Part shown: piece after piece, positions 1 through 64,000 of the stretch
How positions within the stretch are numbered: the first letter of the stretch is position 1
How the letters are laid out: every line of letters starts with the position of its first letter
Origin: Christensenellaceae bacterium
Lineage (GTDB): Bacteria > Bacillota > Clostridia > Christensenellales > Christensenellaceae
NCBI GenBank assembly: GCA_017523755.1
Contig: JAFWWA010000004.1
Span: 1 to 64,000 of the forward strand
Direction: 5' to 3'
Length of the DNA stretch: 64,000 nt
Notes under the pieces: generated by a model
What the model was told of the DNA's origin: nothing
Seen by the model: the letters and a program-made list of their open reading frames with translations, nothing else
The model's database searches: none
Made by a program: the position numbers and the translations under genes

Positions 1-171
1 ATGGGATATGTGTGCGGTATAGCGTCAAAATTCATAAATCCCGCATATATGGCCAGCTTCAGTGAAAAATGGTATGTCCTTATATTCTATTTCATCAATC
101 TCATCGTTGTGGGACTTAACATAACAGTATATTTCAGAAACCGGGCCCTTGACAGGACAAAGGAAGACTGA
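1..171 (+). CDS. C-terminal end of a membrane protein (5' partial)
   Basis: The open frame enters from the left edge and stops at TGA 169-171, giving 56 residues. A hydrophobic stretch (about residues 25-45, WYVLIFYFINLIVVGLNITV) is one membrane segment, followed by a short charged tail ending RTKED. I do not recognise the family from this piece. There is no ribosome binding site in the window, so the first ATG at base 1 need not be the start. A 72-base gap separates it from the next gene on the same strand, so an operon is possible. Confidence 0.6.
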   Translation: MGYVCGIASKFINPAYMASFSEKWYVLIFYFINLIVVGLNITVYFRNRALDRTKED

Positions 172-243
172 CTCAAGGGAGATGGGCCTGTTTCATGATT
201 TGAGATAAGGTCAGAGCGTCTATGGACCGGAGAGGAGACTCAT

Positions 244-969
244 ATGAAGAGATTCATCGATAAAGTAAAGAGCGTTCCCAGATACGGATGGATATTCGGA
301 TTCGTATACTTTGCACTGCAGTACGGGATGTACAGGCTGGGCGACTTCATCAGCCGTATCATAGGAACTATCGACAATGCCTTTGCGCCCAAGATAGCCG
401 TGATAGACGACGCCATACCGCTTATCCCTGTTTTTTCATTCATATACCTCTATTCATATATCTTCTGGATATGCGGGCCCATAGCGGCTTCTCTTACGAA
501 AAAACGCAATTTCATAAACTATATAGCGGGGCTTTCGCTGGCATATGTCATAGGCTTCCTGTTTTTCGTGTTCATGCCGACATATATGGACAGGGTACAG
601 GAGGGGCTCATGCACGCGGCTGACGGCCCGGGTCTATGGAATATGCTTTTAAGGACCATATACGGCGCCGACGGAAGCGCGCTGGCGTTCAATCTTTTCC
701 CGTCTTATCACTGCCTTATAAGCCTGTACTGCTATCTTGCCGTGAGAAAGCAGGAGGAGATATCGAAGGGCTTCAGGATATATTCTCTTGTCATGACTGT
801 GCTCATATGCATGTCCACGGTCTTTACCAAGCAGCATTATTTCATAGATATCATAGGAGGGCTCCTTATATCTGTGCTCTCATACATAGTTACGGGAAAA
901 CTGGATCCCGGCGGAAGGTATCTTAAAAAGCACGGGGAGGCTCAGAGTGACGGACCGGAAACTGTTTAG
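244..969 (+). CDS. PAP2-like membrane phosphatase/transferase
   Basis: This is a 241-residue multi-pass membrane protein of the PAP2 superfamily, nearest in layout to the inositolphosphotransferase/Aur1-like branch. The sequence shows motif C2 as PSYH (153-156) and motif C3 as KQHxxxD (196-202), so both catalytic histidines and the aspartate are present. The KX6RP motif of classical PAP2 enzymes is not evident, which is usual for the Aur1-like branch. About five or six hydrophobic helices surround them. The start is supported by GGAGAGGA upstream of ATG 244. The substrate is unknown; a lipid phosphate or head group is likely. A paralogue lies at 35716-36399. The next gene overlaps the end by 23 bases. 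Confidence 0.8.
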   Translation: MKRFIDKVKSVPRYGWIFGFVYFALQYGMYRLGDFISRIIGTIDNAFAPKIAVIDDAIPLIPVFSFIYLYSYIFWICGPIAASLTKKRNFINYIAGLSLAYVIGFLFFVFMPTYMDRVQEGLMHAADGPGLWNMLLRTIYGADGSALAFNLFPSYHCLISLYCYLAVRKQEEISKGFRIYSLVMTVLICMSTVFTKQHYFIDIIGGLLISVLSYIVTGKLDPGGRYLKKHGEAQSDGPETV

Positions 970-1621
970 GGAAGCTGCCGTAAAACTCAATCTCGGGCTG
1001 ATCCTTTTGGGGATCCTTCTGTTCATCCCGGCAGGGAGCTTCGGATTTACGGGGGCATGGATATTCATAGCCATACTTTTCGTGCCGATGACCGCGGCAG
1101 GCATCGTGATGCTGAAGAAAAGCCCTGAACTTTTAAGAAAAAGGCTTGGAGCAAAAGAGAGCGAGAACGAACAGAAAACGGTAGTAATGCTGTCGGGGAT
1201 AATGTTCCTGCTGGCATTCATTCTTGCGGGGCTGGACTTCAGATTCTCCTGGACGGCTGTCCCTGAGACCGTGCAGTATATATCGGCTGCGGTTTTCCTT
1301 ATCGGATATGCGCTGTACTTCAGGGTGCTTTATGAGAACGCCTATCTTTCAAGAACGGTCGAGGTGCAGGAGGGCCAGAAGGTGATCGACACGGGCCTGT
1401 ACGGGACAGTGAGGCATCCGATGTATCTGTCGACGCTCATAATGTTCCTCATGATGCCGCTGGTGTTAGGTTCGCTCATATCGTTTGCAGTCATTTGCAT
1501 GTATATACCGGTGATAGTAAAAAGGATAAAAAACGAGGAGAAGGTCCTTGCTTCCGGTCTTGAAGGATACAGGGACTATATGGAGAAGGTAAGATACAGG
1601 CTCGTGCCGTTCATATGGTGA
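947..1621 (+). CDS. isoprenylcysteine carboxyl methyltransferase-like membrane protein
   Basis: This 224-residue membrane protein belongs to the ICMT/PEMT methyltransferase group. The C-terminal half carries the family signature: VIDTGLYGTVRHPMY (about 149-163), then a hydrophobic helix pair, then NEEKVLASGLEGYRDY near the end, the S-adenosylmethionine and substrate region. The N-terminal half has three hydrophobic helices. Bacterial members rarely have a proven substrate, so a small-molecule or lipid methyltransferase is as far as I go. The start is GTG at 947 with GGGGAGG six bases before it, inside the end of the PAP2-like gene, so the pair is probably translationally coupled. Confidence 0.78.
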   Translation: MTDRKLFREAAVKLNLGLILLGILLFIPAGSFGFTGAWIFIAILFVPMTAAGIVMLKKSPELLRKRLGAKESENEQKTVVMLSGIMFLLAFILAGLDFRFSWTAVPETVQYISAAVFLIGYALYFRVLYENAYLSRTVEVQEGQKVIDTGLYGTVRHPMYLSTLIMFLMMPLVLGSLISFAVICMYIPVIVKRIKNEEKVLASGLEGYRDYMEKVRYRLVPFIW

Positions 1622-1729
1622 GGAGCCTTTGTGATATTCCCTGCCGGAGAAGCCCGGCAGAGGACAGATGTTTCTGACATTTCTTTAGCAAAAGATATAT
1701 TGGTGGATATCAGGGACTGGGAGGTGCCT

Positions 1730-4318
1730 ATGAAGAAGGATATGATCCGTTTTATCTCATTCATATGCATTTTTATGTCCCTTTTTTCATGGTCAGTTCC
1801 TGCCTCGGCCGATGATGAGACATATACGTCATTTACGGCATCGATAGCCGGGACCACCTTCGGCAACAAGGCCGATCTCCCGTATACCGTGAGGGCTGAC
1901 TTTGACCTAAGATGGCTCACATCCTGCTGTACGGCTCAGTACAATGACGGGCTCGCGACTTTCTCGAATCTTCTTTCGGCGGACATTTATACGGGAGCTG
2001 CAGTAAAAAGGCAGCCTTTTACAGGCACATATGATAATAAGGCCTTTCTCTCATCCTTCGGATTCACCGACATAGAAGAGGCGAACATAGGAGCAGGTGC
2101 GGCTGAGGATAAGCTCGATACCACATTTCTCATAACGGCTCACAGGGAGGCAGTGATAGACGGGAAAGGGTATGACATATTCGTATGTGTCATAAGGGGG
2201 ACCGACAAGGGCACCGGTGAGTGGGAGAGCAATTTCGATATCGGGAGCACCTGTGCCGAGTATCAGGTAACGGGTGAGCATCCGGAGTGGACGAACAGCG
2301 ATAATCATAAGGGCTTTGACGTTGCTGCAACGAGGGCAAAAAAGGTCATAGACGGGTATCTTGAGAGCATTCCCTTAAAGGAAGGATATCAGAGGACGAT
2401 GCTCCTTACCGGCCATTCAAGGGGAGCTGCCGTGGCGAACATACTTGGCGCGGCATATGAGGACGACCCGGGTATAAGGAGCTATACGTATACCTTCGCG
2501 TGCCCTAACACATCGGTCATGGAAAGTGAGAAGGCCGCGTCATATAACAGCATCTACAATCTCATAAACGAGAATGATTTCATAAGCGTGATGCCTCTAA
2601 AAGAGTGGGGCTTCAGACGCTACGGGACAGATATAACGAGGGATATCTATTCCGACAGCACCATGAAAAAAGCGCTTGAGAACATAAACAGGAACACATA
2701 CAGGAAGGCTGATGTCGGAGCTATCGAAAAGAGCTTTGAGGCCGTATCGAAGGACAGGGACGGGATGTACAGATACGTCACCGAAACGAGGTCCTTCAAG
2801 ACAAGGGAGATGCAGCAGATAGAGCTCCATACCCTCGAGGATACTGTAGCCCTTCTTGGCGCGGAAAAGTTCACGAGCCTTGAAGCTTCTGAAAAAAAAG
2901 ACGGGAACGGGGTATATACCTTAAAGATAACCCAGTGTCCCGCGGTCTATGCCATGGGGCTCGGGCAGATAATGTCTCAGAGATCGGACACGGTGAAAGC
3001 CCTCTCTCTTGCGGCAAGGCTCCTTGCCCTTCTGCCGAAGGGCTCTCCTGAGAGAAAGAGCATGCAGGTCATGTATGAGAATATAAAGGGGCTTGCCGCT
3101 CCGCATGAGGTGGCGGCTACATACATCATGACCAAGTATGTCAAAGGGAACAGGGAGCCGCTGCATGCCGGGGGCGAGGCCACATGTGTGTCAAGAGCCG
3201 TGTGCAGGGAATGCGGCACCGAATACGGCGGCACGGATCCGGGTAACCATATAAGAAGGGAGCTCATGGGAGCAAGGGCCGCTACATATATCTCCAACGG
3301 ATACAGCGGCGATATAGTATGTTCGGACTGCGGAAAGACGGTAGAGACGGGCCATACCGTAAGAAGACTGTCGCAGACAGACCTTGCGGGCCTTGAATAT
3401 AAGCTTTCCTTTGAGGAAGCGGAGTATACCGGGGAGGAGATAGAACCCGCTATCTTCCTGTTCCACCTCGGAAGAAAGGTCGACCCGTCACTTTATACGG
3501 TCGAATATGAGGACAATGTGGATCCAGGAAAGGCAAAGGCGGTCATAACATCCGTGCCCGGGAACAATCCGTATAACGGGACCCTTGAGGTGGAGTTCGT
3601 TATCCTTCCAAGATCTCCCGAGCCTGTGCCGACCAGTAACGCCGGACCTCAAAAGAGTCCTGAAAAGCCACAGGCGAGCAGGATACCCGGATCGTACAGG
3701 GGAGAGGACGGCAAGGAGGGGACCGTATATGAAAAAACGGATCCCATGATCATAGTATATATTACGGCAGGGATCATTCTCGTCCTTCTTATCGGCATAC
3801 TTTTCATTGCTTCACGGAACAGGGCAGAAGTTCAGGATGATGAAGAGGAGAATGAGGATATAGAGGCGGCAGAGGAAAGGCTCGTGCTGCCGAGAAAACA
3901 GGCGATACCTGAAAATGAGATGCAGTATGCTTTAAAGGCAGTGGCGTATATAAAGGAGAATTCGGGAAAGCCTGTCCCGGCCCCGTGGAGAGTGGCGGAA
4001 GAGGACAGAAAAGCATTCAAGAAAGACAGGCAGGCCTATTATACAGGCCTTGCCATGAGGATGAGGCTCATATGCCCCGATATTGATGAGGAAGAGGAAG
4101 AGGATATCCGGGAGATAGTTAGGAGCATCATAAACGGAAGGCCCGAAGGACTGCTCACCGCCGCAGGCCTCGACTATGAAAGAGCGTACAGGGATACCAG
4201 AGCCGGAAAGAGGAAGGCTCCAAGAGACAGCTATTTTGAGAGGTTTTTAAGCTACAGGATAATGACAGGACTTATGAATCTTAAGGACACGGAAACAGGA
4301 CAGGATAAGGAGAATTGA
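1730..4318 (+). CDS. secreted, membrane-anchored class 3 lipase-like protein
   Basis: The 862-residue product begins with a clear signal peptide (MKKDMIRFISFICIFM, cleavage near SASAD-like VPASADD). An alpha/beta-hydrolase domain of the lipase class 3 type follows, with the nucleophile elbow GHSRG at 228-232 (Ser230). Two Cys pairs, C492/C495 and C531/C534, form a zinc-ribbon-like surface module. A Pro-rich linker precedes one membrane helix (about 673-694) and a charged cytoplasmic tail of about 165 residues rich in Glu and Lys. I chose ATG 1730 because GGGAGG lies just before it and the signal peptide starts there; the frame is open 33 codons further upstream. Lipid substrate is inferred. 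The downstream GH2 gene starts one base after its stop. Confidence 0.75.
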   Translation: MKKDMIRFISFICIFMSLFSWSVPASADDETYTSFTASIAGTTFGNKADLPYTVRADFDLRWLTSCCTAQYNDGLATFSNLLSADIYTGAAVKRQPFTGTYDNKAFLSSFGFTDIEEANIGAGAAEDKLDTTFLITAHREAVIDGKGYDIFVCVIRGTDKGTGEWESNFDIGSTCAEYQVTGEHPEWTNSDNHKGFDVAATRAKKVIDGYLESIPLKEGYQRTMLLTGHSRGAAVANILGAAYEDDPGIRSYTYTFACPNTSVMESEKAASYNSIYNLINENDFISVMPLKEWGFRRYGTDITRDIYSDSTMKKALENINRNTYRKADVGAIEKSFEAVSKDRDGMYRYVTETRSFKTREMQQIELHTLEDTVALLGAEKFTSLEASEKKDGNGVYTLKITQCPAVYAMGLGQIMSQRSDTVKALSLAARLLALLPKGSPERKSMQVMYENIKGLAAPHEVAATYIMTKYVKGNREPLHAGGEATCVSRAVCRECGTEYGGTDPGNHIRRELMGARAATYISNGYSGDIVCSDCGKTVETGHTVRRLSQTDLAGLEYKLSFEEAEYTGEEIEPAIFLFHLGRKVDPSLYTVEYEDNVDPGKAKAVITSVPGNNPYNGTLEVEFVILPRSPEPVPTSNAGPQKSPEKPQASRIPGSYRGEDGKEGTVYEKTDPMIIVYITAGIILVLLIGILFIASRNRAEVQDDEEENEDIEAAEERLVLPRKQAIPENEMQYALKAVAYIKENSGKPVPAPWRVAEEDRKAFKKDRQAYYTGLAMRMRLICPDIDEEEEEDIREIVRSIINGRPEGLLTAAGLDYERAYRDTRAGKRKAPRDSYFERFLSYRIMTGLMNLKDTETGQDKEN

Positions 4319-4319
4319 G

Positions 4320-6635
4320 ATGTCAGTAAAGAACGATATCGGACTCAACTGGAAGTTCCATATGGGAGACGATCCGCAGGCCGAATACATGGGATATGAC
4401 GACAGCGCCTGGAGGACGGTCACTGTGCCCCATGACTGGTCAGTCGAACAGCCTTTTGACAGGAAGTATTCGAGCGGAGCCGGATACCTTCAGGGCGGTA
4501 CGGCCTGGTACAGAAAACATATAGAGTTGCCCGACGGAGTCAGGGGGAAGAGGATAAGGCTCACGTTCGACGGCGTTTACAAGCACGCTCAGGTATGGGT
4601 GAACAGCAATTACATGGGCAGGCACGCGTACGGATATACGGCTTTTTCATATGACGTATCTTCCTTCATGCATGAAGGAGAGAACGTTATAGCGGTAAGG
4701 GTCGAGCATGAGGAGACTGCCGATTCAAGATGGTTCACGGGAAGCGGTATCTACAGGAACGTATACATAGAGATATCAGATCCCGTATCTTTCACCGAGA
4801 ACGGTATCTTCGTCTATACGGAAAAGCTGGCAGGGAACACCGCTGTCATGAATGTCAGATATGATACCTACGGCGCTGACAGGGTTAGGTTCATCCTGAA
4901 GGATCACGAGGAAAATGAGATAACGGAAACATGGATGGCTGAAGGCAGCGGCACCGCCGATATAATCTTCACCGGACCCAGGCTCTGGAGCCCTGAAGAT
5001 CCGTACCTTTACAAGCTTACGGCAGAGGCATATTTTGACGGTGAGTTAAGGGATACGGTAACTCTTAAGACCGGTGTCAGACAGTTCAGGTTCGACGCGG
5101 ATAAAGGGTTCTTCCTTAACGGAAAGAATATGAAGATAAAGGGCGTATGCGTGCATCACGACGGGGGAGCCCTTGGAGCCGCAGTGCCAAGATGTGTATG
5201 GGAGAAGCGGCTCATAAAGCTTAAGGACATGGGCTGCAATGCCATAAGGACCGCGCATAATCCGCCTTCTGACGTTCTTCTGGATCTTCTTGATGAGCTT
5301 GGATTCCTCTGTATGGATGAGGCGTTTGACGAGTGGGAAGGCACGAAGAACAAATGGTGGCAGGGGCATAACGTATATCCCCCGAAACGCTTCGGATATG
5401 CCGAGGATTTCCACGAATGGCACGAAAAGGATCTTGCCTCGATGGTGTTGAGGGACAGGAACCATCCGTCCGTGATACTCTGGAGCATAGGCAACGAGAT
5501 CGACTATCCGAATGATCCCTATGTATCTCCTTTGTTTAAGGAGGTGTTCGGGAACAATGATGCCAATAAACCGGCCCAGGAGAGACAGTATGATCCGAGA
5601 AAGCCCGACGCTTCGCGCCTTCCCGTGATCGCGGCAGAGCTCACTGAGATAGTGCACAGCCTCGATCATACAAGACCTGTCACGAGCGCTCTTTCGTTCC
5701 CCGAGCTTTCCACAAAGACCGGATATGCCCAGGTGCTCGATGTCGCGGGCTACAACTATAAGGAAGGGTTCTATGACGCGCATCATAGGGAATTCCCCTC
5801 CCAGATAATGATAGGGAGCGAGAACAGCCATTCGCCTGAGGCCTGGCATGCCGTGACCGACAGGGAGTTCATAAGCGGACAGTTCGACTGGACTGGAGTC
5901 GATTTCCTGGGTGAGTGCAGGGGATGGCCTTTAAGGATATCGGAAGCCGGCCTTCTCGACCTTGCAGGCAATGAGAAGCCCGTATATTATCTTAAAAAAG
6001 CGATGTGGGACAGCGAGCCCTTCGTAAAGATAACCTTCAGGAAGGATGAGGATGACAGAAAAGGGACGCTTCTTTTCAAGGGAAAGACCGGAGACTTCAT
6101 GCAGGCCGTGTGCTATACCAATCAGGAGAGAGTGAGACTCTATGTCAATAATGATCTTATAGGAGAGAAGCCGGCGGGAAGAGAGAACGGATACGCAGCG
6201 GTGTTCGAAATACCCTATACCGACGGGATCATAAGGGCTGAGGCAGGAGATACACAGGACGCCGTTATGTCATGCGGGAAGGCATCGGTCATAGAGATGA
6301 TGCCGGGAAGCAATCATATAAAAGCTGACGGTCATGATACCGTGATGGTCGAGGTCAGAGTACTTGATGAGAACGGCATACCGGTATCGACGGATGATGA
6401 GATATCGTATCAGATCCTGGGCGATGCCGAGATAATAGGGATAGAGAACGGCATACCCGATGACCTTACCCCTTACAGCGAAAAGAGGAGGAGGACGAAG
6501 GACGGCAGGGCTGTGCTGTATGTGAGAGCCGGTACTGCCCCGTGTGAGATCGGCGTATACGCCGTTAACAAGGACAGGACACTGAACGGATTTGCAGGAC
6601 TCATAAGCACGCCTGATCATCTCCTTGGAAAATGA
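4320..6635 (+). CDS. glycoside hydrolase family 2 (beta-galactosidase-like)
   Basis: A 771-residue GH2 enzyme without a signal peptide, hence cytoplasmic. In order it has the sugar-binding jelly roll (TVPHDWSVEQPF near 35-50, GVYKHAQVWVN near 85), an immunoglobulin-like domain, the TIM barrel, and C-terminal beta domains. The acid/base is Glu393 in WSIGNEI and the nucleophile Glu501 in IGSEN. KAVR-like RTAHNPP (about 314-320) is the usual GH2 signature. Exact specificity (beta-galactosidase or another beta-glycosidase) cannot be told from the sequence. ATG 4320 follows AAGGAG and lies one base after the lipase stop, so it is probably translated by coupling. A second GH2 gene lies at 58338-60704. 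Confidence 0.88.
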   Translation: MSVKNDIGLNWKFHMGDDPQAEYMGYDDSAWRTVTVPHDWSVEQPFDRKYSSGAGYLQGGTAWYRKHIELPDGVRGKRIRLTFDGVYKHAQVWVNSNYMGRHAYGYTAFSYDVSSFMHEGENVIAVRVEHEETADSRWFTGSGIYRNVYIEISDPVSFTENGIFVYTEKLAGNTAVMNVRYDTYGADRVRFILKDHEENEITETWMAEGSGTADIIFTGPRLWSPEDPYLYKLTAEAYFDGELRDTVTLKTGVRQFRFDADKGFFLNGKNMKIKGVCVHHDGGALGAAVPRCVWEKRLIKLKDMGCNAIRTAHNPPSDVLLDLLDELGFLCMDEAFDEWEGTKNKWWQGHNVYPPKRFGYAEDFHEWHEKDLASMVLRDRNHPSVILWSIGNEIDYPNDPYVSPLFKEVFGNNDANKPAQERQYDPRKPDASRLPVIAAELTEIVHSLDHTRPVTSALSFPELSTKTGYAQVLDVAGYNYKEGFYDAHHREFPSQIMIGSENSHSPEAWHAVTDREFISGQFDWTGVDFLGECRGWPLRISEAGLLDLAGNEKPVYYLKKAMWDSEPFVKITFRKDEDDRKGTLLFKGKTGDFMQAVCYTNQERVRLYVNNDLIGEKPAGRENGYAAVFEIPYTDGIIRAEAGDTQDAVMSCGKASVIEMMPGSNHIKADGHDTVMVEVRVLDENGIPVSTDDEISYQILGDAEIIGIENGIPDDLTPYSEKRRRTKDGRAVLYVRAGTAPCEIGVYAVNKDRTLNGFAGLISTPDHLLGK

Positions 6636-6714
6636 CGAAGGCTGTCAGACGTACCTGCAGATATCCGCAGCTGTAAGAGCGGGATCTTATTTTTGCATCC
6701 TGTTAGAATAAGGA

Positions 6715-6743
6715 AAGAGGGACCATGCTTAATGGTCCCTCTT
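6715..6743. terminator. bidirectional terminator between convergent genes
   Basis: A perfect 12-bp stem AAGAGGGACCAT / ATGGTCCCTCTT with a 5-base loop GCTTA sits between the convergent GH2 gene and the glutamate synthase operon. The T tract is weak on both sides. Confidence 0.7.
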
Positions 6744-6779
6744 CTGATAAAAACTGTATATGCTGCACGGCAGCCTATC

Positions 6780-7499
6780 CTAATTCTGCACGTACATCTG
6801 CTTATATGGATTGCTGCTGTCGGGAGTTATGACGGTGAATGTGCCTTTCATGATCTCTTCCGCATCCGTATGGAAGAGCTCTGAGAACTTAAGTACATGG
6901 CTCCTGATCATAAGAAGATCCTCTTTTAAGGCCGGTCTGGCGGTCACCTGTTCGGGGAATACTATATCTTCCGGATCTGAGCGGAGAAACATCTTTCCGC
7001 CATGCATACCCGTGCAGGGGAAGCTGCCGATGATCTTCTTTTCCCGTTCCCACAGATTAAGTACTATTATGATGCCCCCGGCCTGGTACTCCCCAAGGAA
7101 GCTCCCGGCCCTTCCGCCTATCACTATGACGGGTATCTTGTCCTCGTATTCCTTCATATGGATGCCTGCCCTGTAGCCGGCGTCTCCCTTTACGAATATG
7201 CTGCCTCCGCGCATTGCATACCCTGCAGCATCCCCGATGTTACCGTGTACTATTATGCTGCCCTCATTCATGGTATCGCCAACGGCGTCCTGGGCGTTGC
7301 CCATGACGGTTATGACGGCTCCGTTGAGATATGCCCCAAGAGCATTTCCCGGGGTCCCGGTTATCACGATATCTTTTCCTGACATGCCTGCCGCTATGAA
7401 GCGCTGTCCCAGGCATCCGTCAATTAAGACGCTTTCTCTTACGTCTCTTATCCGGTCGTTTATCTGCCTGTGGTCAAGGTCTTTTGCGTTTATCTGCAT
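6780..7499 (-). CDS. glutamate synthase GXGXG-domain subunit
   Basis: This 239-residue protein corresponds to the C-terminal GXGXG beta-helix domain of glutamate synthase, encoded alone as in archaea and many Clostridia. Repeated glycine-rich turns (GTPGNALGAYLNG, GNIGDAAGYAMRGG, GDAGYRAGIHM, GGRAGSFLGEYQAGG) show the right-handed beta helix. In the one-chain enzymes this domain braces the amidotransferase and FMN domains around the ammonia tunnel. It is the last gene of the five-gene operon, 6 bases after the FAD subunit gene, and ends before the terminator at 6715-6743. Confidence 0.88.
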   Translation of the reverse strand: MQINAKDLDHRQINDRIRDVRESVLIDGCLGQRFIAAGMSGKDIVITGTPGNALGAYLNGAVITVMGNAQDAVGDTMNEGSIIVHGNIGDAAGYAMRGGSIFVKGDAGYRAGIHMKEYEDKIPVIVIGGRAGSFLGEYQAGGIIIVLNLWEREKKIIGSFPCTGMHGGKMFLRSDPEDIVFPEQVTARPALKEDLLMIRSHVLKFSELFHTDAEEIMKGTFTVITPDSSNPYKQMYVQN

Positions 7500-7505
7500 T
7501 GATCG

Positions 7506-8738
7506 TCATACCGCCTTTCCGAATCTGTCTTTTCTCATATCACCGGTAAGTGCCGCAGTGGTAGCTCCTTTTTTCATCAGATCGAAGTCGATCTCTTTAA
7601 GTGGAGTCTTTTCCCTTATGAGGGATGTGAGGATACCGGCGCGTTCGCTCATGCCCAAGAGCATGAAGCCCTTAAGTACTCCGTCTTTTATGAACAGTCT
7701 CTTTATACCGTCTAATGTCCTCTCTTCATAGAGCTCTCCCTCATAGCTTCCGGCCGTCATTATATGATATCCGAAGAACCCGATGGAGTTTATCGGCAGG
7801 GCGGTATCAAAGCGGGCGTTCCCTCCGGCCATGTTGACTCCTGCCGTATATCCGCCGATCGAAGCGGAAGGAAGCACGGCCATGACCTTTCTTTCGCCTG
7901 AAGAGATGTCATATGCTTCCGCGCAGTCGCCCGCGGCATATATGTGCTTTATGGAAGTCTCCATACGGCTGCTGACCGTTATCCCCCGCCCGGTATCGCC
8001 CCCGATATCCTTTATGAGCGATATGTTGGGACGTACGCCTACAGCCAGCACGAGCACATCGAAGTCCCGGGTTTTTCCGCTCTTCATGAATGCCCGGTCG
8101 TTTTCAAAGCTTAAAACACTGTCGTTAAGGAGAAATGAAATCCCTTTTTCCTCGAGATGCCTTTTCACAAGAGAAGCACATTCATCATCCAGTATGCTTG
8201 AGAGTACTCTTCCTGCAAGGTCGCATACGGTTATGCTTTTGGCTCTTCCATAAAGGCCTTCCGCACATTTGAGACCTATAAGGCCAGCTCCTATTATAAG
8301 GACCCTGGTATTTCCCGTAATGGCTTTTTCAAGGCCTAAAGCATCGTCAAGCGTCATGAATCCGTACTTCCTGCTCACGGTATCAAGTCCTTTTATAGTG
8401 GGGACGAAAGGAGACGATCCCGCGGCAATGAGGAGGGAATCATATGAGAGGATCTTCCCGTCGTCAGTGGTGACTTTTCTCTTCACACTGTCTATCTTTA
8501 CGGCAGTCCTTCCGTATAGGACACTCACTCCGTTTCTCATGTAGAAATCCTCATCCCTGTATCCGATCCTTTTAAGATCGGTCTTGCCCTCAAGATAATA
8601 TGATATAAGGGGACGGCAGTACACCGGGTGCTCCTCTTTAGATATGACAGTTATAGGGCCTTCCTTATCTCTGCTCCTTATCCCTTCTATGGCGTTTGCT
8701 GCTGTCGCGCCGTTCCCTATAATAAGGTATCTCTTCAT
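7506..8738 (-). CDS. FAD-dependent NAD(P)H oxidoreductase subunit of glutamate synthase
   Basis: A 410-residue pyridine nucleotide-disulfide oxidoreductase of the NAD(P)H-rubredoxin/nitrite reductase type. The N-terminal FAD motif is IIGNGATAANA (about 6-16), the NAD(P)H motif is VLIIGAGLIGLKCAEGL (about 145-161), and the second FAD motif is HIYAAGDCAEA (about 265-275). There is no redox-active CxxC pair, as expected for this branch. From its place between the ferredoxin and GXGXG genes I infer that it feeds electrons from NAD(P)H to the iron-sulfur chain of the synthase. Its ATG overlaps the ferredoxin stop by four bases (ATGA), a sign of coupled translation. Confidence 0.85.
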   Translation of the reverse strand: MKRYLIIGNGATAANAIEGIRSRDKEGPITVISKEEHPVYCRPLISYYLEGKTDLKRIGYRDEDFYMRNGVSVLYGRTAVKIDSVKRKVTTDDGKILSYDSLLIAAGSSPFVPTIKGLDTVSRKYGFMTLDDALGLEKAITGNTRVLIIGAGLIGLKCAEGLYGRAKSITVCDLAGRVLSSILDDECASLVKRHLEEKGISFLLNDSVLSFENDRAFMKSGKTRDFDVLVLAVGVRPNISLIKDIGGDTGRGITVSSRMETSIKHIYAAGDCAEAYDISSGERKVMAVLPSASIGGYTAGVNMAGGNARFDTALPINSIGFFGYHIMTAGSYEGELYEERTLDGIKRLFIKDGVLKGFMLLGMSERAGILTSLIREKTPLKEIDFDLMKKGATTAALTGDMRKDRFGKAV

Positions 8739-9175
8739 AAGGACCCACCTCTGTCTTCATAGACTATTGCCCTGTTGGGACAGCCCTTTACACAGGCGGG
8801 CATGTCCACCGTATTTCCGGTACAGAGCTCGCACTTGGTCATCACTCCGTCTTCACCGGGTAAAAGCGCTCCGAAAGGGCAGACCAGCACGCATGTCCTG
8901 CAGCCTACGCACCTGTTCCTGTCTATCCTTACCACACCGTCTTCCTTACTTATGGCGCCTGCGATGCAGCTCCTTACGCATATGGGATCTTCGCAGTGCC
9001 TGCAGGAAACGGCGTATGTGATCCTGTCGCCTTCCTCCACATGTATGCGCGGGAACAGCGGTCTTCCCTTAAGGGCATATGTCATGTCTTTAAGACCAGA
9101 ATTGGCAAAGGCACAGTTGTATTCGCACAGATGGCATCCGAGACACCACTCTTCATTCACATAGACACGCTTCAT
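8735..9175 (-). CDS. 4Fe-4S ferredoxin subunit of glutamate synthase
   Basis: A roughly 146-residue HycB-like polyferredoxin. Cys clusters can be seen in CLGCHLCEYNC near the N-terminus, CRHCEDPICVRSC, CVGCRTCVLVCPFGAL, and CELCTGNTVDMPACVKGCP near the end, enough for about four clusters. It should carry electrons between the FAD subunit and the FMN subunit. I prefer ATG 9175 (MKRVYVNEEW), four bases after the upstream stop, because related proteins begin this way; ATG 9193, which overlaps the upstream gene and has a GGGA element, is the alternative. Confidence 0.85.
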   Translation of the reverse strand: MKRVYVNEEWCLGCHLCEYNCAFANSGLKDMTYALKGRPLFPRIHVEEGDRITYAVSCRHCEDPICVRSCIAGAISKEDGVVRIDRNRCVGCRTCVLVCPFGALLPGEDGVMTKCELCTGNTVDMPACVKGCPNRAIVYEDRGGSL

Positions 9176-9179
9176 ATCA

Positions 9180-10685
9180 TCATTCGCCCGCATGGGAGAT
9201 CCCTAAGATCTCCAGTTCCTTTTCGTTTAAGCCCACGCCTCTTAACATGAGCCTGTTGCCTTTTAATGCTTCGATGGAGTTTATCCCCATACCGCCCATT
9301 AGTTCCATGATCTCGTGCTTCCAGGCCGTCATCAGATTTACGAGCCGTTCGCTCCCGATATCAGGGTTCAGCCGTTTAACAAGATCGGGACGCTGGGTAG
9401 CGATGCCCCAGTTGCATCTTCCTGTCTGGCAGGTCCGGCATAGATGGCAGCCCATGGCAAGAAGGGCGGCAGTGGCAATATAACAGGCGTCCGCGCCTAA
9501 AGCTATGGCCTTGACCACATCCGCGGCGCTCCTTATCGATCCTCCCGCTATCAGGGATACCGTGTTCCTTATGCCCTCATCCCTTAAGCGCTGATCCACC
9601 GAGGCGAGTGCGAGCTCGATAGGGATACCTACGTTGTCCCTTATCCTGGTCGGAGCGGCTCCGGTGCCGCCTCTTACACCGTCTATAGCTATTATGTCTG
9701 CTCCGCTCCTTGCTATGCCGCTCGCGATAGCGGCGATATTATGCACTGCGGCGACCTTCACTATGACCGGCTTCGTATATCCGGTGGCTTCCTTTAACGA
9801 CATGACAAGCTGCCTCAGATCCTCTATCGAATAGATATCATGGTGCGGGGCGGGGGAGATGGCGTCGGAGCCCTCCGGTATCATCCTCGTCCTTGAGACA
9901 TCGCCGACTATCTTTGCTCCGGGCAGATGGCCGCCTATGCCCGGCTTTGCTCCCTGGCCCATCTTTATCTCTATCGCCGCGCCGGCACTGAGATAATCCT
10001 CGTGCACGCCGAAGCGTCCGCTGGCGACCTGTACGATAGTATTGCCGCCGTACCGGTAAAAATCCTCATGTAGTCCGCCTTCGCCGGTGTTGTAATATAT
10101 GCCGAGCTTTTCCGCAGCTCTTGCAAGCGAAGCGTGTGCGTTGTAGCTTGTGGAGCCGTAGCTCATAGCGGAGAACATGACAGGCATGGAAAGTGAGAGA
10201 TGGGGCGGAAGCTCATTGATTATATTACCCTTTCCGTCCCTTCTTATCCTGTCGGGCCTTTTGCCAAGAGACACGCGCGTCTCCATAGGCTCCCGTAAGG
10301 GGTCTATGGATGGGTTCGTCACCTGGGAAGCGTTTATGAGTATCCTGTCGAAATAGACAGGCAGCGGCTTCGGATTGCCCATGGAGGAGAGGAGCACGCC
10401 TCCGCTCGAGGCCTGCTTGTATATCTCCCTTACCGTATCATCATGCCAGTTGGAGTTCTCTCTTATCCTGCACCCGCTCTCCACTATCTTGAGCGCTCTT
10501 ACGGGGCACAGGGAGACGCATCTCTGGCAGTTGACGCATTTCGAGTCGTCGCTTATCATCCTGCCCAGTTCCTGGCTGAAAACGTGCACTTCGTTGGCAC
10601 ACTGTCGTTCGCAGACCCTGCAGGAGATACAGCGGTCTTCTTTTCTTATCACTTCAAATTCGGGATATATGAAATCGGTCCTCAT
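9180..10685 (-). CDS. gltB: glutamate synthase FMN-binding central subunit with N-terminal ferredoxin
   Basis: A 501-residue GltB2-type subunit. The N-terminus has two 4Fe-4S motifs (CISCRVCERQC about 19-29; CVNCQRCVSLCP about 50-61). The rest is the FMN TIM-barrel domain, with GQGAKPGIGGHLPG (about 242-255) and GADIIAIDGVRGGTGAAP (about 328), and near the C-terminus CHLCRTCQTGRC (about 413-424), the iron-sulfur site next to FMN. It reduces 2-iminoglutarate, made from 2-oxoglutarate and tunnelled ammonia, to glutamate. Its ATG shares one base with the stop of the amidotransferase gene. Confidence 0.92.
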   Translation of the reverse strand: MRTDFIYPEFEVIRKEDRCISCRVCERQCANEVHVFSQELGRMISDDSKCVNCQRCVSLCPVRALKIVESGCRIRENSNWHDDTVREIYKQASSGGVLLSSMGNPKPLPVYFDRILINASQVTNPSIDPLREPMETRVSLGKRPDRIRRDGKGNIINELPPHLSLSMPVMFSAMSYGSTSYNAHASLARAAEKLGIYYNTGEGGLHEDFYRYGGNTIVQVASGRFGVHEDYLSAGAAIEIKMGQGAKPGIGGHLPGAKIVGDVSRTRMIPEGSDAISPAPHHDIYSIEDLRQLVMSLKEATGYTKPVIVKVAAVHNIAAIASGIARSGADIIAIDGVRGGTGAAPTRIRDNVGIPIELALASVDQRLRDEGIRNTVSLIAGGSIRSAADVVKAIALGADACYIATAALLAMGCHLCRTCQTGRCNWGIATQRPDLVKRLNPDIGSERLVNLMTAWKHEIMELMGGMGINSIEALKGNRLMLRGVGLNEKELEILGISHAGE

Positions 10686-11779
10686 CAGTATGCTCCATTT
10701 TCAACTTTTATTATGACCGGCTCCCCGCCTTCCGGGGCTCTTACGTTCCTGACATCAGGCTCCATTTTCCTGATAGCCGCTTCCTCGCTTGCGATAAATA
10801 CCCTGTCGTCCTTTTCGCCTATGACCATCGATCTTAATTTGAGCCTGTCGTTTAAAGCCATAAGCCCGCCGGTAAACCCGAGTATTATGGAAAAGGGCCC
10901 GGTTATGAGAAGGCTCGGGAAAAGCATCCTTAAGTAGGTATATTTTTCCCTGAGCGATATATCCTTTTCACGCTCTATCGTGCTCCAGAACGGCGCGGCT
11001 ATGACGGAGGCCGCTTCTCTTAAAGTAAGGCCCTGGACCCGCAGCAGGTGGTCGAGGATATAGGTTATGACCTCAGTATCTGTCATGAGAGTGCACTTGT
11101 ATCCGAACATCTCGATGAACCGCCTGTTGGCGTCATATGACGAAATCTCTCCGTTATGCACTACGGAATAGTCGAGAAGAGTGAAAGGATGGGCGCCTCC
11201 CCACCATCCGGGAGTGTTGGTCGGATATCTGCCGTGGGCAGTCCAGGCATATCCCTCGTATTCCTCGAGCCTGTAGAAGTCTCCAACGTCCTCCGGATAG
11301 CCTACGGCCTTGAAAGTCCCCATGTTCTTGCCGCTCGAAAAGACGTACGCTCCGTTCATCCCCGTATTTATATGCATGACGGCCCTTGCGACGAATTCCT
11401 TCTCATCTAACTGCAGGCTCTTTAGCATGAACGTGAGAGGACTTAAGAAATACCTCCATATCTCAGGCTCGTTTGTTATTGAAGGGATCTTTCTCGTAGG
11501 TATGACCTCGGCCTTAATGATCTCGAAATGTTCCTTTAAAAACGTCTCGCAGTCCTTCCTTATCGATCTGTCGATGTAGAAGAGATGGAACGCATAAAAA
11601 TCCCTGTATTCGGGATATATGCCGTAACCGGCAAAGCCGCCGCCGAGCCCGTTGCTGCGTTCGTGCATCGGGACCATGGCTTCCTTTATGAGATTTCCCG
11701 GCATCTTTTCGCCCTTCCTCGATATCACTGCGGCTATGGCGCAGCCGGAGGGGATGCGGATCTGACATTCCTTATACAT
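10685..11779 (-). CDS. glutamate synthase glutamine amidotransferase subunit
   Basis: A 364-residue class II (Ntn) amidotransferase, the first gene of the operon. The catalytic cysteine is most likely Cys13 in IPSGCAIAAV, which implies removal of a 12-residue leader as in glutamate synthases. GRYPTNTPG, HNGEISSYDANRR and MTDTEVI mark the glutaminase domain. I place the start at ATG 11779 because AAGGAAGG precedes it by six bases; the open frame runs 31 codons further into the leader hairpin. It hydrolyses glutamine and passes ammonia to the FMN subunit. Expression is probably controlled by the terminator/hexaloop leader at 11801-11854. Confidence 0.9.
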   Translation of the reverse strand: MYKECQIRIPSGCAIAAVISRKGEKMPGNLIKEAMVPMHERSNGLGGGFAGYGIYPEYRDFYAFHLFYIDRSIRKDCETFLKEHFEIIKAEVIPTRKIPSITNEPEIWRYFLSPLTFMLKSLQLDEKEFVARAVMHINTGMNGAYVFSSGKNMGTFKAVGYPEDVGDFYRLEEYEGYAWTAHGRYPTNTPGWWGGAHPFTLLDYSVVHNGEISSYDANRRFIEMFGYKCTLMTDTEVITYILDHLLRVQGLTLREAASVIAAPFWSTIEREKDISLREKYTYLRMLFPSLLITGPFSIILGFTGGLMALNDRLKLRSMVIGEKDDRVFIASEEAAIRKMEPDVRNVRAPEGGEPVIIKVENGAY

Positions 11780-11800
11780 ACAGGCCTTCCTTTCGTTAAA

Positions 11801-11854
11801 AAAGGCGTCCACCGACACGGGATCTTCCCGCTGTCGGTGAACGCCTTTGCTCAC
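11801..11854 (-). promoter_or_regulatory. hexaloop antiterminator overlapping terminator, glutamate synthase leader
   Basis: On the minus strand, GTGAGC-AAAGGC-GTTCAC (11854 to 11837) forms a 6-bp stem with a six-base loop whose base 1 is A and base 4 is G, the ANTAR recognition rule. The loop and 3' arm are also the start of a 17-bp stem (11848-11832 with 11817-11801, one G-T pair) followed by six T. The two structures cannot form together. The hairpin starts at the predicted transcript start. I infer an ANTAR-dependent antiterminator switch that controls the whole glutamate synthase operon. Confidence 0.8.
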
Positions 11855-11861
11855 ATGCATC

Positions 11862-11890
11862 ATGATATTCACATAATTTCATTTTGTCAA
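11862..11890 (-). promoter_or_regulatory. promoter of glutamate synthase operon
   Basis: On the minus strand TTGACA (11890-11885) and TATCAT (11867-11862) are separated by 17 bases. The expected start point, about 11855, falls directly at the hexaloop hairpin. Confidence 0.75.
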
Positions 11891-11953
11891 CATCAAACTG
11901 ACGGATAAAAACATATTTTGCAGGAATCAGTATCAAAAATTGCAAAAACACGC

Positions 11954-11982
11954 TTGACAACCGTTTTTGATGGGTGTATATT
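11954..11982 (+). promoter_or_regulatory. promoter of glnN
   Basis: TTGACA (11954-11959) and TATATT (11977-11982) are separated by 17 bases, a near-ideal housekeeping promoter. The start is expected near 11989, four bases before the hexaloop hairpin. It is divergent from, and 63 bases away from, the glutamate synthase promoter. Confidence 0.8.
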
Positions 11983-11992
11983 CTGAAACTGT

Positions 11993-12045
11993 AAGGCAAC
12001 GGCGTCTTATCAGGTGTTATGCACCTGATAAGGCGCTTTTCTTTT
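11993..12045 (+). promoter_or_regulatory. hexaloop antiterminator overlapping terminator, glnN leader
   Basis: AAGGC-AACGGC-GTCTT (11993-12008) forms a 5-bp stem with loop A1 and G4. Its 3' arm is also part of the 5' arm of a 15-bp terminator (12002-12016 with 12022-12036, loop TTATG), followed by CTTTTCTTTT. The structures exclude each other. I infer that the ANTAR protein of 21777-22361 holds the hairpin and permits glnN transcription. No second hexaloop is present between the promoter and the terminator. Confidence 0.82.
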
Positions 12046-12100
12046 ATATATAAGGAAAGCCGCAAAGGGAAAGACATGAATTTGAAAGGAAGAAAGAAAC

Positions 12101-14197
12101 ATGAGCACAGTACCTGAGTATTTCGGAAGCATGGTATTCGATGACCGCGTGATGAGGGCAAGCCTGTCGGCAGACGTCTATCAGTCGTTAAGGAAGACCA
12201 TCGATGAGGGAAGCGAACTTGATATAGGAGTGGCAAACGCCGTCGCCCAGGCGATGAAGGACTGGGCAGTCGGGCACGGAGCCACGCATTTCACTCACTG
12301 GTTCCAGCCTCTTACCGGTATAACGGCCGAGAAGCATGACAGCTTCATATCTCCCGCTCCCGACGGAAGCGTGATAATGGAGTTCTCGGGGAAGGAGCTC
12401 ATAAAAGGCGAGCCTGACGCGTCGTCGTTTCCGAGCGGAGGCTTAAGGGCAACCTTCGAGGCAAGAGGATATACTGCCTGGGACCCGACGTCGTACGCCT
12501 TCATAAAGGGAAAGACGCTGTGCATACCTACGGCGTTCTGTTCCTACGGCGGGCACGCGCTTGACAAGAAGACTCCGCTTTTAAGATCGATGGAGGCCCT
12601 TTCGCATGAGGCTATAAGGATCCTGAGGCTTTTCGGGAACGACACGGTGAAAAGAGTAGTGTCGTCGGTGGGCCCTGAACAGGAATACTTCCTTATAACG
12701 AAGGAGATGTATGAGAAGAGGCCCGATCTTAGATTTACGGGACGGACACTGTTCGGAGCAAGACCGCCGAAAGGGCAGGAGCTGAGCGACCATTACTTCG
12801 GGGTCATCAAGCCCAGGGTGATCGCTTTCATGGAGGACCTAAACGATGAGCTCTGGAAGCTGGGCATACTGGCAAAGACGGAGCATAACGAGGTGGCGCC
12901 GGCACAGCATGAGCTAGCACCCATATATTCAACGACCAATATAGCCACGGATCATAACCAGCTCACCATGGAGATAATGCAGAAGGTGGCGGGAAGGCAC
13001 GGGCTCGTATGTCTGCTCCATGAGAAGCCGTTTGCCGGAGTGAACGGCAGCGGCAAGCACAATAACTGGTCGATAGCGACCGACAGCGGACAGAACCTGC
13101 TGTCCCCGGGAGAGACCCCGTATGAGAACGCCCAGTTCCTACTGTTCCTCTGCGCGGTGATAAAGGCGGTGGACGATTATCAGGATCTTTTAAGGCTGTC
13201 AGTGGCGACAGCGGGCAACGACCACAGGCTCGGAGCAAATGAAGCTCCTCCGGCTGTCATTTCGATGTTCCTTGGGGATGAGCTTAATGCGGTCCTTGAG
13301 GCCATAGAGACCGATACTCCGTACAAAGGCTCCGAAAGGATGCAGATGAAGCTTGGAGTCGATGTGCTCCCGAAATTCAACAGGGACAATACCGACAGGA
13401 ACAGGACGTCGCCTTTCGCGTTCACGGGGAATAAATTCGAGTTCAGGATGCTCGGTTCATCGAACAGCATCGCCTGCGCAAACATAATGCTGAACGCGGC
13501 AGTTGCGGAGAGCTTAAGGATATATGCGGACAGGCTGGAGAAGGCGGAAGACTTCGAGACTGCACTGCACGATATGATAAAGAAGACGATAAAGGACCAC
13601 AGAAGGATCATATTCAACGGAAACGGATATGACGAAGCCTGGATAAAGGAGGCCGTCTGTGAAAGAGGGCTTTTGAACTACAGGACTACGGCTGATGCCA
13701 TGCCGCATATCCTTGACGAGAAGAATGTGAAGATGCTCACGGGACTTAAGGTCTTTACGATAGACGAGCTGAGGTCGAGACGGGATATAATGCTCGAGAA
13801 CTACTGCAAGAGCGTCGTCATAGAAGCGAATACCATGGTCGATATGGCAAGGATGCAGATCGCTCCTGCGGTGGAGGCATATGCGGCCGAGATAGCAAAG
13901 GCAGCATCGGCAAAGAAGGATATAGTGCCCGACATAGACTGCGGTTATGAGAAAGCTCTTATAAAGAAGCTTTCAGGCCTTGCGGGAGAGATATTCGAAA
14001 AGACCGAAAAACTTGAGACGGCGCTCATGAAGGTGCCGGGGGCCGATGATATCGTTGAGGAAGGATATATCATCAGGGATGAGATACTGCCCGTAATGAG
14101 CGAGCTCAGAGCTCCGTGCGACAAAGCCGAGCTGCTTACCGCAAAGAGCTTCTGGCCGTTCCCGACATATCAGGATCTGCTGTTCGGGGTCGACTGA
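12101..14197 (+). CDS. glnN: glutamine synthetase type III
   Basis: A 698-residue GSIII enzyme that makes glutamine from glutamate, ammonia and ATP. The length and N-terminus (VPEYFGSMVFDD) are typical of GlnN, much longer than GSI. Signatures include EKHDSFISP, FPSGGLRATFEARGYTAWD, VGPEQEYFL (metal-binding glutamates), KTEHNEVAPAQHELAPIY and GVNGSGKHNNWS. The start ATG 12101 follows GAAAGGAAGAAAG. It is preceded by the attenuator at 11993-12045, so nitrogen control by antitermination is likely. A second, GSI-type enzyme is encoded at 22414-23631. The asparagine T-box begins about 25 bases after the stop. Confidence 0.95.
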   Translation: MSTVPEYFGSMVFDDRVMRASLSADVYQSLRKTIDEGSELDIGVANAVAQAMKDWAVGHGATHFTHWFQPLTGITAEKHDSFISPAPDGSVIMEFSGKELIKGEPDASSFPSGGLRATFEARGYTAWDPTSYAFIKGKTLCIPTAFCSYGGHALDKKTPLLRSMEALSHEAIRILRLFGNDTVKRVVSSVGPEQEYFLITKEMYEKRPDLRFTGRTLFGARPPKGQELSDHYFGVIKPRVIAFMEDLNDELWKLGILAKTEHNEVAPAQHELAPIYSTTNIATDHNQLTMEIMQKVAGRHGLVCLLHEKPFAGVNGSGKHNNWSIATDSGQNLLSPGETPYENAQFLLFLCAVIKAVDDYQDLLRLSVATAGNDHRLGANEAPPAVISMFLGDELNAVLEAIETDTPYKGSERMQMKLGVDVLPKFNRDNTDRNRTSPFAFTGNKFEFRMLGSSNSIACANIMLNAAVAESLRIYADRLEKAEDFETALHDMIKKTIKDHRRIIFNGNGYDEAWIKEAVCERGLLNYRTTADAMPHILDEKNVKMLTGLKVFTIDELRSRRDIMLENYCKSVVIEANTMVDMARMQIAPAVEAYAAEIAKAASAKKDIVPDIDCGYEKALIKKLSGLAGEIFEKTEKLETALMKVPGADDIVEEGYIIRDEILPVMSELRAPCDKAELLTAKSFWPFPTYQDLLFGVD

Positions 14198-14220
14198 TGA
14201 TAAGAATTGAATAAAGGCGT

Positions 14221-14430
14221 TTGAGAAGAGAAAAGTAGCAGGACAAGCCCGGCTGAAGCGAATACGGGACGGTGTGAGCCGTAGAGCCGGGCCTCTGTGA
14301 AGAACACTCTTCAAGCTGCGAGCTGAAAGGAAATAAGAGTTCACGAGTAAGCGAGACGTCATGCCCGCACGTCAGCCGGGAAATGAGAAAAAATATAGGT
14401 GGCACAGCGAGGTCAGCACTTGCCCTATAG
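14221..14430 (+). promoter_or_regulatory. asparagine T-box leader of asnB
   Basis: The 5' stem GAAGAG (14225-14230) pairs with CTCTTC (14307-14312). AAAAGTA on its 5' side and GAAGAACA on its 3' side frame a specifier loop with codon AAC (Asn) at 14303-14305. The antiterminator is complete: TATAGG (14394-14399) pairs CCTATA (14424-14429), a seven-base bulge TGGCACA (14400-14406), then GCGAG (14407-14411) with CTTGC (14419-14423). TGGC can pair with tRNA GCCA, which fits the G discriminator of tRNA-Asn. The competing hairpin TCAGCA/TGCTGA has no T tract, so the output may be translational. Nothing promoter-like fits between glnN and this leader. Confidence 0.87.
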
Positions 14431-14461
14431 GATGCTGAAGAAAGATTAAGAGGTCGGACAG

Positions 14462-15724
14462 ATGTGTTCTATCATGGGATGGACCGGACGCGGTGCTGAT
14501 TTGCTGAGATTCAGCGAAGGGCTGAAGAAGACAGCTTCAAGAGGCCCTGACGATACGAGGATAACGGATACGGGGAAGGGCCTCATAGGCTTCAACCGTC
14601 TCTCTATAATGGGGCTGACACCCGAAGGGATGCAGCCCTTTGAACTGGATGGGGATATTGCTGTATGCAACGGCGAGCTCTACGGCTTTGAGAAAACGAG
14701 GGCCGAGCTCATGGAAAAAGGATATTCCTTTAAGAGCGGGAGCGACTGTGAGATCATACTTCCCTTATATAAGGAATACGGAACAGAGATGTTCCGTATG
14801 CTGGACGCGGAGTTCGCCATGATCATCTATGACGGCTCATCGGGGAGCTTCATCGCGGCCAGGGATCCGATAGGCATAAGGCCTCTCTACTACGGATACG
14901 ACAAAGAGGGGAGCATGGTCTTTGCCAGTGAGCCCAAGAACCTTAAAGACATAACAAAGAGGATCATGCCGTTCCCTCCGGGCCATTACTGTAAGGACGG
15001 ACAGTTCATCAGATATGCGGATATATCAAGCCCGTCAGTGTTTCTTGGCGACGGAATCGATGAAACAGCCCGAAAGATCAGGGAAAAGCTTACAGAAGGT
15101 GTGAGGAAAAGACTCGTGTCCGACTCAAAGATAGGGTTCCTCCTATCGGGAGGGCTCGATTCCTCACTGGTCTGCGCCATAGCGGGCAGGGAACTTGGCC
15201 ATCCGATACGCACGTTCGCGATAGGGATGAGGAAGGACGCCATCGACCTTAAGTACGCAAGAGAGGCAGCGGATTTCATAGGGTCGGATCATACAGAAGT
15301 CTTTATGACGCCAAAGGAGGTCATAGGCTCGCTTGAGCGCGTGATCGTGCTTCTGGCGACCTATGACATCACCACGATAAGGGCAAGCATAGGGATGTAT
15401 CTCGTGTGCAGGTGGATACATGAGAACACGGATATACGGGTGATCCTTACCGGCGAGATCTCGGACGAACTGTTCGGGTATAAATACACGGATTTTGCTC
15501 CGTCAGCGGAAGCATTCCAGAAGGAAGCGGAAAAAAGGATAAGAGAGATCCACATGTACGACGTCTTAAGGGCTGACAGATGCATCTCGTTCAACTCGCT
15601 CGAAGCAAGGGTGCCTTTCGGCGATCTTGATTTCGTAAGATACGTGATGGCAGTTGACCCGGTCCTCAAGATGAACAGCTACGGGATGGGAAAATACCTT
15701 TTGAGGCATGCTTTTGAGAAGTAA
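14462..15724 (+). CDS. asnB: asparagine synthetase B, interrupted by an in-frame TAA
   Basis: The frame encodes a glutamine-hydrolysing asparagine synthetase: nucleophile Cys2 (MCSIMGW), NGELYGF and RDPIGIRPLYYG in the glutaminase domain, and the ATP pyrophosphatase loop LSGGLDSS in the synthetase domain, then GEISDELFGY. Translation stops after 420 residues at TAA 15722-15724, right after RHAFEK. The same frame then continues for 106 more codons with typical AsnB C-terminal sequence (GLLPDTILWREKAAFSD) to TAG 16043-16045. The full frame of 527 codons is the normal family length. So this is a single nonsense change, for example GAA to TAA, a sequencing error, or readthrough. A 420-residue product would lack part of the synthetase domain. 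Confidence 0.88.
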   Translation: MCSIMGWTGRGADLLRFSEGLKKTASRGPDDTRITDTGKGLIGFNRLSIMGLTPEGMQPFELDGDIAVCNGELYGFEKTRAELMEKGYSFKSGSDCEIILPLYKEYGTEMFRMLDAEFAMIIYDGSSGSFIAARDPIGIRPLYYGYDKEGSMVFASEPKNLKDITKRIMPFPPGHYCKDGQFIRYADISSPSVFLGDGIDETARKIREKLTEGVRKRLVSDSKIGFLLSGGLDSSLVCAIAGRELGHPIRTFAIGMRKDAIDLKYAREAADFIGSDHTEVFMTPKEVIGSLERVIVLLATYDITTIRASIGMYLVCRWIHENTDIRVILTGEISDELFGYKYTDFAPSAEAFQKEAEKRIREIHMYDVLRADRCISFNSLEARVPFGDLDFVRYVMAVDPVLKMNSYGMGKYLLRHAFEK

Positions 15725-16045
15725 GGACTGCTTCCCGACACTATCCTCTGGCGTGAAAAGGCAGCCTTTTCAGATGCTGTCGGGCATTCGATGGTGGATA
15801 TTCTCAAGGCATATGCCGGGACCGTGTATACCGACAGCGAGTTCGAGAAAAAGAAAGAAAGATATCAGGCCCCGAAGCCTTTCACGAAAGAATCCCTGCT
15901 TTACCGGGAGATCTTTGAGAAGTATTATCCGGGCCAGTCGGGTATGGTGACCGATTTCTGGATGCCCAACAGAAAGTGGGAGGGCTGCGACGTGGACGAT
16001 CCCTCCGCAAGGGTGCTGAAAAACTACGGAAAGAGCGGCATATAG
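15725..16045 (+). pseudogene. asnB: C-terminal part of asnB beyond the in-frame stop
   Basis: These 106 codons continue the asnB frame after TAA 15722-15724. ILWREKAAFSDAVGHSMVD is the conserved C-terminal AsnB segment and the tail GCDVDDPSARVLKNYGKSGI is also family-like. The only internal ATG (15791, MVDILKAY) has no visible ribosome binding site, so separate translation is unlikely. No other lesion is visible, which argues that the mutation is recent or that the stop is not real. Confidence 0.85.
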
Positions 16046-16085
16046 GGGAAAGAGGCCATGACGACGATAAGAAAGGAAAATACGA

Positions 16086-17195
16086 ATGAGAGACTTTGCT
16101 AAGGGACCTGACCGGAAACTTATCCTTGAGGATGGGCTCTGTGTTTTAGGCAGCTCGTTCGGATCAGGGGATGACAGGATCCTTGAGATAGTATTCAATA
16201 CGTCGATGACGGGATACCAGGAGATACTGTCCGATCCCTCCTACACCGATCAGGCAGTTGTCATGACATATCCGCTCATCGGGAACTACGGCATGGCAGA
16301 CGACGACTATGAGACAGAGCACCCGTCGATAGGAGCTCTCATAGTTCATGAATACAATGACGAACCTTCAAACTTCAGGAGCAGGGAAACGCTCGGGAAG
16401 GTCATGGAAAGGCACGGTATCCCGGGCATTTCAGGTGTTGATACAAGGATGCTCATAAGATCGATAAGGGACCGGGGAACGATGAAGGCGCTTATAACTG
16501 ATATCTCGGTACCGCGGGAAGAGGGCATGGAGATCCTTAAAAAGCATGAGATGAGGACCGACGCCGTTTCACGGGTGAGCACCAGGGAGATATGTGTGAA
16601 GGGACAGGGAAACGAAGGCCCGCATATAGTCATGATAGACTGCGGGATGAAAAAAAGCCTTGTCACGTCGTTTTTAATAAGAGGCTGCCGTGTGACAATC
16701 GTCCCGTATGATCTGGAGCCGGCTAAGATATCGGCACTGAGGCCCGACGGGCTTTTCATATCGAACGGACCCGGGGATCCGGCGGATGTGCCGGAGACCG
16801 TTGCCGCGGTAAGGAAACTCATAGGTTCCGTCCCGATGATGGGGGTCTGCCTCGGGCATCAGATTATATCGCTTGCATACGGCGCGAGGACATACAAGCT
16901 GAAGTTCGGACACCGGGGCGGGAACCACCCTGTAAAGGATATCAGGACGGGAAAGATAGAGATAACATCCCAGAACCATTCATATGCCGTGGATGCCTCA
17001 AGCATAAAAAATACGCCGCTTGAAGTGACGCATCTGAATCTGCTCGACGGGACCGTAGAGGGAGTGGCATGTGAGAAGGACTGTGTCATGAGCGTGCAGT
17101 ACCATCCGGAGAGCGCACCGGGCCCGGAGGACAGCAGGTATCTGTTTGACAGATTCCTTGCGGCAGTTGATAAAAGCAGATCGGATCTGCGGTAA
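16086..17195 (+). CDS. carA: carbamoyl-phosphate synthase small subunit
   Basis: A 369-residue glutaminase subunit. The N-terminal CarA domain is recognised by VFNTSMTGYQEILSDPSYTDQ and YPLIGNYG. The class I amidotransferase domain has GPGDP (about 229), the nucleophile Cys in MMGVCLGHQ (about 258), and HPESAPGP with the catalytic His-Glu near 343. It supplies ammonia from glutamine to CarB for carbamoyl phosphate, used for pyrimidines and arginine. AAAGGA precedes ATG 16086. It lies 40 bases after the asnB frame and 26 before carB, so it is probably transcribed with them. Confidence 0.95.
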   Translation: MRDFAKGPDRKLILEDGLCVLGSSFGSGDDRILEIVFNTSMTGYQEILSDPSYTDQAVVMTYPLIGNYGMADDDYETEHPSIGALIVHEYNDEPSNFRSRETLGKVMERHGIPGISGVDTRMLIRSIRDRGTMKALITDISVPREEGMEILKKHEMRTDAVSRVSTREICVKGQGNEGPHIVMIDCGMKKSLVTSFLIRGCRVTIVPYDLEPAKISALRPDGLFISNGPGDPADVPETVAAVRKLIGSVPMMGVCLGHQIISLAYGARTYKLKFGHRGGNHPVKDIRTGKIEITSQNHSYAVDASSIKNTPLEVTHLNLLDGTVEGVACEKDCVMSVQYHPESAPGPEDSRYLFDRFLAAVDKSRSDLR

Positions 17196-17221
17196 GTGAT
17201 GGTGCGTAAAGGTGATCAGGA

Positions 17222-20200
17222 ATGCCTAAAAGGACGGATATACACAAGATCCTAGTGATCGGCTCGGGACCTATAGTGATAGGTCAGGCGGCGGAATTCG
17301 ATTATGCCGGGACACAGGCCTGCCTTGCTCTTAAAGAGGAAGGCTATGAGGTCATACTCTGCAATTCCAATCCTGCGACGATAATGACCGATACTTCGAT
17401 GGCGGACAGGGTATATATGGAACCGCTCACCCTTGAGTACATCGCAAGGATCATAAGATATGAAAGACCGGACGCAATCCTCCCCGGTATAGGCGGACAG
17501 ACAGGGCTCAATCTTGCCATGGAGCTCGAAAGACGAGGTATCCTTAAGGAATGCCGGACGGAGCTTTTGGGGACGCCGGCTTCTTCCATCGAAAAAGCGG
17601 AGGACAGGGAAAAATTCAAGGAGCTCTGCATCGAGCTGGGCGAGCCGGTCCTGCCTTCCATGACGGCATTCTCGCTTAAGGAAGGGATCAGGGCCGCAGG
17701 GGAGATAGGATACCCGGTCGTTTTAAGGCCCGCTTTTACTCTCGGAGGGACAGGAGGAGGATTTGCCGGGAATGAAGAAGAGCTCATCCCGATGCTCCTT
17801 AACGCCATAGACCTGTCTCCGGTGGGACAGGTGCTGATAGAAAAGAGCGTCAGGGGATATAAGGAGATCGAATACGAAGTTATGCGCGACGGGAACGATA
17901 CCGCCCTCACGGTATGCAACATGGAGAACGTGGACCCGGTCGGGATACACACGGGCGACTCAATAGTCGTTTGCCCCTCGCAGACGCTCACTAACAGGGA
18001 ATACCATATGCTCAGAAACAGCGCCTTAAAGATAATAAAGGCGCTTAAGATAGAAGGCGGCTGCAACGTGCAGTTTGCCCTGGACCCTTTATCGCTTCAG
18101 TATTATCTCATCGAGGTGAATCCGAGGGTCTCAAGATCTTCGGCACTGGCTTCGAAGGCCAGCGGTTATCCCATAGCCCGCGTATCGGCAAAGATAGGCG
18201 TGGGCATGACTCTTGACGAGATCATGATAGCCAACACCCCGGCATCCTTTGAACCTTCGCTGGATTATGTCGTGACCAAGCTGCCGAGATTCCCTTTCGA
18301 CAAGTTTATCGACGCCAACAACACTCTTTCCACCCAGATGAAGGCCACCGGAGAGGTGATGAGCATAGGAAGGACGTTCGAGGAGAGCTTTTTAAAGGGG
18401 ATAAGGTCTCTTGAGATAAACGCCTTCCATCTGCATATGAGGAAATTCGACAAAATGGACAGCGGGGATATCCTTGAGTACATAGGCACAGGCACCGACG
18501 ACAGGGTATATGCGATAGGCGAACTGTTAAGAAGGGGCTGTCCCGAAGAAGATATCTCAAGGGTGTCCATGATCGACAGGTTCTTCATCGGCAAGCTGAG
18601 GAACATCATTTTGGAGGAAAGAGCGCTGAGGGAGAGCGTGGGCTGCGCGGGAGAGCTAATAAGAGCTAAAAGGATGGGATTCTCCGACAGGGAGATCGCT
18701 CTTTTATGGGATATGAGCGAGATCGCGGTCCACGATATAAGGCTTGCCCACGGGATAAGGCCGGTATTTAAGATGATAGACACCTGCGCGTCGGAGTTCG
18801 AGAGCTATATCCCGTATTTCTATTCCTCGTATGAGGAAGAGAACGAGTCCGTGGTCTCTGACAGAAGGAAGATAATAGTCCTTGGGTCGGGACCCATAAG
18901 GATAGGACAGGGGATCGAGTTCGACTATTCCACGGTGCATGCCGTAAAGGCGATAAAGGCCGCTGGATTTGAGGCGATAATAATAAACAACAACCCGGAG
19001 ACGGTATCCACCGATTACACGTGTTCCGATAAGCTGTATTTTGAGCCGCTCACAACGGAGGACGTCATGAATATCGTGGAGCTGGAAGCTCCCGAAGGCG
19101 TGATAGCTACCCTTGGAGGACAGACTGCGATAAATCTTGCAGCTTTGTTAAAGGAGAGGGGAGTAAGGCTCATAGGGACAGACTGCGACGCGATAGAGCG
19201 CGCTGAAGACAGGGATATTTTCGAGAAACTGCTCATCTCGCTTGATATCCCCGAACCTAAAGGCATGGCTGTGAAGGGCATGGATGAAGGCATAAGGGCT
19301 GCAAGGGAGATCGGCTACCCCGTTCTTGTGCGCCCGAGCTTTGTTTTAGGAGGCCGGGCGATGCAGATCGTGGCCAAGGAAGAGGCCATGTGGGAGTATC
19401 TGAGGGAGGCTGTCGCGGTAGATGATGATAAGCCTGTCCTGGTCGATAAATATATCCGCGGCAAGGAAGTCGAGGTGGATGCCGTATGTGACGGCAATGA
19501 CGTCTTCGTTCCGGGGATAATGGAGCTTGTCGAAAGGACCGGAGTGCATTCGGGGGACTCGATAAGCGTTTATCCCTCGTTCAGCCTGTCAAAGAAGGTA
19601 AAGGACACGATACTAGACTATACGGAACGGCTGGGGCGCGCGATAGGCATAATCGGTCTTTACAACATACAGTTCATCGTTGATCCCGATGATAACGTAT
19701 ATATCATCGAGGTCAATCCGCGTTCCTCAAGGACCGTCCCCTTCCTGTCGAAAGTGACAGGATACAGTCTGGCGGACATAGGTACGCTCGTGATGCTCGG
19801 GGTCTCGCTCAAGGAGCAGGGAATATTTGACAGATATCCCCGGGAGAAAGAAAGATATTATGTGAAAGTCCCGGTGTTTTCCTTCTCAAAGCTGAGAGGC
19901 ATGGACGCGTACCTTTCCCCCGAGATGAAGTCGACGGGGGAGGCGATAGGATATGACAGAAAGCTCCACCGGGCGGCATATAAGGCGCTCATAGCGTCGG
20001 GCCTTAAACTCAGGAACCACGGGACGGTGCTCGTCAGCGTTGCCGATGAGGACAAGGGCGAAACGGTGCCGCTCATAAGACGCTTTTATGACATGGGATT
20101 CAATATAGAGGCGACATCCCTCACGGGAGAAGTCCTTAGGGCTAACGGGATAAAGACAAGGATCCTCGGGAAACCGAGCGAAGGCAGCAGCGAGGTCATC

Positions 20201-20401
20201 GATTCCCTCAAGGCCGGATATGTGAGCTATGTGATAAACACGCGGGCTGTGCTGTCAGGAGTCCACTACGGGGACGGAGTCGCGATAAGAAGGACAGCTG
20301 CAAGATACAATATAACGATGCTGACTTCTCTTGATACTGTAAAGCTGCTGCTCGATGTTCTTGAAGAAGTAACTCTTACCGTTTCCACTATAGACGCCTG
20401 A
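17222..20401 (+). CDS. carB: carbamoyl-phosphate synthase large subunit
   Basis: A 1059-residue CarB of standard length. The two homologous halves both start with a signature (KILVIGSGPIVIGQAAEFDYAGTQ near 9; KIIVLGSGPIRIGQGIEFDYSTV near 550) and each has an ATP-grasp domain (RPAFTLGGTGGGFA and RPSFVLGGRAMQ). The C-terminal MGS-like allosteric domain follows from about residue 930. It makes carbamoyl phosphate from bicarbonate, two ATP and the ammonia supplied by CarA. Its stop overlaps the ATG of a possible upstream start of the next frame, so the cluster is tightly packed. Confidence 0.96.
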   Translation: MPKRTDIHKILVIGSGPIVIGQAAEFDYAGTQACLALKEEGYEVILCNSNPATIMTDTSMADRVYMEPLTLEYIARIIRYERPDAILPGIGGQTGLNLAMELERRGILKECRTELLGTPASSIEKAEDREKFKELCIELGEPVLPSMTAFSLKEGIRAAGEIGYPVVLRPAFTLGGTGGGFAGNEEELIPMLLNAIDLSPVGQVLIEKSVRGYKEIEYEVMRDGNDTALTVCNMENVDPVGIHTGDSIVVCPSQTLTNREYHMLRNSALKIIKALKIEGGCNVQFALDPLSLQYYLIEVNPRVSRSSALASKASGYPIARVSAKIGVGMTLDEIMIANTPASFEPSLDYVVTKLPRFPFDKFIDANNTLSTQMKATGEVMSIGRTFEESFLKGIRSLEINAFHLHMRKFDKMDSGDILEYIGTGTDDRVYAIGELLRRGCPEEDISRVSMIDRFFIGKLRNIILEERALRESVGCAGELIRAKRMGFSDREIALLWDMSEIAVHDIRLAHGIRPVFKMIDTCASEFESYIPYFYSSYEEENESVVSDRRKIIVLGSGPIRIGQGIEFDYSTVHAVKAIKAAGFEAIIINNNPETVSTDYTCSDKLYFEPLTTEDVMNIVELEAPEGVIATLGGQTAINLAALLKERGVRLIGTDCDAIERAEDRDIFEKLLISLDIPEPKGMAVKGMDEGIRAAREIGYPVLVRPSFVLGGRAMQIVAKEEAMWEYLREAVAVDDDKPVLVDKYIRGKEVEVDAVCDGNDVFVPGIMELVERTGVHSGDSISVYPSFSLSKKVKDTILDYTERLGRAIGIIGLYNIQFIVDPDDNVYIIEVNPRSSRTVPFLSKVTGYSLADIGTLVMLGVSLKEQGIFDRYPREKERYYVKVPVFSFSKLRGMDAYLSPEMKSTGEAIGYDRKLHRAAYKALIASGLKLRNHGTVLVSVADEDKGETVPLIRRFYDMGFNIEATSLTGEVLRANGIKTRILGKPSEGSSEVIDSLKAGYVSYVINTRAVLSGVHYGDGVAIRRTAARYNITMLTSLDTVKLLLDVLEEVTLTVSTIDA

Positions 20402-20427
20402 TGACAAAGGATACCGGAGGAAAGAAA

Positions 20428-21618
20428 ATGCTAAGACCGAACATGAACTACCGTGAACTGAAGGACTCCTATCTGTTTTACAATATCGCAAAAAAGACTA
20501 GGGAATATACTGATGCCCATCCGGGGATACATATATACAGGATGGGGATAGGAGACGTGTCCCTGCCGCTTGCGTCTTCGGTCATAGACGCTCTCCATAG
20601 GGGAGTAGACGATCAGGCAAAAAAGGACAGCTTTCGAGGATACATGCCCGAATGCGGCGCTGATTTTCTGAAAGAGACCATAAAAGGGCATTACGGAAGA
20701 CGTGGGGTGGATATTCTTAACGATGAGATATTCATATCAAGCGGCGCAAGCGATGAGCTTGGGAATATACTCGATCTTTTTGACAGGTCGTCATCAGCGC
20801 TTGTTATAGAGCCGGCATATCCTGCGTATGTGGACGCCAGTATCATGGCGGGAAGAAGGATAATACACCTTCCGGCGGGAGACTGGAACGGTTTTCTGCC
20901 TCTTCCGTCTAAAGACACGGAGGGAGACCTCATATACATATGTTCTCCGAACAATCCCACGGGAGCCGTTTACAGCAGGGATATGCTGAAGAAGTGGGTC
21001 GATTTTGCAAACAGCAGGGGCTCGGTGATACTTTTTGACGCGGCATATGAAGCCTTTATAGAGGATGAAGACGTTCCCCACAGCATATTTGAGATCGAAG
21101 GGGCAGAGACGTGCGCTATAGAGATATGCTCGCTTTCAAAGACCGCAGGCTTCACGGGAACAAGGCTGGGATATACGGTGATCCCGAGGAGCCTTATAAG
21201 GGAAGGGATGTGTTTCAATGACATGTGGGTCAGGAACAGGACGACAAAGACCAACGGGGTCTCATACATAATCCAGCGCGGCGGAGCTGCGGTATTTACT
21301 GAAGAAGGGATAAAAGAGATCGGAGAGGCGATAAAGTACTACAAGGAGAATGCCAGGATACTTATGAGAGCTCTTGACGATGCGAGAGTCTGGTACTGCG
21401 GAGGAAAAAATGCCCCGTATATTTGGCTCAGGTGTCCGGGGGATATGGGAAGCTGGGAGTTTTTCAATCTGCTCCTTCACAGAATACAGGTGGTAGGTAC
21501 TCCGGGAGTAGGATTCGGGGCAGCGGGCGAGGGATATTTCAGGCTCTCCTCATTCGGTTCAAGAGAGGACACAAAAGAAGCCGCGGAGAGGATGAGGGAA
21601 CTGCTTGTTTCCCTGTGA
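20428..21618 (+). CDS. dapL: LL-diaminopimelate aminotransferase
   Basis: A 396-residue fold-type I PLP enzyme. RMGIGDVSLPL (near 36), CSPNNPTGAVYS (about 172), DAAYEAFI and the PLP lysine region ICSLSKTAGFTGTRLGY (about 234-250) match DapL. It converts tetrahydrodipicolinate straight to LL-diaminopimelate, the short lysine and cell-wall route; the following enzyme DapF is encoded at 29875-30669. I take ATG 20428 (MLRPNMNYREL) because CGGAGG precedes it; ATG 20401 overlaps the carB stop but lacks a good site. The gene ends before the hairpin at 21674. Confidence 0.92.
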   Translation: MLRPNMNYRELKDSYLFYNIAKKTREYTDAHPGIHIYRMGIGDVSLPLASSVIDALHRGVDDQAKKDSFRGYMPECGADFLKETIKGHYGRRGVDILNDEIFISSGASDELGNILDLFDRSSSALVIEPAYPAYVDASIMAGRRIIHLPAGDWNGFLPLPSKDTEGDLIYICSPNNPTGAVYSRDMLKKWVDFANSRGSVILFDAAYEAFIEDEDVPHSIFEIEGAETCAIEICSLSKTAGFTGTRLGYTVIPRSLIREGMCFNDMWVRNRTTKTNGVSYIIQRGGAAVFTEEGIKEIGEAIKYYKENARILMRALDDARVWYCGGKNAPYIWLRCPGDMGSWEFFNLLLHRIQVVGTPGVGFGAAGEGYFRLSSFGSREDTKEAAERMRELLVSL

Positions 21619-21673
21619 CAGGGATAGTTTTTGTATGGCGGTCAGCTCTGATCCTGCCGTACTTATCTCACAG

Positions 21674-21705
21674 AAGACATCCATATATAAGTGGATGTCT
21701 TTTTT
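21674..21705 (+). terminator. intrinsic terminator after dapL
   Basis: AAGACATCCA (21674-21683) and TGGATGTCTT (21692-21701) form a 10-bp stem followed by a T tract to 21705. It ends the glnN/asnB/carAB/dapL strand. Confidence 0.85.
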
Positions 21706-21713
21706 AAATAAAC

Positions 21714-21732
21714 AAGGGCATATACTGCCCTT
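21714..21732 (-). terminator. possible terminator of the glnA-ANTAR operon
   Basis: AAGGGCA-TATAC-TGCCCTT is a 7-bp stem downstream of the ANTAR gene. On the minus strand it is followed by GTTTATTTAAAAAA, a loose T-rich run. Confidence 0.5.
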
Positions 21733-21776
21733 ATCCGTGGATCACATTAAAGAAGGCCTTATGTCTGAGAAGCCTC

Positions 21777-22361
21777 TTACTGATAAGTCTTTATGATCTC
21801 TTCCGCCACTGCCTTCCTCGTCATCGAGCGGTCCATGGCCTGTTTTTCTATATACCTGTGGGCATCGGGCTCTGACATGCCGAGCACCGATATCAGGATC
21901 CATTTTGCCCTGTTGACGGTCCTGATCTCGTTCATCTTTTCTTCGATCGAGAGATTCTTTTTCTCCCTCGACTTAAGCCTTTCCCTGGCGGTTATGAGCC
22001 AGTCCTTCGCGGTGTTCATGGACTGTTCGCTCAAGGGTTTCCTTAAAAGGAACACGCCGTGACGTGAGAGCCTGTCAAACGCCTCTCCGTAAAGCTCATC
22101 CCTTATGAGGAGCATGACGGCGGAGCCCGATGAAGCGGAGATATCGGCTGCGAGCCTTAAACCCTGACCGTCAGGCAGGGGAGAATTCACAAGTACGATA
22201 TCGAATTCCATCTCGGTGACGGCTCTTCTTGCCGAAGATATGCTCGTTACGGCCGTTACGGGGCCGTATTCATGGGTCGGGAAAAAAGCGGGCAGCATGC
22301 TGTTGAATCTTTCCGATGCCGAAACTATTAGAACACTGTATAATTCTTCCTTAAGGCTCAA
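21777..22361 (-). CDS. ANTAR-domain antitermination regulator with degenerate receiver
   Basis: A roughly 194-residue protein with a response-regulator fold followed by an ANTAR RNA-binding domain (last 60 residues: IRTVNRAKWILISVLGMSEPDAHRYIEKQAM and a final VAEEIIKTY helix). The receiver lacks the usual acidic residues: the phosphoacceptor position reads VLVNSPLPDG (Asn for Asp) and the N-terminal acidic pair is replaced by IVSAS. It is therefore probably controlled by something other than phosphorylation. I choose TTG 22361 as start since AAAGGAGG lies eight bases before it; TTG 22382 upstream also keeps the frame. It lies 52 bases behind glnA, like NitR of solvent-producing clostridia, and probably acts on the leaders at 11801-11854, 11993-12045 and 23833-23966. 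Confidence 0.88.
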   Translation of the reverse strand: MSLKEELYSVLIVSASERFNSMLPAFFPTHEYGPVTAVTSISSARRAVTEMEFDIVLVNSPLPDGQGLRLAADISASSGSAVMLLIRDELYGEAFDRLSRHGVFLLRKPLSEQSMNTAKDWLITARERLKSREKKNLSIEEKMNEIRTVNRAKWILISVLGMSEPDAHRYIEKQAMDRSMTRKAVAEEIIKTYQ

Positions 22362-22413
22362 ACGCGCTGCCTCCTTTCCCAAAGATGATATGCTTAAGTC
22401 CGCGTAAGGTGAT

Positions 22414-23631
22414 TCAGTCGATTGCTTTCAGATAGATATCTGTTATCTCGCGGGGAAGGTGTTCCTTTATAAAACTGTCATTAAGAGCGGCAGCTCTGGC
22501 TTCCTCAAGGGATGATGGGAGCACCTTAAGGCCTTCCACGTCTTTTCCGGATGCTGTGAACAGATTCAGTTCTCTCGGCTCCGGAAGAGAGAGCCCCTTT
22601 TCAAGCCCGTAAAGAGCGGCCCATATGGTAAGAGCGAAAGCAATATACGGATTGGAAGAGGGATCGGGAGATCTGAGTTCTGCCCTTCTATATTCTCCTT
22701 CGGCATACGGTATGCGGATGAGCTGCGAACGGTTCCCCTTTGCCCAGGAGACATAGACAGGGGCTTTCATCTGTCCCAGCCTCTTATAGGAATCCCTGTG
22801 TGGGTTCATGAAAGCCGTCATTGGCACTATCCTGTCCATTATTCCCGCTATCATGCTTTTAAGGCTCTCTTCGTTGTGACCGGGTTCACAGGACAGGTTT
22901 ATATGCAGTCCGTTCCCCGGATATCCGTCGAGCGGTTTTGGTGAAAAATCGGCATAAAGACCGTTCCTTCTGGCTATCGTCTTGACTACGGTCTGGAAGG
23001 TCATGGCATTGTCGGCGGCTGTCAGGGCGTCAGCATACCTGAAGTCTATCTCGTTCTGCCCGGGTCCCTGTTCGTGATGGGAGCCTTCGGGGCGTATGCC
23101 CATCTGTTCGAGGGTAAGACAGATCTCCCGCCTTACATTCTCGCCTCTGTCGTCAGGAGCGATGTCCATATATCCTGCGTCGTCATAGGGTATATTCGTC
23201 GGCATGTTTTTGTCGTCGAGCAGGAAGAGGTAGAACTCCTCCTCGGCTCCGAAGTAAAACGTATATCCGGCTTTTTTTGCGTCTTCGACCGCCCTTTTTA
23301 AAAGAGCCCGTGTGTCTGCGGTAAACGGGGTCCCGTCCGGATAGCGTATATCGCAGAACATGCGCACGACCTTGCCGTGTTCGGGTCTCCAAGGGAGCCA
23401 GTTAAGAGTGTGGGGTTCGGGAAAGAGGAAAAGATCCGAATTGGCTTCATCTCCGAATCCGGAGATCGCCGAAGCGTCGAACGCGATACCGTGCGTGAAT
23501 GCGCGCTCAAGCTCGCCTGGCATAATGGAGATGTTCTTCTGCTTCCCGAAAACGTCGCAGAAGGCAAGACGTATGAATTTGACATCTTCCTCTATGACAT
23601 ATTGCATTACTTCTTCTTTTGTATATCTCAT
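22414..23631 (-). CDS. glnA: glutamine synthetase type I
   Basis: A 405-residue GSI-family enzyme, slightly shorter than the usual 440. Metal and substrate signatures are seen: GAEEEFYLF (about 129), GPGQNEIDFRYADAL (about 195), NGLHINLSCEPG (replacing the common GSGMH form), and RIPYAEGEYRRAELRSPDPSSNPYIAFA (about 306-333). The tyrosine adenylylation loop is not evident. ATG 23631 is preceded by GGGAG; the frame is open further upstream but without a site. It heads an operon with the ANTAR regulator. A sensor role, in which glutamine-bound GlnA signals to the regulator, is possible but is inference. Confidence 0.88.
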   Translation of the reverse strand: MRYTKEEVMQYVIEEDVKFIRLAFCDVFGKQKNISIMPGELERAFTHGIAFDASAISGFGDEANSDLFLFPEPHTLNWLPWRPEHGKVVRMFCDIRYPDGTPFTADTRALLKRAVEDAKKAGYTFYFGAEEEFYLFLLDDKNMPTNIPYDDAGYMDIAPDDRGENVRREICLTLEQMGIRPEGSHHEQGPGQNEIDFRYADALTAADNAMTFQTVVKTIARRNGLYADFSPKPLDGYPGNGLHINLSCEPGHNEESLKSMIAGIMDRIVPMTAFMNPHRDSYKRLGQMKAPVYVSWAKGNRSQLIRIPYAEGEYRRAELRSPDPSSNPYIAFALTIWAALYGLEKGLSLPEPRELNLFTASGKDVEGLKVLPSSLEEARAAALNDSFIKEHLPREITDIYLKAID

Positions 23632-23795
23632 GATGTTTTGATCTCCCGTGCAGGTTATAGAAGACAGGAACCCGAAATATGGCCCCTGAGCCAATGATAA
23701 TATACTATAGCTTTTTATATCTTTCCATGAAAAAACATGGTGAAAAAAGAGTTGAAAAAATTTTTTCCGGAAAATCCAAACCTGCTCAAAATCGT

Positions 23796-23824
23796 TTGAC
23801 TTTGATCATCAGGCGGTCTAAAAT
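23796..23824 (+). promoter_or_regulatory. promoter of the purA operon
   Basis: TTGACT (23796-23801) and TAAAAT (23819-23824) with a 17-base spacer. The predicted start near 23831 falls immediately before the first hexaloop hairpin. Confidence 0.75.
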
Positions 23825-23832
23825 CCGGATTG

Positions 23833-23890
23833 TTAAGGGCAATGGCGTCTTTAAGGTATTTATGTGCTTTAATGACGTTTTCTCTTTTTT
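23833..23890 (+). promoter_or_regulatory. first hexaloop antiterminator/terminator module, purA leader
   Basis: TTAAGGGC-AATGGC-GTCTTTAA (23833-23854) is an 8-bp stem (two G-T pairs) with a six-base loop, A1 and G4. The 3' arm is also the 5' arm of a terminator (23846-23856 pairing 23867-23877, one T-T mismatch), followed by a T-rich run to 23890. The two folds exclude each other, as in the glnN and glutamate synthase leaders. Confidence 0.8.
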
Positions 23891-23904
23891 TAGGAAATAA
23901 CATG

Positions 23905-23966
23905 AAGGCAACGGCGTCTTGATCAGGGCAGTTTACTGCCGCGGTCAGGGCACCGTTTTTTATTTT
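23905..23966 (+). promoter_or_regulatory. second hexaloop antiterminator/terminator module, purA leader
   Basis: AAGGC-AACGGC-GTCTT (23905-23920) is identical over 16 bases to the glnN element. It overlaps a 13-bp terminator stem (23912-23924 with 23943-23955, one C-A mismatch), capped by an inner GGCAG/CTGCC hairpin and followed by TTTTTTATTTT. It follows the first module directly, so RNA polymerase must pass two switches before purA. Confidence 0.8.
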
Positions 23967-23991
23967 GATCAAAACTATCAGGAGCGGAAAA

Positions 23992-25266
23992 ATGGAAAAT
24001 TGTGCTGTTGTCGGGATCAACTGGGGAGACGAGGGTAAGGGAAGGATGGTGGACCTTCTCACTGAGCAGTATGACATAGTGATTCGCTATCAGGGCGGAG
24101 GAAATGCCGGTCATACCGTCGTGAACGAAAAGGGCAGTTTTGCCCTGCATCTCCTGCCGTCTGGCATTTTCAGGGACGGGAAGGTGAATATACTCGGGAA
24201 CGGTGTTGCACTGGATCCCGAGAATCTTATGGCAGAGATAGAGCAGGTGAGGTCCCAAGGCGTGGAAGTGACGCCGGACAATCTCAAGATCTGCGACAGG
24301 GCCTCGATACTGCTTCCCTGGCACAGGGAACAGGATGAGCTCGAGGAGCTGAGGCTGAAGGACAGGAAATACGGCTCCACAAAACAGGGCATCGCGCCTT
24401 TTTACTCGGACAAGTATCAGAAGAAAACAGTGCTTGCGGGAGAGGTCTTCTATCCCGAAAATTTAAGACAGCATCTTCTTGATATCCTTGAATGGAAGGA
24501 CCTCACTCTTGAAAAGGTATACGGAGCAGAACCTTTCACCGAGGAGATGCTTGAAAGATGGGTAGAGGAGAGCCTTATGAGGATAAAGCCGTTCGTCACC
24601 GATACGGTAGGCTATCTCGAAAAAGCTCATGATGAGGGAAAGAGCATACTGTTCGAAGCACAGCTTGGAGCGTTAAGGGACATAGACTTCGGTATCTATC
24701 CGTATACCACATCGTCGAATACATTGGCGGCATACGCCCCTGTCGGCTCCGGGATGCCATATGCGAAAGTGGACAGGGTGGTCGGTGTGGTGAAGGCGTA
24801 TTCCACCTGTGTTGGGGAAGGACCTTTCGTCTGCGAGATGGAAGGACCTGAAGCCGACAGGCTGAGAAAGGAAGGCGCCGAATACGGGGCAAAGACGGGA
24901 AGGCCTAGAAGGGTAGGCCCTGTCGATCTTGTGGCGACAAGGTACGGCACAAGGCTTCAAGGCGCTACGGAAATAGCGCTTACGAAGCTCGATGTGCTCT
25001 CATATATGGATATGATCCCCGTATGCACCGAGTATCTTATAGACGGCAGGGTGACGGAAGAGTTCCCGTTCCCGGATGCTCTTGAGAATGCGGAGCCTGT
25101 CATTACTTATTTGGAAGGCTGGAAAGAAGATATATCAGAAGTAAGGAGATTTGAGGATCTTCCAGGCGCCGCAAGGAGATATGTCGAATACATCGAGGAA
25201 AAGATCGAATGCAGGATAAGCTATGTGTCCGTCGGCCCCGAAAGGGAAAGCATAATAATAAGGTGA
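23992..25266 (+). CDS. purA: adenylosuccinate synthetase
   Basis: A 424-residue PurA. The N-terminal GTP-binding region NWGDEGKGRMVDLL (9-22) and GGGNAGHTVV (about 34-43) are canonical, as is TTSSNTLAAYAPVGSG near 240. It joins IMP and aspartate with GTP to make adenylosuccinate. ATG 23992 is chosen for the N-terminus and the GGAG seven bases upstream; the open frame runs nine codons further back into the terminator. First gene of a five-gene operon behind two tandem attenuators. Confidence 0.95.
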   Translation: MENCAVVGINWGDEGKGRMVDLLTEQYDIVIRYQGGGNAGHTVVNEKGSFALHLLPSGIFRDGKVNILGNGVALDPENLMAEIEQVRSQGVEVTPDNLKICDRASILLPWHREQDELEELRLKDRKYGSTKQGIAPFYSDKYQKKTVLAGEVFYPENLRQHLLDILEWKDLTLEKVYGAEPFTEEMLERWVEESLMRIKPFVTDTVGYLEKAHDEGKSILFEAQLGALRDIDFGIYPYTTSSNTLAAYAPVGSGMPYAKVDRVVGVVKAYSTCVGEGPFVCEMEGPEADRLRKEGAEYGAKTGRPRRVGPVDLVATRYGTRLQGATEIALTKLDVLSYMDMIPVCTEYLIDGRVTEEFPFPDALENAEPVITYLEGWKEDISEVRRFEDLPGAARRYVEYIEEKIECRISYVSVGPERESIIIR

Positions 25267-25281
25267 AGGGAGAAAAGAGAT

Positions 25282-26703
25282 ATGAATGATATTTATGAAT
25301 CCCCGTTCTCAAAGAGATACGCATCGTCATATATGCTGGGTCTCTTCTCCCCGGATACGAGATATACGACATGGAGAAAGCTCTGGGTATCGCTTGCAAG
25401 GGCAGAGATGGAGCTGGGACTGCCTGTAACTGAAGAACAGGTAAAAGAACTGGAAGAGCACATATATGACATAGATTATGAGACCGTTGAAAAAAGGGAG
25501 AAAGAAGTAAGACATGACGTGATGGCCCACGTGTATGCGTATGGGAAAGCCGCCCCTTCGGCAGCGGGGATAATCCATCTCGGAGCCACGAGCTGCTACG
25601 TGACGGATAACACCGATCTCATAATAATGAGGGAGGCGTTAAGGTACATAAGAGGTGAACTGGCGTCGGTGATCTCTGAGCTCTGTGATTTTGCCGAAAG
25701 ATATAAGGATATGCCGACGCTCGGATATACCCATTATCAGCCTGCCCAGCCTGTGACCGTAGGGAAAAGGGCAGCGCTCTGGATACAGGATCTGGTCATG
25801 GACCTCGAGGAGACAGGGTATATTCTTGATAATATCAGATTCCTGGGTTCAAGAGGGACGACAGGTACTGAGGCCAGTTTTGTAGATCTGTTTGACGGAG
25901 ACACTGAAAAGATCGACAGGATGAACCGCATGATCGCGTCTGATTTCGGATTTTCGGAATGCTATGATATAGCGTCCCAGACATATCCCAGAAAGGTCGA
26001 CACCAGGATCATGAATGCACTCTCGTCTGTAGCCGTGAGCCTGTACAGGATGGCCGAAGACATAAGGCTCCTTCAGCACGACAGACAGATAGAGGAGCCT
26101 TTCGAGAAGGATCAGATAGGATCCTCCGCCATGGCCTATAAAAGGAATCCGATGAGATGCGAGAGGATATGCTCGATAGCAAGATACCTTATCAGCATAG
26201 CCGGGAATGCCCAGATGACCGCATCGGTACAGTGGCTCGAGCGCACGCTTGATGATTCCGCGGGAAGAAGGATATCGATCCCTGAAGCGTTTCTTGCAGC
26301 CGATTCCATATTAAGGCTTGCGGGAAATGTGGTAAAAGGGCTTGCCGTCAACGAAAAGATGATAGAGAAGGCGCTTAACGAGTATCTCCCGTTCATAGCT
26401 ACCGAAAACATAATGATGGAGGCAGTCAAAAAAGGGGGAGACCGTCAGAAGATACATGAGATCATAAGAAGATGCTCTGTAGAGTCGTCAGCCCTGATGA
26501 AGGAGGGAAAGGGATGCGATCTTCTCCTGAGGCTGTCTGAGCAGCCGGATATAGGGCTTCGGTATGAAGAACTGGAAAAGCTTATGGATCCGGCCCTCTA
26601 TACCGGAAGATGTTCCGGGCAGGTGGAGGCATATCTGAAGAAAGTCAGAGAGCTGACCGGTACCGTAAAAGGCACGGATCAGGGCGAAAAGATAGAGCTT
26701 TAG
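25282..26703 (+). CDS. purB: adenylosuccinate lyase
   Basis: A 473-residue member of the fumarase/aspartase superfamily. [14 protein letters not shown] (about 92), [15 protein letters not shown] (about 151-165) and the signature loop [16 protein letters not shown] (about 280-295) are present. It releases fumarate from adenylosuccinate and from SAICAR. It follows purA by 15 bases, so the two steps from IMP to AMP are encoded together. The last bases run almost into guaA. Confidence 0.94.
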
Positions 26704-26711
26704 GGGTGTAT

Positions 26712-29868
<3,157 letters not shown>

Positions 29869-29874
29869 GAGCAT

Positions 29875-30669
29875 ATGCGATTCACTAAGATGCAGGGACT
29901 TGGAAATGACTATCTTTATATATACGGCGAAGTCCCGGCCGGTGTTGAGGATATGTGCAGAAGACTTTCTGACAGACATTTCGGGGCAGGTTCTGACGGA
30001 ATGATATTCATAACCCCTTCAGACAGGGCGGATTTCATGATGCGCATATTCAATGCTGACGGCAGCGAGGCGATGATGTGCGGAAACGGTATACGCTGTG
30101 TAGGCAAATACCTTTATGACAGAGGATACACCGATAAGACAAGGATCACTGTCGATACTCTTTCCGGGATTAAGACGCTCGAGATGAGCGTAATAGGGGG
30201 AAAGGTAAGGCATGTTACTGTGAGCATGGGCACGGTCAGTGTATCGCACGACATCCCGCTCATACTGAGGGGAATGGAATTCATATGTACTCCGGTATCC
30301 GTCGGGAATCCGCATGCAGTGATATTCACCGAAGACACGGAGAGCATTCCCGTGAGCGATCTCGGTCCTCTTGTGGAACACAATATACTTTTCCCGGGAG
30401 GGGTAAACGCTGAATTCATTACAGTGACCGGGGAAAATGAGTTAAGGATGCGGGTATGGGAAAGAGGAAGCGGAATCACGCTGGCATGCGGGACCGGAGC
30501 CTGCGCATCTGTAACGGCAGCAGTAACGAAGGGTATCTTCAGCTACGGGATCCCCATTTCGGTGGACGCAGACGGCGGAAGGCTTGAGGTCACGGTATTA
30601 AGGAATCATGAAGTGCTCATGACAGGACCGGCTGAGACCGTGTTTGAAGGGGAGACCGATCTGTTCTGA
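29875..30669 (+). CDS. dapF: diaminopimelate epimerase
   Basis: A 264-residue DapF. MQGLGNDYLYI at the N-terminus, ADGSEAMMCGNGIRC (about 61-75, first catalytic Cys) and GSGITLACGTGACAS (about 198-212, second catalytic Cys) give the two-cysteine centre. It converts LL- to meso-diaminopimelate for lysine and peptidoglycan, the step after DapL (20428-21618). It follows pyrG by six bases and ends the operon at the terminator 30685-30729. Confidence 0.95.
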   Translation: MRFTKMQGLGNDYLYIYGEVPAGVEDMCRRLSDRHFGAGSDGMIFITPSDRADFMMRIFNADGSEAMMCGNGIRCVGKYLYDRGYTDKTRITVDTLSGIKTLEMSVIGGKVRHVTVSMGTVSVSHDIPLILRGMEFICTPVSVGNPHAVIFTEDTESIPVSDLGPLVEHNILFPGGVNAEFITVTGENELRMRVWERGSGITLACGTGACASVTAAVTKGIFSYGIPISVDADGGRLEVTVLRNHEVLMTGPAETVFEGETDLF

Positions 30670-30684
30670 TGCAATATGCCATAA

Positions 30685-30729
30685 AAAAAGAAGTATGTGA
30701 AGGAAGAAAACAGTCACATGCTTCTTTTT
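30685..30729. terminator. bidirectional terminator after dapF
   Basis: A 16-bp stem, 30685-30700 with 30714-30729 (one T-G pair), has A and T runs at its ends. It serves the purA operon and the convergent esterase gene. Confidence 0.87.
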
Positions 30730-30762
30730 GTGCATGATATAGACCCTGTCAGGGCCAGATAT

Positions 30763-31632
30763 TCAGCGGGACAATACTCTTTTTATGAAAGTGTCCATCT
30801 TCTCTGTAACAGACGGGGCATGGAAGGCCGGGCCTGCATGGGGAGCGCCTTTAACAATGTAGAACTCGGCATCCTTGCCTGCTTTTTTGAGAGCGTCATA
30901 CAGAAGCTCGCTCTGGCTTATAGGGACGGTCACATCGGCATCTCCATGGAATATAAGGATGGGAGGGATATCCCTCTCACTGCTGATGTATTCCGTTGCT
31001 TTCGCGTATTTCATAAGTCCCGCCATCTTTTCCATGTCATCGCCCATAAGAGCCGAGGCAATGTCGTCTATCCCTTCGATGACGGTAGATCTGTCGAGGG
31101 TAAGCATGGTCATAGGGTCTGTCACTCCGTAGAAGTCGATGATGCCTTTTATATGCGCTTCGACTTCGCTGTCGGTGCCGTCATCAAGGACAGGCAGTCC
31201 GTTTGAAAGACCGACCATGAGAGCGGTATGACCGCCTGACGAATCGCCCCATATTATGAGCTGTTCGGGATCTGCCTGATATTCTTCGGCATGCCTGATC
31301 ATATATCTGAGACCGGCCTTGGCGTCCTCGACCATCGCGGGGAATCTTGCTACCTCAAACCCGCGGCCCTGAACCGATGCTACGACATAACCCATCTTTG
31401 CTATGCCTGCCAGGAATGGCAGCCATCGGTACATCTCCTGTTCCGCAAATGCTGAACCCTGATAGTATATTATCAGCGGGTACTTTTTGCCGGGTTCATT
31501 CTCAAAGGGTTTCATAAGCTGTATATACCTGTTTACGCCGCCCCTTACTCCGTAAAGTATATTGGGGTAGTATTCCACAGTCATATAATCTAGTTCAGCG
31601 TCTATAACGGGCAGTTTATCAATGTGTTCCAT
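30763..31632 (-). CDS. alpha/beta-hydrolase (esterase/acyl-aminoacyl peptidase type)
   Basis: A 289-residue cytoplasmic hydrolase without a signal peptide. The nucleophile elbow is GDSSGG (129-134, Ser131), the oxyanion area is IIYYQGSAF (about 54-62), and HGDADVTVP (about 232) and the late APHAGPAFH supply Asp and His. The layout resembles BD-FAE/acetyl esterases that act on esterified sugars or short peptides; the substrate is not known. AAGGAG lies upstream of ATG 31632. It lies 27 bases downstream of the signalling operon on the same strand and could be its last gene. Confidence 0.8.
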   Translation of the reverse strand: MEHIDKLPVIDAELDYMTVEYYPNILYGVRGGVNRYIQLMKPFENEPGKKYPLIIYYQGSAFAEQEMYRWLPFLAGIAKMGYVVASVQGRGFEVARFPAMVEDAKAGLRYMIRHAEEYQADPEQLIIWGDSSGGHTALMVGLSNGLPVLDDGTDSEVEAHIKGIIDFYGVTDPMTMLTLDRSTVIEGIDDIASALMGDDMEKMAGLMKYAKATEYISSERDIPPILIFHGDADVTVPISQSELLYDALKKAGKDAEFYIVKGAPHAGPAFHAPSVTEKMDTFIKRVLSR

Positions 31633-31659
31633 GACATGTCTCCTTAAGTGCCATTACCT

Positions 31660-32844
31660 TCAGAAGAGAAGGGTATCGACTTCATCAAGAAGCGCGAGGA
31701 TCTTTTCTTTGCATATCTCTATAGAAGCCCTGCCGGTCTCTGAATCGAATCCGTGCCTTCTTATAGTCCTTCTCATAAGCCTTGTATAGCCTATCAGCTG
31801 AGCTTTCTTTTCTACAGCTTCTATCTCTTCAGTGCTCCTGCCTTCAAGATAAAGTCTTATAAGCTTGTTCCACAGAAGGTCAGCTGTTTCAGTAGGAATG
31901 CCCAGGAATGAAGCTGCGCTTGGTTCTCCGATGCTGTGGAAACCGGCATACGCATTGAACATGCTTGCCAGCTCAAATACAGGATGCCCATAGCATAGAG
32001 TATCCATGTCGATAAGAAGCGCTTCCCCGTTCTGGAGCATAACGTTCTTTATATGATAATCGCCGTGGAGAAGGTGGAGATCCTTGGGTACCGCGCTGAC
32101 GAGGGAAACGAGCTTTTCTGCCTTGTCATTAGGAAGGTAGTCCTTAAGGAAAGAAGCCCAGTCAAGAGCTGTTTCCTTCATATCAGGCATGCTTCCTTCC
32201 TTGACAACGGTACCATGGATCTGCTTTAAAAGGTCTATGCTCATCCGGGCAACTTCGTCGACCGTCTTCTCGCCTGTTATAAGTAGCTTTGCAAAGCTCT
32301 TCGCGTTCAGAAGCTCGAACACCGAGCCATAGCCTCCGCCTTCGATCTTTACAACGTCATAAGGGATAGCTGTAGGTATGCCGGAAACGAAGGCGATCCT
32401 TGCAAGCTCCCGTTCCCTGTGTATCTCGGGAAGAGCGTCAGGATTCAAATAGACCTTTACTATGGTATCTGCATCTATCCTGTATACTTTTCCGTTGGCG
32501 CCCTGGCCTATGATCTCGGCCCCTTCGACGGAAAGCACCCTGTATGCCTTTTTAACGTCCATCATCTCGGTGAAGCCTGTCATGTCGAGGACCTCATACA
32601 CATCCGAAGATACGTTCACAAGGGAGGTATCGTCTATCGCTTTCTTTATGCGGAGTATTATCCTCAGTCCCGCACTGGAGATATATGAAAGATCAGTGCA
32701 GTCAAGCTCCACGGATACAGGTGACAGCTCGGACATGCCGGTGTTTATCACCTTTTCGATATCTCCTGCATTTGCAGAATCGATGTGTCCTTTCAGTTCA
32801 ACAAAAAGTTTTTTCCCGTCTTTTCTTATACTCACGTTATCCAT
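31660..32844 (-). CDS. STAS anti-anti-sigma domain fused to an APH-type kinase
   Basis: Residues 1-100 are a STAS domain of the SpoIIAA/RsbV type, with the phospho-site region DLSYISSAGL (51-60; Ser56/Ser57). Residues 105-394 are an aminoglycoside-phosphotransferase/choline-kinase-like domain: Gly loop GQGANGKVYRI (113-123), Lys130, catalytic HGDYHIKN (260-267) and metal-binding IDMDT (278-282). All kinase residues appear intact. The gene lies six bases behind the HD hydrolase and in the operon of the PP2C/anti-sigma kinase, its probable partner. I infer partner switching that controls, or is controlled by, a small-molecule or protein kinase. The kinase substrate is unknown; drug resistance is unlikely in this context. 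Confidence 0.8.
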   Translation of the reverse strand: MDNVSIRKDGKKLFVELKGHIDSANAGDIEKVINTGMSELSPVSVELDCTDLSYISSAGLRIILRIKKAIDDTSLVNVSSDVYEVLDMTGFTEMMDVKKAYRVLSVEGAEIIGQGANGKVYRIDADTIVKVYLNPDALPEIHRERELARIAFVSGIPTAIPYDVVKIEGGGYGSVFELLNAKSFAKLLITGEKTVDEVARMSIDLLKQIHGTVVKEGSMPDMKETALDWASFLKDYLPNDKAEKLVSLVSAVPKDLHLLHGDYHIKNVMLQNGEALLIDMDTLCYGHPVFELASMFNAYAGFHSIGEPSAASFLGIPTETADLLWNKLIRLYLEGRSTEEIEAVEKKAQLIGYTRLMRRTIRRHGFDSETGRASIEICKEKILALLDEVDTLLF

Positions 32845-32850
32845 AAATCA

Positions 32851-33414
32851 TCAGATCCCTTCAAAAATATCATCAACGAGTTTTTTCAGTTCCATCCAGG
32901 CATCTTCATTCTTCATATCTTCCGTATAGTTCAGAATGGTCCTGTAATACCATTCCTGTTCCTTGGGGTCCTTCATGTTGAACATATCGAAGAACTCAAT
33001 GCCGCGTTTCTTCCATTCCCTGTAGAAGCCTCTTATATTTGAGAGCTTATCGGATATCCAGATCACCTTGGTGCCGGGATCCGGGGATTCCTTAAGGGTT
33101 TTTAACGATAGGGATTTCCTCAGCTTCCATGATTGTTCGCGGGGCAGGTCCCACATTTTGTCTTCTGTTTCGGTGCCGACCAGAAACGCCACTCTCTCGC
33201 CGAATCTTTCCCTTATATCGTCCAGCGTTGCGTCTGTATCCTCGACCGTATCGTGGAGAAGCGCCGCAGCGATCACTTCTTCGTCTGTTGTCATGGTAGA
33301 GGCTGTCACTGCTGCTTCCAGCGGATGGAGGATATATGGCAGCCCCGTCATCTTTCTCATCTGTCCCTCATGATGGGAGGCTGCATATTCAAGAGCATCT
33401 TCAATAAGTGCCAT
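32851..33414 (-). CDS. HD-domain hydrolase, MESH1/SpoT-hydrolase-like
   Basis: A 187-residue single-domain HD protein. The order H (YILHPLEAA, about 27-35), HD-ED (LLHDTVEDTD, about 53-62) and a later WISDKLSN (about 119) is that of the (p)ppGpp hydrolase domain of SpoT and small alarmone hydrolases. No synthetase, TGS or ACT domain is attached. It could remove ppGpp or another nucleotide. Its ATG shares a base with the stop of the phosphatase gene, so the two are translated together. Confidence 0.78.
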   Translation of the reverse strand: MALIEDALEYAASHHEGQMRKMTGLPYILHPLEAAVTASTMTTDEEVIAAALLHDTVEDTDATLDDIRERFGERVAFLVGTETEDKMWDLPREQSWKLRKSLSLKTLKESPDPGTKVIWISDKLSNIRGFYREWKKRGIEFFDMFNMKDPKEQEWYYRTILNYTEDMKNEDAWMELKKLVDDIFEGI

Positions 33415-35573
33415 CAGATATCGATATCCTTTCTTATCGTTACGGTATTCATACCGTTCCTGTATTCATACTTAACATCATCCATGAGCTTTCTGGTAAG
33501 GAATATCCCGAGACCTCCTATCTCCCTGTCGTCGGCAGAAAGGGTCGTGTCAGGTGTCTTGCCCTTGAGCGGATCGAACGGAGCACCGCTGTCGCTGAAT
33601 CTGAGGAAAACAGACCTGTGATCATCCGATCTCCCTATCTCGACCTTTATGTCTCCCTTTTCCATTCCCCTGTAGGCAAACTTTGAAACGTTTGAAAAAA
33701 GCTCATCCGAAGCTATCTTTATCCTTGATGCATCTTTCATCCCGACACCGTATGATTCCAGCTTTTCATCTATGAAATCCATGACTCTGGGCTGGAAATC
33801 GGTCTCAGCCTCTATATTAAGGCTGCTGTCAAAGCGGATCCCGCTTTCTCCGTTATATCTGAGGCAGAGCATCGTTATATCATCGAACTGATCGGTATCC
33901 ATGGAGAAGTTATCAGCCGCAATACTGACGGCATCTATGATCTCTTTCGGAGTCTTTTCCGAATTGCTGTTCAGTACCTTTATGAGCCGATCGGATCCGA
34001 ACCTCTCTCCCTCGCGGTTTGCGGCCTCCATGACTCCGTCGGTATACAGGAATATACAGCTTCCGGGGGCAAGGTCGATTGTGTAATCGGTATACTTTGA
34101 AGAACTCATACCGCCTATGACGAAGCCGTGTCTGTCACGGAAAAGCTCAAAACTCCCGTCCGCACTGCTTATGATGGGATATTCATGTCCCGCATTCGAG
34201 GCCGTGAGCCTGCCGGTCGAAAGCTCGAGCACCCCGAGCCAGACCGTCACGAACATGTCTTCCCTGTTATTGGAACAGATCTGTTCGTTTACCGCCTTAA
34301 GGACCTGCGCGGGGGAAAGCCCCGACTGGGCCCTTGTCTTTATGAGTATATTGGATATCATCATGAAAAGCGCTGCAGGTATCCCTTTTCCGGAAACATC
34401 TGCCATGACGAGCCCTAAATGATCGCTGTCTATCATGAAGAAATCATAAAAATCGCCGCCGACTTCCTTCGCAGCCTCCATCGAAGCGTAGATGTCGAAA
34501 ACACCGACATCGGGGAACGGAGGGAAAACATGCGGCAGCATGCTTGACTGTATCCTCATAGCCAGGTTGAGCTCGGTACCGATCCTCTCTCTTTCAGCAG
34601 AATCCCTTGAGACCCTTTCGACATAGTCCGACAGCTCGCTCTCCATGGCCTTCATCGTGAGACTCAGGTTCTCTATCTCATCGCCCGTATGTATGTCGAG
34701 CCTGCTGAAATACTGTCCTTCTCTCCTGTCCTGTATACTGTCTTCATAATATGCCTTTGCCGCATCGGCAAGCTCGTTTATGGGGGCCACAACTCCTCTT
34801 TCGAGAGCTCTTTCCGAAAGCGCGACCACCAGGACATCGAGTATCAGGACTATGAGGCAGTACTGTGTGAAGAAAGTCCTGCTGAGTTTGGCTACTTCAT
34901 TCATATCCGTCTCAAAAAATATGTACACGACATATTTCCCGTGTGCAAACAGCTTTTTTCCGGCCATGCAGCGGTACCCGTACTGTTCTGTGTCTGACAG
35001 GACAGAAGTGAGCTTGGGCGTGCCGTAGAGGCTGTCCATATCATCCGAGAAGCCTCTCATGAGCCCGGCGAACGTATCTTCCTCAATGATGTCGAAGCTT
35101 CCCGGGGGACAGAACGTATCGGATGTGTCTGAGTCCGCGATGAATATCTGTCTGTGATGCTCGGGATCCATTGCAGCGGTATAGGCGGCAATGGCTTCTC
35201 CTCTTATCCTCATATCCATGAGGAGCTTCCTCATGCGCTCAAATGCGGGAGTCCGTACAGACATGAATCTCTCTATGTTATCCCTTCCGTCGCCTTTCTC
35301 GTTTTCGGGGATGCTGTCGAAAATATCAAGGACGGCAGCCGCTTCTTTCTGCACTTCTTCAATGTCGATAACGGCGGCGGCCATGTTGGAAAGATGGAAG
35401 GTGAGCTTTCTGTATTCACGGTTGATGGTGGCTGTATAGAGATAAAAGCCGAAGCTGATGGCGGCTATGCTCAGGATAAGGACGAAAAGGATGGTGGACC
35501 TGAGCGTCTTTCCCCTGATGCTGAAATGCATGCGCTCGAAATCGCTCATGTTCCATACGGATTTTTTAGGCAT
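33414..35573 (-). CDS. membrane sensor PP2C (SpoIIE/RsbU) phosphatase fused to anti-sigma-type ATPase domain
   Basis: A 719-residue protein. In order: membrane helix (about 28-50), an extracytoplasmic sensor domain of about 180 residues, second helix (FFTQYCLIVLILDVLVVAL), a HAMP-like linker, a PP2C SIGMA phosphatase (VGGDFYDFF, MADVSGKGIPAALFM, LYTDGVMEA, FDDITMLCLRY) and a C-terminal HATPase (IKIASDELFSNVSKFAY, FSDSGAPFDP, GGLGIFLTRKLMD). The phosphatase would dephosphorylate a STAS protein and the ATPase domain would phosphorylate it, so both opposing activities sit in one chain. AAGGAGGT precedes the ATG. The STAS-kinase protein two genes downstream is the obvious substrate. No sigma factor gene lies beside it. 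Confidence 0.88.
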   Translation of the reverse strand: MPKKSVWNMSDFERMHFSIRGKTLRSTILFVLILSIAAISFGFYLYTATINREYRKLTFHLSNMAAAVIDIEEVQKEAAAVLDIFDSIPENEKGDGRDNIERFMSVRTPAFERMRKLLMDMRIRGEAIAAYTAAMDPEHHRQIFIADSDTSDTFCPPGSFDIIEEDTFAGLMRGFSDDMDSLYGTPKLTSVLSDTEQYGYRCMAGKKLFAHGKYVVYIFFETDMNEVAKLSRTFFTQYCLIVLILDVLVVALSERALERGVVAPINELADAAKAYYEDSIQDRREGQYFSRLDIHTGDEIENLSLTMKAMESELSDYVERVSRDSAERERIGTELNLAMRIQSSMLPHVFPPFPDVGVFDIYASMEAAKEVGGDFYDFFMIDSDHLGLVMADVSGKGIPAALFMMISNILIKTRAQSGLSPAQVLKAVNEQICSNNREDMFVTVWLGVLELSTGRLTASNAGHEYPIISSADGSFELFRDRHGFVIGGMSSSKYTDYTIDLAPGSCIFLYTDGVMEAANREGERFGSDRLIKVLNSNSEKTPKEIIDAVSIAADNFSMDTDQFDDITMLCLRYNGESGIRFDSSLNIEAETDFQPRVMDFIDEKLESYGVGMKDASRIKIASDELFSNVSKFAYRGMEKGDIKVEIGRSDDHRSVFLRFSDSGAPFDPLKGKTPDTTLSADDREIGGLGIFLTRKLMDDVKYEYRNGMNTVTIRKDIDI

Positions 35574-35620
35574 GTAGGACCTCCTTTTCCTTATCCTTAG
35601 GGGATGTTTTCACAATATGA

Positions 35621-35650
35621 ATGATATCATACGGGGAAGGCCGTTTTCAA
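35621..35650 (-). promoter_or_regulatory. candidate promoter of the phosphatase operon
   Basis: On the minus strand TTGAAA (35650-35645), an 18-base spacer and TATCAT (35626-35621). The -10 lies inside the palindrome ATGATATCAT, a possible operator. Confidence 0.45.
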
Positions 35651-35689
35651 CATCGGGGCGGGCACACAGGACGTGTTTACAGGCATGAA

Positions 35690-35711
35690 AAAAGAGGCTT
35701 CAGCCTCTTTT
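35690..35711 (-). terminator. terminator of the PlsC-PAP2 pair
   Basis: AAAAGAGGC/GCCTCTTTT with loop TTCA, 9 bp, directly after the PAP2-like stop; on the minus strand six T follow. Confidence 0.85.
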
Positions 35712-35715
35712 AGGG

Positions 35716-36399
35716 TCAGTTCTGTTTTTTCAGTTTCTTAAGCCAGTAGTCTTTTCCGTAAAGCACTGCTTCTCCTATAAGACAGACCGGAATGGCAGCT
35801 GCTATATCTATCACCGAGTGCTGTTTTATAAAGCATACTGACAGGCATACCATGAGGACATAAAGTGAAAGGAGCGCTTTTAAAAGAGGGCTCAGGTCCC
35901 TGTCTTTGAGTCCCACCGAGAGCACAGCAAGGGAATATGCCACATGCAGTGAAGGGCATACGCCAGACGGTGTATCGAAGCTGTAAATGAACCTGACTAT
36001 ATCGGTGAATATGTTGTTCCTTGCAAATGTGTCGGGCCTAAGGTCCTGAACGCTAGGCCATACGATATATGTGAGCATCGCGAGGGCCTGTGTGATCATT
36101 ATATAGATCTGGAGCTTTTTGAAAGCTTCGACGTTATAGAACATCGTATATGCGAGGGATCCGGCTATGAGCAGGAACCATGTCCAGTAGAAGATTACGA
36201 AATACTCGCAGAAGGGTATCATATCGTCGAGAGGGCTGTGTACTATATTGCATTTTTCCAGCGGTATAAGATTCTCGGTAAGGAAATACAGGGCAAAGTA
36301 CGCTACCCATCCCAGCAGCAGCTTGAGATGCGAGAAGCGGGGGTCGTTTATCGTCCTTATGGAGAGCCCTCTGTAGTCGTACGGAGTCTTTTTCTTCAT
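35716..36399 (-). CDS. PAP2-like membrane protein (second copy)
   Basis: A 227-residue multi-pass protein with the same Aur1-like layout as 244-969: CPSLH (148-152, C2 motif) and KQHxxxD (192-198, C3 motif). The KX6RP motif is not seen. The two proteins are paralogues by motif order but not close in sequence. It lies 13 bases behind the PlsC-like gene and has AAGGAAC before ATG 36399, so the two probably act on the same lipid. Phosphatidate-like lipid dephosphorylation or head-group transfer is inferred. Confidence 0.8.
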   Translation of the reverse strand: MKKKTPYDYRGLSIRTINDPRFSHLKLLLGWVAYFALYFLTENLIPLEKCNIVHSPLDDMIPFCEYFVIFYWTWFLLIAGSLAYTMFYNVEAFKKLQIYIMITQALAMLTYIVWPSVQDLRPDTFARNNIFTDIVRFIYSFDTPSGVCPSLHVAYSLAVLSVGLKDRDLSPLLKALLSLYVLMVCLSVCFIKQHSVIDIAAAIPVCLIGEAVLYGKDYWLKKLKKQN

Positions 36400-36412
36400 G
36401 GATCTGTTCCTT

Positions 36413-37153
36413 TTATCTGTTGTAGGGTCTGTCTTTCTTAGGAAGATTGAGATAGGGCACTACCCTGTGCCTCGGCAGGGACACCGCCATCCGGGTTATG
36501 CTTTCCATAAGGTAAGCCGCGATCCTTTCTCTTTCCTTTTTAAGATCGCTGTCGGCATCATATTCCGTAGGCGCTCCGAACACTATGAGACCGAGAGCGG
36601 GGGATATATATGCCGGTACGAAGCTGATAGTCCTGCCGCTTTTCCTTGTGTACGATCTTGCGGTATCTATGAACCTGTCCTGAAAGTCATTTATTATGTC
36701 GTTGTGCTTTTTCGCGTATTCCGGGAATACAGTGATCCTGCAGCCTTTAAGAAGGAGATCCGCTGTCTTTTTTACTGTCGTGATTAGCCTGTGATCCCGG
36801 TAGACGGGGACTGTATGGGCGTTTGAGAAAATAAAGACCGACAGGGGAGCTATGACGTATGAAAGGATCCTGTAGAACCATCTGATATATACGGGCTTCA
36901 TGGACCAGAAATCCTTATACGCATAGGCAGGGACTTCCTTTATATCCATCATCTCGGAAGCGCACCAGGTATAGTGATCTCCCGGGATATAGAACTCGGA
37001 AGCCAGAGGGCCGTACATCTGGCAGTGATTGGCCACTATGAAGCATGGCCCTTCGGGCAGATTATCCGCTCCTTCTAACCGGTATTTCTTGCTGAACGCG
37101 ATCACCAGACGCTCTGTTATCCTGTAGAGCAGTCCCGGTCTTTTTTCCTCCAT
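36413..37153 (-). CDS. PlsC-like glycerolipid acyltransferase, divergent
   Basis: A 246-residue protein with the outline of 1-acyl-glycerol-3-phosphate acyltransferases: block I at FIVANHCQMYG (38-48), block II at VPVYRDHRL, block III as VFPEY (142-146). Block I normally reads NHxxxxD; here the aspartate place is Gly48, and block III lacks the usual FPEG glycine. A hydrophobic segment (97-110) suggests membrane association. It may use another acceptor or be catalytically altered. AAGGAGG precedes ATG 37153, and it is followed closely by the PAP2-like gene. Confidence 0.72.
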   Translation of the reverse strand: MEEKRPGLLYRITERLVIAFSKKYRLEGADNLPEGPCFIVANHCQMYGPLASEFYIPGDHYTWCASEMMDIKEVPAYAYKDFWSMKPVYIRWFYRILSYVIAPLSVFIFSNAHTVPVYRDHRLITTVKKTADLLLKGCRITVFPEYAKKHNDIINDFQDRFIDTARSYTRKSGRTISFVPAYISPALGLIVFGAPTEYDADSDLKKERERIAAYLMESITRMAVSLPRHRVVPYLNLPKKDRPYNR

Positions 37154-37336
37154 CGGGTCCTCCTTGTCTAATAAGGGGAACGGGACATAAAACGCCCCAT
37201 TGAGACTATTTTAACAGATTATCACCAGTTAGTGAAGAAGCAGGCGTGTCAAAGAACGCGCATCATGCCTTTCATGTATACCCCGTGCCGGATATATTGT
37301 ATAATCATGATAACAATGTATGTATTGGAGAATGAG

Positions 37337-38050
37337 ATGCTTAAGATAGAGGGACTTGTAAAAACTTACGGGGACGTAAGGGCGGTGGACGGGCTCACCT
37401 TGAATGTGGAGCCGGGTGAGCTCTATGCCTTTATCGGTCATAACGGAGCGGGAAAGACGACTACCATCAAGTGCGCTGCCGGTATACTGACCTTCGACGG
37501 CGGAACGATAGAAGTGGCGGGGCACGACATAAGGAGGGAACCCGTCCAGGCAAAAAAGCTCATGGCCTACATACCGGACGATCCCAATATTTATGGATAC
37601 ATGACGGGGATGCAGTACCTCGGTTTCCTGTCGGATATTTTCGAGATAGATGAGAAGACCAGGAAAGAGAGGATAGAAAAGTTTGCCGAGCTCCTGTCTC
37701 TTAAGGCAGCCCTTATGATGCCTGTCAACGAATACTCCCACGGTATGAAGCAGAAACTGGCGGTTATAGGCGCTTTCATCCATGAGCCAAAGCTGATAAT
37801 AATGGACGAGCCTTTCGTGGGTCTGGATCCCGTAGCGGCATTCACGTTAAAGGGACTCATGAGGGAACACTGCGACAGCGGCGGAGCGATCTTCTTCTCG
37901 ACACATGTGCTCGATGTGGCAGAAAAGCTCTGCGACAGGGTCGCGATCATAAAGGAAGGCAGGCTCGTAAAGACCGGCAGCATGGAGGAGGTCAGGGGGG
38001 ATAAATCCCTCGAGTCGGTATTCCTTGAGCTGGAGGATAAAAATGCTTAA
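37337..38050 (+). CDS. ABC exporter ATP-binding subunit
   Basis: A 237-residue ATPase of the CcmA/multidrug ABC-2 class. Walker A is GHNGAGKTT (about 35-43), the signature is YSHGMKQKLA (about 133-142), Walker B is LIIMDEPFVGLDP (about 152-164) and the switch His is in FFSTHVLD. TATAAT at 37298-37303 may be its -10. I chose ATG 37337 after GGAG; a start five bases earlier is out of frame and the longer open frame is unlikely. The permease gene overlaps its end by eight bases. Confidence 0.9.
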   Translation: MLKIEGLVKTYGDVRAVDGLTLNVEPGELYAFIGHNGAGKTTTIKCAAGILTFDGGTIEVAGHDIRREPVQAKKLMAYIPDDPNIYGYMTGMQYLGFLSDIFEIDEKTRKERIEKFAELLSLKAALMMPVNEYSHGMKQKLAVIGAFIHEPKLIIMDEPFVGLDPVAAFTLKGLMREHCDSGGAIFFSTHVLDVAEKLCDRVAIIKEGRLVKTGSMEEVRGDKSLESVFLELEDKNA

Positions 38051-39644
38051 GGCACTTGTTAAGAAGCAGCTCAAGGAGCTCTTCAGGGGCTATTTCTATG
38101 ATGCCCGGAAAAACAGGATGAAAACGCCCGGGGAAACCCTGATGCGTTTTTTATGGTTCGCGGCCATAATGGCCTATCTGGGCTACAACTTCTACAATCT
38201 TTCGGGAAGCATGTACGGCGTTTTCATACCTCAGTCGATGGACTGGGTATACTTCTCGCTGATGTCGATGATAGCGTGCGCGCTCGGCACCTTCGGCAGC
38301 GCTTTCAATACCTTCGAAGGGATGTATAAGGCTCAGGACAACGATCTTCTGCTTTCGCTGCCGATACCGGCTTACAGGATCATCCTGTCAAGGCTCACGG
38401 GAGTAGCTTTTCTGAGCCTTCTCTATACGATGGTGGTCTGGCTGCCGGCTGCCGGTCTTTATATCATAAGGAGACCTGCCGGGATAAGTCAGATCGTCAT
38501 GATACTTCTCATGATAGTCATCCTGACTCTTCTCGTTACCGTGATCTCGAGCGCATTCGGCTTCCTTATAGCAGTCATATCGAAAAGGCTGAAGAATCAG
38601 AGCGTCCTGACAGCAGTGATAGCGGTGGTGCTGTTTGCCCTTTATTATTTCGTCGTGATAAGACTTTCGGACAGCTTCGATACCATTTACGAACACTCGG
38701 ACGAGGTGTCTCATTTCCTTTTGAGATTCGGAAATATATTCGTTTTGATAGGAAAGGCTTCAGCAGGGGACGTCAGCTCTTTTATCATACTGACGGTGAT
38801 AGTCATTTTCATGTCAGCCATACTGTTTCTCATACTGCATGGGACCTTCAAGGGCCTTGCCCAGGGCACGGCCTCAAGGAAACGTTCAAAGGCCTTAAGA
38901 TACGGAAAGAAGAGAAGCCCCTTCACGGCCCTTGTCATGAAGGAAACCGGATATTTCTTCAGCGACGCGTCGTATATGCTGGACTGCGGGCTCGGCGTGA
39001 TTATACTTCCGGTGCTCGCGGTGCTCCTTGCCGTATACAGGAAAAGGATACTGGAGCTCATTTATGCGCTTCTTGGAGACCTTCCGGGCCTTGAAGGATA
39101 TGTCGTTGTGATCCTTTCGGCCCTCATATGCCTCGTCATGTCGGGTAACATGATCACGATGCCTTCGGTATCGCTTGAGGGCAGGAGCATATATCTTATA
39201 AGATCATGTCCAGTGGATTCAAAGACCATACTCAACGCAAAGATGCTGTCAGGCATATCCATCAACTCGGTGCCGGTCACCGTCAGCTCCTTAGTGATGG
39301 CGCTGTCACTGAAGCTGGGATTTTTCGGCGTCCTGTCAGTCCTCCTGTTCACGCTTTCCTTCACTGTCTTTATGGGAGTATCGGGGATGGTCATGGGCAT
39401 CAGAAACGCGAACGTGGGCTGGGTCACGAAGGAAGCCGTTTTAAGACAGAACTTCACTGCCTTTTCGGGATTCTTCGTCTATATGATAATTATGACTGCC
39501 GTGGCGGGGCTTTATATCCTTACCGGCGCTGCCGTTCCTGGGCCTGCATATCTTACCGCCTTCTCAGTGCTTATGGTGATAGCATCATTCTTCCTTTCAA
39601 AATGGGTATACGGAAAGGGCAAAGAACTGTTTGAGATGCTGTAA
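38043..39644 (+). CDS. ABC exporter permease subunit
   Basis: A 533-residue membrane protein with about twelve hydrophobic helices in two groups split by a basic loop near residues 280-300 (FKGLAQGTASRKRSKALRYG). It is of the large ABC-2-like exporter type, partner of the ATPase encoded just upstream with an 8-base overlap. Substrate cannot be told. The N-terminus LKALVKKQLKELFRGYFYD and the following soluble stretch are usual for this group. A terminator follows at 39666-39698. Confidence 0.82.
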   Translation: MLKALVKKQLKELFRGYFYDARKNRMKTPGETLMRFLWFAAIMAYLGYNFYNLSGSMYGVFIPQSMDWVYFSLMSMIACALGTFGSAFNTFEGMYKAQDNDLLLSLPIPAYRIILSRLTGVAFLSLLYTMVVWLPAAGLYIIRRPAGISQIVMILLMIVILTLLVTVISSAFGFLIAVISKRLKNQSVLTAVIAVVLFALYYFVVIRLSDSFDTIYEHSDEVSHFLLRFGNIFVLIGKASAGDVSSFIILTVIVIFMSAILFLILHGTFKGLAQGTASRKRSKALRYGKKRSPFTALVMKETGYFFSDASYMLDCGLGVIILPVLAVLLAVYRKRILELIYALLGDLPGLEGYVVVILSALICLVMSGNMITMPSVSLEGRSIYLIRSCPVDSKTILNAKMLSGISINSVPVTVSSLVMALSLKLGFFGVLSVLLFTLSFTVFMGVSGMVMGIRNANVGWVTKEAVLRQNFTAFSGFFVYMIIMTAVAGLYILTGAAVPGPAYLTAFSVLMVIASFFLSKWVYGKGKELFEML

Positions 39645-39665
39645 GATAAGCCTGAATGAGATAAA

Positions 39666-39698
39666 AAAACGGTCAGCTTTTCACATGCTGCCCGTTTT
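39666..39698. terminator. bidirectional terminator
   Basis: AAAACGG-t-CAGC pairs GCTG-c-CCGTTTT around a 9-base loop between the convergent permease and rrf2 genes. The minus strand has a run of seven T after it. Confidence 0.8.
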
Positions 39699-39724
39699 GC
39701 TGTATAAGACTTTGGTAAAGGATA

Positions 39725-40132
39725 TCAGTTTTCCTTCTTCATAAGATCCTTAAGGGTCCTTGAGAAGAAGAAACCGCGGATCATCTCATCGTATTCCTTC
39801 CACATCGGTATCGTACGGCAGAACGATATATTGGGGCACCCTGGTGCTCCCTTTTTAAGACAGGCTACTGGGGCCAGGGTCCCTTCGGTAAGCTCAAGTA
39901 TCTCGCCCAGAGTACATTCTGACGGATCCTTGACGAGCCTGTAGCCGCCGCCTTTGCCGCTTATCCCTTCAAGAAGGCCTCCCGAAACAAGATCCCTTAC
40001 TATGAGCTCAAGGTACTTTTTCGATATCTTCTGGTTCTCTGCAAGGTCTTTAAGAGGCATATAATTGCCGCCGCCGTTCTCGGCAAGCTCGGTCATTATC
40101 CTTAACGCGTAACGTCCTTTTGTGGAGATCAT
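39725..40132 (-). CDS. Rrf2-family transcription regulator (CymR/IscR-like)
   Basis: A 135-residue winged-helix regulator. The N-terminus MISTKGRYALRIM and the helix-turn-helix around LAENQKISKKYLELIVRDL (30-48) and wing GKGGGYRLVKDP (59-70) are typical. Cys91, Cys99 and Cys105 are spaced much like the Fe-S ligands of IscR, so it may hold a cluster. In Bacillota the family member next to sulfur genes is often CymR, which acts with CysK. Here it stands divergent from metY-cysK, so it probably regulates them and itself. Confidence 0.88.
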   Translation of the reverse strand: MISTKGRYALRIMTELAENGGGNYMPLKDLAENQKISKKYLELIVRDLVSGGLLEGISGKGGGYRLVKDPSECTLGEILELTEGTLAPVACLKKGAPGCPNISFCRTIPMWKEYDEMIRGFFFSRTLKDLMKKEN

Positions 40133-40158
40133 ATTTCTCTCTGCTCCTTTTCCCTATT

Positions 40159-40188
40159 ATTATACTATATGATACGGCAATATTTCAA
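40159..40188 (-). promoter_or_regulatory. promoter of the Rrf2 gene
   Basis: On the minus strand TTGAAA (40188-40183), 18-base spacer, TATAAT (40164-40159). The plus strand reads TACTAT over the spacer next to the -10, a half-site also found in the metY promoter. Confidence 0.65.
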
Positions 40189-40258
40189 AAAAATCATTGA
40201 AGCGTATATGGCAGTGTTCATGAAGATCATACGTCGGAAAAAACTTTTTAATTACCTA

Positions 40259-40287
40259 TTGACATACTATGTAAATAGTGTTAAGAT
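40259..40287 (+). promoter_or_regulatory. metY promoter with palindromic operator in its spacer
   Basis: TTGACA (40259-40264), 17-base spacer and TAAGAT (40282-40287). The spacer carries ACTAT-GTAA-ATAGT, a palindrome placed exactly between the two boxes, where a bound Rrf2 protein would block RNA polymerase. The site assignment is inference. Confidence 0.75.
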
Positions 40288-40294
40288 GACATCG

Positions 40295-40318
40295 TTTTAA
40301 GCATGAAGATGCTTAAAA
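40295..40318 (+). promoter_or_regulatory. hairpin at the 5' end of the metY transcript
   Basis: TTTTAAGCAT-GAAG-ATGCTTAAAA is a perfect 10-bp stem beginning at the predicted start point. It has no T tract, so mRNA stabilisation or part of the leader switch is more likely than termination. Confidence 0.65.
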
Positions 40319-40334
40319 GGAAAGAGGAAGAAAG

Positions 40335-40442
40335 ATGTCAGGTATTCTAAGGCGATACGGAAAATGTATGCGAATGTATGGCTCCCGGGCAGGATCGATG
40401 GCCGGTGCTTTGCCATGCATAGATGCAGAGAAAGCTCCGTAA
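40335..40442 (+). CDS. short leader reading frame upstream of metY
   Basis: ATG 40335 follows AGAGGAAGAAAG, a strong binding site, and the frame runs 35 codons to TAA 40440-40442. The predicted peptide is basic and has two Cys (positions 11 and 28) and four Met. It ends 40 bases before the leader terminator. It may be a cysteine- or methionine-sensing leader peptide or a small protein. The support is the binding site and position only. Confidence 0.45.
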   Translation: MSGILRRYGKCMRMYGSRAGSMAGALPCIDAEKAP

Positions 40443-40481
40443 AGCCTTAAAGGATGAGGCGAGACCATCATGAAGGACCTG

Positions 40482-40516
40482 TCCGGGAGATGCTGTATCA
40501 TCCCGGATTTTATTTT
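40482..40516 (+). terminator. attenuator in the metY leader
   Basis: TCCGGGA (40482-40488) pairs TCCCGGA (40501-40507), with an inner GATG/CATC alternative, followed by TTTTATTTT. It lies within the transcript, between the leader reading frame and metY. Confidence 0.65.
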
Positions 40517-40578
40517 GCACGGAATATGAGATAAGAAGGCCTTAAGGAAGGCTGTATAAAGATTTAAGGAGACAAAAA

Positions 40579-41859
40579 ATGAGCAATTACAGATTTGAGA
40601 CGCTTCAGCTTCACGTAGGACAGGAACAGGCAGACCCGGCAACAGATTCAAGGGCGGTGCCTATATATCAGACGACTTCATACGTATTCCATAACAGTGA
40701 GCATGCAGCTGCAAGGTTCGGCCTTACGGATGCCGGAAACATTTACGGAAGGCTCAACAACAGCACGCAGGATGTGCTTGAAAAAAGGATAGCGGCGCTC
40801 GAGGGTGGTACGGCAGGACTCGCCCTGGCTTCGGGAGCTGCGGCGATAGCGTATACGATAGAAGCCCTGGCGTTCGGGGGCGGCCATATAGTGGCGCAGA
40901 AGACGATATACGGAGGATCGTTCAACCTGCTCGGGAACACGCTCCCGGGATACGGCATAACGGCGACCTTTGTCGACATACACGATCTTGGCGCCGTAGA
41001 AAAAGCCATAAGAGCTGACACCAAGGCGGTATTCATAGAGACGCTTGGAAATCCGAACAGCGACATACCGGATATAGATGCGGTTGCCGGTATAGCCCAC
41101 AGGCACGGGATCCCGCTGGTAGTCGACAATACTTTCGGGACGCCATTTCTTATAAGGCCGATAGAGCACGGGGCAGACATAGTCGTCCATTCAGCCACTA
41201 AATTCATAGGAGGTCACGGGACCACTTTAGGAGGTATCATAGTCGAATCAGGGAAGTTCGACTGGAAGGCCGCAGGAAAATATCCGAACATAGGGGCACC
41301 GAATCCCAGCTATCACGGCGTTACCTTCCAGGACGCAGTACCCGGGGCGGCGTTCGTGACATATATAAGGGCGATACTCTTAAGGGACACCGGAGCATGT
41401 ATATCTCCTTTTAACGCTTTCCTTCTCCTTCAGGGGACGGAGACGCTGTCTCTCAGAGTCGAGAGGCACTCTGAGAACACAAAAAAAGTTATAGAGTATC
41501 TTGTGAACAACCCGAAGGTGAAAAAGGTGTACCATCCTTCCCTCAAGGATCATCCTGACCATGCCCTTTATGAGAAGTATTTCAAAAACGGCGGGGGATC
41601 GATCTTCACCTTCGACATAAAGGGAGGGAAAGAGGAAGCCTGGAGATTCATAGACAGCCTTAAGGTGTTCTCGCTGCTAGCGAACGTTGCCGATGTGAAG
41701 AGCCTTGTCATACATCCGGCTACCACCACCCATTCGCAGCTTACGGATGAAGAGCTTGAAAGCGCCGGGATAGGGCAGGGTACCATAAGGCTCTCAATAG
41801 GGACGGAGCATATTGACGATATAATTGAAGATCTGGACCAGGCGTTCTCAGCGATATGA
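40579..41859 (+). CDS. metY: O-acetylhomoserine sulfhydrylase
   Basis: A 426-residue Cys/Met-metabolism PLP enzyme. [27 protein letters not shown] at the N-terminus (read in parts), [17 protein letters not shown], and the PLP lysine in [11 protein letters not shown] (about 208-218) are characteristic of the long MetY/OAH branch. It makes homocysteine from O-acetylhomoserine and sulfide. AAGGAGAC lies before ATG 40579. Control probably acts at the promoter palindrome and the leader attenuator. cysK follows after 63 bases. Confidence 0.92.
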
Positions 41860-41922
41860 GAACAGGTCCATATGCATATGATGTGATATAATCATTTGAG
41901 GAAAGGACACAGGAGATATTAT

Positions 41923-42852
41923 ATGGCAAAGATATACAACGATATAACCGAACTGGTGGGAAAGACCCCAATCGTAAGGATAGGAAACATTGAAAGGGAG
42001 CTTGGGCTGAAGGCACAGGTGCTGATAAAGCTCGAGTACCTTAATCCCGCGGGAAGCGTAAAGGACAGGATCGCAAAGGCGATGATAGAGGATGCCGAGA
42101 AGAAGGGGCTCCTTAAGGAAGGCTCTGTCATAATAGAACCGACATCCGGAAACACGGGCATAGGGCTTGCCGCTATCGCAGCGGCAAGAGGCTACAGGAT
42201 AATACTCACGATGCCTGAGACTATGAGCGTGGAGAGAAGGAATATCCTTAAAAACTACGGGGCGGAGATAGTCCTCACCGAGGGCTCGAAGGGGATGAAA
42301 GGCGCGATCGCAAAGGCGGAGGAGCTTCAAAAGGAGATAGAGGGAAGCTTCATTCCGGGCCAGTTCGTGAATCCCGCGAATCCGAAGATACATAAGGAGA
42401 CTACAGGCCCCGAGATATGGGAAGATCTTGACGGGAAGATAGATATCTTCGTAGCCGGCGTAGGGACCGGAGGAACGATCACCGGTACCGGACAGTATCT
42501 CAAGGAGAAGGACCCGGGCGTCAGGGTGGTCGCTGTAGAACCATCGGATTCCCCCGTACTGTCAGAGGGCAGGTCGGGTCCCCACAAGATCCAGGGCATA
42601 GGAGCCGGATTCGTTCCGGACGTTCTTGATACCAAAGTATATGACGAGGTGTTCCCGGTTGCGGGAGATGACGCCTTTAGGACTGCGAAACTACTTTCAA
42701 GGAAGGAAGGCATATCCGTGGGCATCTCATCGGGAGCCGCGCTCTTCTGCGCTGTCGAGCTGGCTAAGAAAGAAGAGAACAAAGGCAAGGTGATAGTTGC
42801 GCTTCTTCCTGACAGCGGGGACAGATACTATTCGACACCTCTTTTCGAATAA
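41923..42852 (+). CDS. cysK: cysteine synthase (O-acetylserine sulfhydrylase)
   Basis: A 309-residue PLP enzyme of the CysK family. The PLP lysine is in [11 protein letters not shown] (about 38-48), the substrate loop is [12 protein letters not shown] (about 68-79), and [13 protein letters not shown] (about 178) binds the cofactor phosphate. It makes cysteine from O-acetylserine and sulfide. ATG 41923 follows AGGAG; the frame is open nine codons upstream. A TATAAT just before may be an internal promoter. With metY it forms the sulfur-assimilation pair beside the Rrf2 gene; CymR-type regulators are known to need CysK as partner. Confidence 0.93.
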
Positions 42853-42878
42853 CTGAAAAACAGTTGAAAAAGTCAAAA

Positions 42879-42905
42879 AGAAGCACCCTTATAAAGGATG
42901 CTTCT
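42879..42905. terminator. bidirectional terminator
   Basis: AGAAGCA/TGCTTCT with inner CCTT/AAGG between convergent cysK and the DUF5107 gene. The minus strand has TTTTTGACTTTTT after the stem. Confidence 0.8.
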
Positions 42906-42927
42906 CTTATATCTGTCTTTCTTTGAC

Positions 42928-45900
42928 TTATGAGAAGATGTCAAAATCGCTCGAGAACACCAGGGCGAACAGGTTGTCGCTGTTGATATGCCAGCTTTCC
43001 CTGATCTTTTCCTTTGCTCCGGGTGTCCCTGTGAGGAGGTCTGCAAGCCCCGTCAGATAGAGAGACTGTCCTTTTCTTAAGGTCTTCGGATCGCCTATGA
43101 AAGGTATGAAGAACGGCGTCGTGCCGAAGAATCCGTTATCCTTCACATCTGCCATCGCTTTCCAGTCTCTTAAAGCTCCTATAAGGATATGCTGCGCCTT
43201 TACGGGTTCTCCGAGATGCCTTGCCGCCGCAGCCTGCCATGCCGGGAGCTCGGGCAGATTGCCTTTGCTGAAGTACTCCACGGGAACCTCCGCGACTTTC
43301 CTGAACAGGACTTCCGCGTCATCCTTTTTCCCGCATCTCTCAAGCGCAAGAGCCTCGAGGAACATGAGCGGCACGAGCTTGCTGATGTGCCAGATGCCGC
43401 TTCCGAGGGAATCCGGGAAGACGCGCCCGTCAGCAAATATCCCTGCAGCCTTTTCAGCATCTCCGTCCTTAAGTGTCATAAGGCCTTTTATGACATGGGC
43501 CAGCATGTACTGCTCGGCAGTCGAGTATTCCCCGCCTTCGCAGCTTATGAATTCACGCGAGAGCAGGATATCAAGAGCCCTGTCCGGCATCATGAGCTGG
43601 TTATATGCCTTTGCAAGTTCTTTTATAATGTCTTCCCTGCTGTATTCATGCGACTCGATAAGGGATATCTTCTCCCTCGGGTCTGTGCCCATCCTGTCCA
43701 TCAGAAGAACGGTCTCATGCAGGAGCTCCTCGTCATCGGGACATTCTTCGGTGAGGGCTTTCATTATCTCAAGAGCTTCCTCCTGACGTCCGAGATGGCT
43801 ATAGTAAGCTACGGCGAGATCCCTCCTTGAATGGACGAGGCTGCTGTTGCTGAAGAGCTCAGCAGCTTCCTTATAGTATCTCTTGTCATAGAGGAGGCAG
43901 CCTAAGAGCATACGTGCGTACGGATCATCTTCATCGCTGAAAGCGTCCCTTAAGATCTTTATCTCAAGAGGCCTTACAGGGAAAGTGTTGCCTATCCTTG
44001 CGTTCCTTGCCTTCTTAAGGATCTCATCCCTTCCGTCCTTTCCGTTAAGCTTCATGAAATATGCCAGGGCATAGAGAAGGATGGCGTTCGGATCGTCCTT
44101 CTTATATTCATACAGCTTCGTGAAAAGATCGAGGGCGTCACCGCATCTGCCCATATCCATCAGATCGGACGCTATATCTAGAGAAGTCTGCACCGGGCAG
44201 CTGTTCATGAGCCCGAAGAGATCGCCGGCTCCCGATACCGTTCTCATGAGATGATCCAGGGGATCATTCTCAAGGGTGCGTTCCGCAAGCTCGTCCGCTC
44301 CCTTTATATCTCCCGTCTCCTTTAACGCTATATAGAGCACGGCCTTTGCAAGACTGTTTTTGTTTCCGCGTTCGAGAGCTTCAAGTGCATGCTTTCTGGC
44401 CTTTACGGGATCGCAGTTTTTAAGGTCGAGGACCGCTATCCTGGTAAGGCTCTTCTGCGCGCAGTCGTTTGCCCATGCGGCCTTAAAGTAATAGTCATAA
44501 GCTTCCTTTGTTCTGCCCTGAGCCTCGAGGATCCTCGCGTATGTGTAATACGCCTCTCCGCTCCTGAGCCTCGTATTGAATCTCGTCAGCTTGTCTATGG
44601 CGCGCTTCACATAATGCTCGGCACCGTCAAGGTCATGCCGTGACAGCTCGTATTTTGCCATGCCTAAAAGAGACGGGGCGTGGGAGGGATCTCTCTTCAA
44701 AGCTTCGAGGAAATATGCGTCGGGCTTGATAGTAGGATCCTTGTACTGGAGTACGTGCATTCCGGCAAGATACAGCTCTTCGGTGTCTTTCATATCTGCC
44801 GCTATCGGCATATCCGTTATAGGTTCAGGCATCTTGTACCCGTCCTGGACCTTTTCGGTATATGAAGATATGACATTTTCACCCTCAGCCACCGTGACCT
44901 CCACGAGCTCCGGTATCCCGTCAACTGCAAACGAAAGCGGCCGGACAGGAGAGAGGTCGCATTCCTTTATAAGGACGGTCCCTTTTTCGGATGACATCTT
45001 TATCGTTGCCCCTTTTATCACCTTTGTGGACTGGATATTCAGACAGCCGTTTTCCCTGTCGATCTTAAGGGCAAGATTAAGATCTGCGTAGTCGGGCGTG
45101 CCTATCTTCGTTATGGGATACCAGAACTGTGAGAAGTTCTTGGTCTCATAAGCTTCTATCCATGAGAAATCGGGCTGGTTGTCCGAATATGATCCGGCCA
45201 TGAGCTCGGCATACTGTCCGTCGGTATCGGTGAGTGCGTTCTCCCATGACTTGGCAAGCTGGGTATATCCCCATGACCACATCTTTTTTCCGGGCGAGAG
45301 GTGATGGTCGCCTATATGGACGACACCGCATCTCTTACCGTGGTCATAGCCTCCGAAGAAGTCATAGTCGGAAGCACACGCGAAGTATGATGTGGCGGGG
45401 ACGGTGTTCTTATGCCATGAGATGTCTCTCGGGGGATCCATGTTGATCCCGTTGTAGACCCCGCTGCCGGCTATCGGATACGTGGTCCTTGATTTCAGAT
45501 AGTGGTAATTCACATATGTGACATCCTTCGGGAAGAATATCTGGTAATCCTTGTTTACGGGCACCGCGGCATTCTGCCAGAAAAGGAAGGATTTTTCCGA
45601 GGAAGTCCTGTTGTAGAGTGATACCCTCGTCTCAAGATAAGTCGCGTCGGGTCTCAATATGACGGATACCGTGCCTTTGGTGCGTTCCATTGGCTCATGC
45701 TCGGACAGGATGCATTCGACGCTCCCGTCGGGGTTTTCCCTTATGATGTAATCGACCGGCATGAAGCCCGATGGCCTGTGATGGAAGGGCCAGTTGAACT
45801 CGATGCCTCCTGAGATCCAGCTGCCCAGCGCGCCTATGAGGGCGGGCTTTATGACATGCTGTTTGTAGAAATAATCGTAACCTGTGGATTTATCCAGCGC

Positions 45901-46149
45901 GGAGAATATCTTCCCTCCTATCTCGGGCAGGATCTCGAGCACGACGTAATCGTTTTCCATTACGACCATATCATACTCCCGGTCTTTCCTTTCTGATCTG
46001 TCCGTCTGGGTGACCACCTTGTTGGGGTAGGGATCACCGCTCGTTCCCTGATGGTTCCTGTTTTCAGCGAACATGGGATACTCGATCTTTTTCGCGTCCG
46101 GATACGTTGGGATGGTGACCTTTCTGACACTGATGCTTGCCTTTGTCAT
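42928..46149 (-). CDS. DUF5107 domain protein with C-terminal TPR repeats
   Basis: A 1073-residue cytoplasmic protein. The N-terminal 330 residues match the DUF5107 type (LEILPEIGGKIFSALDKSTGYDYFYKQ in parts, GGIEFNWPFHHRPSGF), which looks like a mutarotase-type beta-sandwich for carbohydrate binding. From about residue 440 it consists of many TPR helix pairs (AEHYVKRAIDKL, AYYTYARILEAQGRTKEAYDYYFKAAW, and so on). No catalytic function is established for the family, but members often occur in glycan-using gut bacteria. It has its own promoter at 46272-46300 and is monocistronic. Confidence 0.85.
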   Translation of the reverse strand: MTKASISVRKVTIPTYPDAKKIEYPMFAENRNHQGTSGDPYPNKVVTQTDRSERKDREYDMVVMENDYVVLEILPEIGGKIFSALDKSTGYDYFYKQHVIKPALIGALGSWISGGIEFNWPFHHRPSGFMPVDYIIRENPDGSVECILSEHEPMERTKGTVSVILRPDATYLETRVSLYNRTSSEKSFLFWQNAAVPVNKDYQIFFPKDVTYVNYHYLKSRTTYPIAGSGVYNGINMDPPRDISWHKNTVPATSYFACASDYDFFGGYDHGKRCGVVHIGDHHLSPGKKMWSWGYTQLAKSWENALTDTDGQYAELMAGSYSDNQPDFSWIEAYETKNFSQFWYPITKIGTPDYADLNLALKIDRENGCLNIQSTKVIKGATIKMSSEKGTVLIKECDLSPVRPLSFAVDGIPELVEVTVAEGENVISSYTEKVQDGYKMPEPITDMPIAADMKDTEELYLAGMHVLQYKDPTIKPDAYFLEALKRDPSHAPSLLGMAKYELSRHDLDGAEHYVKRAIDKLTRFNTRLRSGEAYYTYARILEAQGRTKEAYDYYFKAAWANDCAQKSLTRIAVLDLKNCDPVKARKHALEALERGNKNSLAKAVLYIALKETGDIKGADELAERTLENDPLDHLMRTVSGAGDLFGLMNSCPVQTSLDIASDLMDMGRCGDALDLFTKLYEYKKDDPNAILLYALAYFMKLNGKDGRDEILKKARNARIGNTFPVRPLEIKILRDAFSDEDDPYARMLLGCLLYDKRYYKEAAELFSNSSLVHSRRDLAVAYYSHLGRQEEALEIMKALTEECPDDEELLHETVLLMDRMGTDPREKISLIESHEYSREDIIKELAKAYNQLMMPDRALDILLSREFISCEGGEYSTAEQYMLAHVIKGLMTLKDGDAEKAAGIFADGRVFPDSLGSGIWHISKLVPLMFLEALALERCGKKDDAEVLFRKVAEVPVEYFSKGNLPELPAWQAAAARHLGEPVKAQHILIGALRDWKAMADVKDNGFFGTTPFFIPFIGDPKTLRKGQSLYLTGLADLLTGTPGAKEKIRESWHINSDNLFALVFSSDFDIFS

Positions 46150-46271
46150 GACATATACCTTTCCTTTGATGAATCATCTTCCCGGCCCTTGCTGCCACAT
46201 AGCTCTCTTCAAAAATGAAGCCTCAGGCCGGCCCTTTTTTTGTTAAGTTTTAAATGGATTTTACGTTTTTC

Positions 46272-46300
46272 ATTTTATATTATCCCCCTGTGCTTGTAAA
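46272..46300 (-). promoter_or_regulatory. promoter of the DUF5107 gene
   Basis: On the minus strand TTTACA (46300-46295), 17-base spacer, TAAAAT (46277-46272). A roughly 120-base leader follows, with a CCGGCC/GGCCGG stem and no clear terminator. Confidence 0.6.
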
Positions 46301-46346
46301 TAAGGGCGGGATATAAACATGACCGCGGCAGGAATTTCTTTACGTC

Positions 46347-46374
46347 TTGACCCTTTTTTCATATGTGTTATCCT
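46347..46374 (+). promoter_or_regulatory. candidate promoter of the Nudix gene
   Basis: TTGACC (46347-46352), 16-base spacer, TATCCT (46369-46374), 47 bases before the start codon. Confidence 0.45.
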
Positions 46375-46420
46375 TTTTATGGATGCCTGTTAACAGGGAC
46401 GTCCGGAAAAGGAGCATCAT

Positions 46421-46879
46421 ATGGCGCATAAGACTGAAAACACAGTGCTTACCAACATGTGCATGATATATGACGGGGATATGGTCCTCGTAATGGATGG
46501 GACGAATGAACAGTGGCCCGGGATCACGTTCCCCGGAGGGCATGTGAAGCCTGGAGAGTCCATAACAGGCTCCTGCATAAGGGAAGTCTATGAGGAAACG
46601 GGTCTTAAGGTGAGCGGGCTCAAGCTGTGCGGGCTCAAGCAGTGGACCGATGCAGGTAAGAATTACAGATACATCGTCTTCTTCTTCAAGACTGACAGAT
46701 ATGAGGGTGAGTTAAGGGGATCAAGAGAGGGGAGACCCTTCTGGACAAAAAAAGAAGGTATAAGAGAAATGGATCTGGGAGATGGCTTTGACGCCATGCT
46801 CGACGTGTTTTTCTCAGATTACCTTCAGGAAGATTATTTCCATATGGAAGACGGAAAATGGATAGAGGAGATCCTCTAG
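46421..46879 (+). CDS. Nudix hydrolase (MutT/8-oxo-dGTPase type)
   Basis: A 152-residue protein with the full Nudix box GHVKPGESITGSCIREVYEETGL at 40-62 (read as G-x5-E-x7-REVYEETGL). The N-terminal strand MCMIYDGDMVLVMDG and the C-terminal acidic helix resemble 8-oxo-dGTP diphosphatases, but the family is broad and the substrate is open. GGAGCATCAT precedes ATG 46421. It converges on the next gene with only four bases between stops. Confidence 0.88.
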   Translation: MAHKTENTVLTNMCMIYDGDMVLVMDGTNEQWPGITFPGGHVKPGESITGSCIREVYEETGLKVSGLKLCGLKQWTDAGKNYRYIVFFFKTDRYEGELRGSREGRPFWTKKEGIREMDLGDGFDAMLDVFFSDYLQEDYFHMEDGKWIEEIL

Positions 46880-46883
46880 CTGT

Positions 46884-47519
46884 CTAGTCTTTCTCGAATA
46901 TGACACCGCCGCCTTCGGTCGGGTGATCTATATACCTGACATCCGCTGATGACGTTCTGTATCTTAATATGTTCCTCACGATAAGTATGTCTCCTGCAGC
47001 TCCCGAGATGAGCGCGACGCCGATGAGGAGAAGCATCCAGGAGCCTGTGATAAGCGCTATGACTGCGGGAACGATCCCCGTTACGATAAGAGGCATGAGA
47101 GCGCCTGTGATATACTGTCCCTTTGAAAGGGGAGTCTTGCAGCTGCAGTAGGGTGCGAGATACTCTTTCATGAATCCGAACGATATATCCCTGAAATGAT
47201 CCTCGGCAAAGACCGCCCATGTGGCCCCGTGCACCAGCTCGTGCACTACGGTGAGGATAAGGACCGCGACGGTGAATACTATGATGTCGGTCGTGGTCAT
47301 ATCGAAATCAAAGCCGTTTACCGCGATGAAGAGAGCGCCGAATATGACGGCCGCTATGATAAAAAGGACGAACGAGAATATCGACGCTTTTTTCATGTCT
47401 ATGGTGAGCGGCGTCATTTTATATCCGTCCTGCTCCATCCCTGCCGCAAGATCCTCAAAGATCCCGAGCCTTCTTATCTCATCCTCAGTGAGTTTTCTTT
47501 CCTTATCTTTTCCGGTCAT
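46884..47519 (-). CDS. DUF3267 membrane protein with HExxH motif
   Basis: A 211-residue protein with four or five membrane helices. Residues 93-97 are HELVH inside a hydrophobic segment (LTVVHELVHGATW), the metalloprotease-like motif that defines DUF3267. A cytoplasmic N-terminal domain of about 45 residues precedes it. Zinc protease activity has not been shown for this family to my knowledge. AAGGAG lies before ATG 47519. It is divergent from the aldo/keto reductase gene, with 187 bases between. Confidence 0.82.
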   Translation of the reverse strand: MTGKDKERKLTEDEIRRLGIFEDLAAGMEQDGYKMTPLTIDMKKASIFSFVLFIIAAVIFGALFIAVNGFDFDMTTTDIIVFTVAVLILTVVHELVHGATWAVFAEDHFRDISFGFMKEYLAPYCSCKTPLSKGQYITGALMPLIVTGIVPAVIALITGSWMLLLIGVALISGAAGDILIVRNILRYRTSSADVRYIDHPTEGGGVIFEKD

Positions 47520-47706
47520 TTCTGTCTCCTTTTAAAAGTGTGCTCTATACAAAGGATTATACAATGCCCCGCATGTTTTAGGAAGGCGCGGCAGATGTTT
47601 TAAAACTGTACAGGGAAGCGTTTTGAAGTATAATATATTCTGTATGACGGCGGGCTTGGGCCTGCATAATATCGATAAATAAGAACTGTCTGAAAGGAAA
47701 GTCACA

Positions 47707-48819
47707 ATGTCTGATTATTTCGGAAAAGAAGTAGGAAAGCTCGGATTCGGGCTCATGCGTCTTCCAAAGAAGGGAGGCTCCATAGATGTGGAGCATGTAA
47801 AGAAGATGGTCGATCTCTTCATGGAAGCGGGATTCACCTATTTTGATACGGCATACGTGTATACGGGTTCAGAAGTGGCAGCTAAGCTGGCGCTTGTAGA
47901 CCGCTATGACAGAAATTCATATACGCTTGCCACAAAGCTCAACGTTAACGCAGCCCTGACTGAAAAAGCTGCAAAGAAGGAATTCTATACGAGCCTTGAA
48001 CGTACCGGCGCCGGGTATTTCGATTTTTATCTCCTTCACGCGCTGATGGCGAACAATTACAGGAAATACGAGCGTTTCCACCTGTGGGACTTCGTCAGGG
48101 AACTTAAAGAAAAAGGCCTTATAAAGCATCTTGGGTTCTCATATCATGACGATCCCGTGCTTCTTGACAGGCTTCTTACTGATCATCCCGAAGTCGATTT
48201 CGTGCAGCTGCAGATAAACTACGCCGACTGGGAGAATCCGTCAGTCACGTCAAGGGCAAACTATGAGACAGCAAGGAAGCACGGCGTTTCGATAGTGGTC
48301 ATGGAACCCGTTAAGGGTGGAGCCCTTGCGGATCCGCCCCGTGCCGTTAAGGAGCTGATGAAAGCCCACAGCCCGAACATGTCGTTCGCGTCATGGGCGA
48401 TACGCTTCGCAGCCTCGCTCGACGGGATAATAACTGTGCTGTCAGGAATGTCGAACCTCGACCAGATGAAAGACAATCTGTCATATATGAAGGATTTCAG
48501 ACCTCTTGACGGGGAAGAGCAGAAGATCATACAGCAGGCTCAGAGGATAATGGGTAATTCTTCCACGGTCCCATGCACCGCATGCAGATACTGCACCGAG
48601 GGCTGCCCGATGCAGATAAACATCCCGGAGATCTTTAAAGCGATGAACCTGCAGCTTGGCATGGGACAGATGGAGGAGGCAAAAAAAGCGTATGCGCTTG
48701 CCGCCCAGGCAGGACATATGGCTTCCGACTGCATAGGATGCGGCCAGTGTGAGAGCGCCTGCCCCCAGCATATAAAGATCACAGATGAACTCAGACGGGC
48801 AAAAGAGATGTTCGAATAG
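47707..48819 (+). CDS. aldo/keto reductase with C-terminal ferredoxin domain
   Basis: A 370-residue protein. The barrel has GFGLMRLP (13-20), FDTAYVYTGSE (about 44-54) with the catalytic Tyr, KLNVN with the Lys, and HALM with the His; PVKGGALADP is the cofactor loop. The C-terminus has two iron-sulfur motifs, CTACRYCTEGCP (about 288-299) and CIGCGQCESACP (about 341-352). Such fused enzymes are common in anaerobes; the substrate is not known. AAAGGAAAG precedes ATG 47707. The GtrA gene follows after 11 bases. Confidence 0.9.
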   Translation: MSDYFGKEVGKLGFGLMRLPKKGGSIDVEHVKKMVDLFMEAGFTYFDTAYVYTGSEVAAKLALVDRYDRNSYTLATKLNVNAALTEKAAKKEFYTSLERTGAGYFDFYLLHALMANNYRKYERFHLWDFVRELKEKGLIKHLGFSYHDDPVLLDRLLTDHPEVDFVQLQINYADWENPSVTSRANYETARKHGVSIVVMEPVKGGALADPPRAVKELMKAHSPNMSFASWAIRFAASLDGIITVLSGMSNLDQMKDNLSYMKDFRPLDGEEQKIIQQAQRIMGNSSTVPCTACRYCTEGCPMQINIPEIFKAMNLQLGMGQMEEAKKAYALAAQAGHMASDCIGCGQCESACPQHIKITDELRRAKEMFE

Positions 48820-48830
48820 GAGAGGCTGTC

Positions 48831-49253
48831 ATGGCTGAAACTGAAAGAAAAAAAGAATTCTTAAGAGCTCTCAAATTCCTGTTCTTTTCCGTGAGCGCGG
48901 GGATCATACAGGCCGGCTCGACCTATCTCCTTGAGACCTTCACGCATCTCCCCAGCTGGGCATGCTATCTTATCGGGCTCATACTCTCTGTAATATGGAA
49001 CTTCACGCTTAACAGGAAATTCACCTTCAAGTCCCAGGAGAATATACCCAGGGCGATGCTCAAGGTGACTCTGTTCTATGCCGTATTTACCCCGATATCC
49101 ACCTTTGGGGTCAGGTATCTTACCGATCGGTGCGGATGGAATGCGTTTTTTGCAGACGCCCTCATGATGGTGATAAACCTGGTGACTGAGTTTTTATATC
49201 AGCGTTTCGTGGTATTTAAAAACAGCATAGATACAGCCGGCAGGTCCGAGTAA
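48831..49253 (+). CDS. GtrA-family membrane protein
   Basis: A 140-residue protein with four membrane helices: FLFFSVSAGIIQAGSTYL, WACYLIGLILSVIWNF, LKVTLFYAVFTPIST and FFADALMMVINLVTEFLYQRF. FTLNRKFTF (about 60-68) and the final QRFVVF are the GtrA signature. The family is linked to movement of polyprenyl-linked sugars across the membrane. AGGAGAGG precedes ATG 48831. No glycosyltransferase lies next to it in this window. Confidence 0.87.
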   Translation: MAETERKKEFLRALKFLFFSVSAGIIQAGSTYLLETFTHLPSWACYLIGLILSVIWNFTLNRKFTFKSQENIPRAMLKVTLFYAVFTPISTFGVRYLTDRCGWNAFFADALMMVINLVTEFLYQRFVVFKNSIDTAGRSE

Positions 49254-49318
49254 ATATCAGTATGAGCATCCGCTCCGCCTGACCTGAAAGGGGAGCAGGA
49301 TGCCGGAAAGAGACCGAT

Positions 49319-50509
49319 ATGGTAAAAAAGCTTATTTGTCTGATGATCTTATTGGGGACAGTGCTTTCCGTTTCGTGCAGCGGAGGATATCTGCCGCCAA
49401 ATACAACAGTGTCTGTTCCTGACTTTGAGATCCCGGATCCCTTGGAAACGCCACCTGCACAGATCACGGCGCCTGTGGATACGTCATATTATGCCGTTCC
49501 TGACGGGACATATGTGATCGACGGGAATAAAGAGTCTGTTCTCGACGAGCTTTATCTGCTGCTTGAAAAAAAGGCTGAATATGTATGTGTAAAGAACTAT
49601 ATCCCTATTGGTCTGTCAGATATTTGCGCGATGCCTTACAGCGTGTTCTGGCTCGATGATTACGGATGTAAAACGACTGTAGGACATCTCATGGGAGAGA
49701 CTGTGGATTCCCCGATACAGCTGTACAGATTCCGTTATTTCGACGATTCGTATGATGATATAGAGAAAATGAAAGAGGAGATCGATATTAAGGCGGCGGA
49801 GATAGCGTCACTCGTTCCCGAAGATGCGGATGTTTTTGAAAAAGCGCTCATAGTACATGATGAGCTTATAAGACGCGTTACATTTGATGATTCGGTCTCT
49901 CTTCCGCATATCTATGACACCTATGGGGCTCTGGTGAACGGGGATGCCGTATGCAGCGGATACGCGTGCGCATTCTCACACATAATGGACATGCTGGGTG
50001 AGAAATGCCCCATAGTGCTGTCGGACTCACACGCATGGAACAGCATACAGGCCAGGACCTCTGAGGAGTTCATAGACGTCACGTGGGACGATCCGGACAT
50101 GAAAGACAAAAAGGGGAAAGACTATATCGAGCATGCTTATTTCGGGCTCACGAGGGAGGAAGTCGAAAAAACGGATTTCCATGCGATAGAGGGAGGCGCC
50201 GATTCCTATACCGATTATGTGGCAGACCCCATAGTGATGAATTATTACAGGCATGAGGGATATATGGCTGAAGAGTATGACACGAAGTTCCTTATCAGCG
50301 TATTCAAAAAACAGTTAAAGTCAGGCTCGAACGTGCTCACCGTAAGATTCGAGAACGAGGAGGATTTCCTGAAGGCAAAGGCCCTGTTTGACGGTGACGG
50401 GAGCTCGATGAACAGGATCCTCAAGAAAGCCGGATATAAGAAGATGTATTATTATTCCTTTGATGATGTCCTGCATGTGGTATGTATCAACATAAATCCG
50501 GACCTGTAA
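49319..50509 (+). CDS. secreted transglutaminase-like (CysPc/TGc) protein, probable lipoprotein
   Basis: A 396-residue protein. The N-terminus has a hydrophobic signal and Cys20 in LSVSCSGG, a loose lipobox, followed by a Pro/Thr-rich linker, so a surface lipoprotein is likely. The transglutaminase core has the triad Cys212 (GDAVCSGYA), His238 (SDSHAWN) and Asp253 (FIDVTWDDPD). Members act as peptidases or cross-linkers of proteins or cell wall; which applies here is unknown. About 80 residues after the core look like a small C-terminal domain. A strong hairpin follows at 50527-50570. Confidence 0.83.
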   Translation: MVKKLICLMILLGTVLSVSCSGGYLPPNTTVSVPDFEIPDPLETPPAQITAPVDTSYYAVPDGTYVIDGNKESVLDELYLLLEKKAEYVCVKNYIPIGLSDICAMPYSVFWLDDYGCKTTVGHLMGETVDSPIQLYRFRYFDDSYDDIEKMKEEIDIKAAEIASLVPEDADVFEKALIVHDELIRRVTFDDSVSLPHIYDTYGALVNGDAVCSGYACAFSHIMDMLGEKCPIVLSDSHAWNSIQARTSEEFIDVTWDDPDMKDKKGKDYIEHAYFGLTREEVEKTDFHAIEGGADSYTDYVADPIVMNYYRHEGYMAEEYDTKFLISVFKKQLKSGSNVLTVRFENEEDFLKAKALFDGDGSSMNRILKKAGYKKMYYYSFDDVLHVVCININPDL

Positions 50510-50526
50510 GCATAAAGGAAGAGGAT

Positions 50527-50570
50527 ATGAAAGGACCTGAGTGTCACGGCAGACGCTCAGGTCCTTTCAT
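50527..50570. terminator. long hairpin between convergent genes
   Basis: A 19-bp stem (50527-50545 with 50552-50570, one T-G pair, loop ACGGCA) between the transglutaminase-like gene and 50586. The T tract is poor on both strands. Confidence 0.75.
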
Positions 50571-50585
50571 ATTGATACATGGTTT

Positions 50586-51059
50586 TTACGGCTTTTTCAG
50601 TTCTTCCCTGAAGAGCCGCTTTATCTCTTCCCATACATTTTTTGCGGTGCGCAAGAGCTTTTCCTTGAAGCTCAGCTTCTCCCCATTATCGTCTTTAACG
50701 GCATTCCTTACAGCAGCGCCGTCTTTCTCTTTCTCCTTTAAGTATATTAGGACGTAAATAAGGATCCCTATCACTGCCCCTGCCAGCGTTATGACGCGTA
50801 TAAGCATCCCTGCTATACGGTCGGTAGCGCCTTTTCTTTTTTTCTTCGGCTTTTTGACCTCGGTGCTCTCGGGTTCGGCCTGTTCCTCGACCATGTCTTC
50901 CCTGTCGTCGTAATCATAAAGATCATCCGGGTCGTCCGGAACCTCGGTATCATCATCGTAGAGAGCGGCTGTCATGCCGGCTGCTGCATGTACGCCCGTA
51001 CAGGGTAAAAAAGATATTAGAAAAGCCGAAATGAGCAGGACTGACAGTATCTTCTTCAT
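50586..51059 (-). CDS. exported single-pass membrane protein of unknown function
   Basis: A 157-residue protein I do not recognise. It has a signal peptide (MKKILSVLLISAFLISF, end near GVHAAAG), a strongly acidic extracellular stretch (DDDTEVPDDPDDLYDYDD), a basic patch KKPKKKRKG, a membrane helix (about 84-106) and a charged amphipathic C-terminal helix. The order suggests either a type I protein with the acidic part outside, or processing of the leader. AAGGAGG precedes ATG 51059. It stands alone between two hairpins and the operon at 51168. Confidence 0.7.
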   Translation of the reverse strand: MKKILSVLLISAFLISFLPCTGVHAAAGMTAALYDDDTEVPDDPDDLYDYDDREDMVEEQAEPESTEVKKPKKKRKGATDRIAGMLIRVITLAGAVIGILIYVLIYLKEKEKDGAAVRNAVKDDNGEKLSFKEKLLRTAKNVWEEIKRLFREELKKP

Positions 51060-51167
51060 TTATCCTCCTTCCCGTCCTCCCGGGACGATGCCCGTTAGGA
51101 CCCGGGACTTGTCTATATTAATCTAACCTAATTTCCTATATGATGCAACGCTTTTATCATGCGCTGC

Positions 51168-51968
51168 TCAGCTAAGGAAGAAACCGAGCATCTCTTCCCT
51201 GTAGCTGGGAGCAGTATCATATGCGGCATGCCCGTACCCGTCAAAGTGTCTGAACCTTATATCCCCGATCCCGCTGAACGCGGCCTCAGCCAGCTCCGGG
51301 GAAGCGGTCTTAAATACCCCGTCGTCATCCGATATGAGGGACAGGACGGGACACTTTATATGAGAGGCTCTGCTCCGCATGTCAAAGCCCTTAAGAGCTC
51401 CCGCAAATATCCTGAATCTCACGGATTCGTCCGCGCTCACGGTCTTTCCCATATCGGCAAGCATGCCTTCATATCTTAAGAAGGTGTCTTTACTGTATAT
51501 CGCGCGTCCCATATCGAGGCACAGTTTTATACCGTCCTCCTTTTCAGCATCGCCCACCCATTCGGCGACCGTCTTTTCAGTCCCGCCGGGGACGAAGAGG
51601 GAAGTGTTTCCGAGGACCAGCCTTCTCACAAAGCCCGGATGCTCTGCTGCGATGAGAGCGGCTATCATGCCGCCCTGGGAAGCGCCGAAAAGGTATATGC
51701 CGTGAAGTCCCAGATGCTCCATGACCGTATATGTGTCATGCGCCATGCCGTAAATGTCATAGGAAGAGCAGACATTCTCTCTCCTGTCGAAAAGGTATAC
51801 AGTGAAGTCTTTCGTGAACATATCGTATGCCGCAGCTACTGCTTCACTCATGTCTGCCACGCTTTTTATGCTGAGCCCGGGAAGTATCACCATAGTCCTT
51901 GTACCCGTCCCGAACCTTATGTATTCCATCGTTATGCCGTCATAAGAGATCCTGTGCCGTTCTGTCAT
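51168..51968 (-). CDS. alpha/beta-hydrolase
   Basis: A 266-residue soluble hydrolase. The nucleophile elbow is GASQGG (95-100, Ser97), the oxyanion strand is VILPGLS, and Asp and His of the triad are likely in LISDDDG and GYGHAAYD. It resembles the esterase/peroxidase-like and MhpC-like groups. Its ATG overlaps the stop of the flavodoxin gene (ATGA), so the two are probably made together. Substrate unknown. Confidence 0.8.
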   Translation of the reverse strand: MTERHRISYDGITMEYIRFGTGTRTMVILPGLSIKSVADMSEAVAAAYDMFTKDFTVYLFDRRENVCSSYDIYGMAHDTYTVMEHLGLHGIYLFGASQGGMIAALIAAEHPGFVRRLVLGNTSLFVPGGTEKTVAEWVGDAEKEDGIKLCLDMGRAIYSKDTFLRYEGMLADMGKTVSADESVRFRIFAGALKGFDMRSRASHIKCPVLSLISDDDGVFKTASPELAEAAFSGIGDIRFRHFDGYGHAAYDTAPSYREEMLGFFLS

Positions 51969-52465
51969 TCCTGGCTGCCTCCCGATATCTTTGCTGCAAA
52001 TCCGTCTATAATTTCGTCCGTCTTTTCAGATCTCCTTGAAAGAGGGTCTATGAATACAGCCTCGGAGATAAAGGCGTCAGTCCCTAAAAGCTCCTTTAAT
52101 CTCATGAGCGCCTTTTCACCGCCGCTGCCGCTCTCGCATACGAATGCGGCAATGGCCTTCCCTTTAAGCGCATCCCTGTTTTCCGATATGAACGTCCTTA
52201 AGGGAGGCGCAAAACTGGCTGCCCAGACAGGAGAGCCGAATATGACGGTATCGTACTGTGAGATGTCGGCACGGCTGTCCATAAGAGCAGGACTTTCCTT
52301 CATGACCGAGCTCTTCCCTCCGAGGAAGAACTTGAGGAATCCTTTGTCCCTGTAGGCCTTCTTAGGCGTCAGCCTCAGCGTGCCGGCATCAAGGACGCGG
52401 GCGATCCTGTCCGCGGCGTAGTCTGTGTTGCCTTCAAGAGAATAATATATAATGACCGGTCTCAT
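51965..52465 (-). CDS. flavodoxin-like protein
   Basis: A 166-residue flavodoxin fold protein. The FMN phosphate loop is IIYYSLEGNTDYAA (4-17) and the second loop is FGSPVWAASFAPPL (about 70-83). Proteins like this are often electron carriers or NAD(P)H:quinone reductase-like. I take ATG 52465, with AAAGGA upstream; the frame is open 20 codons further and would overlap yccF. It is the middle gene of yccF-flavodoxin-hydrolase. Confidence 0.85.
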   Translation of the reverse strand: MRPVIIYYSLEGNTDYAADRIARVLDAGTLRLTPKKAYRDKGFLKFFLGGKSSVMKESPALMDSRADISQYDTVIFGSPVWAASFAPPLRTFISENRDALKGKAIAAFVCESGSGGEKALMRLKELLGTDAFISEAVFIDPLSRRSEKTDEIIDGFAAKISGGSQE

Positions 52466-52481
52466 GACGATATCCTTTCTT

Positions 52482-52850
52482 TCAGCTGTCCTTTTCCACG
52501 GATGCTCCGAATGGGGCGAGGGCAAGCTTGGCTATCTTGAAGAACTGTTTTCCAAAGGGGATACCTATTACCGTTATGCAGAGCAGCAGCCCTATGATAA
52601 AATTTACGGCAGCCATCTCGATCCCCGATACAAGGAACCATAGGACGTTTAAAAGGAATGAACCTGCTCCTCCGCCGTAGACTATCCTTTTTCCGAATGG
52701 ATCGAGCGATATGGAGGCAAATTTGAAGCACTGAAGCCCTACCGGTATGCCGATCACGGTGACACACCAGATGACGCCCGATATGATCCACAAAAGCCAG
52801 CTGATGAAGCCCCCGAAAAGGATCCATAATATGTTCCCAAGTGTTTTCAT
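52482..52850 (-). CDS. yccF: YccF-domain membrane protein
   Basis: A 122-residue protein with two copies of the YccF repeat: each has a hydrophobic pair followed by CVTVIGIPVGLQCFKFA (about 29-45) and CITVIGIPFGKQFFKIAKLALAPFG (about 91-115), the family hallmark. Four membrane helices are likely. The function of YccF is not established. AAGGAG lies upstream of ATG 52850. It is the first gene of a three-gene operon and divergent from the MATE transporter. Confidence 0.9.
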   Translation of the reverse strand: MKTLGNILWILFGGFISWLLWIISGVIWCVTVIGIPVGLQCFKFASISLDPFGKRIVYGGGAGSFLLNVLWFLVSGIEMAAVNFIIGLLLCITVIGIPFGKQFFKIAKLALAPFGASVEKDS

Positions 52851-53029
52851 ACGGTCTCCTTACACTTTTTATCTTATTCCATTATACCATAAACGCCTTT
52901 TTATCTTTTACGTGTTTAAATGGCTTATCATCCCTGAAAATCAGGTACCCGCCTTAAATCTCTGTTCCCAGCCGACCTCAGTGATAGTATAATCTTCATA
53001 GCATTATTTTTTATGGGAGCGCTTAAGAC

Positions 53030-54355
53030 ATGGAAAAACCGGGAAGAAAACTCAATATGGTATCTCTCACCGTCCCGATATTCATAGAGCAGTTCTTAAG
53101 ATACCTCATGAACTTCGTGAGCACGTTCATGCTGAGCAGGATATCCGATGACGCGTCCGCTGCCGTAGGTACCGCCAATCAGATAATAACCGTGGCGATA
53201 AGCGTTTCAGGCATGTTCGCTGCCAGCGCAGGCGTGGTCGTGAGCCAGCTCATAGGCGCAGGGCGCGATGAAGAGGCGGGAGTCGCTACTATGAACAGCC
53301 TCACCATAAGCGCTCTTACGGGAGCCTTCATGAGCACTCTTGTCATATCTTTTGCGGGACCGCTGGTCTCTCTCATGGGACTTAAGGGGATACTCATGGA
53401 GCATGCCGTGTCCTATCTCAGAACAGCCGGCATCATATGCTTCATACAGTTCTTCTCCTCGATGACGGCCCAGCATTTCAGATGCCGCGGAAAGACCAGG
53501 ATACCCATGTTCGTCATAATAATAAACAATCTGGTGAATATTTTGGGCTCATGGCTGGTCACTGAAGGGATGCTCCCTGTTTCGGGCGTCACGGGTGTTG
53601 CTCTTGTACGCGTCGTGTCGGAGAGCACGGGCCTTGTCATCCTCCTTCTGTTTTTCATGAGGGAGAGATGGTGGGTGTCCCTTAAGGATCTTTACAGGAT
53701 AAGGAAAAAATACCTTGGGCAGATACTCGGCATGGGGATCATGGCGGGGATGGAATCCCTGTCGTTCAACCTCTCGCCTATAGTGACGACCAGGTTCATT
53801 GCGTCCCTGCCTTCATATGTTCTCTCGGCAAAGGTATATACACAGTCTGTGAATACTTACGCGTATATGGCCGGCTGGGCGGTGGGGCAGTCGGCACAGA
53901 TAGCGGCAGGCCATATGATAGGAGCGGGAAAGAGAGAAGAGGCTTTTAGCTTTATAAAAAAGGTATGGCTCGCGATATTTATCCTTGACGTTTCGTTTGC
54001 AGGTATATTCTTCCTGTTCTCGGACAACATGATAGGGTGGTTCACGGATTCGTCCGAGATACTGGCGCTTGCCCATATCCTCTTCATGATAGACTGGATA
54101 TCATGCGCGGGAAGGCCGCTCAACCATTCGTTCAATTTCGGGCTCAGGAGCGCCGGATTCGTTTTCTGGCCCATGGTCACCGCAAACGTATCGATATGGA
54201 TCACTGCGGTTGGACTAGGGTATGTCCTTTCGGTAAAGGCGGGTCTCGGAGTGATAGGCCTCTGGGCCGCTCAGGCCGTGGACGAGTGGATAAGAGGCCT
54301 GTTCTCAGCGTGGTTCTGGCTCAGGAAAAAATGGTATGATACTAGGCTCGTATGA
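53030..54355 (+). CDS. MATE-family efflux transporter
   Basis: A 441-residue transporter with twelve expected helices in two halves. TVPIFIEQFLRYLMNFVSTFMLSR (in parts, helix 1), VVVSQLIGAGRDEEA (about 64-78) and the second-half copy AAGHMIGAGKREEAFSF (about 288) are MATE hallmarks. It would exchange Na+ or H+ for organic cations or metabolites. GGGAG precedes the ATG at some distance, and TATAAT at 52989 may be the -10. AzlCD follow after 31 bases. Confidence 0.9.
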   Translation: MEKPGRKLNMVSLTVPIFIEQFLRYLMNFVSTFMLSRISDDASAAVGTANQIITVAISVSGMFAASAGVVVSQLIGAGRDEEAGVATMNSLTISALTGAFMSTLVISFAGPLVSLMGLKGILMEHAVSYLRTAGIICFIQFFSSMTAQHFRCRGKTRIPMFVIIINNLVNILGSWLVTEGMLPVSGVTGVALVRVVSESTGLVILLLFFMRERWWVSLKDLYRIRKKYLGQILGMGIMAGMESLSFNLSPIVTTRFIASLPSYVLSAKVYTQSVNTYAYMAGWAVGQSAQIAAGHMIGAGKREEAFSFIKKVWLAIFILDVSFAGIFFLFSDNMIGWFTDSSEILALAHILFMIDWISCAGRPLNHSFNFGLRSAGFVFWPMVTANVSIWITAVGLGYVLSVKAGLGVIGLWAAQAVDEWIRGLFSAWFWLRKKWYDTRLV

Positions 54356-54386
54356 TGTCCGGAGGACATTTTAAGGGAGGCATTTT

Positions 54387-55082
54387 TTGAAAAAGGTCAT
54401 CAGTTATTCTTTCAGGCTCAGCATACCGGTGCTCGTGTCATTCATGCCTTTAGGCATTGCATACGGTATACTGATGCAGGCTTCGGGTTACGGGCCGGTG
54501 ATAACGGGAGGGACCAGCTTCTTCGTTTTTGCGGGTTCCCTGCAGTTCCTAATGATATCCATGTACGGAGGGACGGTCTCATATCTCACATGCGCCGTGA
54601 TGGCTGCGCTCCTTAACAGCAGGCACCTGTTCTACGGGATACCTTTCATAGAAAAATGGAAGGATTACGGCTTCTGGAAATACTTTCTCATCTTCAGCCT
54701 TATAGATGAGACTTTCCCTCTGCATCTGAAAAATGATTTCGATGACGGCAGCGAGAGGCACAGGATGTTCTCATACGTGCTGACAGCCGCCTTCGTATGG
54801 TCATACTGGGTGGGCTTCAGCATTCTTGGAGCGCTTATAGGGACGCTCATATCGTTTGAGATAAAAGGGATAGATTTCGCCATGACGGCTCTTTTCCTTG
54901 TGATACTGACCGAGCAGATAAAAACAGGAAAGACAGCGTTTCCGGCAGCGGTCGCGGCGGCGTCATCCCTTCTGTGCCTGTATGTGCTCGGTCCCTCGAA
55001 TTTCATGCTCCCGGCGCTGCTGCTGACGGTGATCGTGCTGGTCCCGGGACTCAGAAAAGGCGGCAGGGAGGATGAAAAATGA
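54387..55082 (+). CDS. azlC: AzlC-family branched-chain amino acid exporter subunit
   Basis: A 231-residue membrane protein. The N-terminal helix with FMPLGIAYGILMQASGYGP and then FAGSLQFLMISM, and NSRHLFYGIPF (about 74-84) are AzlC signatures. With AzlD it exports branched-chain amino acids or analogues. The start is TTG 54387 behind GGGAGG seven bases upstream; there is no better ATG. Its stop overlaps the azlD start (ATGA). Confidence 0.92.
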   Translation: MKKVISYSFRLSIPVLVSFMPLGIAYGILMQASGYGPVITGGTSFFVFAGSLQFLMISMYGGTVSYLTCAVMAALLNSRHLFYGIPFIEKWKDYGFWKYFLIFSLIDETFPLHLKNDFDDGSERHRMFSYVLTAAFVWSYWVGFSILGALIGTLISFEIKGIDFAMTALFLVILTEQIKTGKTAFPAAVAAASSLLCLYVLGPSNFMLPALLLTVIVLVPGLRKGGREDEK

Positions 55083-55405
55083 AGAGCTTTGACGTAAATA
55101 TGCTCATCATAACCGTGATATGCACTCTCATAACTTTCCTCGAGCGGGCGCTCCCTTTTCTTGTGTTCGGTGGAAAGAAAGTGCCTGAAACGGTCCGCAG
55201 GCTCGGGAAGATACTTCCTTCGGCCATAATAGCCGCGCTTGTCGTGTACTGCGTGAAAGATGCCGCCTACGGATTTACCGGAGATCTTATACCCCTGCTC
55301 GTTGCTTCAGCCGTGACCGTGGGCCTCCATCTCCTTAAAGGCAATACCTTCCTCAGCATCGCCGGAGGAACGGCCGTATGTGTGCTCCTTATGAACCTTC
55401 TTTAG
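55079..55405 (+). CDS. azlD: AzlD-family branched-chain amino acid transport subunit
   Basis: A 108-residue protein with four membrane helices. TFLERALPFLVFG (about 19-31) and LPSAIIAALVVYCVKD (about 46-61) are typical of AzlD. It is translated by overlap with azlC and ends 23 bases before the terminator. Confidence 0.92.
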   Translation: MKSFDVNMLIITVICTLITFLERALPFLVFGGKKVPETVRRLGKILPSAIIAALVVYCVKDAAYGFTGDLIPLLVASAVTVGLHLLKGNTFLSIAGGTAVCVLLMNLL

Positions 55406-55428
55406 AGCATGATAAAGCGGCCGCGTTA

Positions 55429-55466
55429 AAAAGGACACGTTTTCCTTAAAGGAAGCGTGTCCTTTT
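55429..55466. terminator. bidirectional terminator
   Basis: AAAAGGACACG pairs CGTGTCCTTTT, with an inner TTCC/GGAA extension, between convergent azlD and thpR. T runs follow on both strands. Confidence 0.85.
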
Positions 55467-55485
55467 ACTTTATCAAAAAGAGTTT

Positions 55486-56007
55486 TTATCTGCCGGTATC
55501 CGAGGCGGGGACGGAGCAGAGCTCTTCATAGATCATATGATACCTGCCCCTTGTCGACTTCATGACTGAAAAACTGCGGGCTTCCGTCACGACGGGCTCC
55601 ATATCGGGATCGATCCCCATCCCGTTCCTGAAGACGGGATCCCTTACAAGGGTGATGTGAGGGATGAACTTTCTTTTGTCATAGCTTATGCCGGATCTGG
55701 CAAGGGAATTCCTTATCTTTAAGGCAAGTGCTTCAAGCGGCCCCGTATCCCTTACGCCGGCAAAGACCGTGCCCCTGAAGCTGCCGATCCTGTCGACTGT
55801 GATATCGAGCGGCCTGAACTTTATACCTTCCACCACGTCGAATACAGCCTCCGGATCGTTCGTTTCACCGATGAAGGCAAGCGTTATATGGAGGTTCTCC
55901 CTTGGGGAGTAGTTTCCTCCTATATTAAGCCGCCTCATCCTGTCCTGAAGCTCCCCAAGACGTTTTTTTGTATCATCGTCAAGATCTATCGCTATGAATA
56001 TCCTCAT
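55486..56007 (-). CDS. thpR: RNA 2',3'-cyclic phosphodiesterase
   Basis: A 173-residue member of the 2H phosphoesterase family. The two HxT motifs are HITLAFIG (about 40-47) and HITLVRDP (about 131-138), and MRIFIAIDLDDDTK is the usual ThpR start. It opens 2',3'-cyclic phosphates on RNA ends; the in vivo role is unclear. GGGCGG precedes ATG 56007. It lies 12 bases behind the amidohydrolase remnant on the same strand. Confidence 0.88.
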   Translation of the reverse strand: MRIFIAIDLDDDTKKRLGELQDRMRRLNIGGNYSPRENLHITLAFIGETNDPEAVFDVVEGIKFRPLDITVDRIGSFRGTVFAGVRDTGPLEALALKIRNSLARSGISYDKRKFIPHITLVRDPVFRNGMGIDPDMEPVVTEARSFSVMKSTRGRYHMIYEELCSVPASDTGR

Positions 56008-56019
56008 ATTTACCGCCCT

Positions 56020-56274
56020 TTATATGACCCGGCCGTATACTTTTTTTCCGCCGAGGTAGACCAAGGAGGCTTTTATGCTGTCGATCTCTTCTGGGTCTGA
56101 CGCGAAAGGATCGCCGTCAAGGACCGTGAAATCAGCAAGCATGCCATCAGCCTTAAGAGACGAGAGGATTTCTTTGTCGTTTCCTGTCTCTGTAAAGTAT
56201 CCGTCTTCTACCGTGAACGCGGAAACAAAGCCTGTTCCCGTAAACACCTTCCCATTAATATAGGCTTCCTTCAT
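56020..56274 (-). pseudogene. amidohydrolase (YtcJ-like) remnant with the catalytic core deleted
   Basis: The 84-residue frame joins the typical N-terminus of an amidohydrolase family 3 protein (AYINGKVFTGTGFVSAFTVEDG) to its typical C-terminus (GMLADFTVLDGDPFASDPEEI then GGKKVYGR). The metal-binding barrel of about 450 residues that belongs between them is missing; the joint lies near residue 41 (ILSSLKADGM). The frame is intact, so a small protein may still be made by overlap with the preceding serine hydrolase gene (ATGA). Enzyme activity is impossible. Confidence 0.75.
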
Positions 56275-57440
56275 TCGATCATACCGTAAGCTACTGCTCT
56301 TATCCGCATATGATGGTATTCTTCATTGTTTGGGAACGTGTTGTGCATATATACTGCAGAGAACCTGTTTTTTGGGTCTATCGATGTCCATGTCCCTGCG
56401 GCGCCCGTCCATCCGAATTCGCCTGGAGTGGAGTTGCTCACTCCCCCTATATCCATCATGGTGCGGACGCCAAGCCCGTAACCGTATCCTTCGAGGTAGG
56501 TGTTGGTGAATTCCTTCATCTGCGTATCGTTCAGCATGTTAGTACGCATGAGGTCTATAGTGTTCCTGCCGATTATGCGTCTGCCGTTAAGCGTACCTCC
56601 GTTAGCCAGCATCTGAGTGAACACGGCGTAGTCCCGGAGATTCGAGAAAAGACCCGCGCCGCCTCCCTCATAGACAGCGTCAGGCTCGAAACGGTCATCC
56701 ATGTTTCCTTCCATCTCCTCGTAGCTGCCGTCGTCGTTTATGTGATACAGCACGGCCATCCTTTCTCTCTCGTCGCCCTCATACCTGTAACCGGTGGACG
56801 TCATGCCTAAAGGCTCGAATATCTCCTTTTTAAGGAACTGCCCGACGGTCATCCCTGAAGTACGCTCTATGAGCGCTGCCACCATCTCATGACCGAAGCC
56901 GTAGAGCCAGTGCTCGCCCGGATCGAAGCGGAGAGGGACCTCTGCCATCATGCTCACTTCCTCTGAGACTGTATATTTCCCGCCGGTCTTTTCCGCGAGC
57001 TTTTTTCTGACATCGTTCATGCCCTTGTCGGTCGGATGTTCGCCCTGAGGGGAAGGATAGGGAAGCCCGCAGGCCATATTGAACACGTCCTTTACCCTTA
57101 TCGGACGCCTGGCCGGGCGTATTACGAAGCTCCCGTTTCCCGTGAGCTCAGCTACCTTCGTGTCTTTCCATTCCGGGAAATACATGTAATAGGGGTCGTT
57201 AAGGGCGAACTTTCCTCTCTCGAAAAGGATCAGCGCCCCTGTGCAGACTATCACTTTTGTCATGCTGTAGAGCCTGAATATAGTGTCGCTGCCGACCTTC
57301 CTTCTGTTCTTTATATCCGCAAGTCCGGTATATCCCTCATAGATCATCTTTCCGTCCTTCATCACTATGCATCCGCATCCCGGCACATGGTGAAGCGAGA
57401 AGTCGTTAAGAAGGAGATCCATATCCTTTGCTGTCGACAT
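56271..57440 (-). CDS. serine hydrolase of the beta-lactamase class C/esterase family
   Basis: A 389-residue protein without a signal peptide. The SxxK motif is SMTK (59-62) and the tyrosine motif is YGF (180-182), where class C enzymes have YxN. EHWLYGFGHEMVAALIER is typical of cytoplasmic EstB-like hydrolases and D-aminopeptidase relatives, so an esterase is likelier than a drug-resistance enzyme. AGGAGGT precedes ATG 57440. Its stop overlaps the amidohydrolase remnant. Confidence 0.85.
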   Translation of the reverse strand: MSTAKDMDLLLNDFSLHHVPGCGCIVMKDGKMIYEGYTGLADIKNRRKVGSDTIFRLYSMTKVIVCTGALILFERGKFALNDPYYMYFPEWKDTKVAELTGNGSFVIRPARRPIRVKDVFNMACGLPYPSPQGEHPTDKGMNDVRKKLAEKTGGKYTVSEEVSMMAEVPLRFDPGEHWLYGFGHEMVAALIERTSGMTVGQFLKKEIFEPLGMTSTGYRYEGDERERMAVLYHINDDGSYEEMEGNMDDRFEPDAVYEGGGAGLFSNLRDYAVFTQMLANGGTLNGRRIIGRNTIDLMRTNMLNDTQMKEFTNTYLEGYGYGLGVRTMMDIGGVSNSTPGEFGWTGAAGTWTSIDPKNRFSAVYMHNTFPNNEEYHHMRIRAVAYGMIE

Positions 57441-57479
57441 TTCTTTTTACCTCCTGTCCCTTTTTCTGTTTTTTTCCGG

Positions 57480-58181
57480 CTAAGATACCTGCCGGATGTC
57501 ATTCCTGTAGATTTGCTTCTTTATCATACCGATAACGGACAGATAAAGAAGAGCGGTCAGTATGATGAGAACGAGGATGGACAGTATCCACCACGCAGTT
57601 CCCATGAACGGGAACTCCCGTGAGAGCCCGAACGCTTTAAGAGGGCCTCCCCAGTTGAGGAAGAAATACGGGTATTTGACCCCGGGAGAGAATTCCCATC
57701 CCTGCATATAGCCGATGCCTGCATATACCGCATAGAGGAGCGGCGGGATCACAACGAAAAATACGTTCTTCCTCTTTATGTCAGACAGTATCCCCGTGAT
57801 CATGAAATCGAGCACGAAAGCTAACGGGACGACTGCGTGGGTGAGGGTATTCTGAAGATTCCACGCGTTCCCCTTAAGGACCGGGACCAGTACGAATGTG
57901 AATACCAGGCCCGTTAGAGTGATGGATACGGCGCCCGTGAGCTTTATCACGTGAAGAGCGTTTCCAGCTTCTTTCCTTCTAAGCATCAGGAACAGACCTG
58001 ATGCGCTCATGAGGGCGGCAAGGATGTTAGACTGTATCGTGAAATACATGAAGACTGTGCCGCCTCCCATAAAAGAGTGCCTGCCGGGAATTGCGCTGAG
58101 TATGATCCCTGTCAGAGCTGAAACGATCACCGTGATCTTAAGGATGTATGAAACAGTCCTTGCCGTTCCTTTAAGCTGCAT
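57480..58181 (-). CDS. Pr6Pr-family membrane protein
   Basis: A 233-residue protein with six or seven helices, typical of Pr6Pr (FAR-17a/AIG1-like). FTIQSNILAALM (about 47-58), THAVVPLAFVLDFMI (about 114) with a conserved His, and YPYFFLNW (about 170-177) mark the family. Eukaryotic relatives hydrolyse fatty acid esters of hydroxy fatty acids; the bacterial role is unknown. AAAGGGA lies before ATG 58181. It lies 39 bases upstream of the serine hydrolase gene on the same strand. Confidence 0.82.
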   Translation of the reverse strand: MQLKGTARTVSYILKITVIVSALTGIILSAIPGRHSFMGGGTVFMYFTIQSNILAALMSASGLFLMLRRKEAGNALHVIKLTGAVSITLTGLVFTFVLVPVLKGNAWNLQNTLTHAVVPLAFVLDFMITGILSDIKRKNVFFVVIPPLLYAVYAGIGYMQGWEFSPGVKYPYFFLNWGGPLKAFGLSREFPFMGTAWWILSILVLIILTALLYLSVIGMIKKQIYRNDIRQVS

Positions 58182-58337
58182 GTCTTTTCCCTTTTCAAGC
58201 GTTTTTTACTGATATCCTAATTATATACGATTGTGCCGGGCATTTGCATTATTTATGACCGCTGTTATTGTTAATACGCCTGGCAATCGCTTATACTTAA
58301 AGTATCGGCATGACATGTTTATATACGGAGGTTCCAT

Positions 58338-60704
58338 ATGAAGAAGATTAATATAGACCGGGACTGGCTGTTCCAGGAAAACAGCATAGACAGGAAGACG
58401 GTATACCCCGAGATAGCCGTCGACCTTCCCCACGATTTCATAGTCGCGAAGCCCAGGCATCCGGAAAACCCGGGGACCGTGGCGAACGGCTTTTTCGGGA
58501 ACGGTGTGGGGACATACAGAAAAGAGCTTGACGTGCCCCAGAGCTGGCTTGACGGGACGGTGCTTCTAGATATAGACGGGGCGTACATGAACGCAGAGGT
58601 CTGGCTCAACGGTGAGCTTCTCTCTCTACATCCCTACGGATATACCGCGTTCCTTACCGATCTTACGGATACCCTGAAGCCCGGCAGGAACAGGCTCAGG
58701 ATCGTTACCGAGAGCCTGCAGCCTTCGACAAGGTGGTATTCCGGAGGCGGCCTGTACAGGAGCGTGAGCATCTGGACCGGCGGGAAAACAGTCATAAGAC
58801 CGTGGGATATGTTCATCACGACGCCGGTGATAGAGGATAAAAGAGCTGTGGCGGAAGCCGGGATCGTTATAACCGGAGGAGATGAAAAGGAAAGGCCAGT
58901 CTTGCTTAAAGTTAGCATCACCGATCCTGAGGGAAGGACGGTCTCTGAGCTGAAAAAGGATATCGTGATCCGCAAGGGAAAGAACACGGAAAAGCTGGTT
59001 CTTGAGATAAAGGAACCGTTGCTATGGGATATAGGGCAGGGGAATATGTATAAGGCTGTGGCATCCGTCGAATCCGGCAGTGATGTGATCGACTCCGCTG
59101 AGGCATTTTTCGGGATAAGGAAGCTTACAGTTGATGCTGATAACGGGCTCACGCTCAACGGAAGGCCGGTAAAGCTTAAGGGCGGATGTATACATCATGA
59201 CAACGGTCTTCTCGGAGCAGCCGCATATCCGAGAGCCGAGGAGAGGAAGATAGAGATACTAAGGGAAGCCGGCTTCAATGCCGTAAGGATAAGCCATTAT
59301 CCTCCGTCGCTCAGTATGCTCGAGACCTGTGACAGACAGGGGATGCTGCTGCTCGATGAAGCCTTCGACTGCTTCAGGATAGCCAAGAACCCGCTCGATT
59401 ACCACCTGTATTTCGAAGCATGGTGGGAAAGGGATATCGAATCGATGGTATTAAGGGACAGGAACCATCCCTGCGTCATCACCTATTCGATAGGAAACGA
59501 GATAATAGAAAGGGACGGGAGCTCCGGGGGAGCAGAGATAGCACGTGCTTTAGCGGACAAGATCCGTTCCCTTGACGATACCAGGTTCGTCATTTCAGCG
59601 CTCCATAATCTTTTCCCGGATCCCGAGAAGGGGGAGGAGATGACGGCCATGGACGCGAATACGCTTACCGGGGACAGTGAGGACGACTACTGGGGAAGAA
59701 GGACTAAAGCCTATACTGACTGTCTTGATATAGTCGGATATAACTATCTCAGGGACCGCTATGAAAAGGACAGGGAAAGGTTCCCCGGAAGGGTCATAGT
59801 ATGTACCGAGAGTTTTCCGTTCTATCAGTGGGATTACTGGCAGGGGGTCATGGACAACAGCCATGTCATAGGGGACTTTACATGGACGGCCTATGACAAC
59901 CTGGGAGAGGTCGGCGTCGGACGTGTCGAATGGGGAACTGATGAAAAGATCCCGTTCTTCGGAGAGTGGCCGTGGAGGACATGCTGGCAGGGGGACCACG
60001 ATCTCATAGGAACGAGGAGACCTCAGTCCTATTTCAGGAAGATAATGTGGGGCGATGAGAAGGTACCCGCTGTATTCACGACACACCCGTGCCATTACGG
60101 TGAGAGCTTCGTGGGCACCAGGTGGCACTGGTATGACGTAAGCGATTCCTGGACTTATCCCGATGAATATGAAGGGAAGCCTGTTCCTGTGCAGGTATAC
60201 GGCGCGGGGGACAGGGCAGAGTTCTTCGTGAACGGGAAAAAGGCCGGTGAGACTGAGATAAGGAACAATCTGGGCGAGACCGATATCATATATGAGAAGG
60301 GCACGCTCGAGGCTGTTGTCTTAAGTGACGGCAAGGAATGGGGTAGGACCACGCTTGAAACGGCTGGAGACCCGTTTTCTGTTGTCCTCAGCGCAGACAG
60401 GACCGACTTGAAAGGGGACAGGAAAGACCTGTCATATATAACGGTCACGGTTACCGACAGCAAGGGAAGGAGGGTGCCGTGGTCGAAGGCTGAGCTCTGC
60501 TGCTCGGTATCGAAGGGCGGGATCCTGAAGGGCTTCGGAAGCGGAGACCCCAGGTCGCTTGACGCGTTCGGAACATGGAAATGCCATGCCTTTGAGGGAA
60601 GGGCTCTTGCTATAGTGGCTGTCGACGGCACCTGTGAAGCCGAGGTGACCGTGACGGGAGAGGGACTTAAGGCGGCAAAGCTCAGTATAAGGGGCTCTCT
60701 CTGA
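58338..60704 (+). CDS. glycoside hydrolase family 2 (beta-galactosidase-like), second copy
   Basis: A 788-residue cytoplasmic GH2 enzyme. The sugar-binding domain begins NIDRDWLFQE and has VDLPHDFIVAKP; GGLYRSVSIW (about 138) and KGGCIHHDNGLLGAA lead to the barrel. The acid/base is Glu388 in SIGNEI and the nucleophile Glu491 in VCTESF. Compared with the enzyme at 4320-6635 it has the same layout but limited identity, so different substrates are likely. GGAGG lies nine bases before ATG 58338. No transporter gene for its sugar is adjacent. Confidence 0.88.
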   Translation: MKKINIDRDWLFQENSIDRKTVYPEIAVDLPHDFIVAKPRHPENPGTVANGFFGNGVGTYRKELDVPQSWLDGTVLLDIDGAYMNAEVWLNGELLSLHPYGYTAFLTDLTDTLKPGRNRLRIVTESLQPSTRWYSGGGLYRSVSIWTGGKTVIRPWDMFITTPVIEDKRAVAEAGIVITGGDEKERPVLLKVSITDPEGRTVSELKKDIVIRKGKNTEKLVLEIKEPLLWDIGQGNMYKAVASVESGSDVIDSAEAFFGIRKLTVDADNGLTLNGRPVKLKGGCIHHDNGLLGAAAYPRAEERKIEILREAGFNAVRISHYPPSLSMLETCDRQGMLLLDEAFDCFRIAKNPLDYHLYFEAWWERDIESMVLRDRNHPCVITYSIGNEIIERDGSSGGAEIARALADKIRSLDDTRFVISALHNLFPDPEKGEEMTAMDANTLTGDSEDDYWGRRTKAYTDCLDIVGYNYLRDRYEKDRERFPGRVIVCTESFPFYQWDYWQGVMDNSHVIGDFTWTAYDNLGEVGVGRVEWGTDEKIPFFGEWPWRTCWQGDHDLIGTRRPQSYFRKIMWGDEKVPAVFTTHPCHYGESFVGTRWHWYDVSDSWTYPDEYEGKPVPVQVYGAGDRAEFFVNGKKAGETEIRNNLGETDIIYEKGTLEAVVLSDGKEWGRTTLETAGDPFSVVLSADRTDLKGDRKDLSYITVTVTDSKGRRVPWSKAELCCSVSKGGILKGFGSGDPRSLDAFGTWKCHAFEGRALAIVAVDGTCEAEVTVTGEGLKAAKLSIRGSL

Positions 60705-60804
60705 TACTGACGGATGATCCTGTTTTGTTGTCATTTGTGTTCATCAGGGATATACTTTAATCACAGGCTTACATCATCGATATGGTTTACAGGAGAAAAT
60801 GCAT

Positions 60805-62100
60805 ATGAACGGGTTTCCGGAATATGACATGAATTATGAAGGATATGACGTAAACGACCATGCCGTATCTCTTGCGGTGAGGACAAGGACTGTCCCCGTA
60901 GGATTCAGGAAGGGTTTTGATTTCAAAGGCTGGTTCAAAGACCGGGCGTGCACGGTGAAGGCTGAGCCTGATCCGTATAAAGACGGAAAGTATTACGCAG
61001 GCTGGGAACCGTGGAGCGATGAAAAGAAGGCGAAGCTGCTCGACTACGAAGTGAAGATGAGGCATGTGAAATACATGATCGCACGCCCGGAGGCCTTCAC
61101 ATGGGAAAGCTTCGTGCCCTATTACGGCGCAGCAAACGTGCTCATATTCGATTACGAGGCAAAAAACGTACTCCCCGATGAAAGAGCCTGGAAGCTGTTT
61201 GATGAACTGCCGGCGCTCGAGGAGAAGCTCGTGAAGGTAAGGGAGCCCGAGGATTCAATATGGTATATATGGGGCGACAGGATGGCGGAAGCTCCCGACG
61301 CGGCTGATTACGATTATTTCTACAAATTCGACTATGCGGGATTCAGGCCGTTCCTTATACCTTTCATGATGGACGACCAGAGCCTTGTGAAGGGAAATGT
61401 CATAGTGATAGCCGGAGGAGGCTATGCGCAGAGATGGAACCAGACCGAGGGATACTGCATGGCAAAGGAGTTCAGGAATATGGGCTATAACGCCTTCGTG
61501 CTCCAGAGAAGGGTACAGCCCTCAAGACCCGAGGACGCCTTCCTCGATCTGCAAAGAGCTGTGAGATACCTCAAGTTCAATGCGGAAAGATACGGTATAG
61601 CTCATATCGACAGGCTGGCCACGGCAGGGTTTTCAGGAGGCGGCGGGACGATAGTGGGCCAGCTCGAAAGGTTCTACGGCCATGAGCTCCCGACAAAGGA
61701 GTATCCGGACTATGTGCCCGACGAGATAGACAGGGTCGACGCTGACTACGGGGTAGCGATGCCGATCTACGGAGGATATGCTCCTTCGACCGACGAGAAT
61801 CCCAATTTCCCGGCGATATTCGCGGCTTCGGGAGCAAGGGATGTGCTCATGCGTCCGAGAAAGGCCGAAAAGGCATTCTTCGAGTTCCTTGACCGTCATC
61901 CTGATATCGACTGCGAGCTCCATATATTCGCAGGCGCTCCCCACGGCTTCGGGACAGGGAAGGGAGTAGGGCCAGAACATCACGAGGAAGGCCTCGCGTT
62001 CGTAGGAGCGGATGAGTGGATGCATCTTGCCGATGTGTTCATGATGGTAAGATTCGGGCTCATACCCCAGACCTACAAGAAGGGGAACAGACCTATCTGA
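60805..62100 (+). CDS. alpha/beta-hydrolase with N-terminal InlB-repeat-like module
   Basis: The C-terminal 330 residues are an esterase: VIVIAGGGYAQRWN for the oxyanion hole (about 199-212), AGFSGGG with Ser277, and GAPHGFG with the His near 393. The first 70 residues look like one InlB B-repeat (VGFRKGFDFKGWFKDRAC, then KYYAGW), normally found on surface proteins, yet there is no signal peptide. The segment between (70-180) is not recognised. I use ATG 60805, nine bases after AGGAG; ATG 60799 is only three bases from it. The neighbouring GH2 gene suggests action on acylated sugars, as inference. Confidence 0.75.
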   Translation: MNGFPEYDMNYEGYDVNDHAVSLAVRTRTVPVGFRKGFDFKGWFKDRACTVKAEPDPYKDGKYYAGWEPWSDEKKAKLLDYEVKMRHVKYMIARPEAFTWESFVPYYGAANVLIFDYEAKNVLPDERAWKLFDELPALEEKLVKVREPEDSIWYIWGDRMAEAPDAADYDYFYKFDYAGFRPFLIPFMMDDQSLVKGNVIVIAGGGYAQRWNQTEGYCMAKEFRNMGYNAFVLQRRVQPSRPEDAFLDLQRAVRYLKFNAERYGIAHIDRLATAGFSGGGGTIVGQLERFYGHELPTKEYPDYVPDEIDRVDADYGVAMPIYGGYAPSTDENPNFPAIFAASGARDVLMRPRKAEKAFFEFLDRHPDIDCELHIFAGAPHGFGTGKGVGPEHHEEGLAFVGADEWMHLADVFMMVRFGLIPQTYKKGNRPI

Positions 62101-62115
62101 GTTATTTGAAGATCA

Positions 62116-62138
62116 AAGGGCAGGATCATCCTGCTCTT
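62116..62138. terminator. hairpin after the esterase gene
   Basis: A 10-bp stem AAGGGCAGGA / TCCTGCTCTT (one G-T pair) with loop TCA, between esterase and SDR genes. There is no T tract, so termination is doubtful. Confidence 0.4.
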
Positions 62139-62161
62139 ATCATTTAGAAAAGGAGATAATT

Positions 62162-63178
62162 ATGAAAGCATTGTTCATCGGCGGGACAGGCACTATAAGC
62201 ATGGCGATCTCCAGACTTTATCTGTTGAAGGGACATGAACTGTATCTTCTCAACAGAGGCAGCAGGAACGATGAACTGCCGGAAGGAGCTGTATCCCTCA
62301 TAGGGGATATAAATGATGAGGAGAAAGTCCTTGAACTGATAGAAGGGATGCATTTTGACGTTGTCTGTGAGTTTATCGGTTTCACTCCAGACCAGGTCGA
62401 AAGAGACTTCAGACTGTTCAGCGGAAGAACAGACCAGTACATATATATAAGCTCAGCGGCTGCGTATCAGAAGCCGGTCGCGAACTATATGATAAACGAG
62501 GGGACCACACTGGCGAATCCATTCTGGCAGTATGCAAGGGACAAGATAGAATGTGAGAAGGTCCTGCTCAGGCATTTCAGGGAGGACGGTTTCCCGGTCA
62601 CGATAGTTAGACCGAGCCATACGTATGATGAGAGGCGTCTGCCTCTTGACGTCGAGGGCAGGAAAGGCTCATGGCAGGTCATAGACAGGATGCTTAAAGG
62701 AAAGCCCGTCCTTATAAACGGGGACGGCACGACACTGTGGACGGTGACTTTCAACAGGGACTTCGCTAAAGGATTTGTCGGACTGATGGGCAATGTGAGA
62801 GCGATAGGTGAAGCGGTTCAGATAACAAATGATGAATCGCTCACGTGGAACGAGATCTATCAGGCTACGGCGAATGCGCTGGGAGTTCCTTTCAGGCCAT
62901 ATTATGTAACTACGGATTTCCTTGTAGAAACAGGCGATCCCGGACTGTTCGAGGGATTGTGGGGAGATAAATCGAATACAGTCGTTTTCGACAACAGCAA
63001 GATAAAGAGGCTCGTACCGGGTTTTGTTCCTGATATAAACTGGAGCGAAGGCGTCAGGATCGCGCTTGATTATATAATGTCCCATCCGGAGTGTCAGGTA
63101 CCAGATCCTGAATTCGATGAATACTGCGACAGGGTGATAGAAGCGCTTGAAACGGCAAAAAAGCTTGTAAGGAGTTAA
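62162..63178 (+). CDS. NAD-dependent epimerase/dehydratase family protein (atypical SDR)
   Basis: A 338-residue Rossmann protein. GGTGTIS (7-13) is the nucleotide loop and LNRGS (35-39) follows strand 2. IYISSAAAYQ (97-106) holds the usual SDR Ser and Tyr, but the Lys of YxxxK is not at the expected place, as in atypical SDRs. PSHTYDERRLPL and the C-terminal VFDNSKIKRLVPGF resemble the family of sugar-nucleotide or mRNA-binding (CSP41-like) SDRs. AAAAGGAG precedes ATG 62162. Substrate unknown. Confidence 0.8.
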   Translation: MKALFIGGTGTISMAISRLYLLKGHELYLLNRGSRNDELPEGAVSLIGDINDEEKVLELIEGMHFDVVCEFIGFTPDQVERDFRLFSGRTDQYIYISSAAAYQKPVANYMINEGTTLANPFWQYARDKIECEKVLLRHFREDGFPVTIVRPSHTYDERRLPLDVEGRKGSWQVIDRMLKGKPVLINGDGTTLWTVTFNRDFAKGFVGLMGNVRAIGEAVQITNDESLTWNEIYQATANALGVPFRPYYVTTDFLVETGDPGLFEGLWGDKSNTVVFDNSKIKRLVPGFVPDINWSEGVRIALDYIMSHPECQVPDPEFDEYCDRVIEALETAKKLVRS

Positions 63179-63196
63179 AAAAATCATAGATCTAAG

Positions 63197-63236
63197 ACGG
63201 CGGAATGCATACAGATATGCGGACTGCCGTTTTTTT
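63197..63236 (+). terminator. intrinsic terminator after the SDR gene
   Basis: ACGGC (63197-63201) and GCCGT (63226-63230) enclose an inner GCAT/ATGC hairpin and are followed by seven T. Confidence 0.78.
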
Positions 63237-63377
63237 AGCAGAAAGAGAGGGCAGGAGATACATCAAGACGGTTGAAAGACCCATTCAGTTCTGATATATT
63301 TACGTTGCACGGCCGGAGAGCATTCCTGATTTATCGATGTATCCGGCAAAAGCGATAAAAAAGTTCAGGAGGACTGT

Positions 63378-63791
63378 ATGACAGGTGCATTGAGCAGATT
63401 CATGGCAAGGACAGCGCCGTTCATCGCTCTTCTTGGAGGGATATTCCTGATAGTCGTCGGCAGCCTTCGTCTGAAGCATCAGAAGGAATATCTTCCTGTA
63501 AAAGCGGTGATCAGCTCGGTCGAATTCACTCCCGGTACGGGTGATGAAGCGGATACCTATGACGCATGGGCAGACTATACCGTAGACGGGAAACGGTATC
63601 ATTCGTATATCGGGGATATAGGCAGCGGGCATCAGGAAGGGGAGGAGACCGACATCCTCTATGATCCCGATGATCCGGAAAAAACGGATATCCCGGGCAC
63701 TACTGTCCCCGTAATTTCGATATGCGCGGGCGGTCTGATGATCTTGACGGGCGGCTTTTTCACGGCGAGAATGATCGTTTCCGGAAGATAA
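63378..63791 (+). CDS. DUF3592 membrane protein
   Basis: A 137-residue protein with two membrane helices (about 13-30 and 109-130) flanking an extracellular beta domain. VKAVISSVEF, ADYTVDGKRYHSYI and GEETDILYDPDDPEKT are the DUF3592 pattern. No function is known for the family. AGGAGG lies before ATG 63378. It is monocistronic, between terminators at 63197 and 63805. Confidence 0.82.
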   Translation: MTGALSRFMARTAPFIALLGGIFLIVVGSLRLKHQKEYLPVKAVISSVEFTPGTGDEADTYDAWADYTVDGKRYHSYIGDIGSGHQEGEETDILYDPDDPEKTDIPGTTVPVISICAGGLMILTGGFFTARMIVSGR

Positions 63792-63804
63792 ACGCAGTAC
63801 ACAT

Positions 63805-63832
63805 GAGACCTTCATGAGGAGGTCTCTTTTTT
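63805..63832 (+). terminator. intrinsic terminator after the DUF3592 gene
   Basis: GAGACCT/AGGTCTC with an 8-base loop, followed by six T to 63832. Confidence 0.87.
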
Positions 63833-63841
63833 ATAAAAAAA

Positions 63842-63862
63842 ACCGGAAGCATGACTTCCGGT
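63842..63862 (-). terminator. terminator of a minus-strand gene entering from the right
   Basis: ACCGGAAG-CATGA-CTTCCGGT, perfect 8 bp; on the minus strand it is followed by eight T. It must serve transcription coming from beyond the right edge. Confidence 0.7.
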
Positions 63863-63919
63863 ATAAGTGTTCGAATAAGTATATATGTATCAATTACATA
63901 CGAGATCAGGAGCTGTTGA

Positions 63920-63943
63920 GGAGCCGGAGCTTTGTCCGGCTCC
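63920..63943. other. 9-bp hairpin without T tract
   Basis: GGAGCCGGA-GCTTTG-TCCGGCTCC, perfect stem, between the terminator at 63842 and the possible gene end at 63960. It may be part of a 3' untranslated region of the minus-strand gene. Confidence 0.55.
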
Positions 63944-63959
63944 GTCAATCATTTATTCG

Positions 63960-64000
63960 TTATCTAGATATGTAATCCCTTAAATTACATTGTAGCGGTA
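63960..64000 (-). CDS. possible C-terminal end of a gene entering from the right (partial)
   Basis: On the minus strand one frame is open from the right edge to TAA 63962-63960 and reads PLQCNLRDYISR. The two hairpins downstream on this strand support a gene ending here. The piece is too short to assign a family, and 13 codons could be open by chance. Confidence 0.3.
   Translation of the reverse strand, partial: PLQCNLRDYISR

Follow-up and report, generated by a model that had tools for sequence, protein, structure and literature searches.

The window, i.e., the whole stretch of 64,000 nucleotides analysed here from a Christensenellaceae genome, carries on its minus strand an operon in the order sensor-PP2C-HATPase chain, HD hydrolase, STAS-APH fusion and esterase (Table 1). 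The HD gene shares 1 nt with the PP2C-HATPase gene and lies 6 nt from the start of the STAS-APH gene; the esterase gene, 27 nt downstream of the latter, is probably co-transcribed with it. No equivalent of this esterase adjoined the fusion in any of 80 loci. It is therefore not conserved with the module and was left out of the mechanism proposed below. The promoter-like site upstream of the operon is a consensus match only, the total number of matches in the region being no higher than in shuffled sequences. Further upstream, on the same strand (35716-37153), a weakly PAP2-like membrane protein and an acyltransferase-like protein are encoded, followed by a terminator-like sequence recognised by eye. 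No diguanylate cyclase was found among the operon genes, either in the ORFs or by Pfam. A defence system was considered and rejected, as PADLOC gave no match for the operon proteins.

Table 1. Features of the STAS-APH operon in the window.
Feature	Position	Strand	Description or basis
STAS-APH ORF	31660-32844	-	394 aa, ATG start
STAS domain, fusion residues 1-104	32533..32844	-	Pfam STAS and model match to SpoIIAA
Ser57 codon (AGT), predicted phospho-acceptor	32674..32676	-	Read from sequence and alignment
APH kinase domain, residues 105-394	31663..32532	-	Pfam APH, conserved residues and fold match
HD hydrolase, Mesh1/SpoT-hydrolase type, 187 aa	32851-33414	-	Pfam HD_4 8e-20
Membrane sensor, SpoIIE-type PP2C and RsbW-type HATPase, 719 aa	33414-35573	-	Pfam SpoIIE 2.6e-51, HATPase_c_2 2.1e-21
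PP2C domain, about residues 340-577	33843..34556	-	SiaA-PP2C match and motifs
RsbW/SpoIIAB-type HATPase domain, about residues 580-719	33417..33836	-	RsbW match and motifs
BD-FAE/alpha-beta hydrolase (esterase)	30763..31632	-	Pfam BD-FAE 1.7e-45
Promoter-like site upstream of operon	35621..35650	-	10/12 consensus match, TG before second hexamer

The STAS-APH gene product is, as read from its sequence, a fusion in which both the phospho-serine site of the STAS part and the active site of the APH part are intact. The initial annotation had likewise described a phosphorylatable STAS domain joined to an APH kinase with all catalytic residues, and this was upheld by Pfam, by the predicted model and by the conservation of Ser57 and of the APH residues. 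The Pfam match to STAS (9e-13, fusion residues 6-98) exceeded the cut-off and that to APH (1.4e-17, residues 110-298) reached 64.7 bits against a cut-off of 23.2, while the TIGR00377 score of the STAS part was 53.3 bits against 53.45. In the AlphaFold model (mean pLDDT 93, pTM 0.79), residues 1-100 superimpose on SpoIIAA from SpoIIAA/SpoIIAB complexes with a Z of 16.3 and 1.6 A over 100 residues. Ser57 sits within the motif YISSAGL, where helix 2 of the STAS domain begins, and aligns with SpoIIAA Ser58 and RsbV Ser56. The STAS fold ends at about residue 100 and the first APH strands are modelled at about residues 102-110, so that the predicted junction is almost free of linker.

From about residue 100 to 391, the model matches APH/choline-kinase folds with a Z of about 15-16.5. 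These matches include APH(4)-Ia (Z 16.5), choline kinase-like proteins, LicA, methylthioribose kinase and LxmKY, and they are equally good for antibiotic, choline and methylthioribose kinases. The catalytic residues, namely the catalytic lysine (Lys130), the HxDxxxxN motif (HGD260-262, Asn267) and Asp279, are all intact. Fold and catalytic motifs are thus common to the fusion and to the TIGR02172/APH-family kinases (LicA choline kinase, aminoglycoside and methylthioribose kinases), whereas the APH part scores only 90.6 bits with TIGR02172, below its curated cut-off of 228.2. No equivalog of known substrate and no resistance equivalog was found above cut-off for this part, and antibiotic resistance is not claimed for it on the latter ground.

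The initial annotation had placed the fusion next to a chain holding phosphatase and anti-sigma kinase domains. The two do share an operon, but they are not immediate neighbours, since the HD gene, which had been missed, lies between them. In the chain, two hydrophobic stretches (about residues 23-50 and 232-258) belong to the sensor part, which has no Pfam match; its predicted model consists of a transmembrane helix, helices, a beta sheet and a second transmembrane helix, and may possibly be Cache-like. The best fold match of the PP2C model is SiaA-PP2C (Z 26.1, rmsd 2.4 A over 238 residues), and its motifs GGDFYD, DVSGKG, YTDG and DD are kept and conserved. The HATPase model superimposes on RsbW from the RsbV/RsbW complex with a Z of 17.3 and an rmsd of 1.7 A over 115 residues, and its E/N box, DxG and GGLG are intact and conserved. 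The closest solved relatives of the HD protein in the PDB are Lmo0812 (1.9e-20) and Mesh1/ppGpp hydrolases (Mesh1, 3e-19), and the R/K, H, HD, ED and D/N motifs are kept when it is aligned with Lmo0812 and another HD hydrolase. By its domain content, an HD hydrolase domain with no synthetase, it is a predicted small alarmone hydrolase of the Mesh1-like type.

A genome scan across bacteria reported 533 relatives, most of them in metagenome bins. The best 80 were fetched, together with 37 further stretches from genomes of the same class, and 112 STAS-APH copies out of the 533 relatives were examined; the same fusion and neighbours were indeed found in other genomes. With 58 aligned full-length copies and this number of reported relatives, the fusion is far beyond chance. 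In the 58-row alignment, the fusions are 56-70% identical to the window protein over their whole length. Ser57 is present in 88/88 core copies, in all six triple-fusion copies (see below) and in 18/19 divergent copies, the remaining one showing a gap, and Lys130, His260, Asp262, Asn267 and Asp279 are equally kept in the three groups. The distribution is patchy, with the fusion occurring in 2 of the 18 genomes of the window's own family. Named carriers include Clostridia, Erysipelotrichaceae and Coriobacteria; many of the names come from metagenome bins, and one carrier record (L063, Erysipelotrichaceae bacterium NK3D112) bears a strain name and no MAG label. Plasmid or phage cargo was rejected, as no copy of the fusion protein was found on the plasmids and phages searched.

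Gene neighbourhoods were labelled with profiles built for this analysis and checked with Pfam for examples. Upstream sequence of 3 kb or more was available for 82 core copies. Of these, 69 are preceded on their own strand by partner-switch genes, and in 64 a HATPase is either encoded upstream or part of the same chain; every HATPase gene counted in the core loci is oriented like the fusion. The gene directly before the fusion is often that of the PP2C-HATPase or of a solo HATPase, with a median gap of 15-25 nt, and in twelve copies it encodes a solo soluble-type HATPase. In six genomes forming one supported clade, one of them from the same family as the window's genome, STAS, APH and HATPase lie in one chain. 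This single-chain arrangement is the strongest evidence for the HATPase as the partner of the STAS domain. For 13 locally unlinked copies in the first set, the genomes were searched, and 13/13 encode RsbW-type HATPases elsewhere. The 69 linked core copies and these 13 genomes are the outcome of the check for homologues devoid of any link to PP2C/HATPase partners, which would have spoken against the proposal. Divergent copies are less often locally linked to partner-switch genes. Solo STAS genes in the fusion loci keep the serine (57/57). As far as genes can tell, the fusion has the features of a SpoIIAA/RsbV-type protein: a STAS fold, a predicted phospho-acceptor serine and a linked HATPase and PP2C.

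Other proteins in these loci carry partner-switch domains as well. MATE-type genes occur in 14 fusion operons and are nearly all fused to a C-terminal RsbW-like HATPase (L006:2718-4475, L019:6751-8523, L168:9095-10864 and others; both parts called by Pfam); in L168, this is the sole HATPase gene of the operon. Such fusions look like direct partner-switch control of a transporter. SDF-type symporters with about 150 aa of extra N-terminal region were observed in 8 operons (L016:1815-3470, L067:3604-5334, L003:1-1602). A STAS domain with its serine kept is fused to a Cof-type HAD phosphatase in three STAS-APH operons (L039:2784-3866, L047:3801-4925, L056:3655-4788) and lies at the C-terminus of a GH3-family enzyme with GH3 N, M and C domains in L033:9487-11529. 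Seven STAS-APH loci (L144:4159-4728, L146:5341-5937, L148, L150, L158, L161 and L076) share a protein family of about 190-200 aa, usually encoded beside STAS or PP2C genes; two scanned members have no Pfam match.

Because the HATPase is also found on MATE transporters, a docking system in which the docked kinase is active at a membrane protein has to be taken as a serious rival. Here, the HATPase carried by membrane proteins (sensor-PP2C, MATE and possibly SDF transporters) would bring STAS-APH to the membrane, and the kinase would act there on a transported or membrane-bound substrate. The 14 operons with MATE-type genes, the SDF symporters with their extensions and the membrane chain bearing the window's own HATPase are consistent with it. 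However, the HATPase-like character of the SDF extension was seen by eye only and was not called by Pfam, and the twelve copies directly after a soluble-type HATPase, together with the six having the HATPase in the same chain, argue against membrane recruitment, which we regard as quite unlikely.

The initial annotation had also pointed out that no sigma factor gene is adjacent, and indeed none was found on the window's contig. According to profile searches, the genome to which the window belongs has one STAS, one HATPase_c_2 (RsbW-type) and one SpoIIE (PP2C) domain, all in the fusion operon; it comprises 1.56 Mb and is 69% complete, so further STAS or sigma genes may lie in the missing part. 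Its detected sigma factors are SigH and ECF-like, and no SigB/F/G was found at this 69% completeness. A further 13 fusion-carrying genomes, at least 90% complete by rounded figures, were searched with the SigB/F/G model. Seven of them (G356, with 9% contamination, G311, G296, G185, G283, G129 and G219) gave only RpoD-sized or weaker matches to it. Five encode a SigB/F/G gene above cut-off, and in G008 such a gene scores somewhat under this value. Two of the seven, G129 and G219, have both of their STAS domains within the fusion operon.

These data bear on a second rival, in which STAS-APH would still be an anti-sigma antagonist, with a sigma factor, possibly RpoD or SigH, held by the HATPase, while the APH part would only sense a ligand or tune the STAS domain. 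Such a system would use the standard RsbU/RsbV/RsbW set seen here, it would find SigB/F/G in some of the fusion genomes and SigH and ECF factors in the window's genome, and RsbW can target a primary sigma factor, as with sigma-66 in Chlamydia (PMC4552016). It would nevertheless leave without SigB/F/G the window's genome and the seven near-complete ones, the triple fusions tie the HATPase to the kinase, and no copy has lost the APH active site, although a mere sensor would not need one; we thus hold it to be rather unlikely. Since a primary sigma factor can be the target (PMC4552016), the step from the absence of SigB/F/G to the APH kinase as output is one that we infer. On comparative grounds, the initial proposal that a kinase takes the place of a sigma factor as output is well supported, with the operon, the triple fusions, the invariant Ser57 and the near-complete genomes without SigB/F/G all pointing to it.

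The kinase is also accompanied by phosphatase-type genes. The HD gene is exactly one gene upstream of the fusion (position -1) in 35 of 36 HD matches, HAD phosphatase genes recur in fusion operons and are fused to STAS in the three loci given above, and PHP phosphatase-type genes recur as well. In L159 and L162, Y_phosphatase3 genes alternate with divergent STAS-APH genes in tandem arrays. A Mesh1-like HD domain and an APH of the same kind form a single protein without STAS in two genomes (L174:6583-8061, L175:6977-8473). The HD link is strong; the HAD, PHP and Y_phosphatase3 links rest on few loci. A kinase paired with phosphatases that change between loci suggests a metabolite or signal that is reversibly phosphorylated. 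As the substrates of orphan small alarmone hydrolases can extend beyond alarmones (PMC9765508), ppGpp was not assumed to be the substrate of the HD protein.

Alternatively, the APH part could be a protein kinase acting on the STAS domain or on another protein. APH-fold kinases can act on peptides, LxmKY being among the fold matches, and the Y_phosphatase3 genes between tandem copies would fit such an activity. We consider it very improbable, as the best fold matches are small-molecule kinases, the HATPase, the cognate type of STAS kinase, is present, and relatives of the APH part occur without STAS (HD-APH and solo APH). In particular, phosphorylation of its own STAS domain, raised initially as an option, gains no support because a STAS kinase of the canonical type is available in the genomes tested and these STAS-free relatives exist.

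The reading we favour, and hold to be fairly probable, is partner switching that works independently of sigma factors and has the APH kinase as its effector, an outside signal probably turning an enzyme, not a gene set, on or off. The membrane sensor would alter the activity of its PP2C domain. Judging from their families and genetic linkage, the PP2C would strip the phosphate from Ser57 and the RsbW-type HATPase would phosphorylate it. Unphosphorylated STAS-APH would dock on the HATPase, in line with the binding described for RsbV and SpoIIAA (PMC11418112), and phosphorylated STAS-APH would be free. Because the STAS domain is predicted to abut the N-lobe of the APH domain, the docked or free state could gate the kinase, and the direction in which docked means off is slightly preferred. 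The APH domain would most likely act on a small molecule, and the Mesh1-like HD protein, given its position and the HD-APH fusions, may act on the same or a connected metabolite.

Several elements of this circuit have counterparts in known systems. The PP2C phosphatase, the STAS protein with its phospho-serine site and the HATPase kinase are those of RsbU-RsbV-RsbW and SpoIIE-SpoIIAA-SpoIIAB of Bacillus, whose solved complexes match the folds found here, whereas in the window the STAS domain belongs to a fusion with a kinase, one chain holds both PP2C and HATPase, and no SigB/F/G was found in the 69% complete genome. PP2C and HATPase also share one chain in the RsbU-RsbW fusion Rv1364c of Mycobacterium tuberculosis (3ke6, Z 25.0). 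That protein has a STAS domain of its own as well and is directed at SigF, whereas here the STAS domain sits on a separate kinase. Textbook partner switching is sigma factor control; in the few cases that depart from this, the output is a cyclase or a target not yet known. An enzyme output and a PP2C phosphatase, the latter being the best fold match noted above, are found in SiaABCD of Pseudomonas aeruginosa, where partner switching controls the diguanylate cyclase SiaD and SiaB phosphorylates Thr68 of the STAS-like SiaC, a protein in its own right (PMC7647112); here, instead of a cyclase, the output would be an APH kinase fused to STAS. In SypA-SypE of Vibrio fischeri, the STAS protein is itself the downstream component, controlled by its serine phosphorylation (PMC10120452), but SypA is a single-domain STAS protein without a fused kinase. 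Non-sigma outputs (SiaABCD, SypA) and the PP2C-HATPase fusion (Rv1364c) are already known. No description of the STAS-APH fusion, of an APH-kinase output or of a TIGR02172 function was found in the open-licence PMC papers searched.

In many gut and rumen bacteria, the switch domain is covalently built into an enzyme whose kinase active site is recognisable, and the whole STAS-kinase-HATPase set is sometimes a single chain. The fusion allows a direct test, in which the kinase is measured while the state of Ser57 is set, and it opens a way towards understanding what a large unnamed group of APH kinases and the adjacent Mesh1-like hydrolase do. More tentatively, partner-switch domains may serve in gut Clostridia and their relatives as a general plug-and-socket code directly controlling metabolic enzymes and transporters without sigma factors, with STAS placed on an APH kinase, a HAD phosphatase or a GH3 enzyme, and with MATE transporters, PP2C and kinase chains bearing the HATPase. 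In that case, STAS-APH and HD would form a pair that produces and removes a phosphorylated signal or metabolite not recognised so far.
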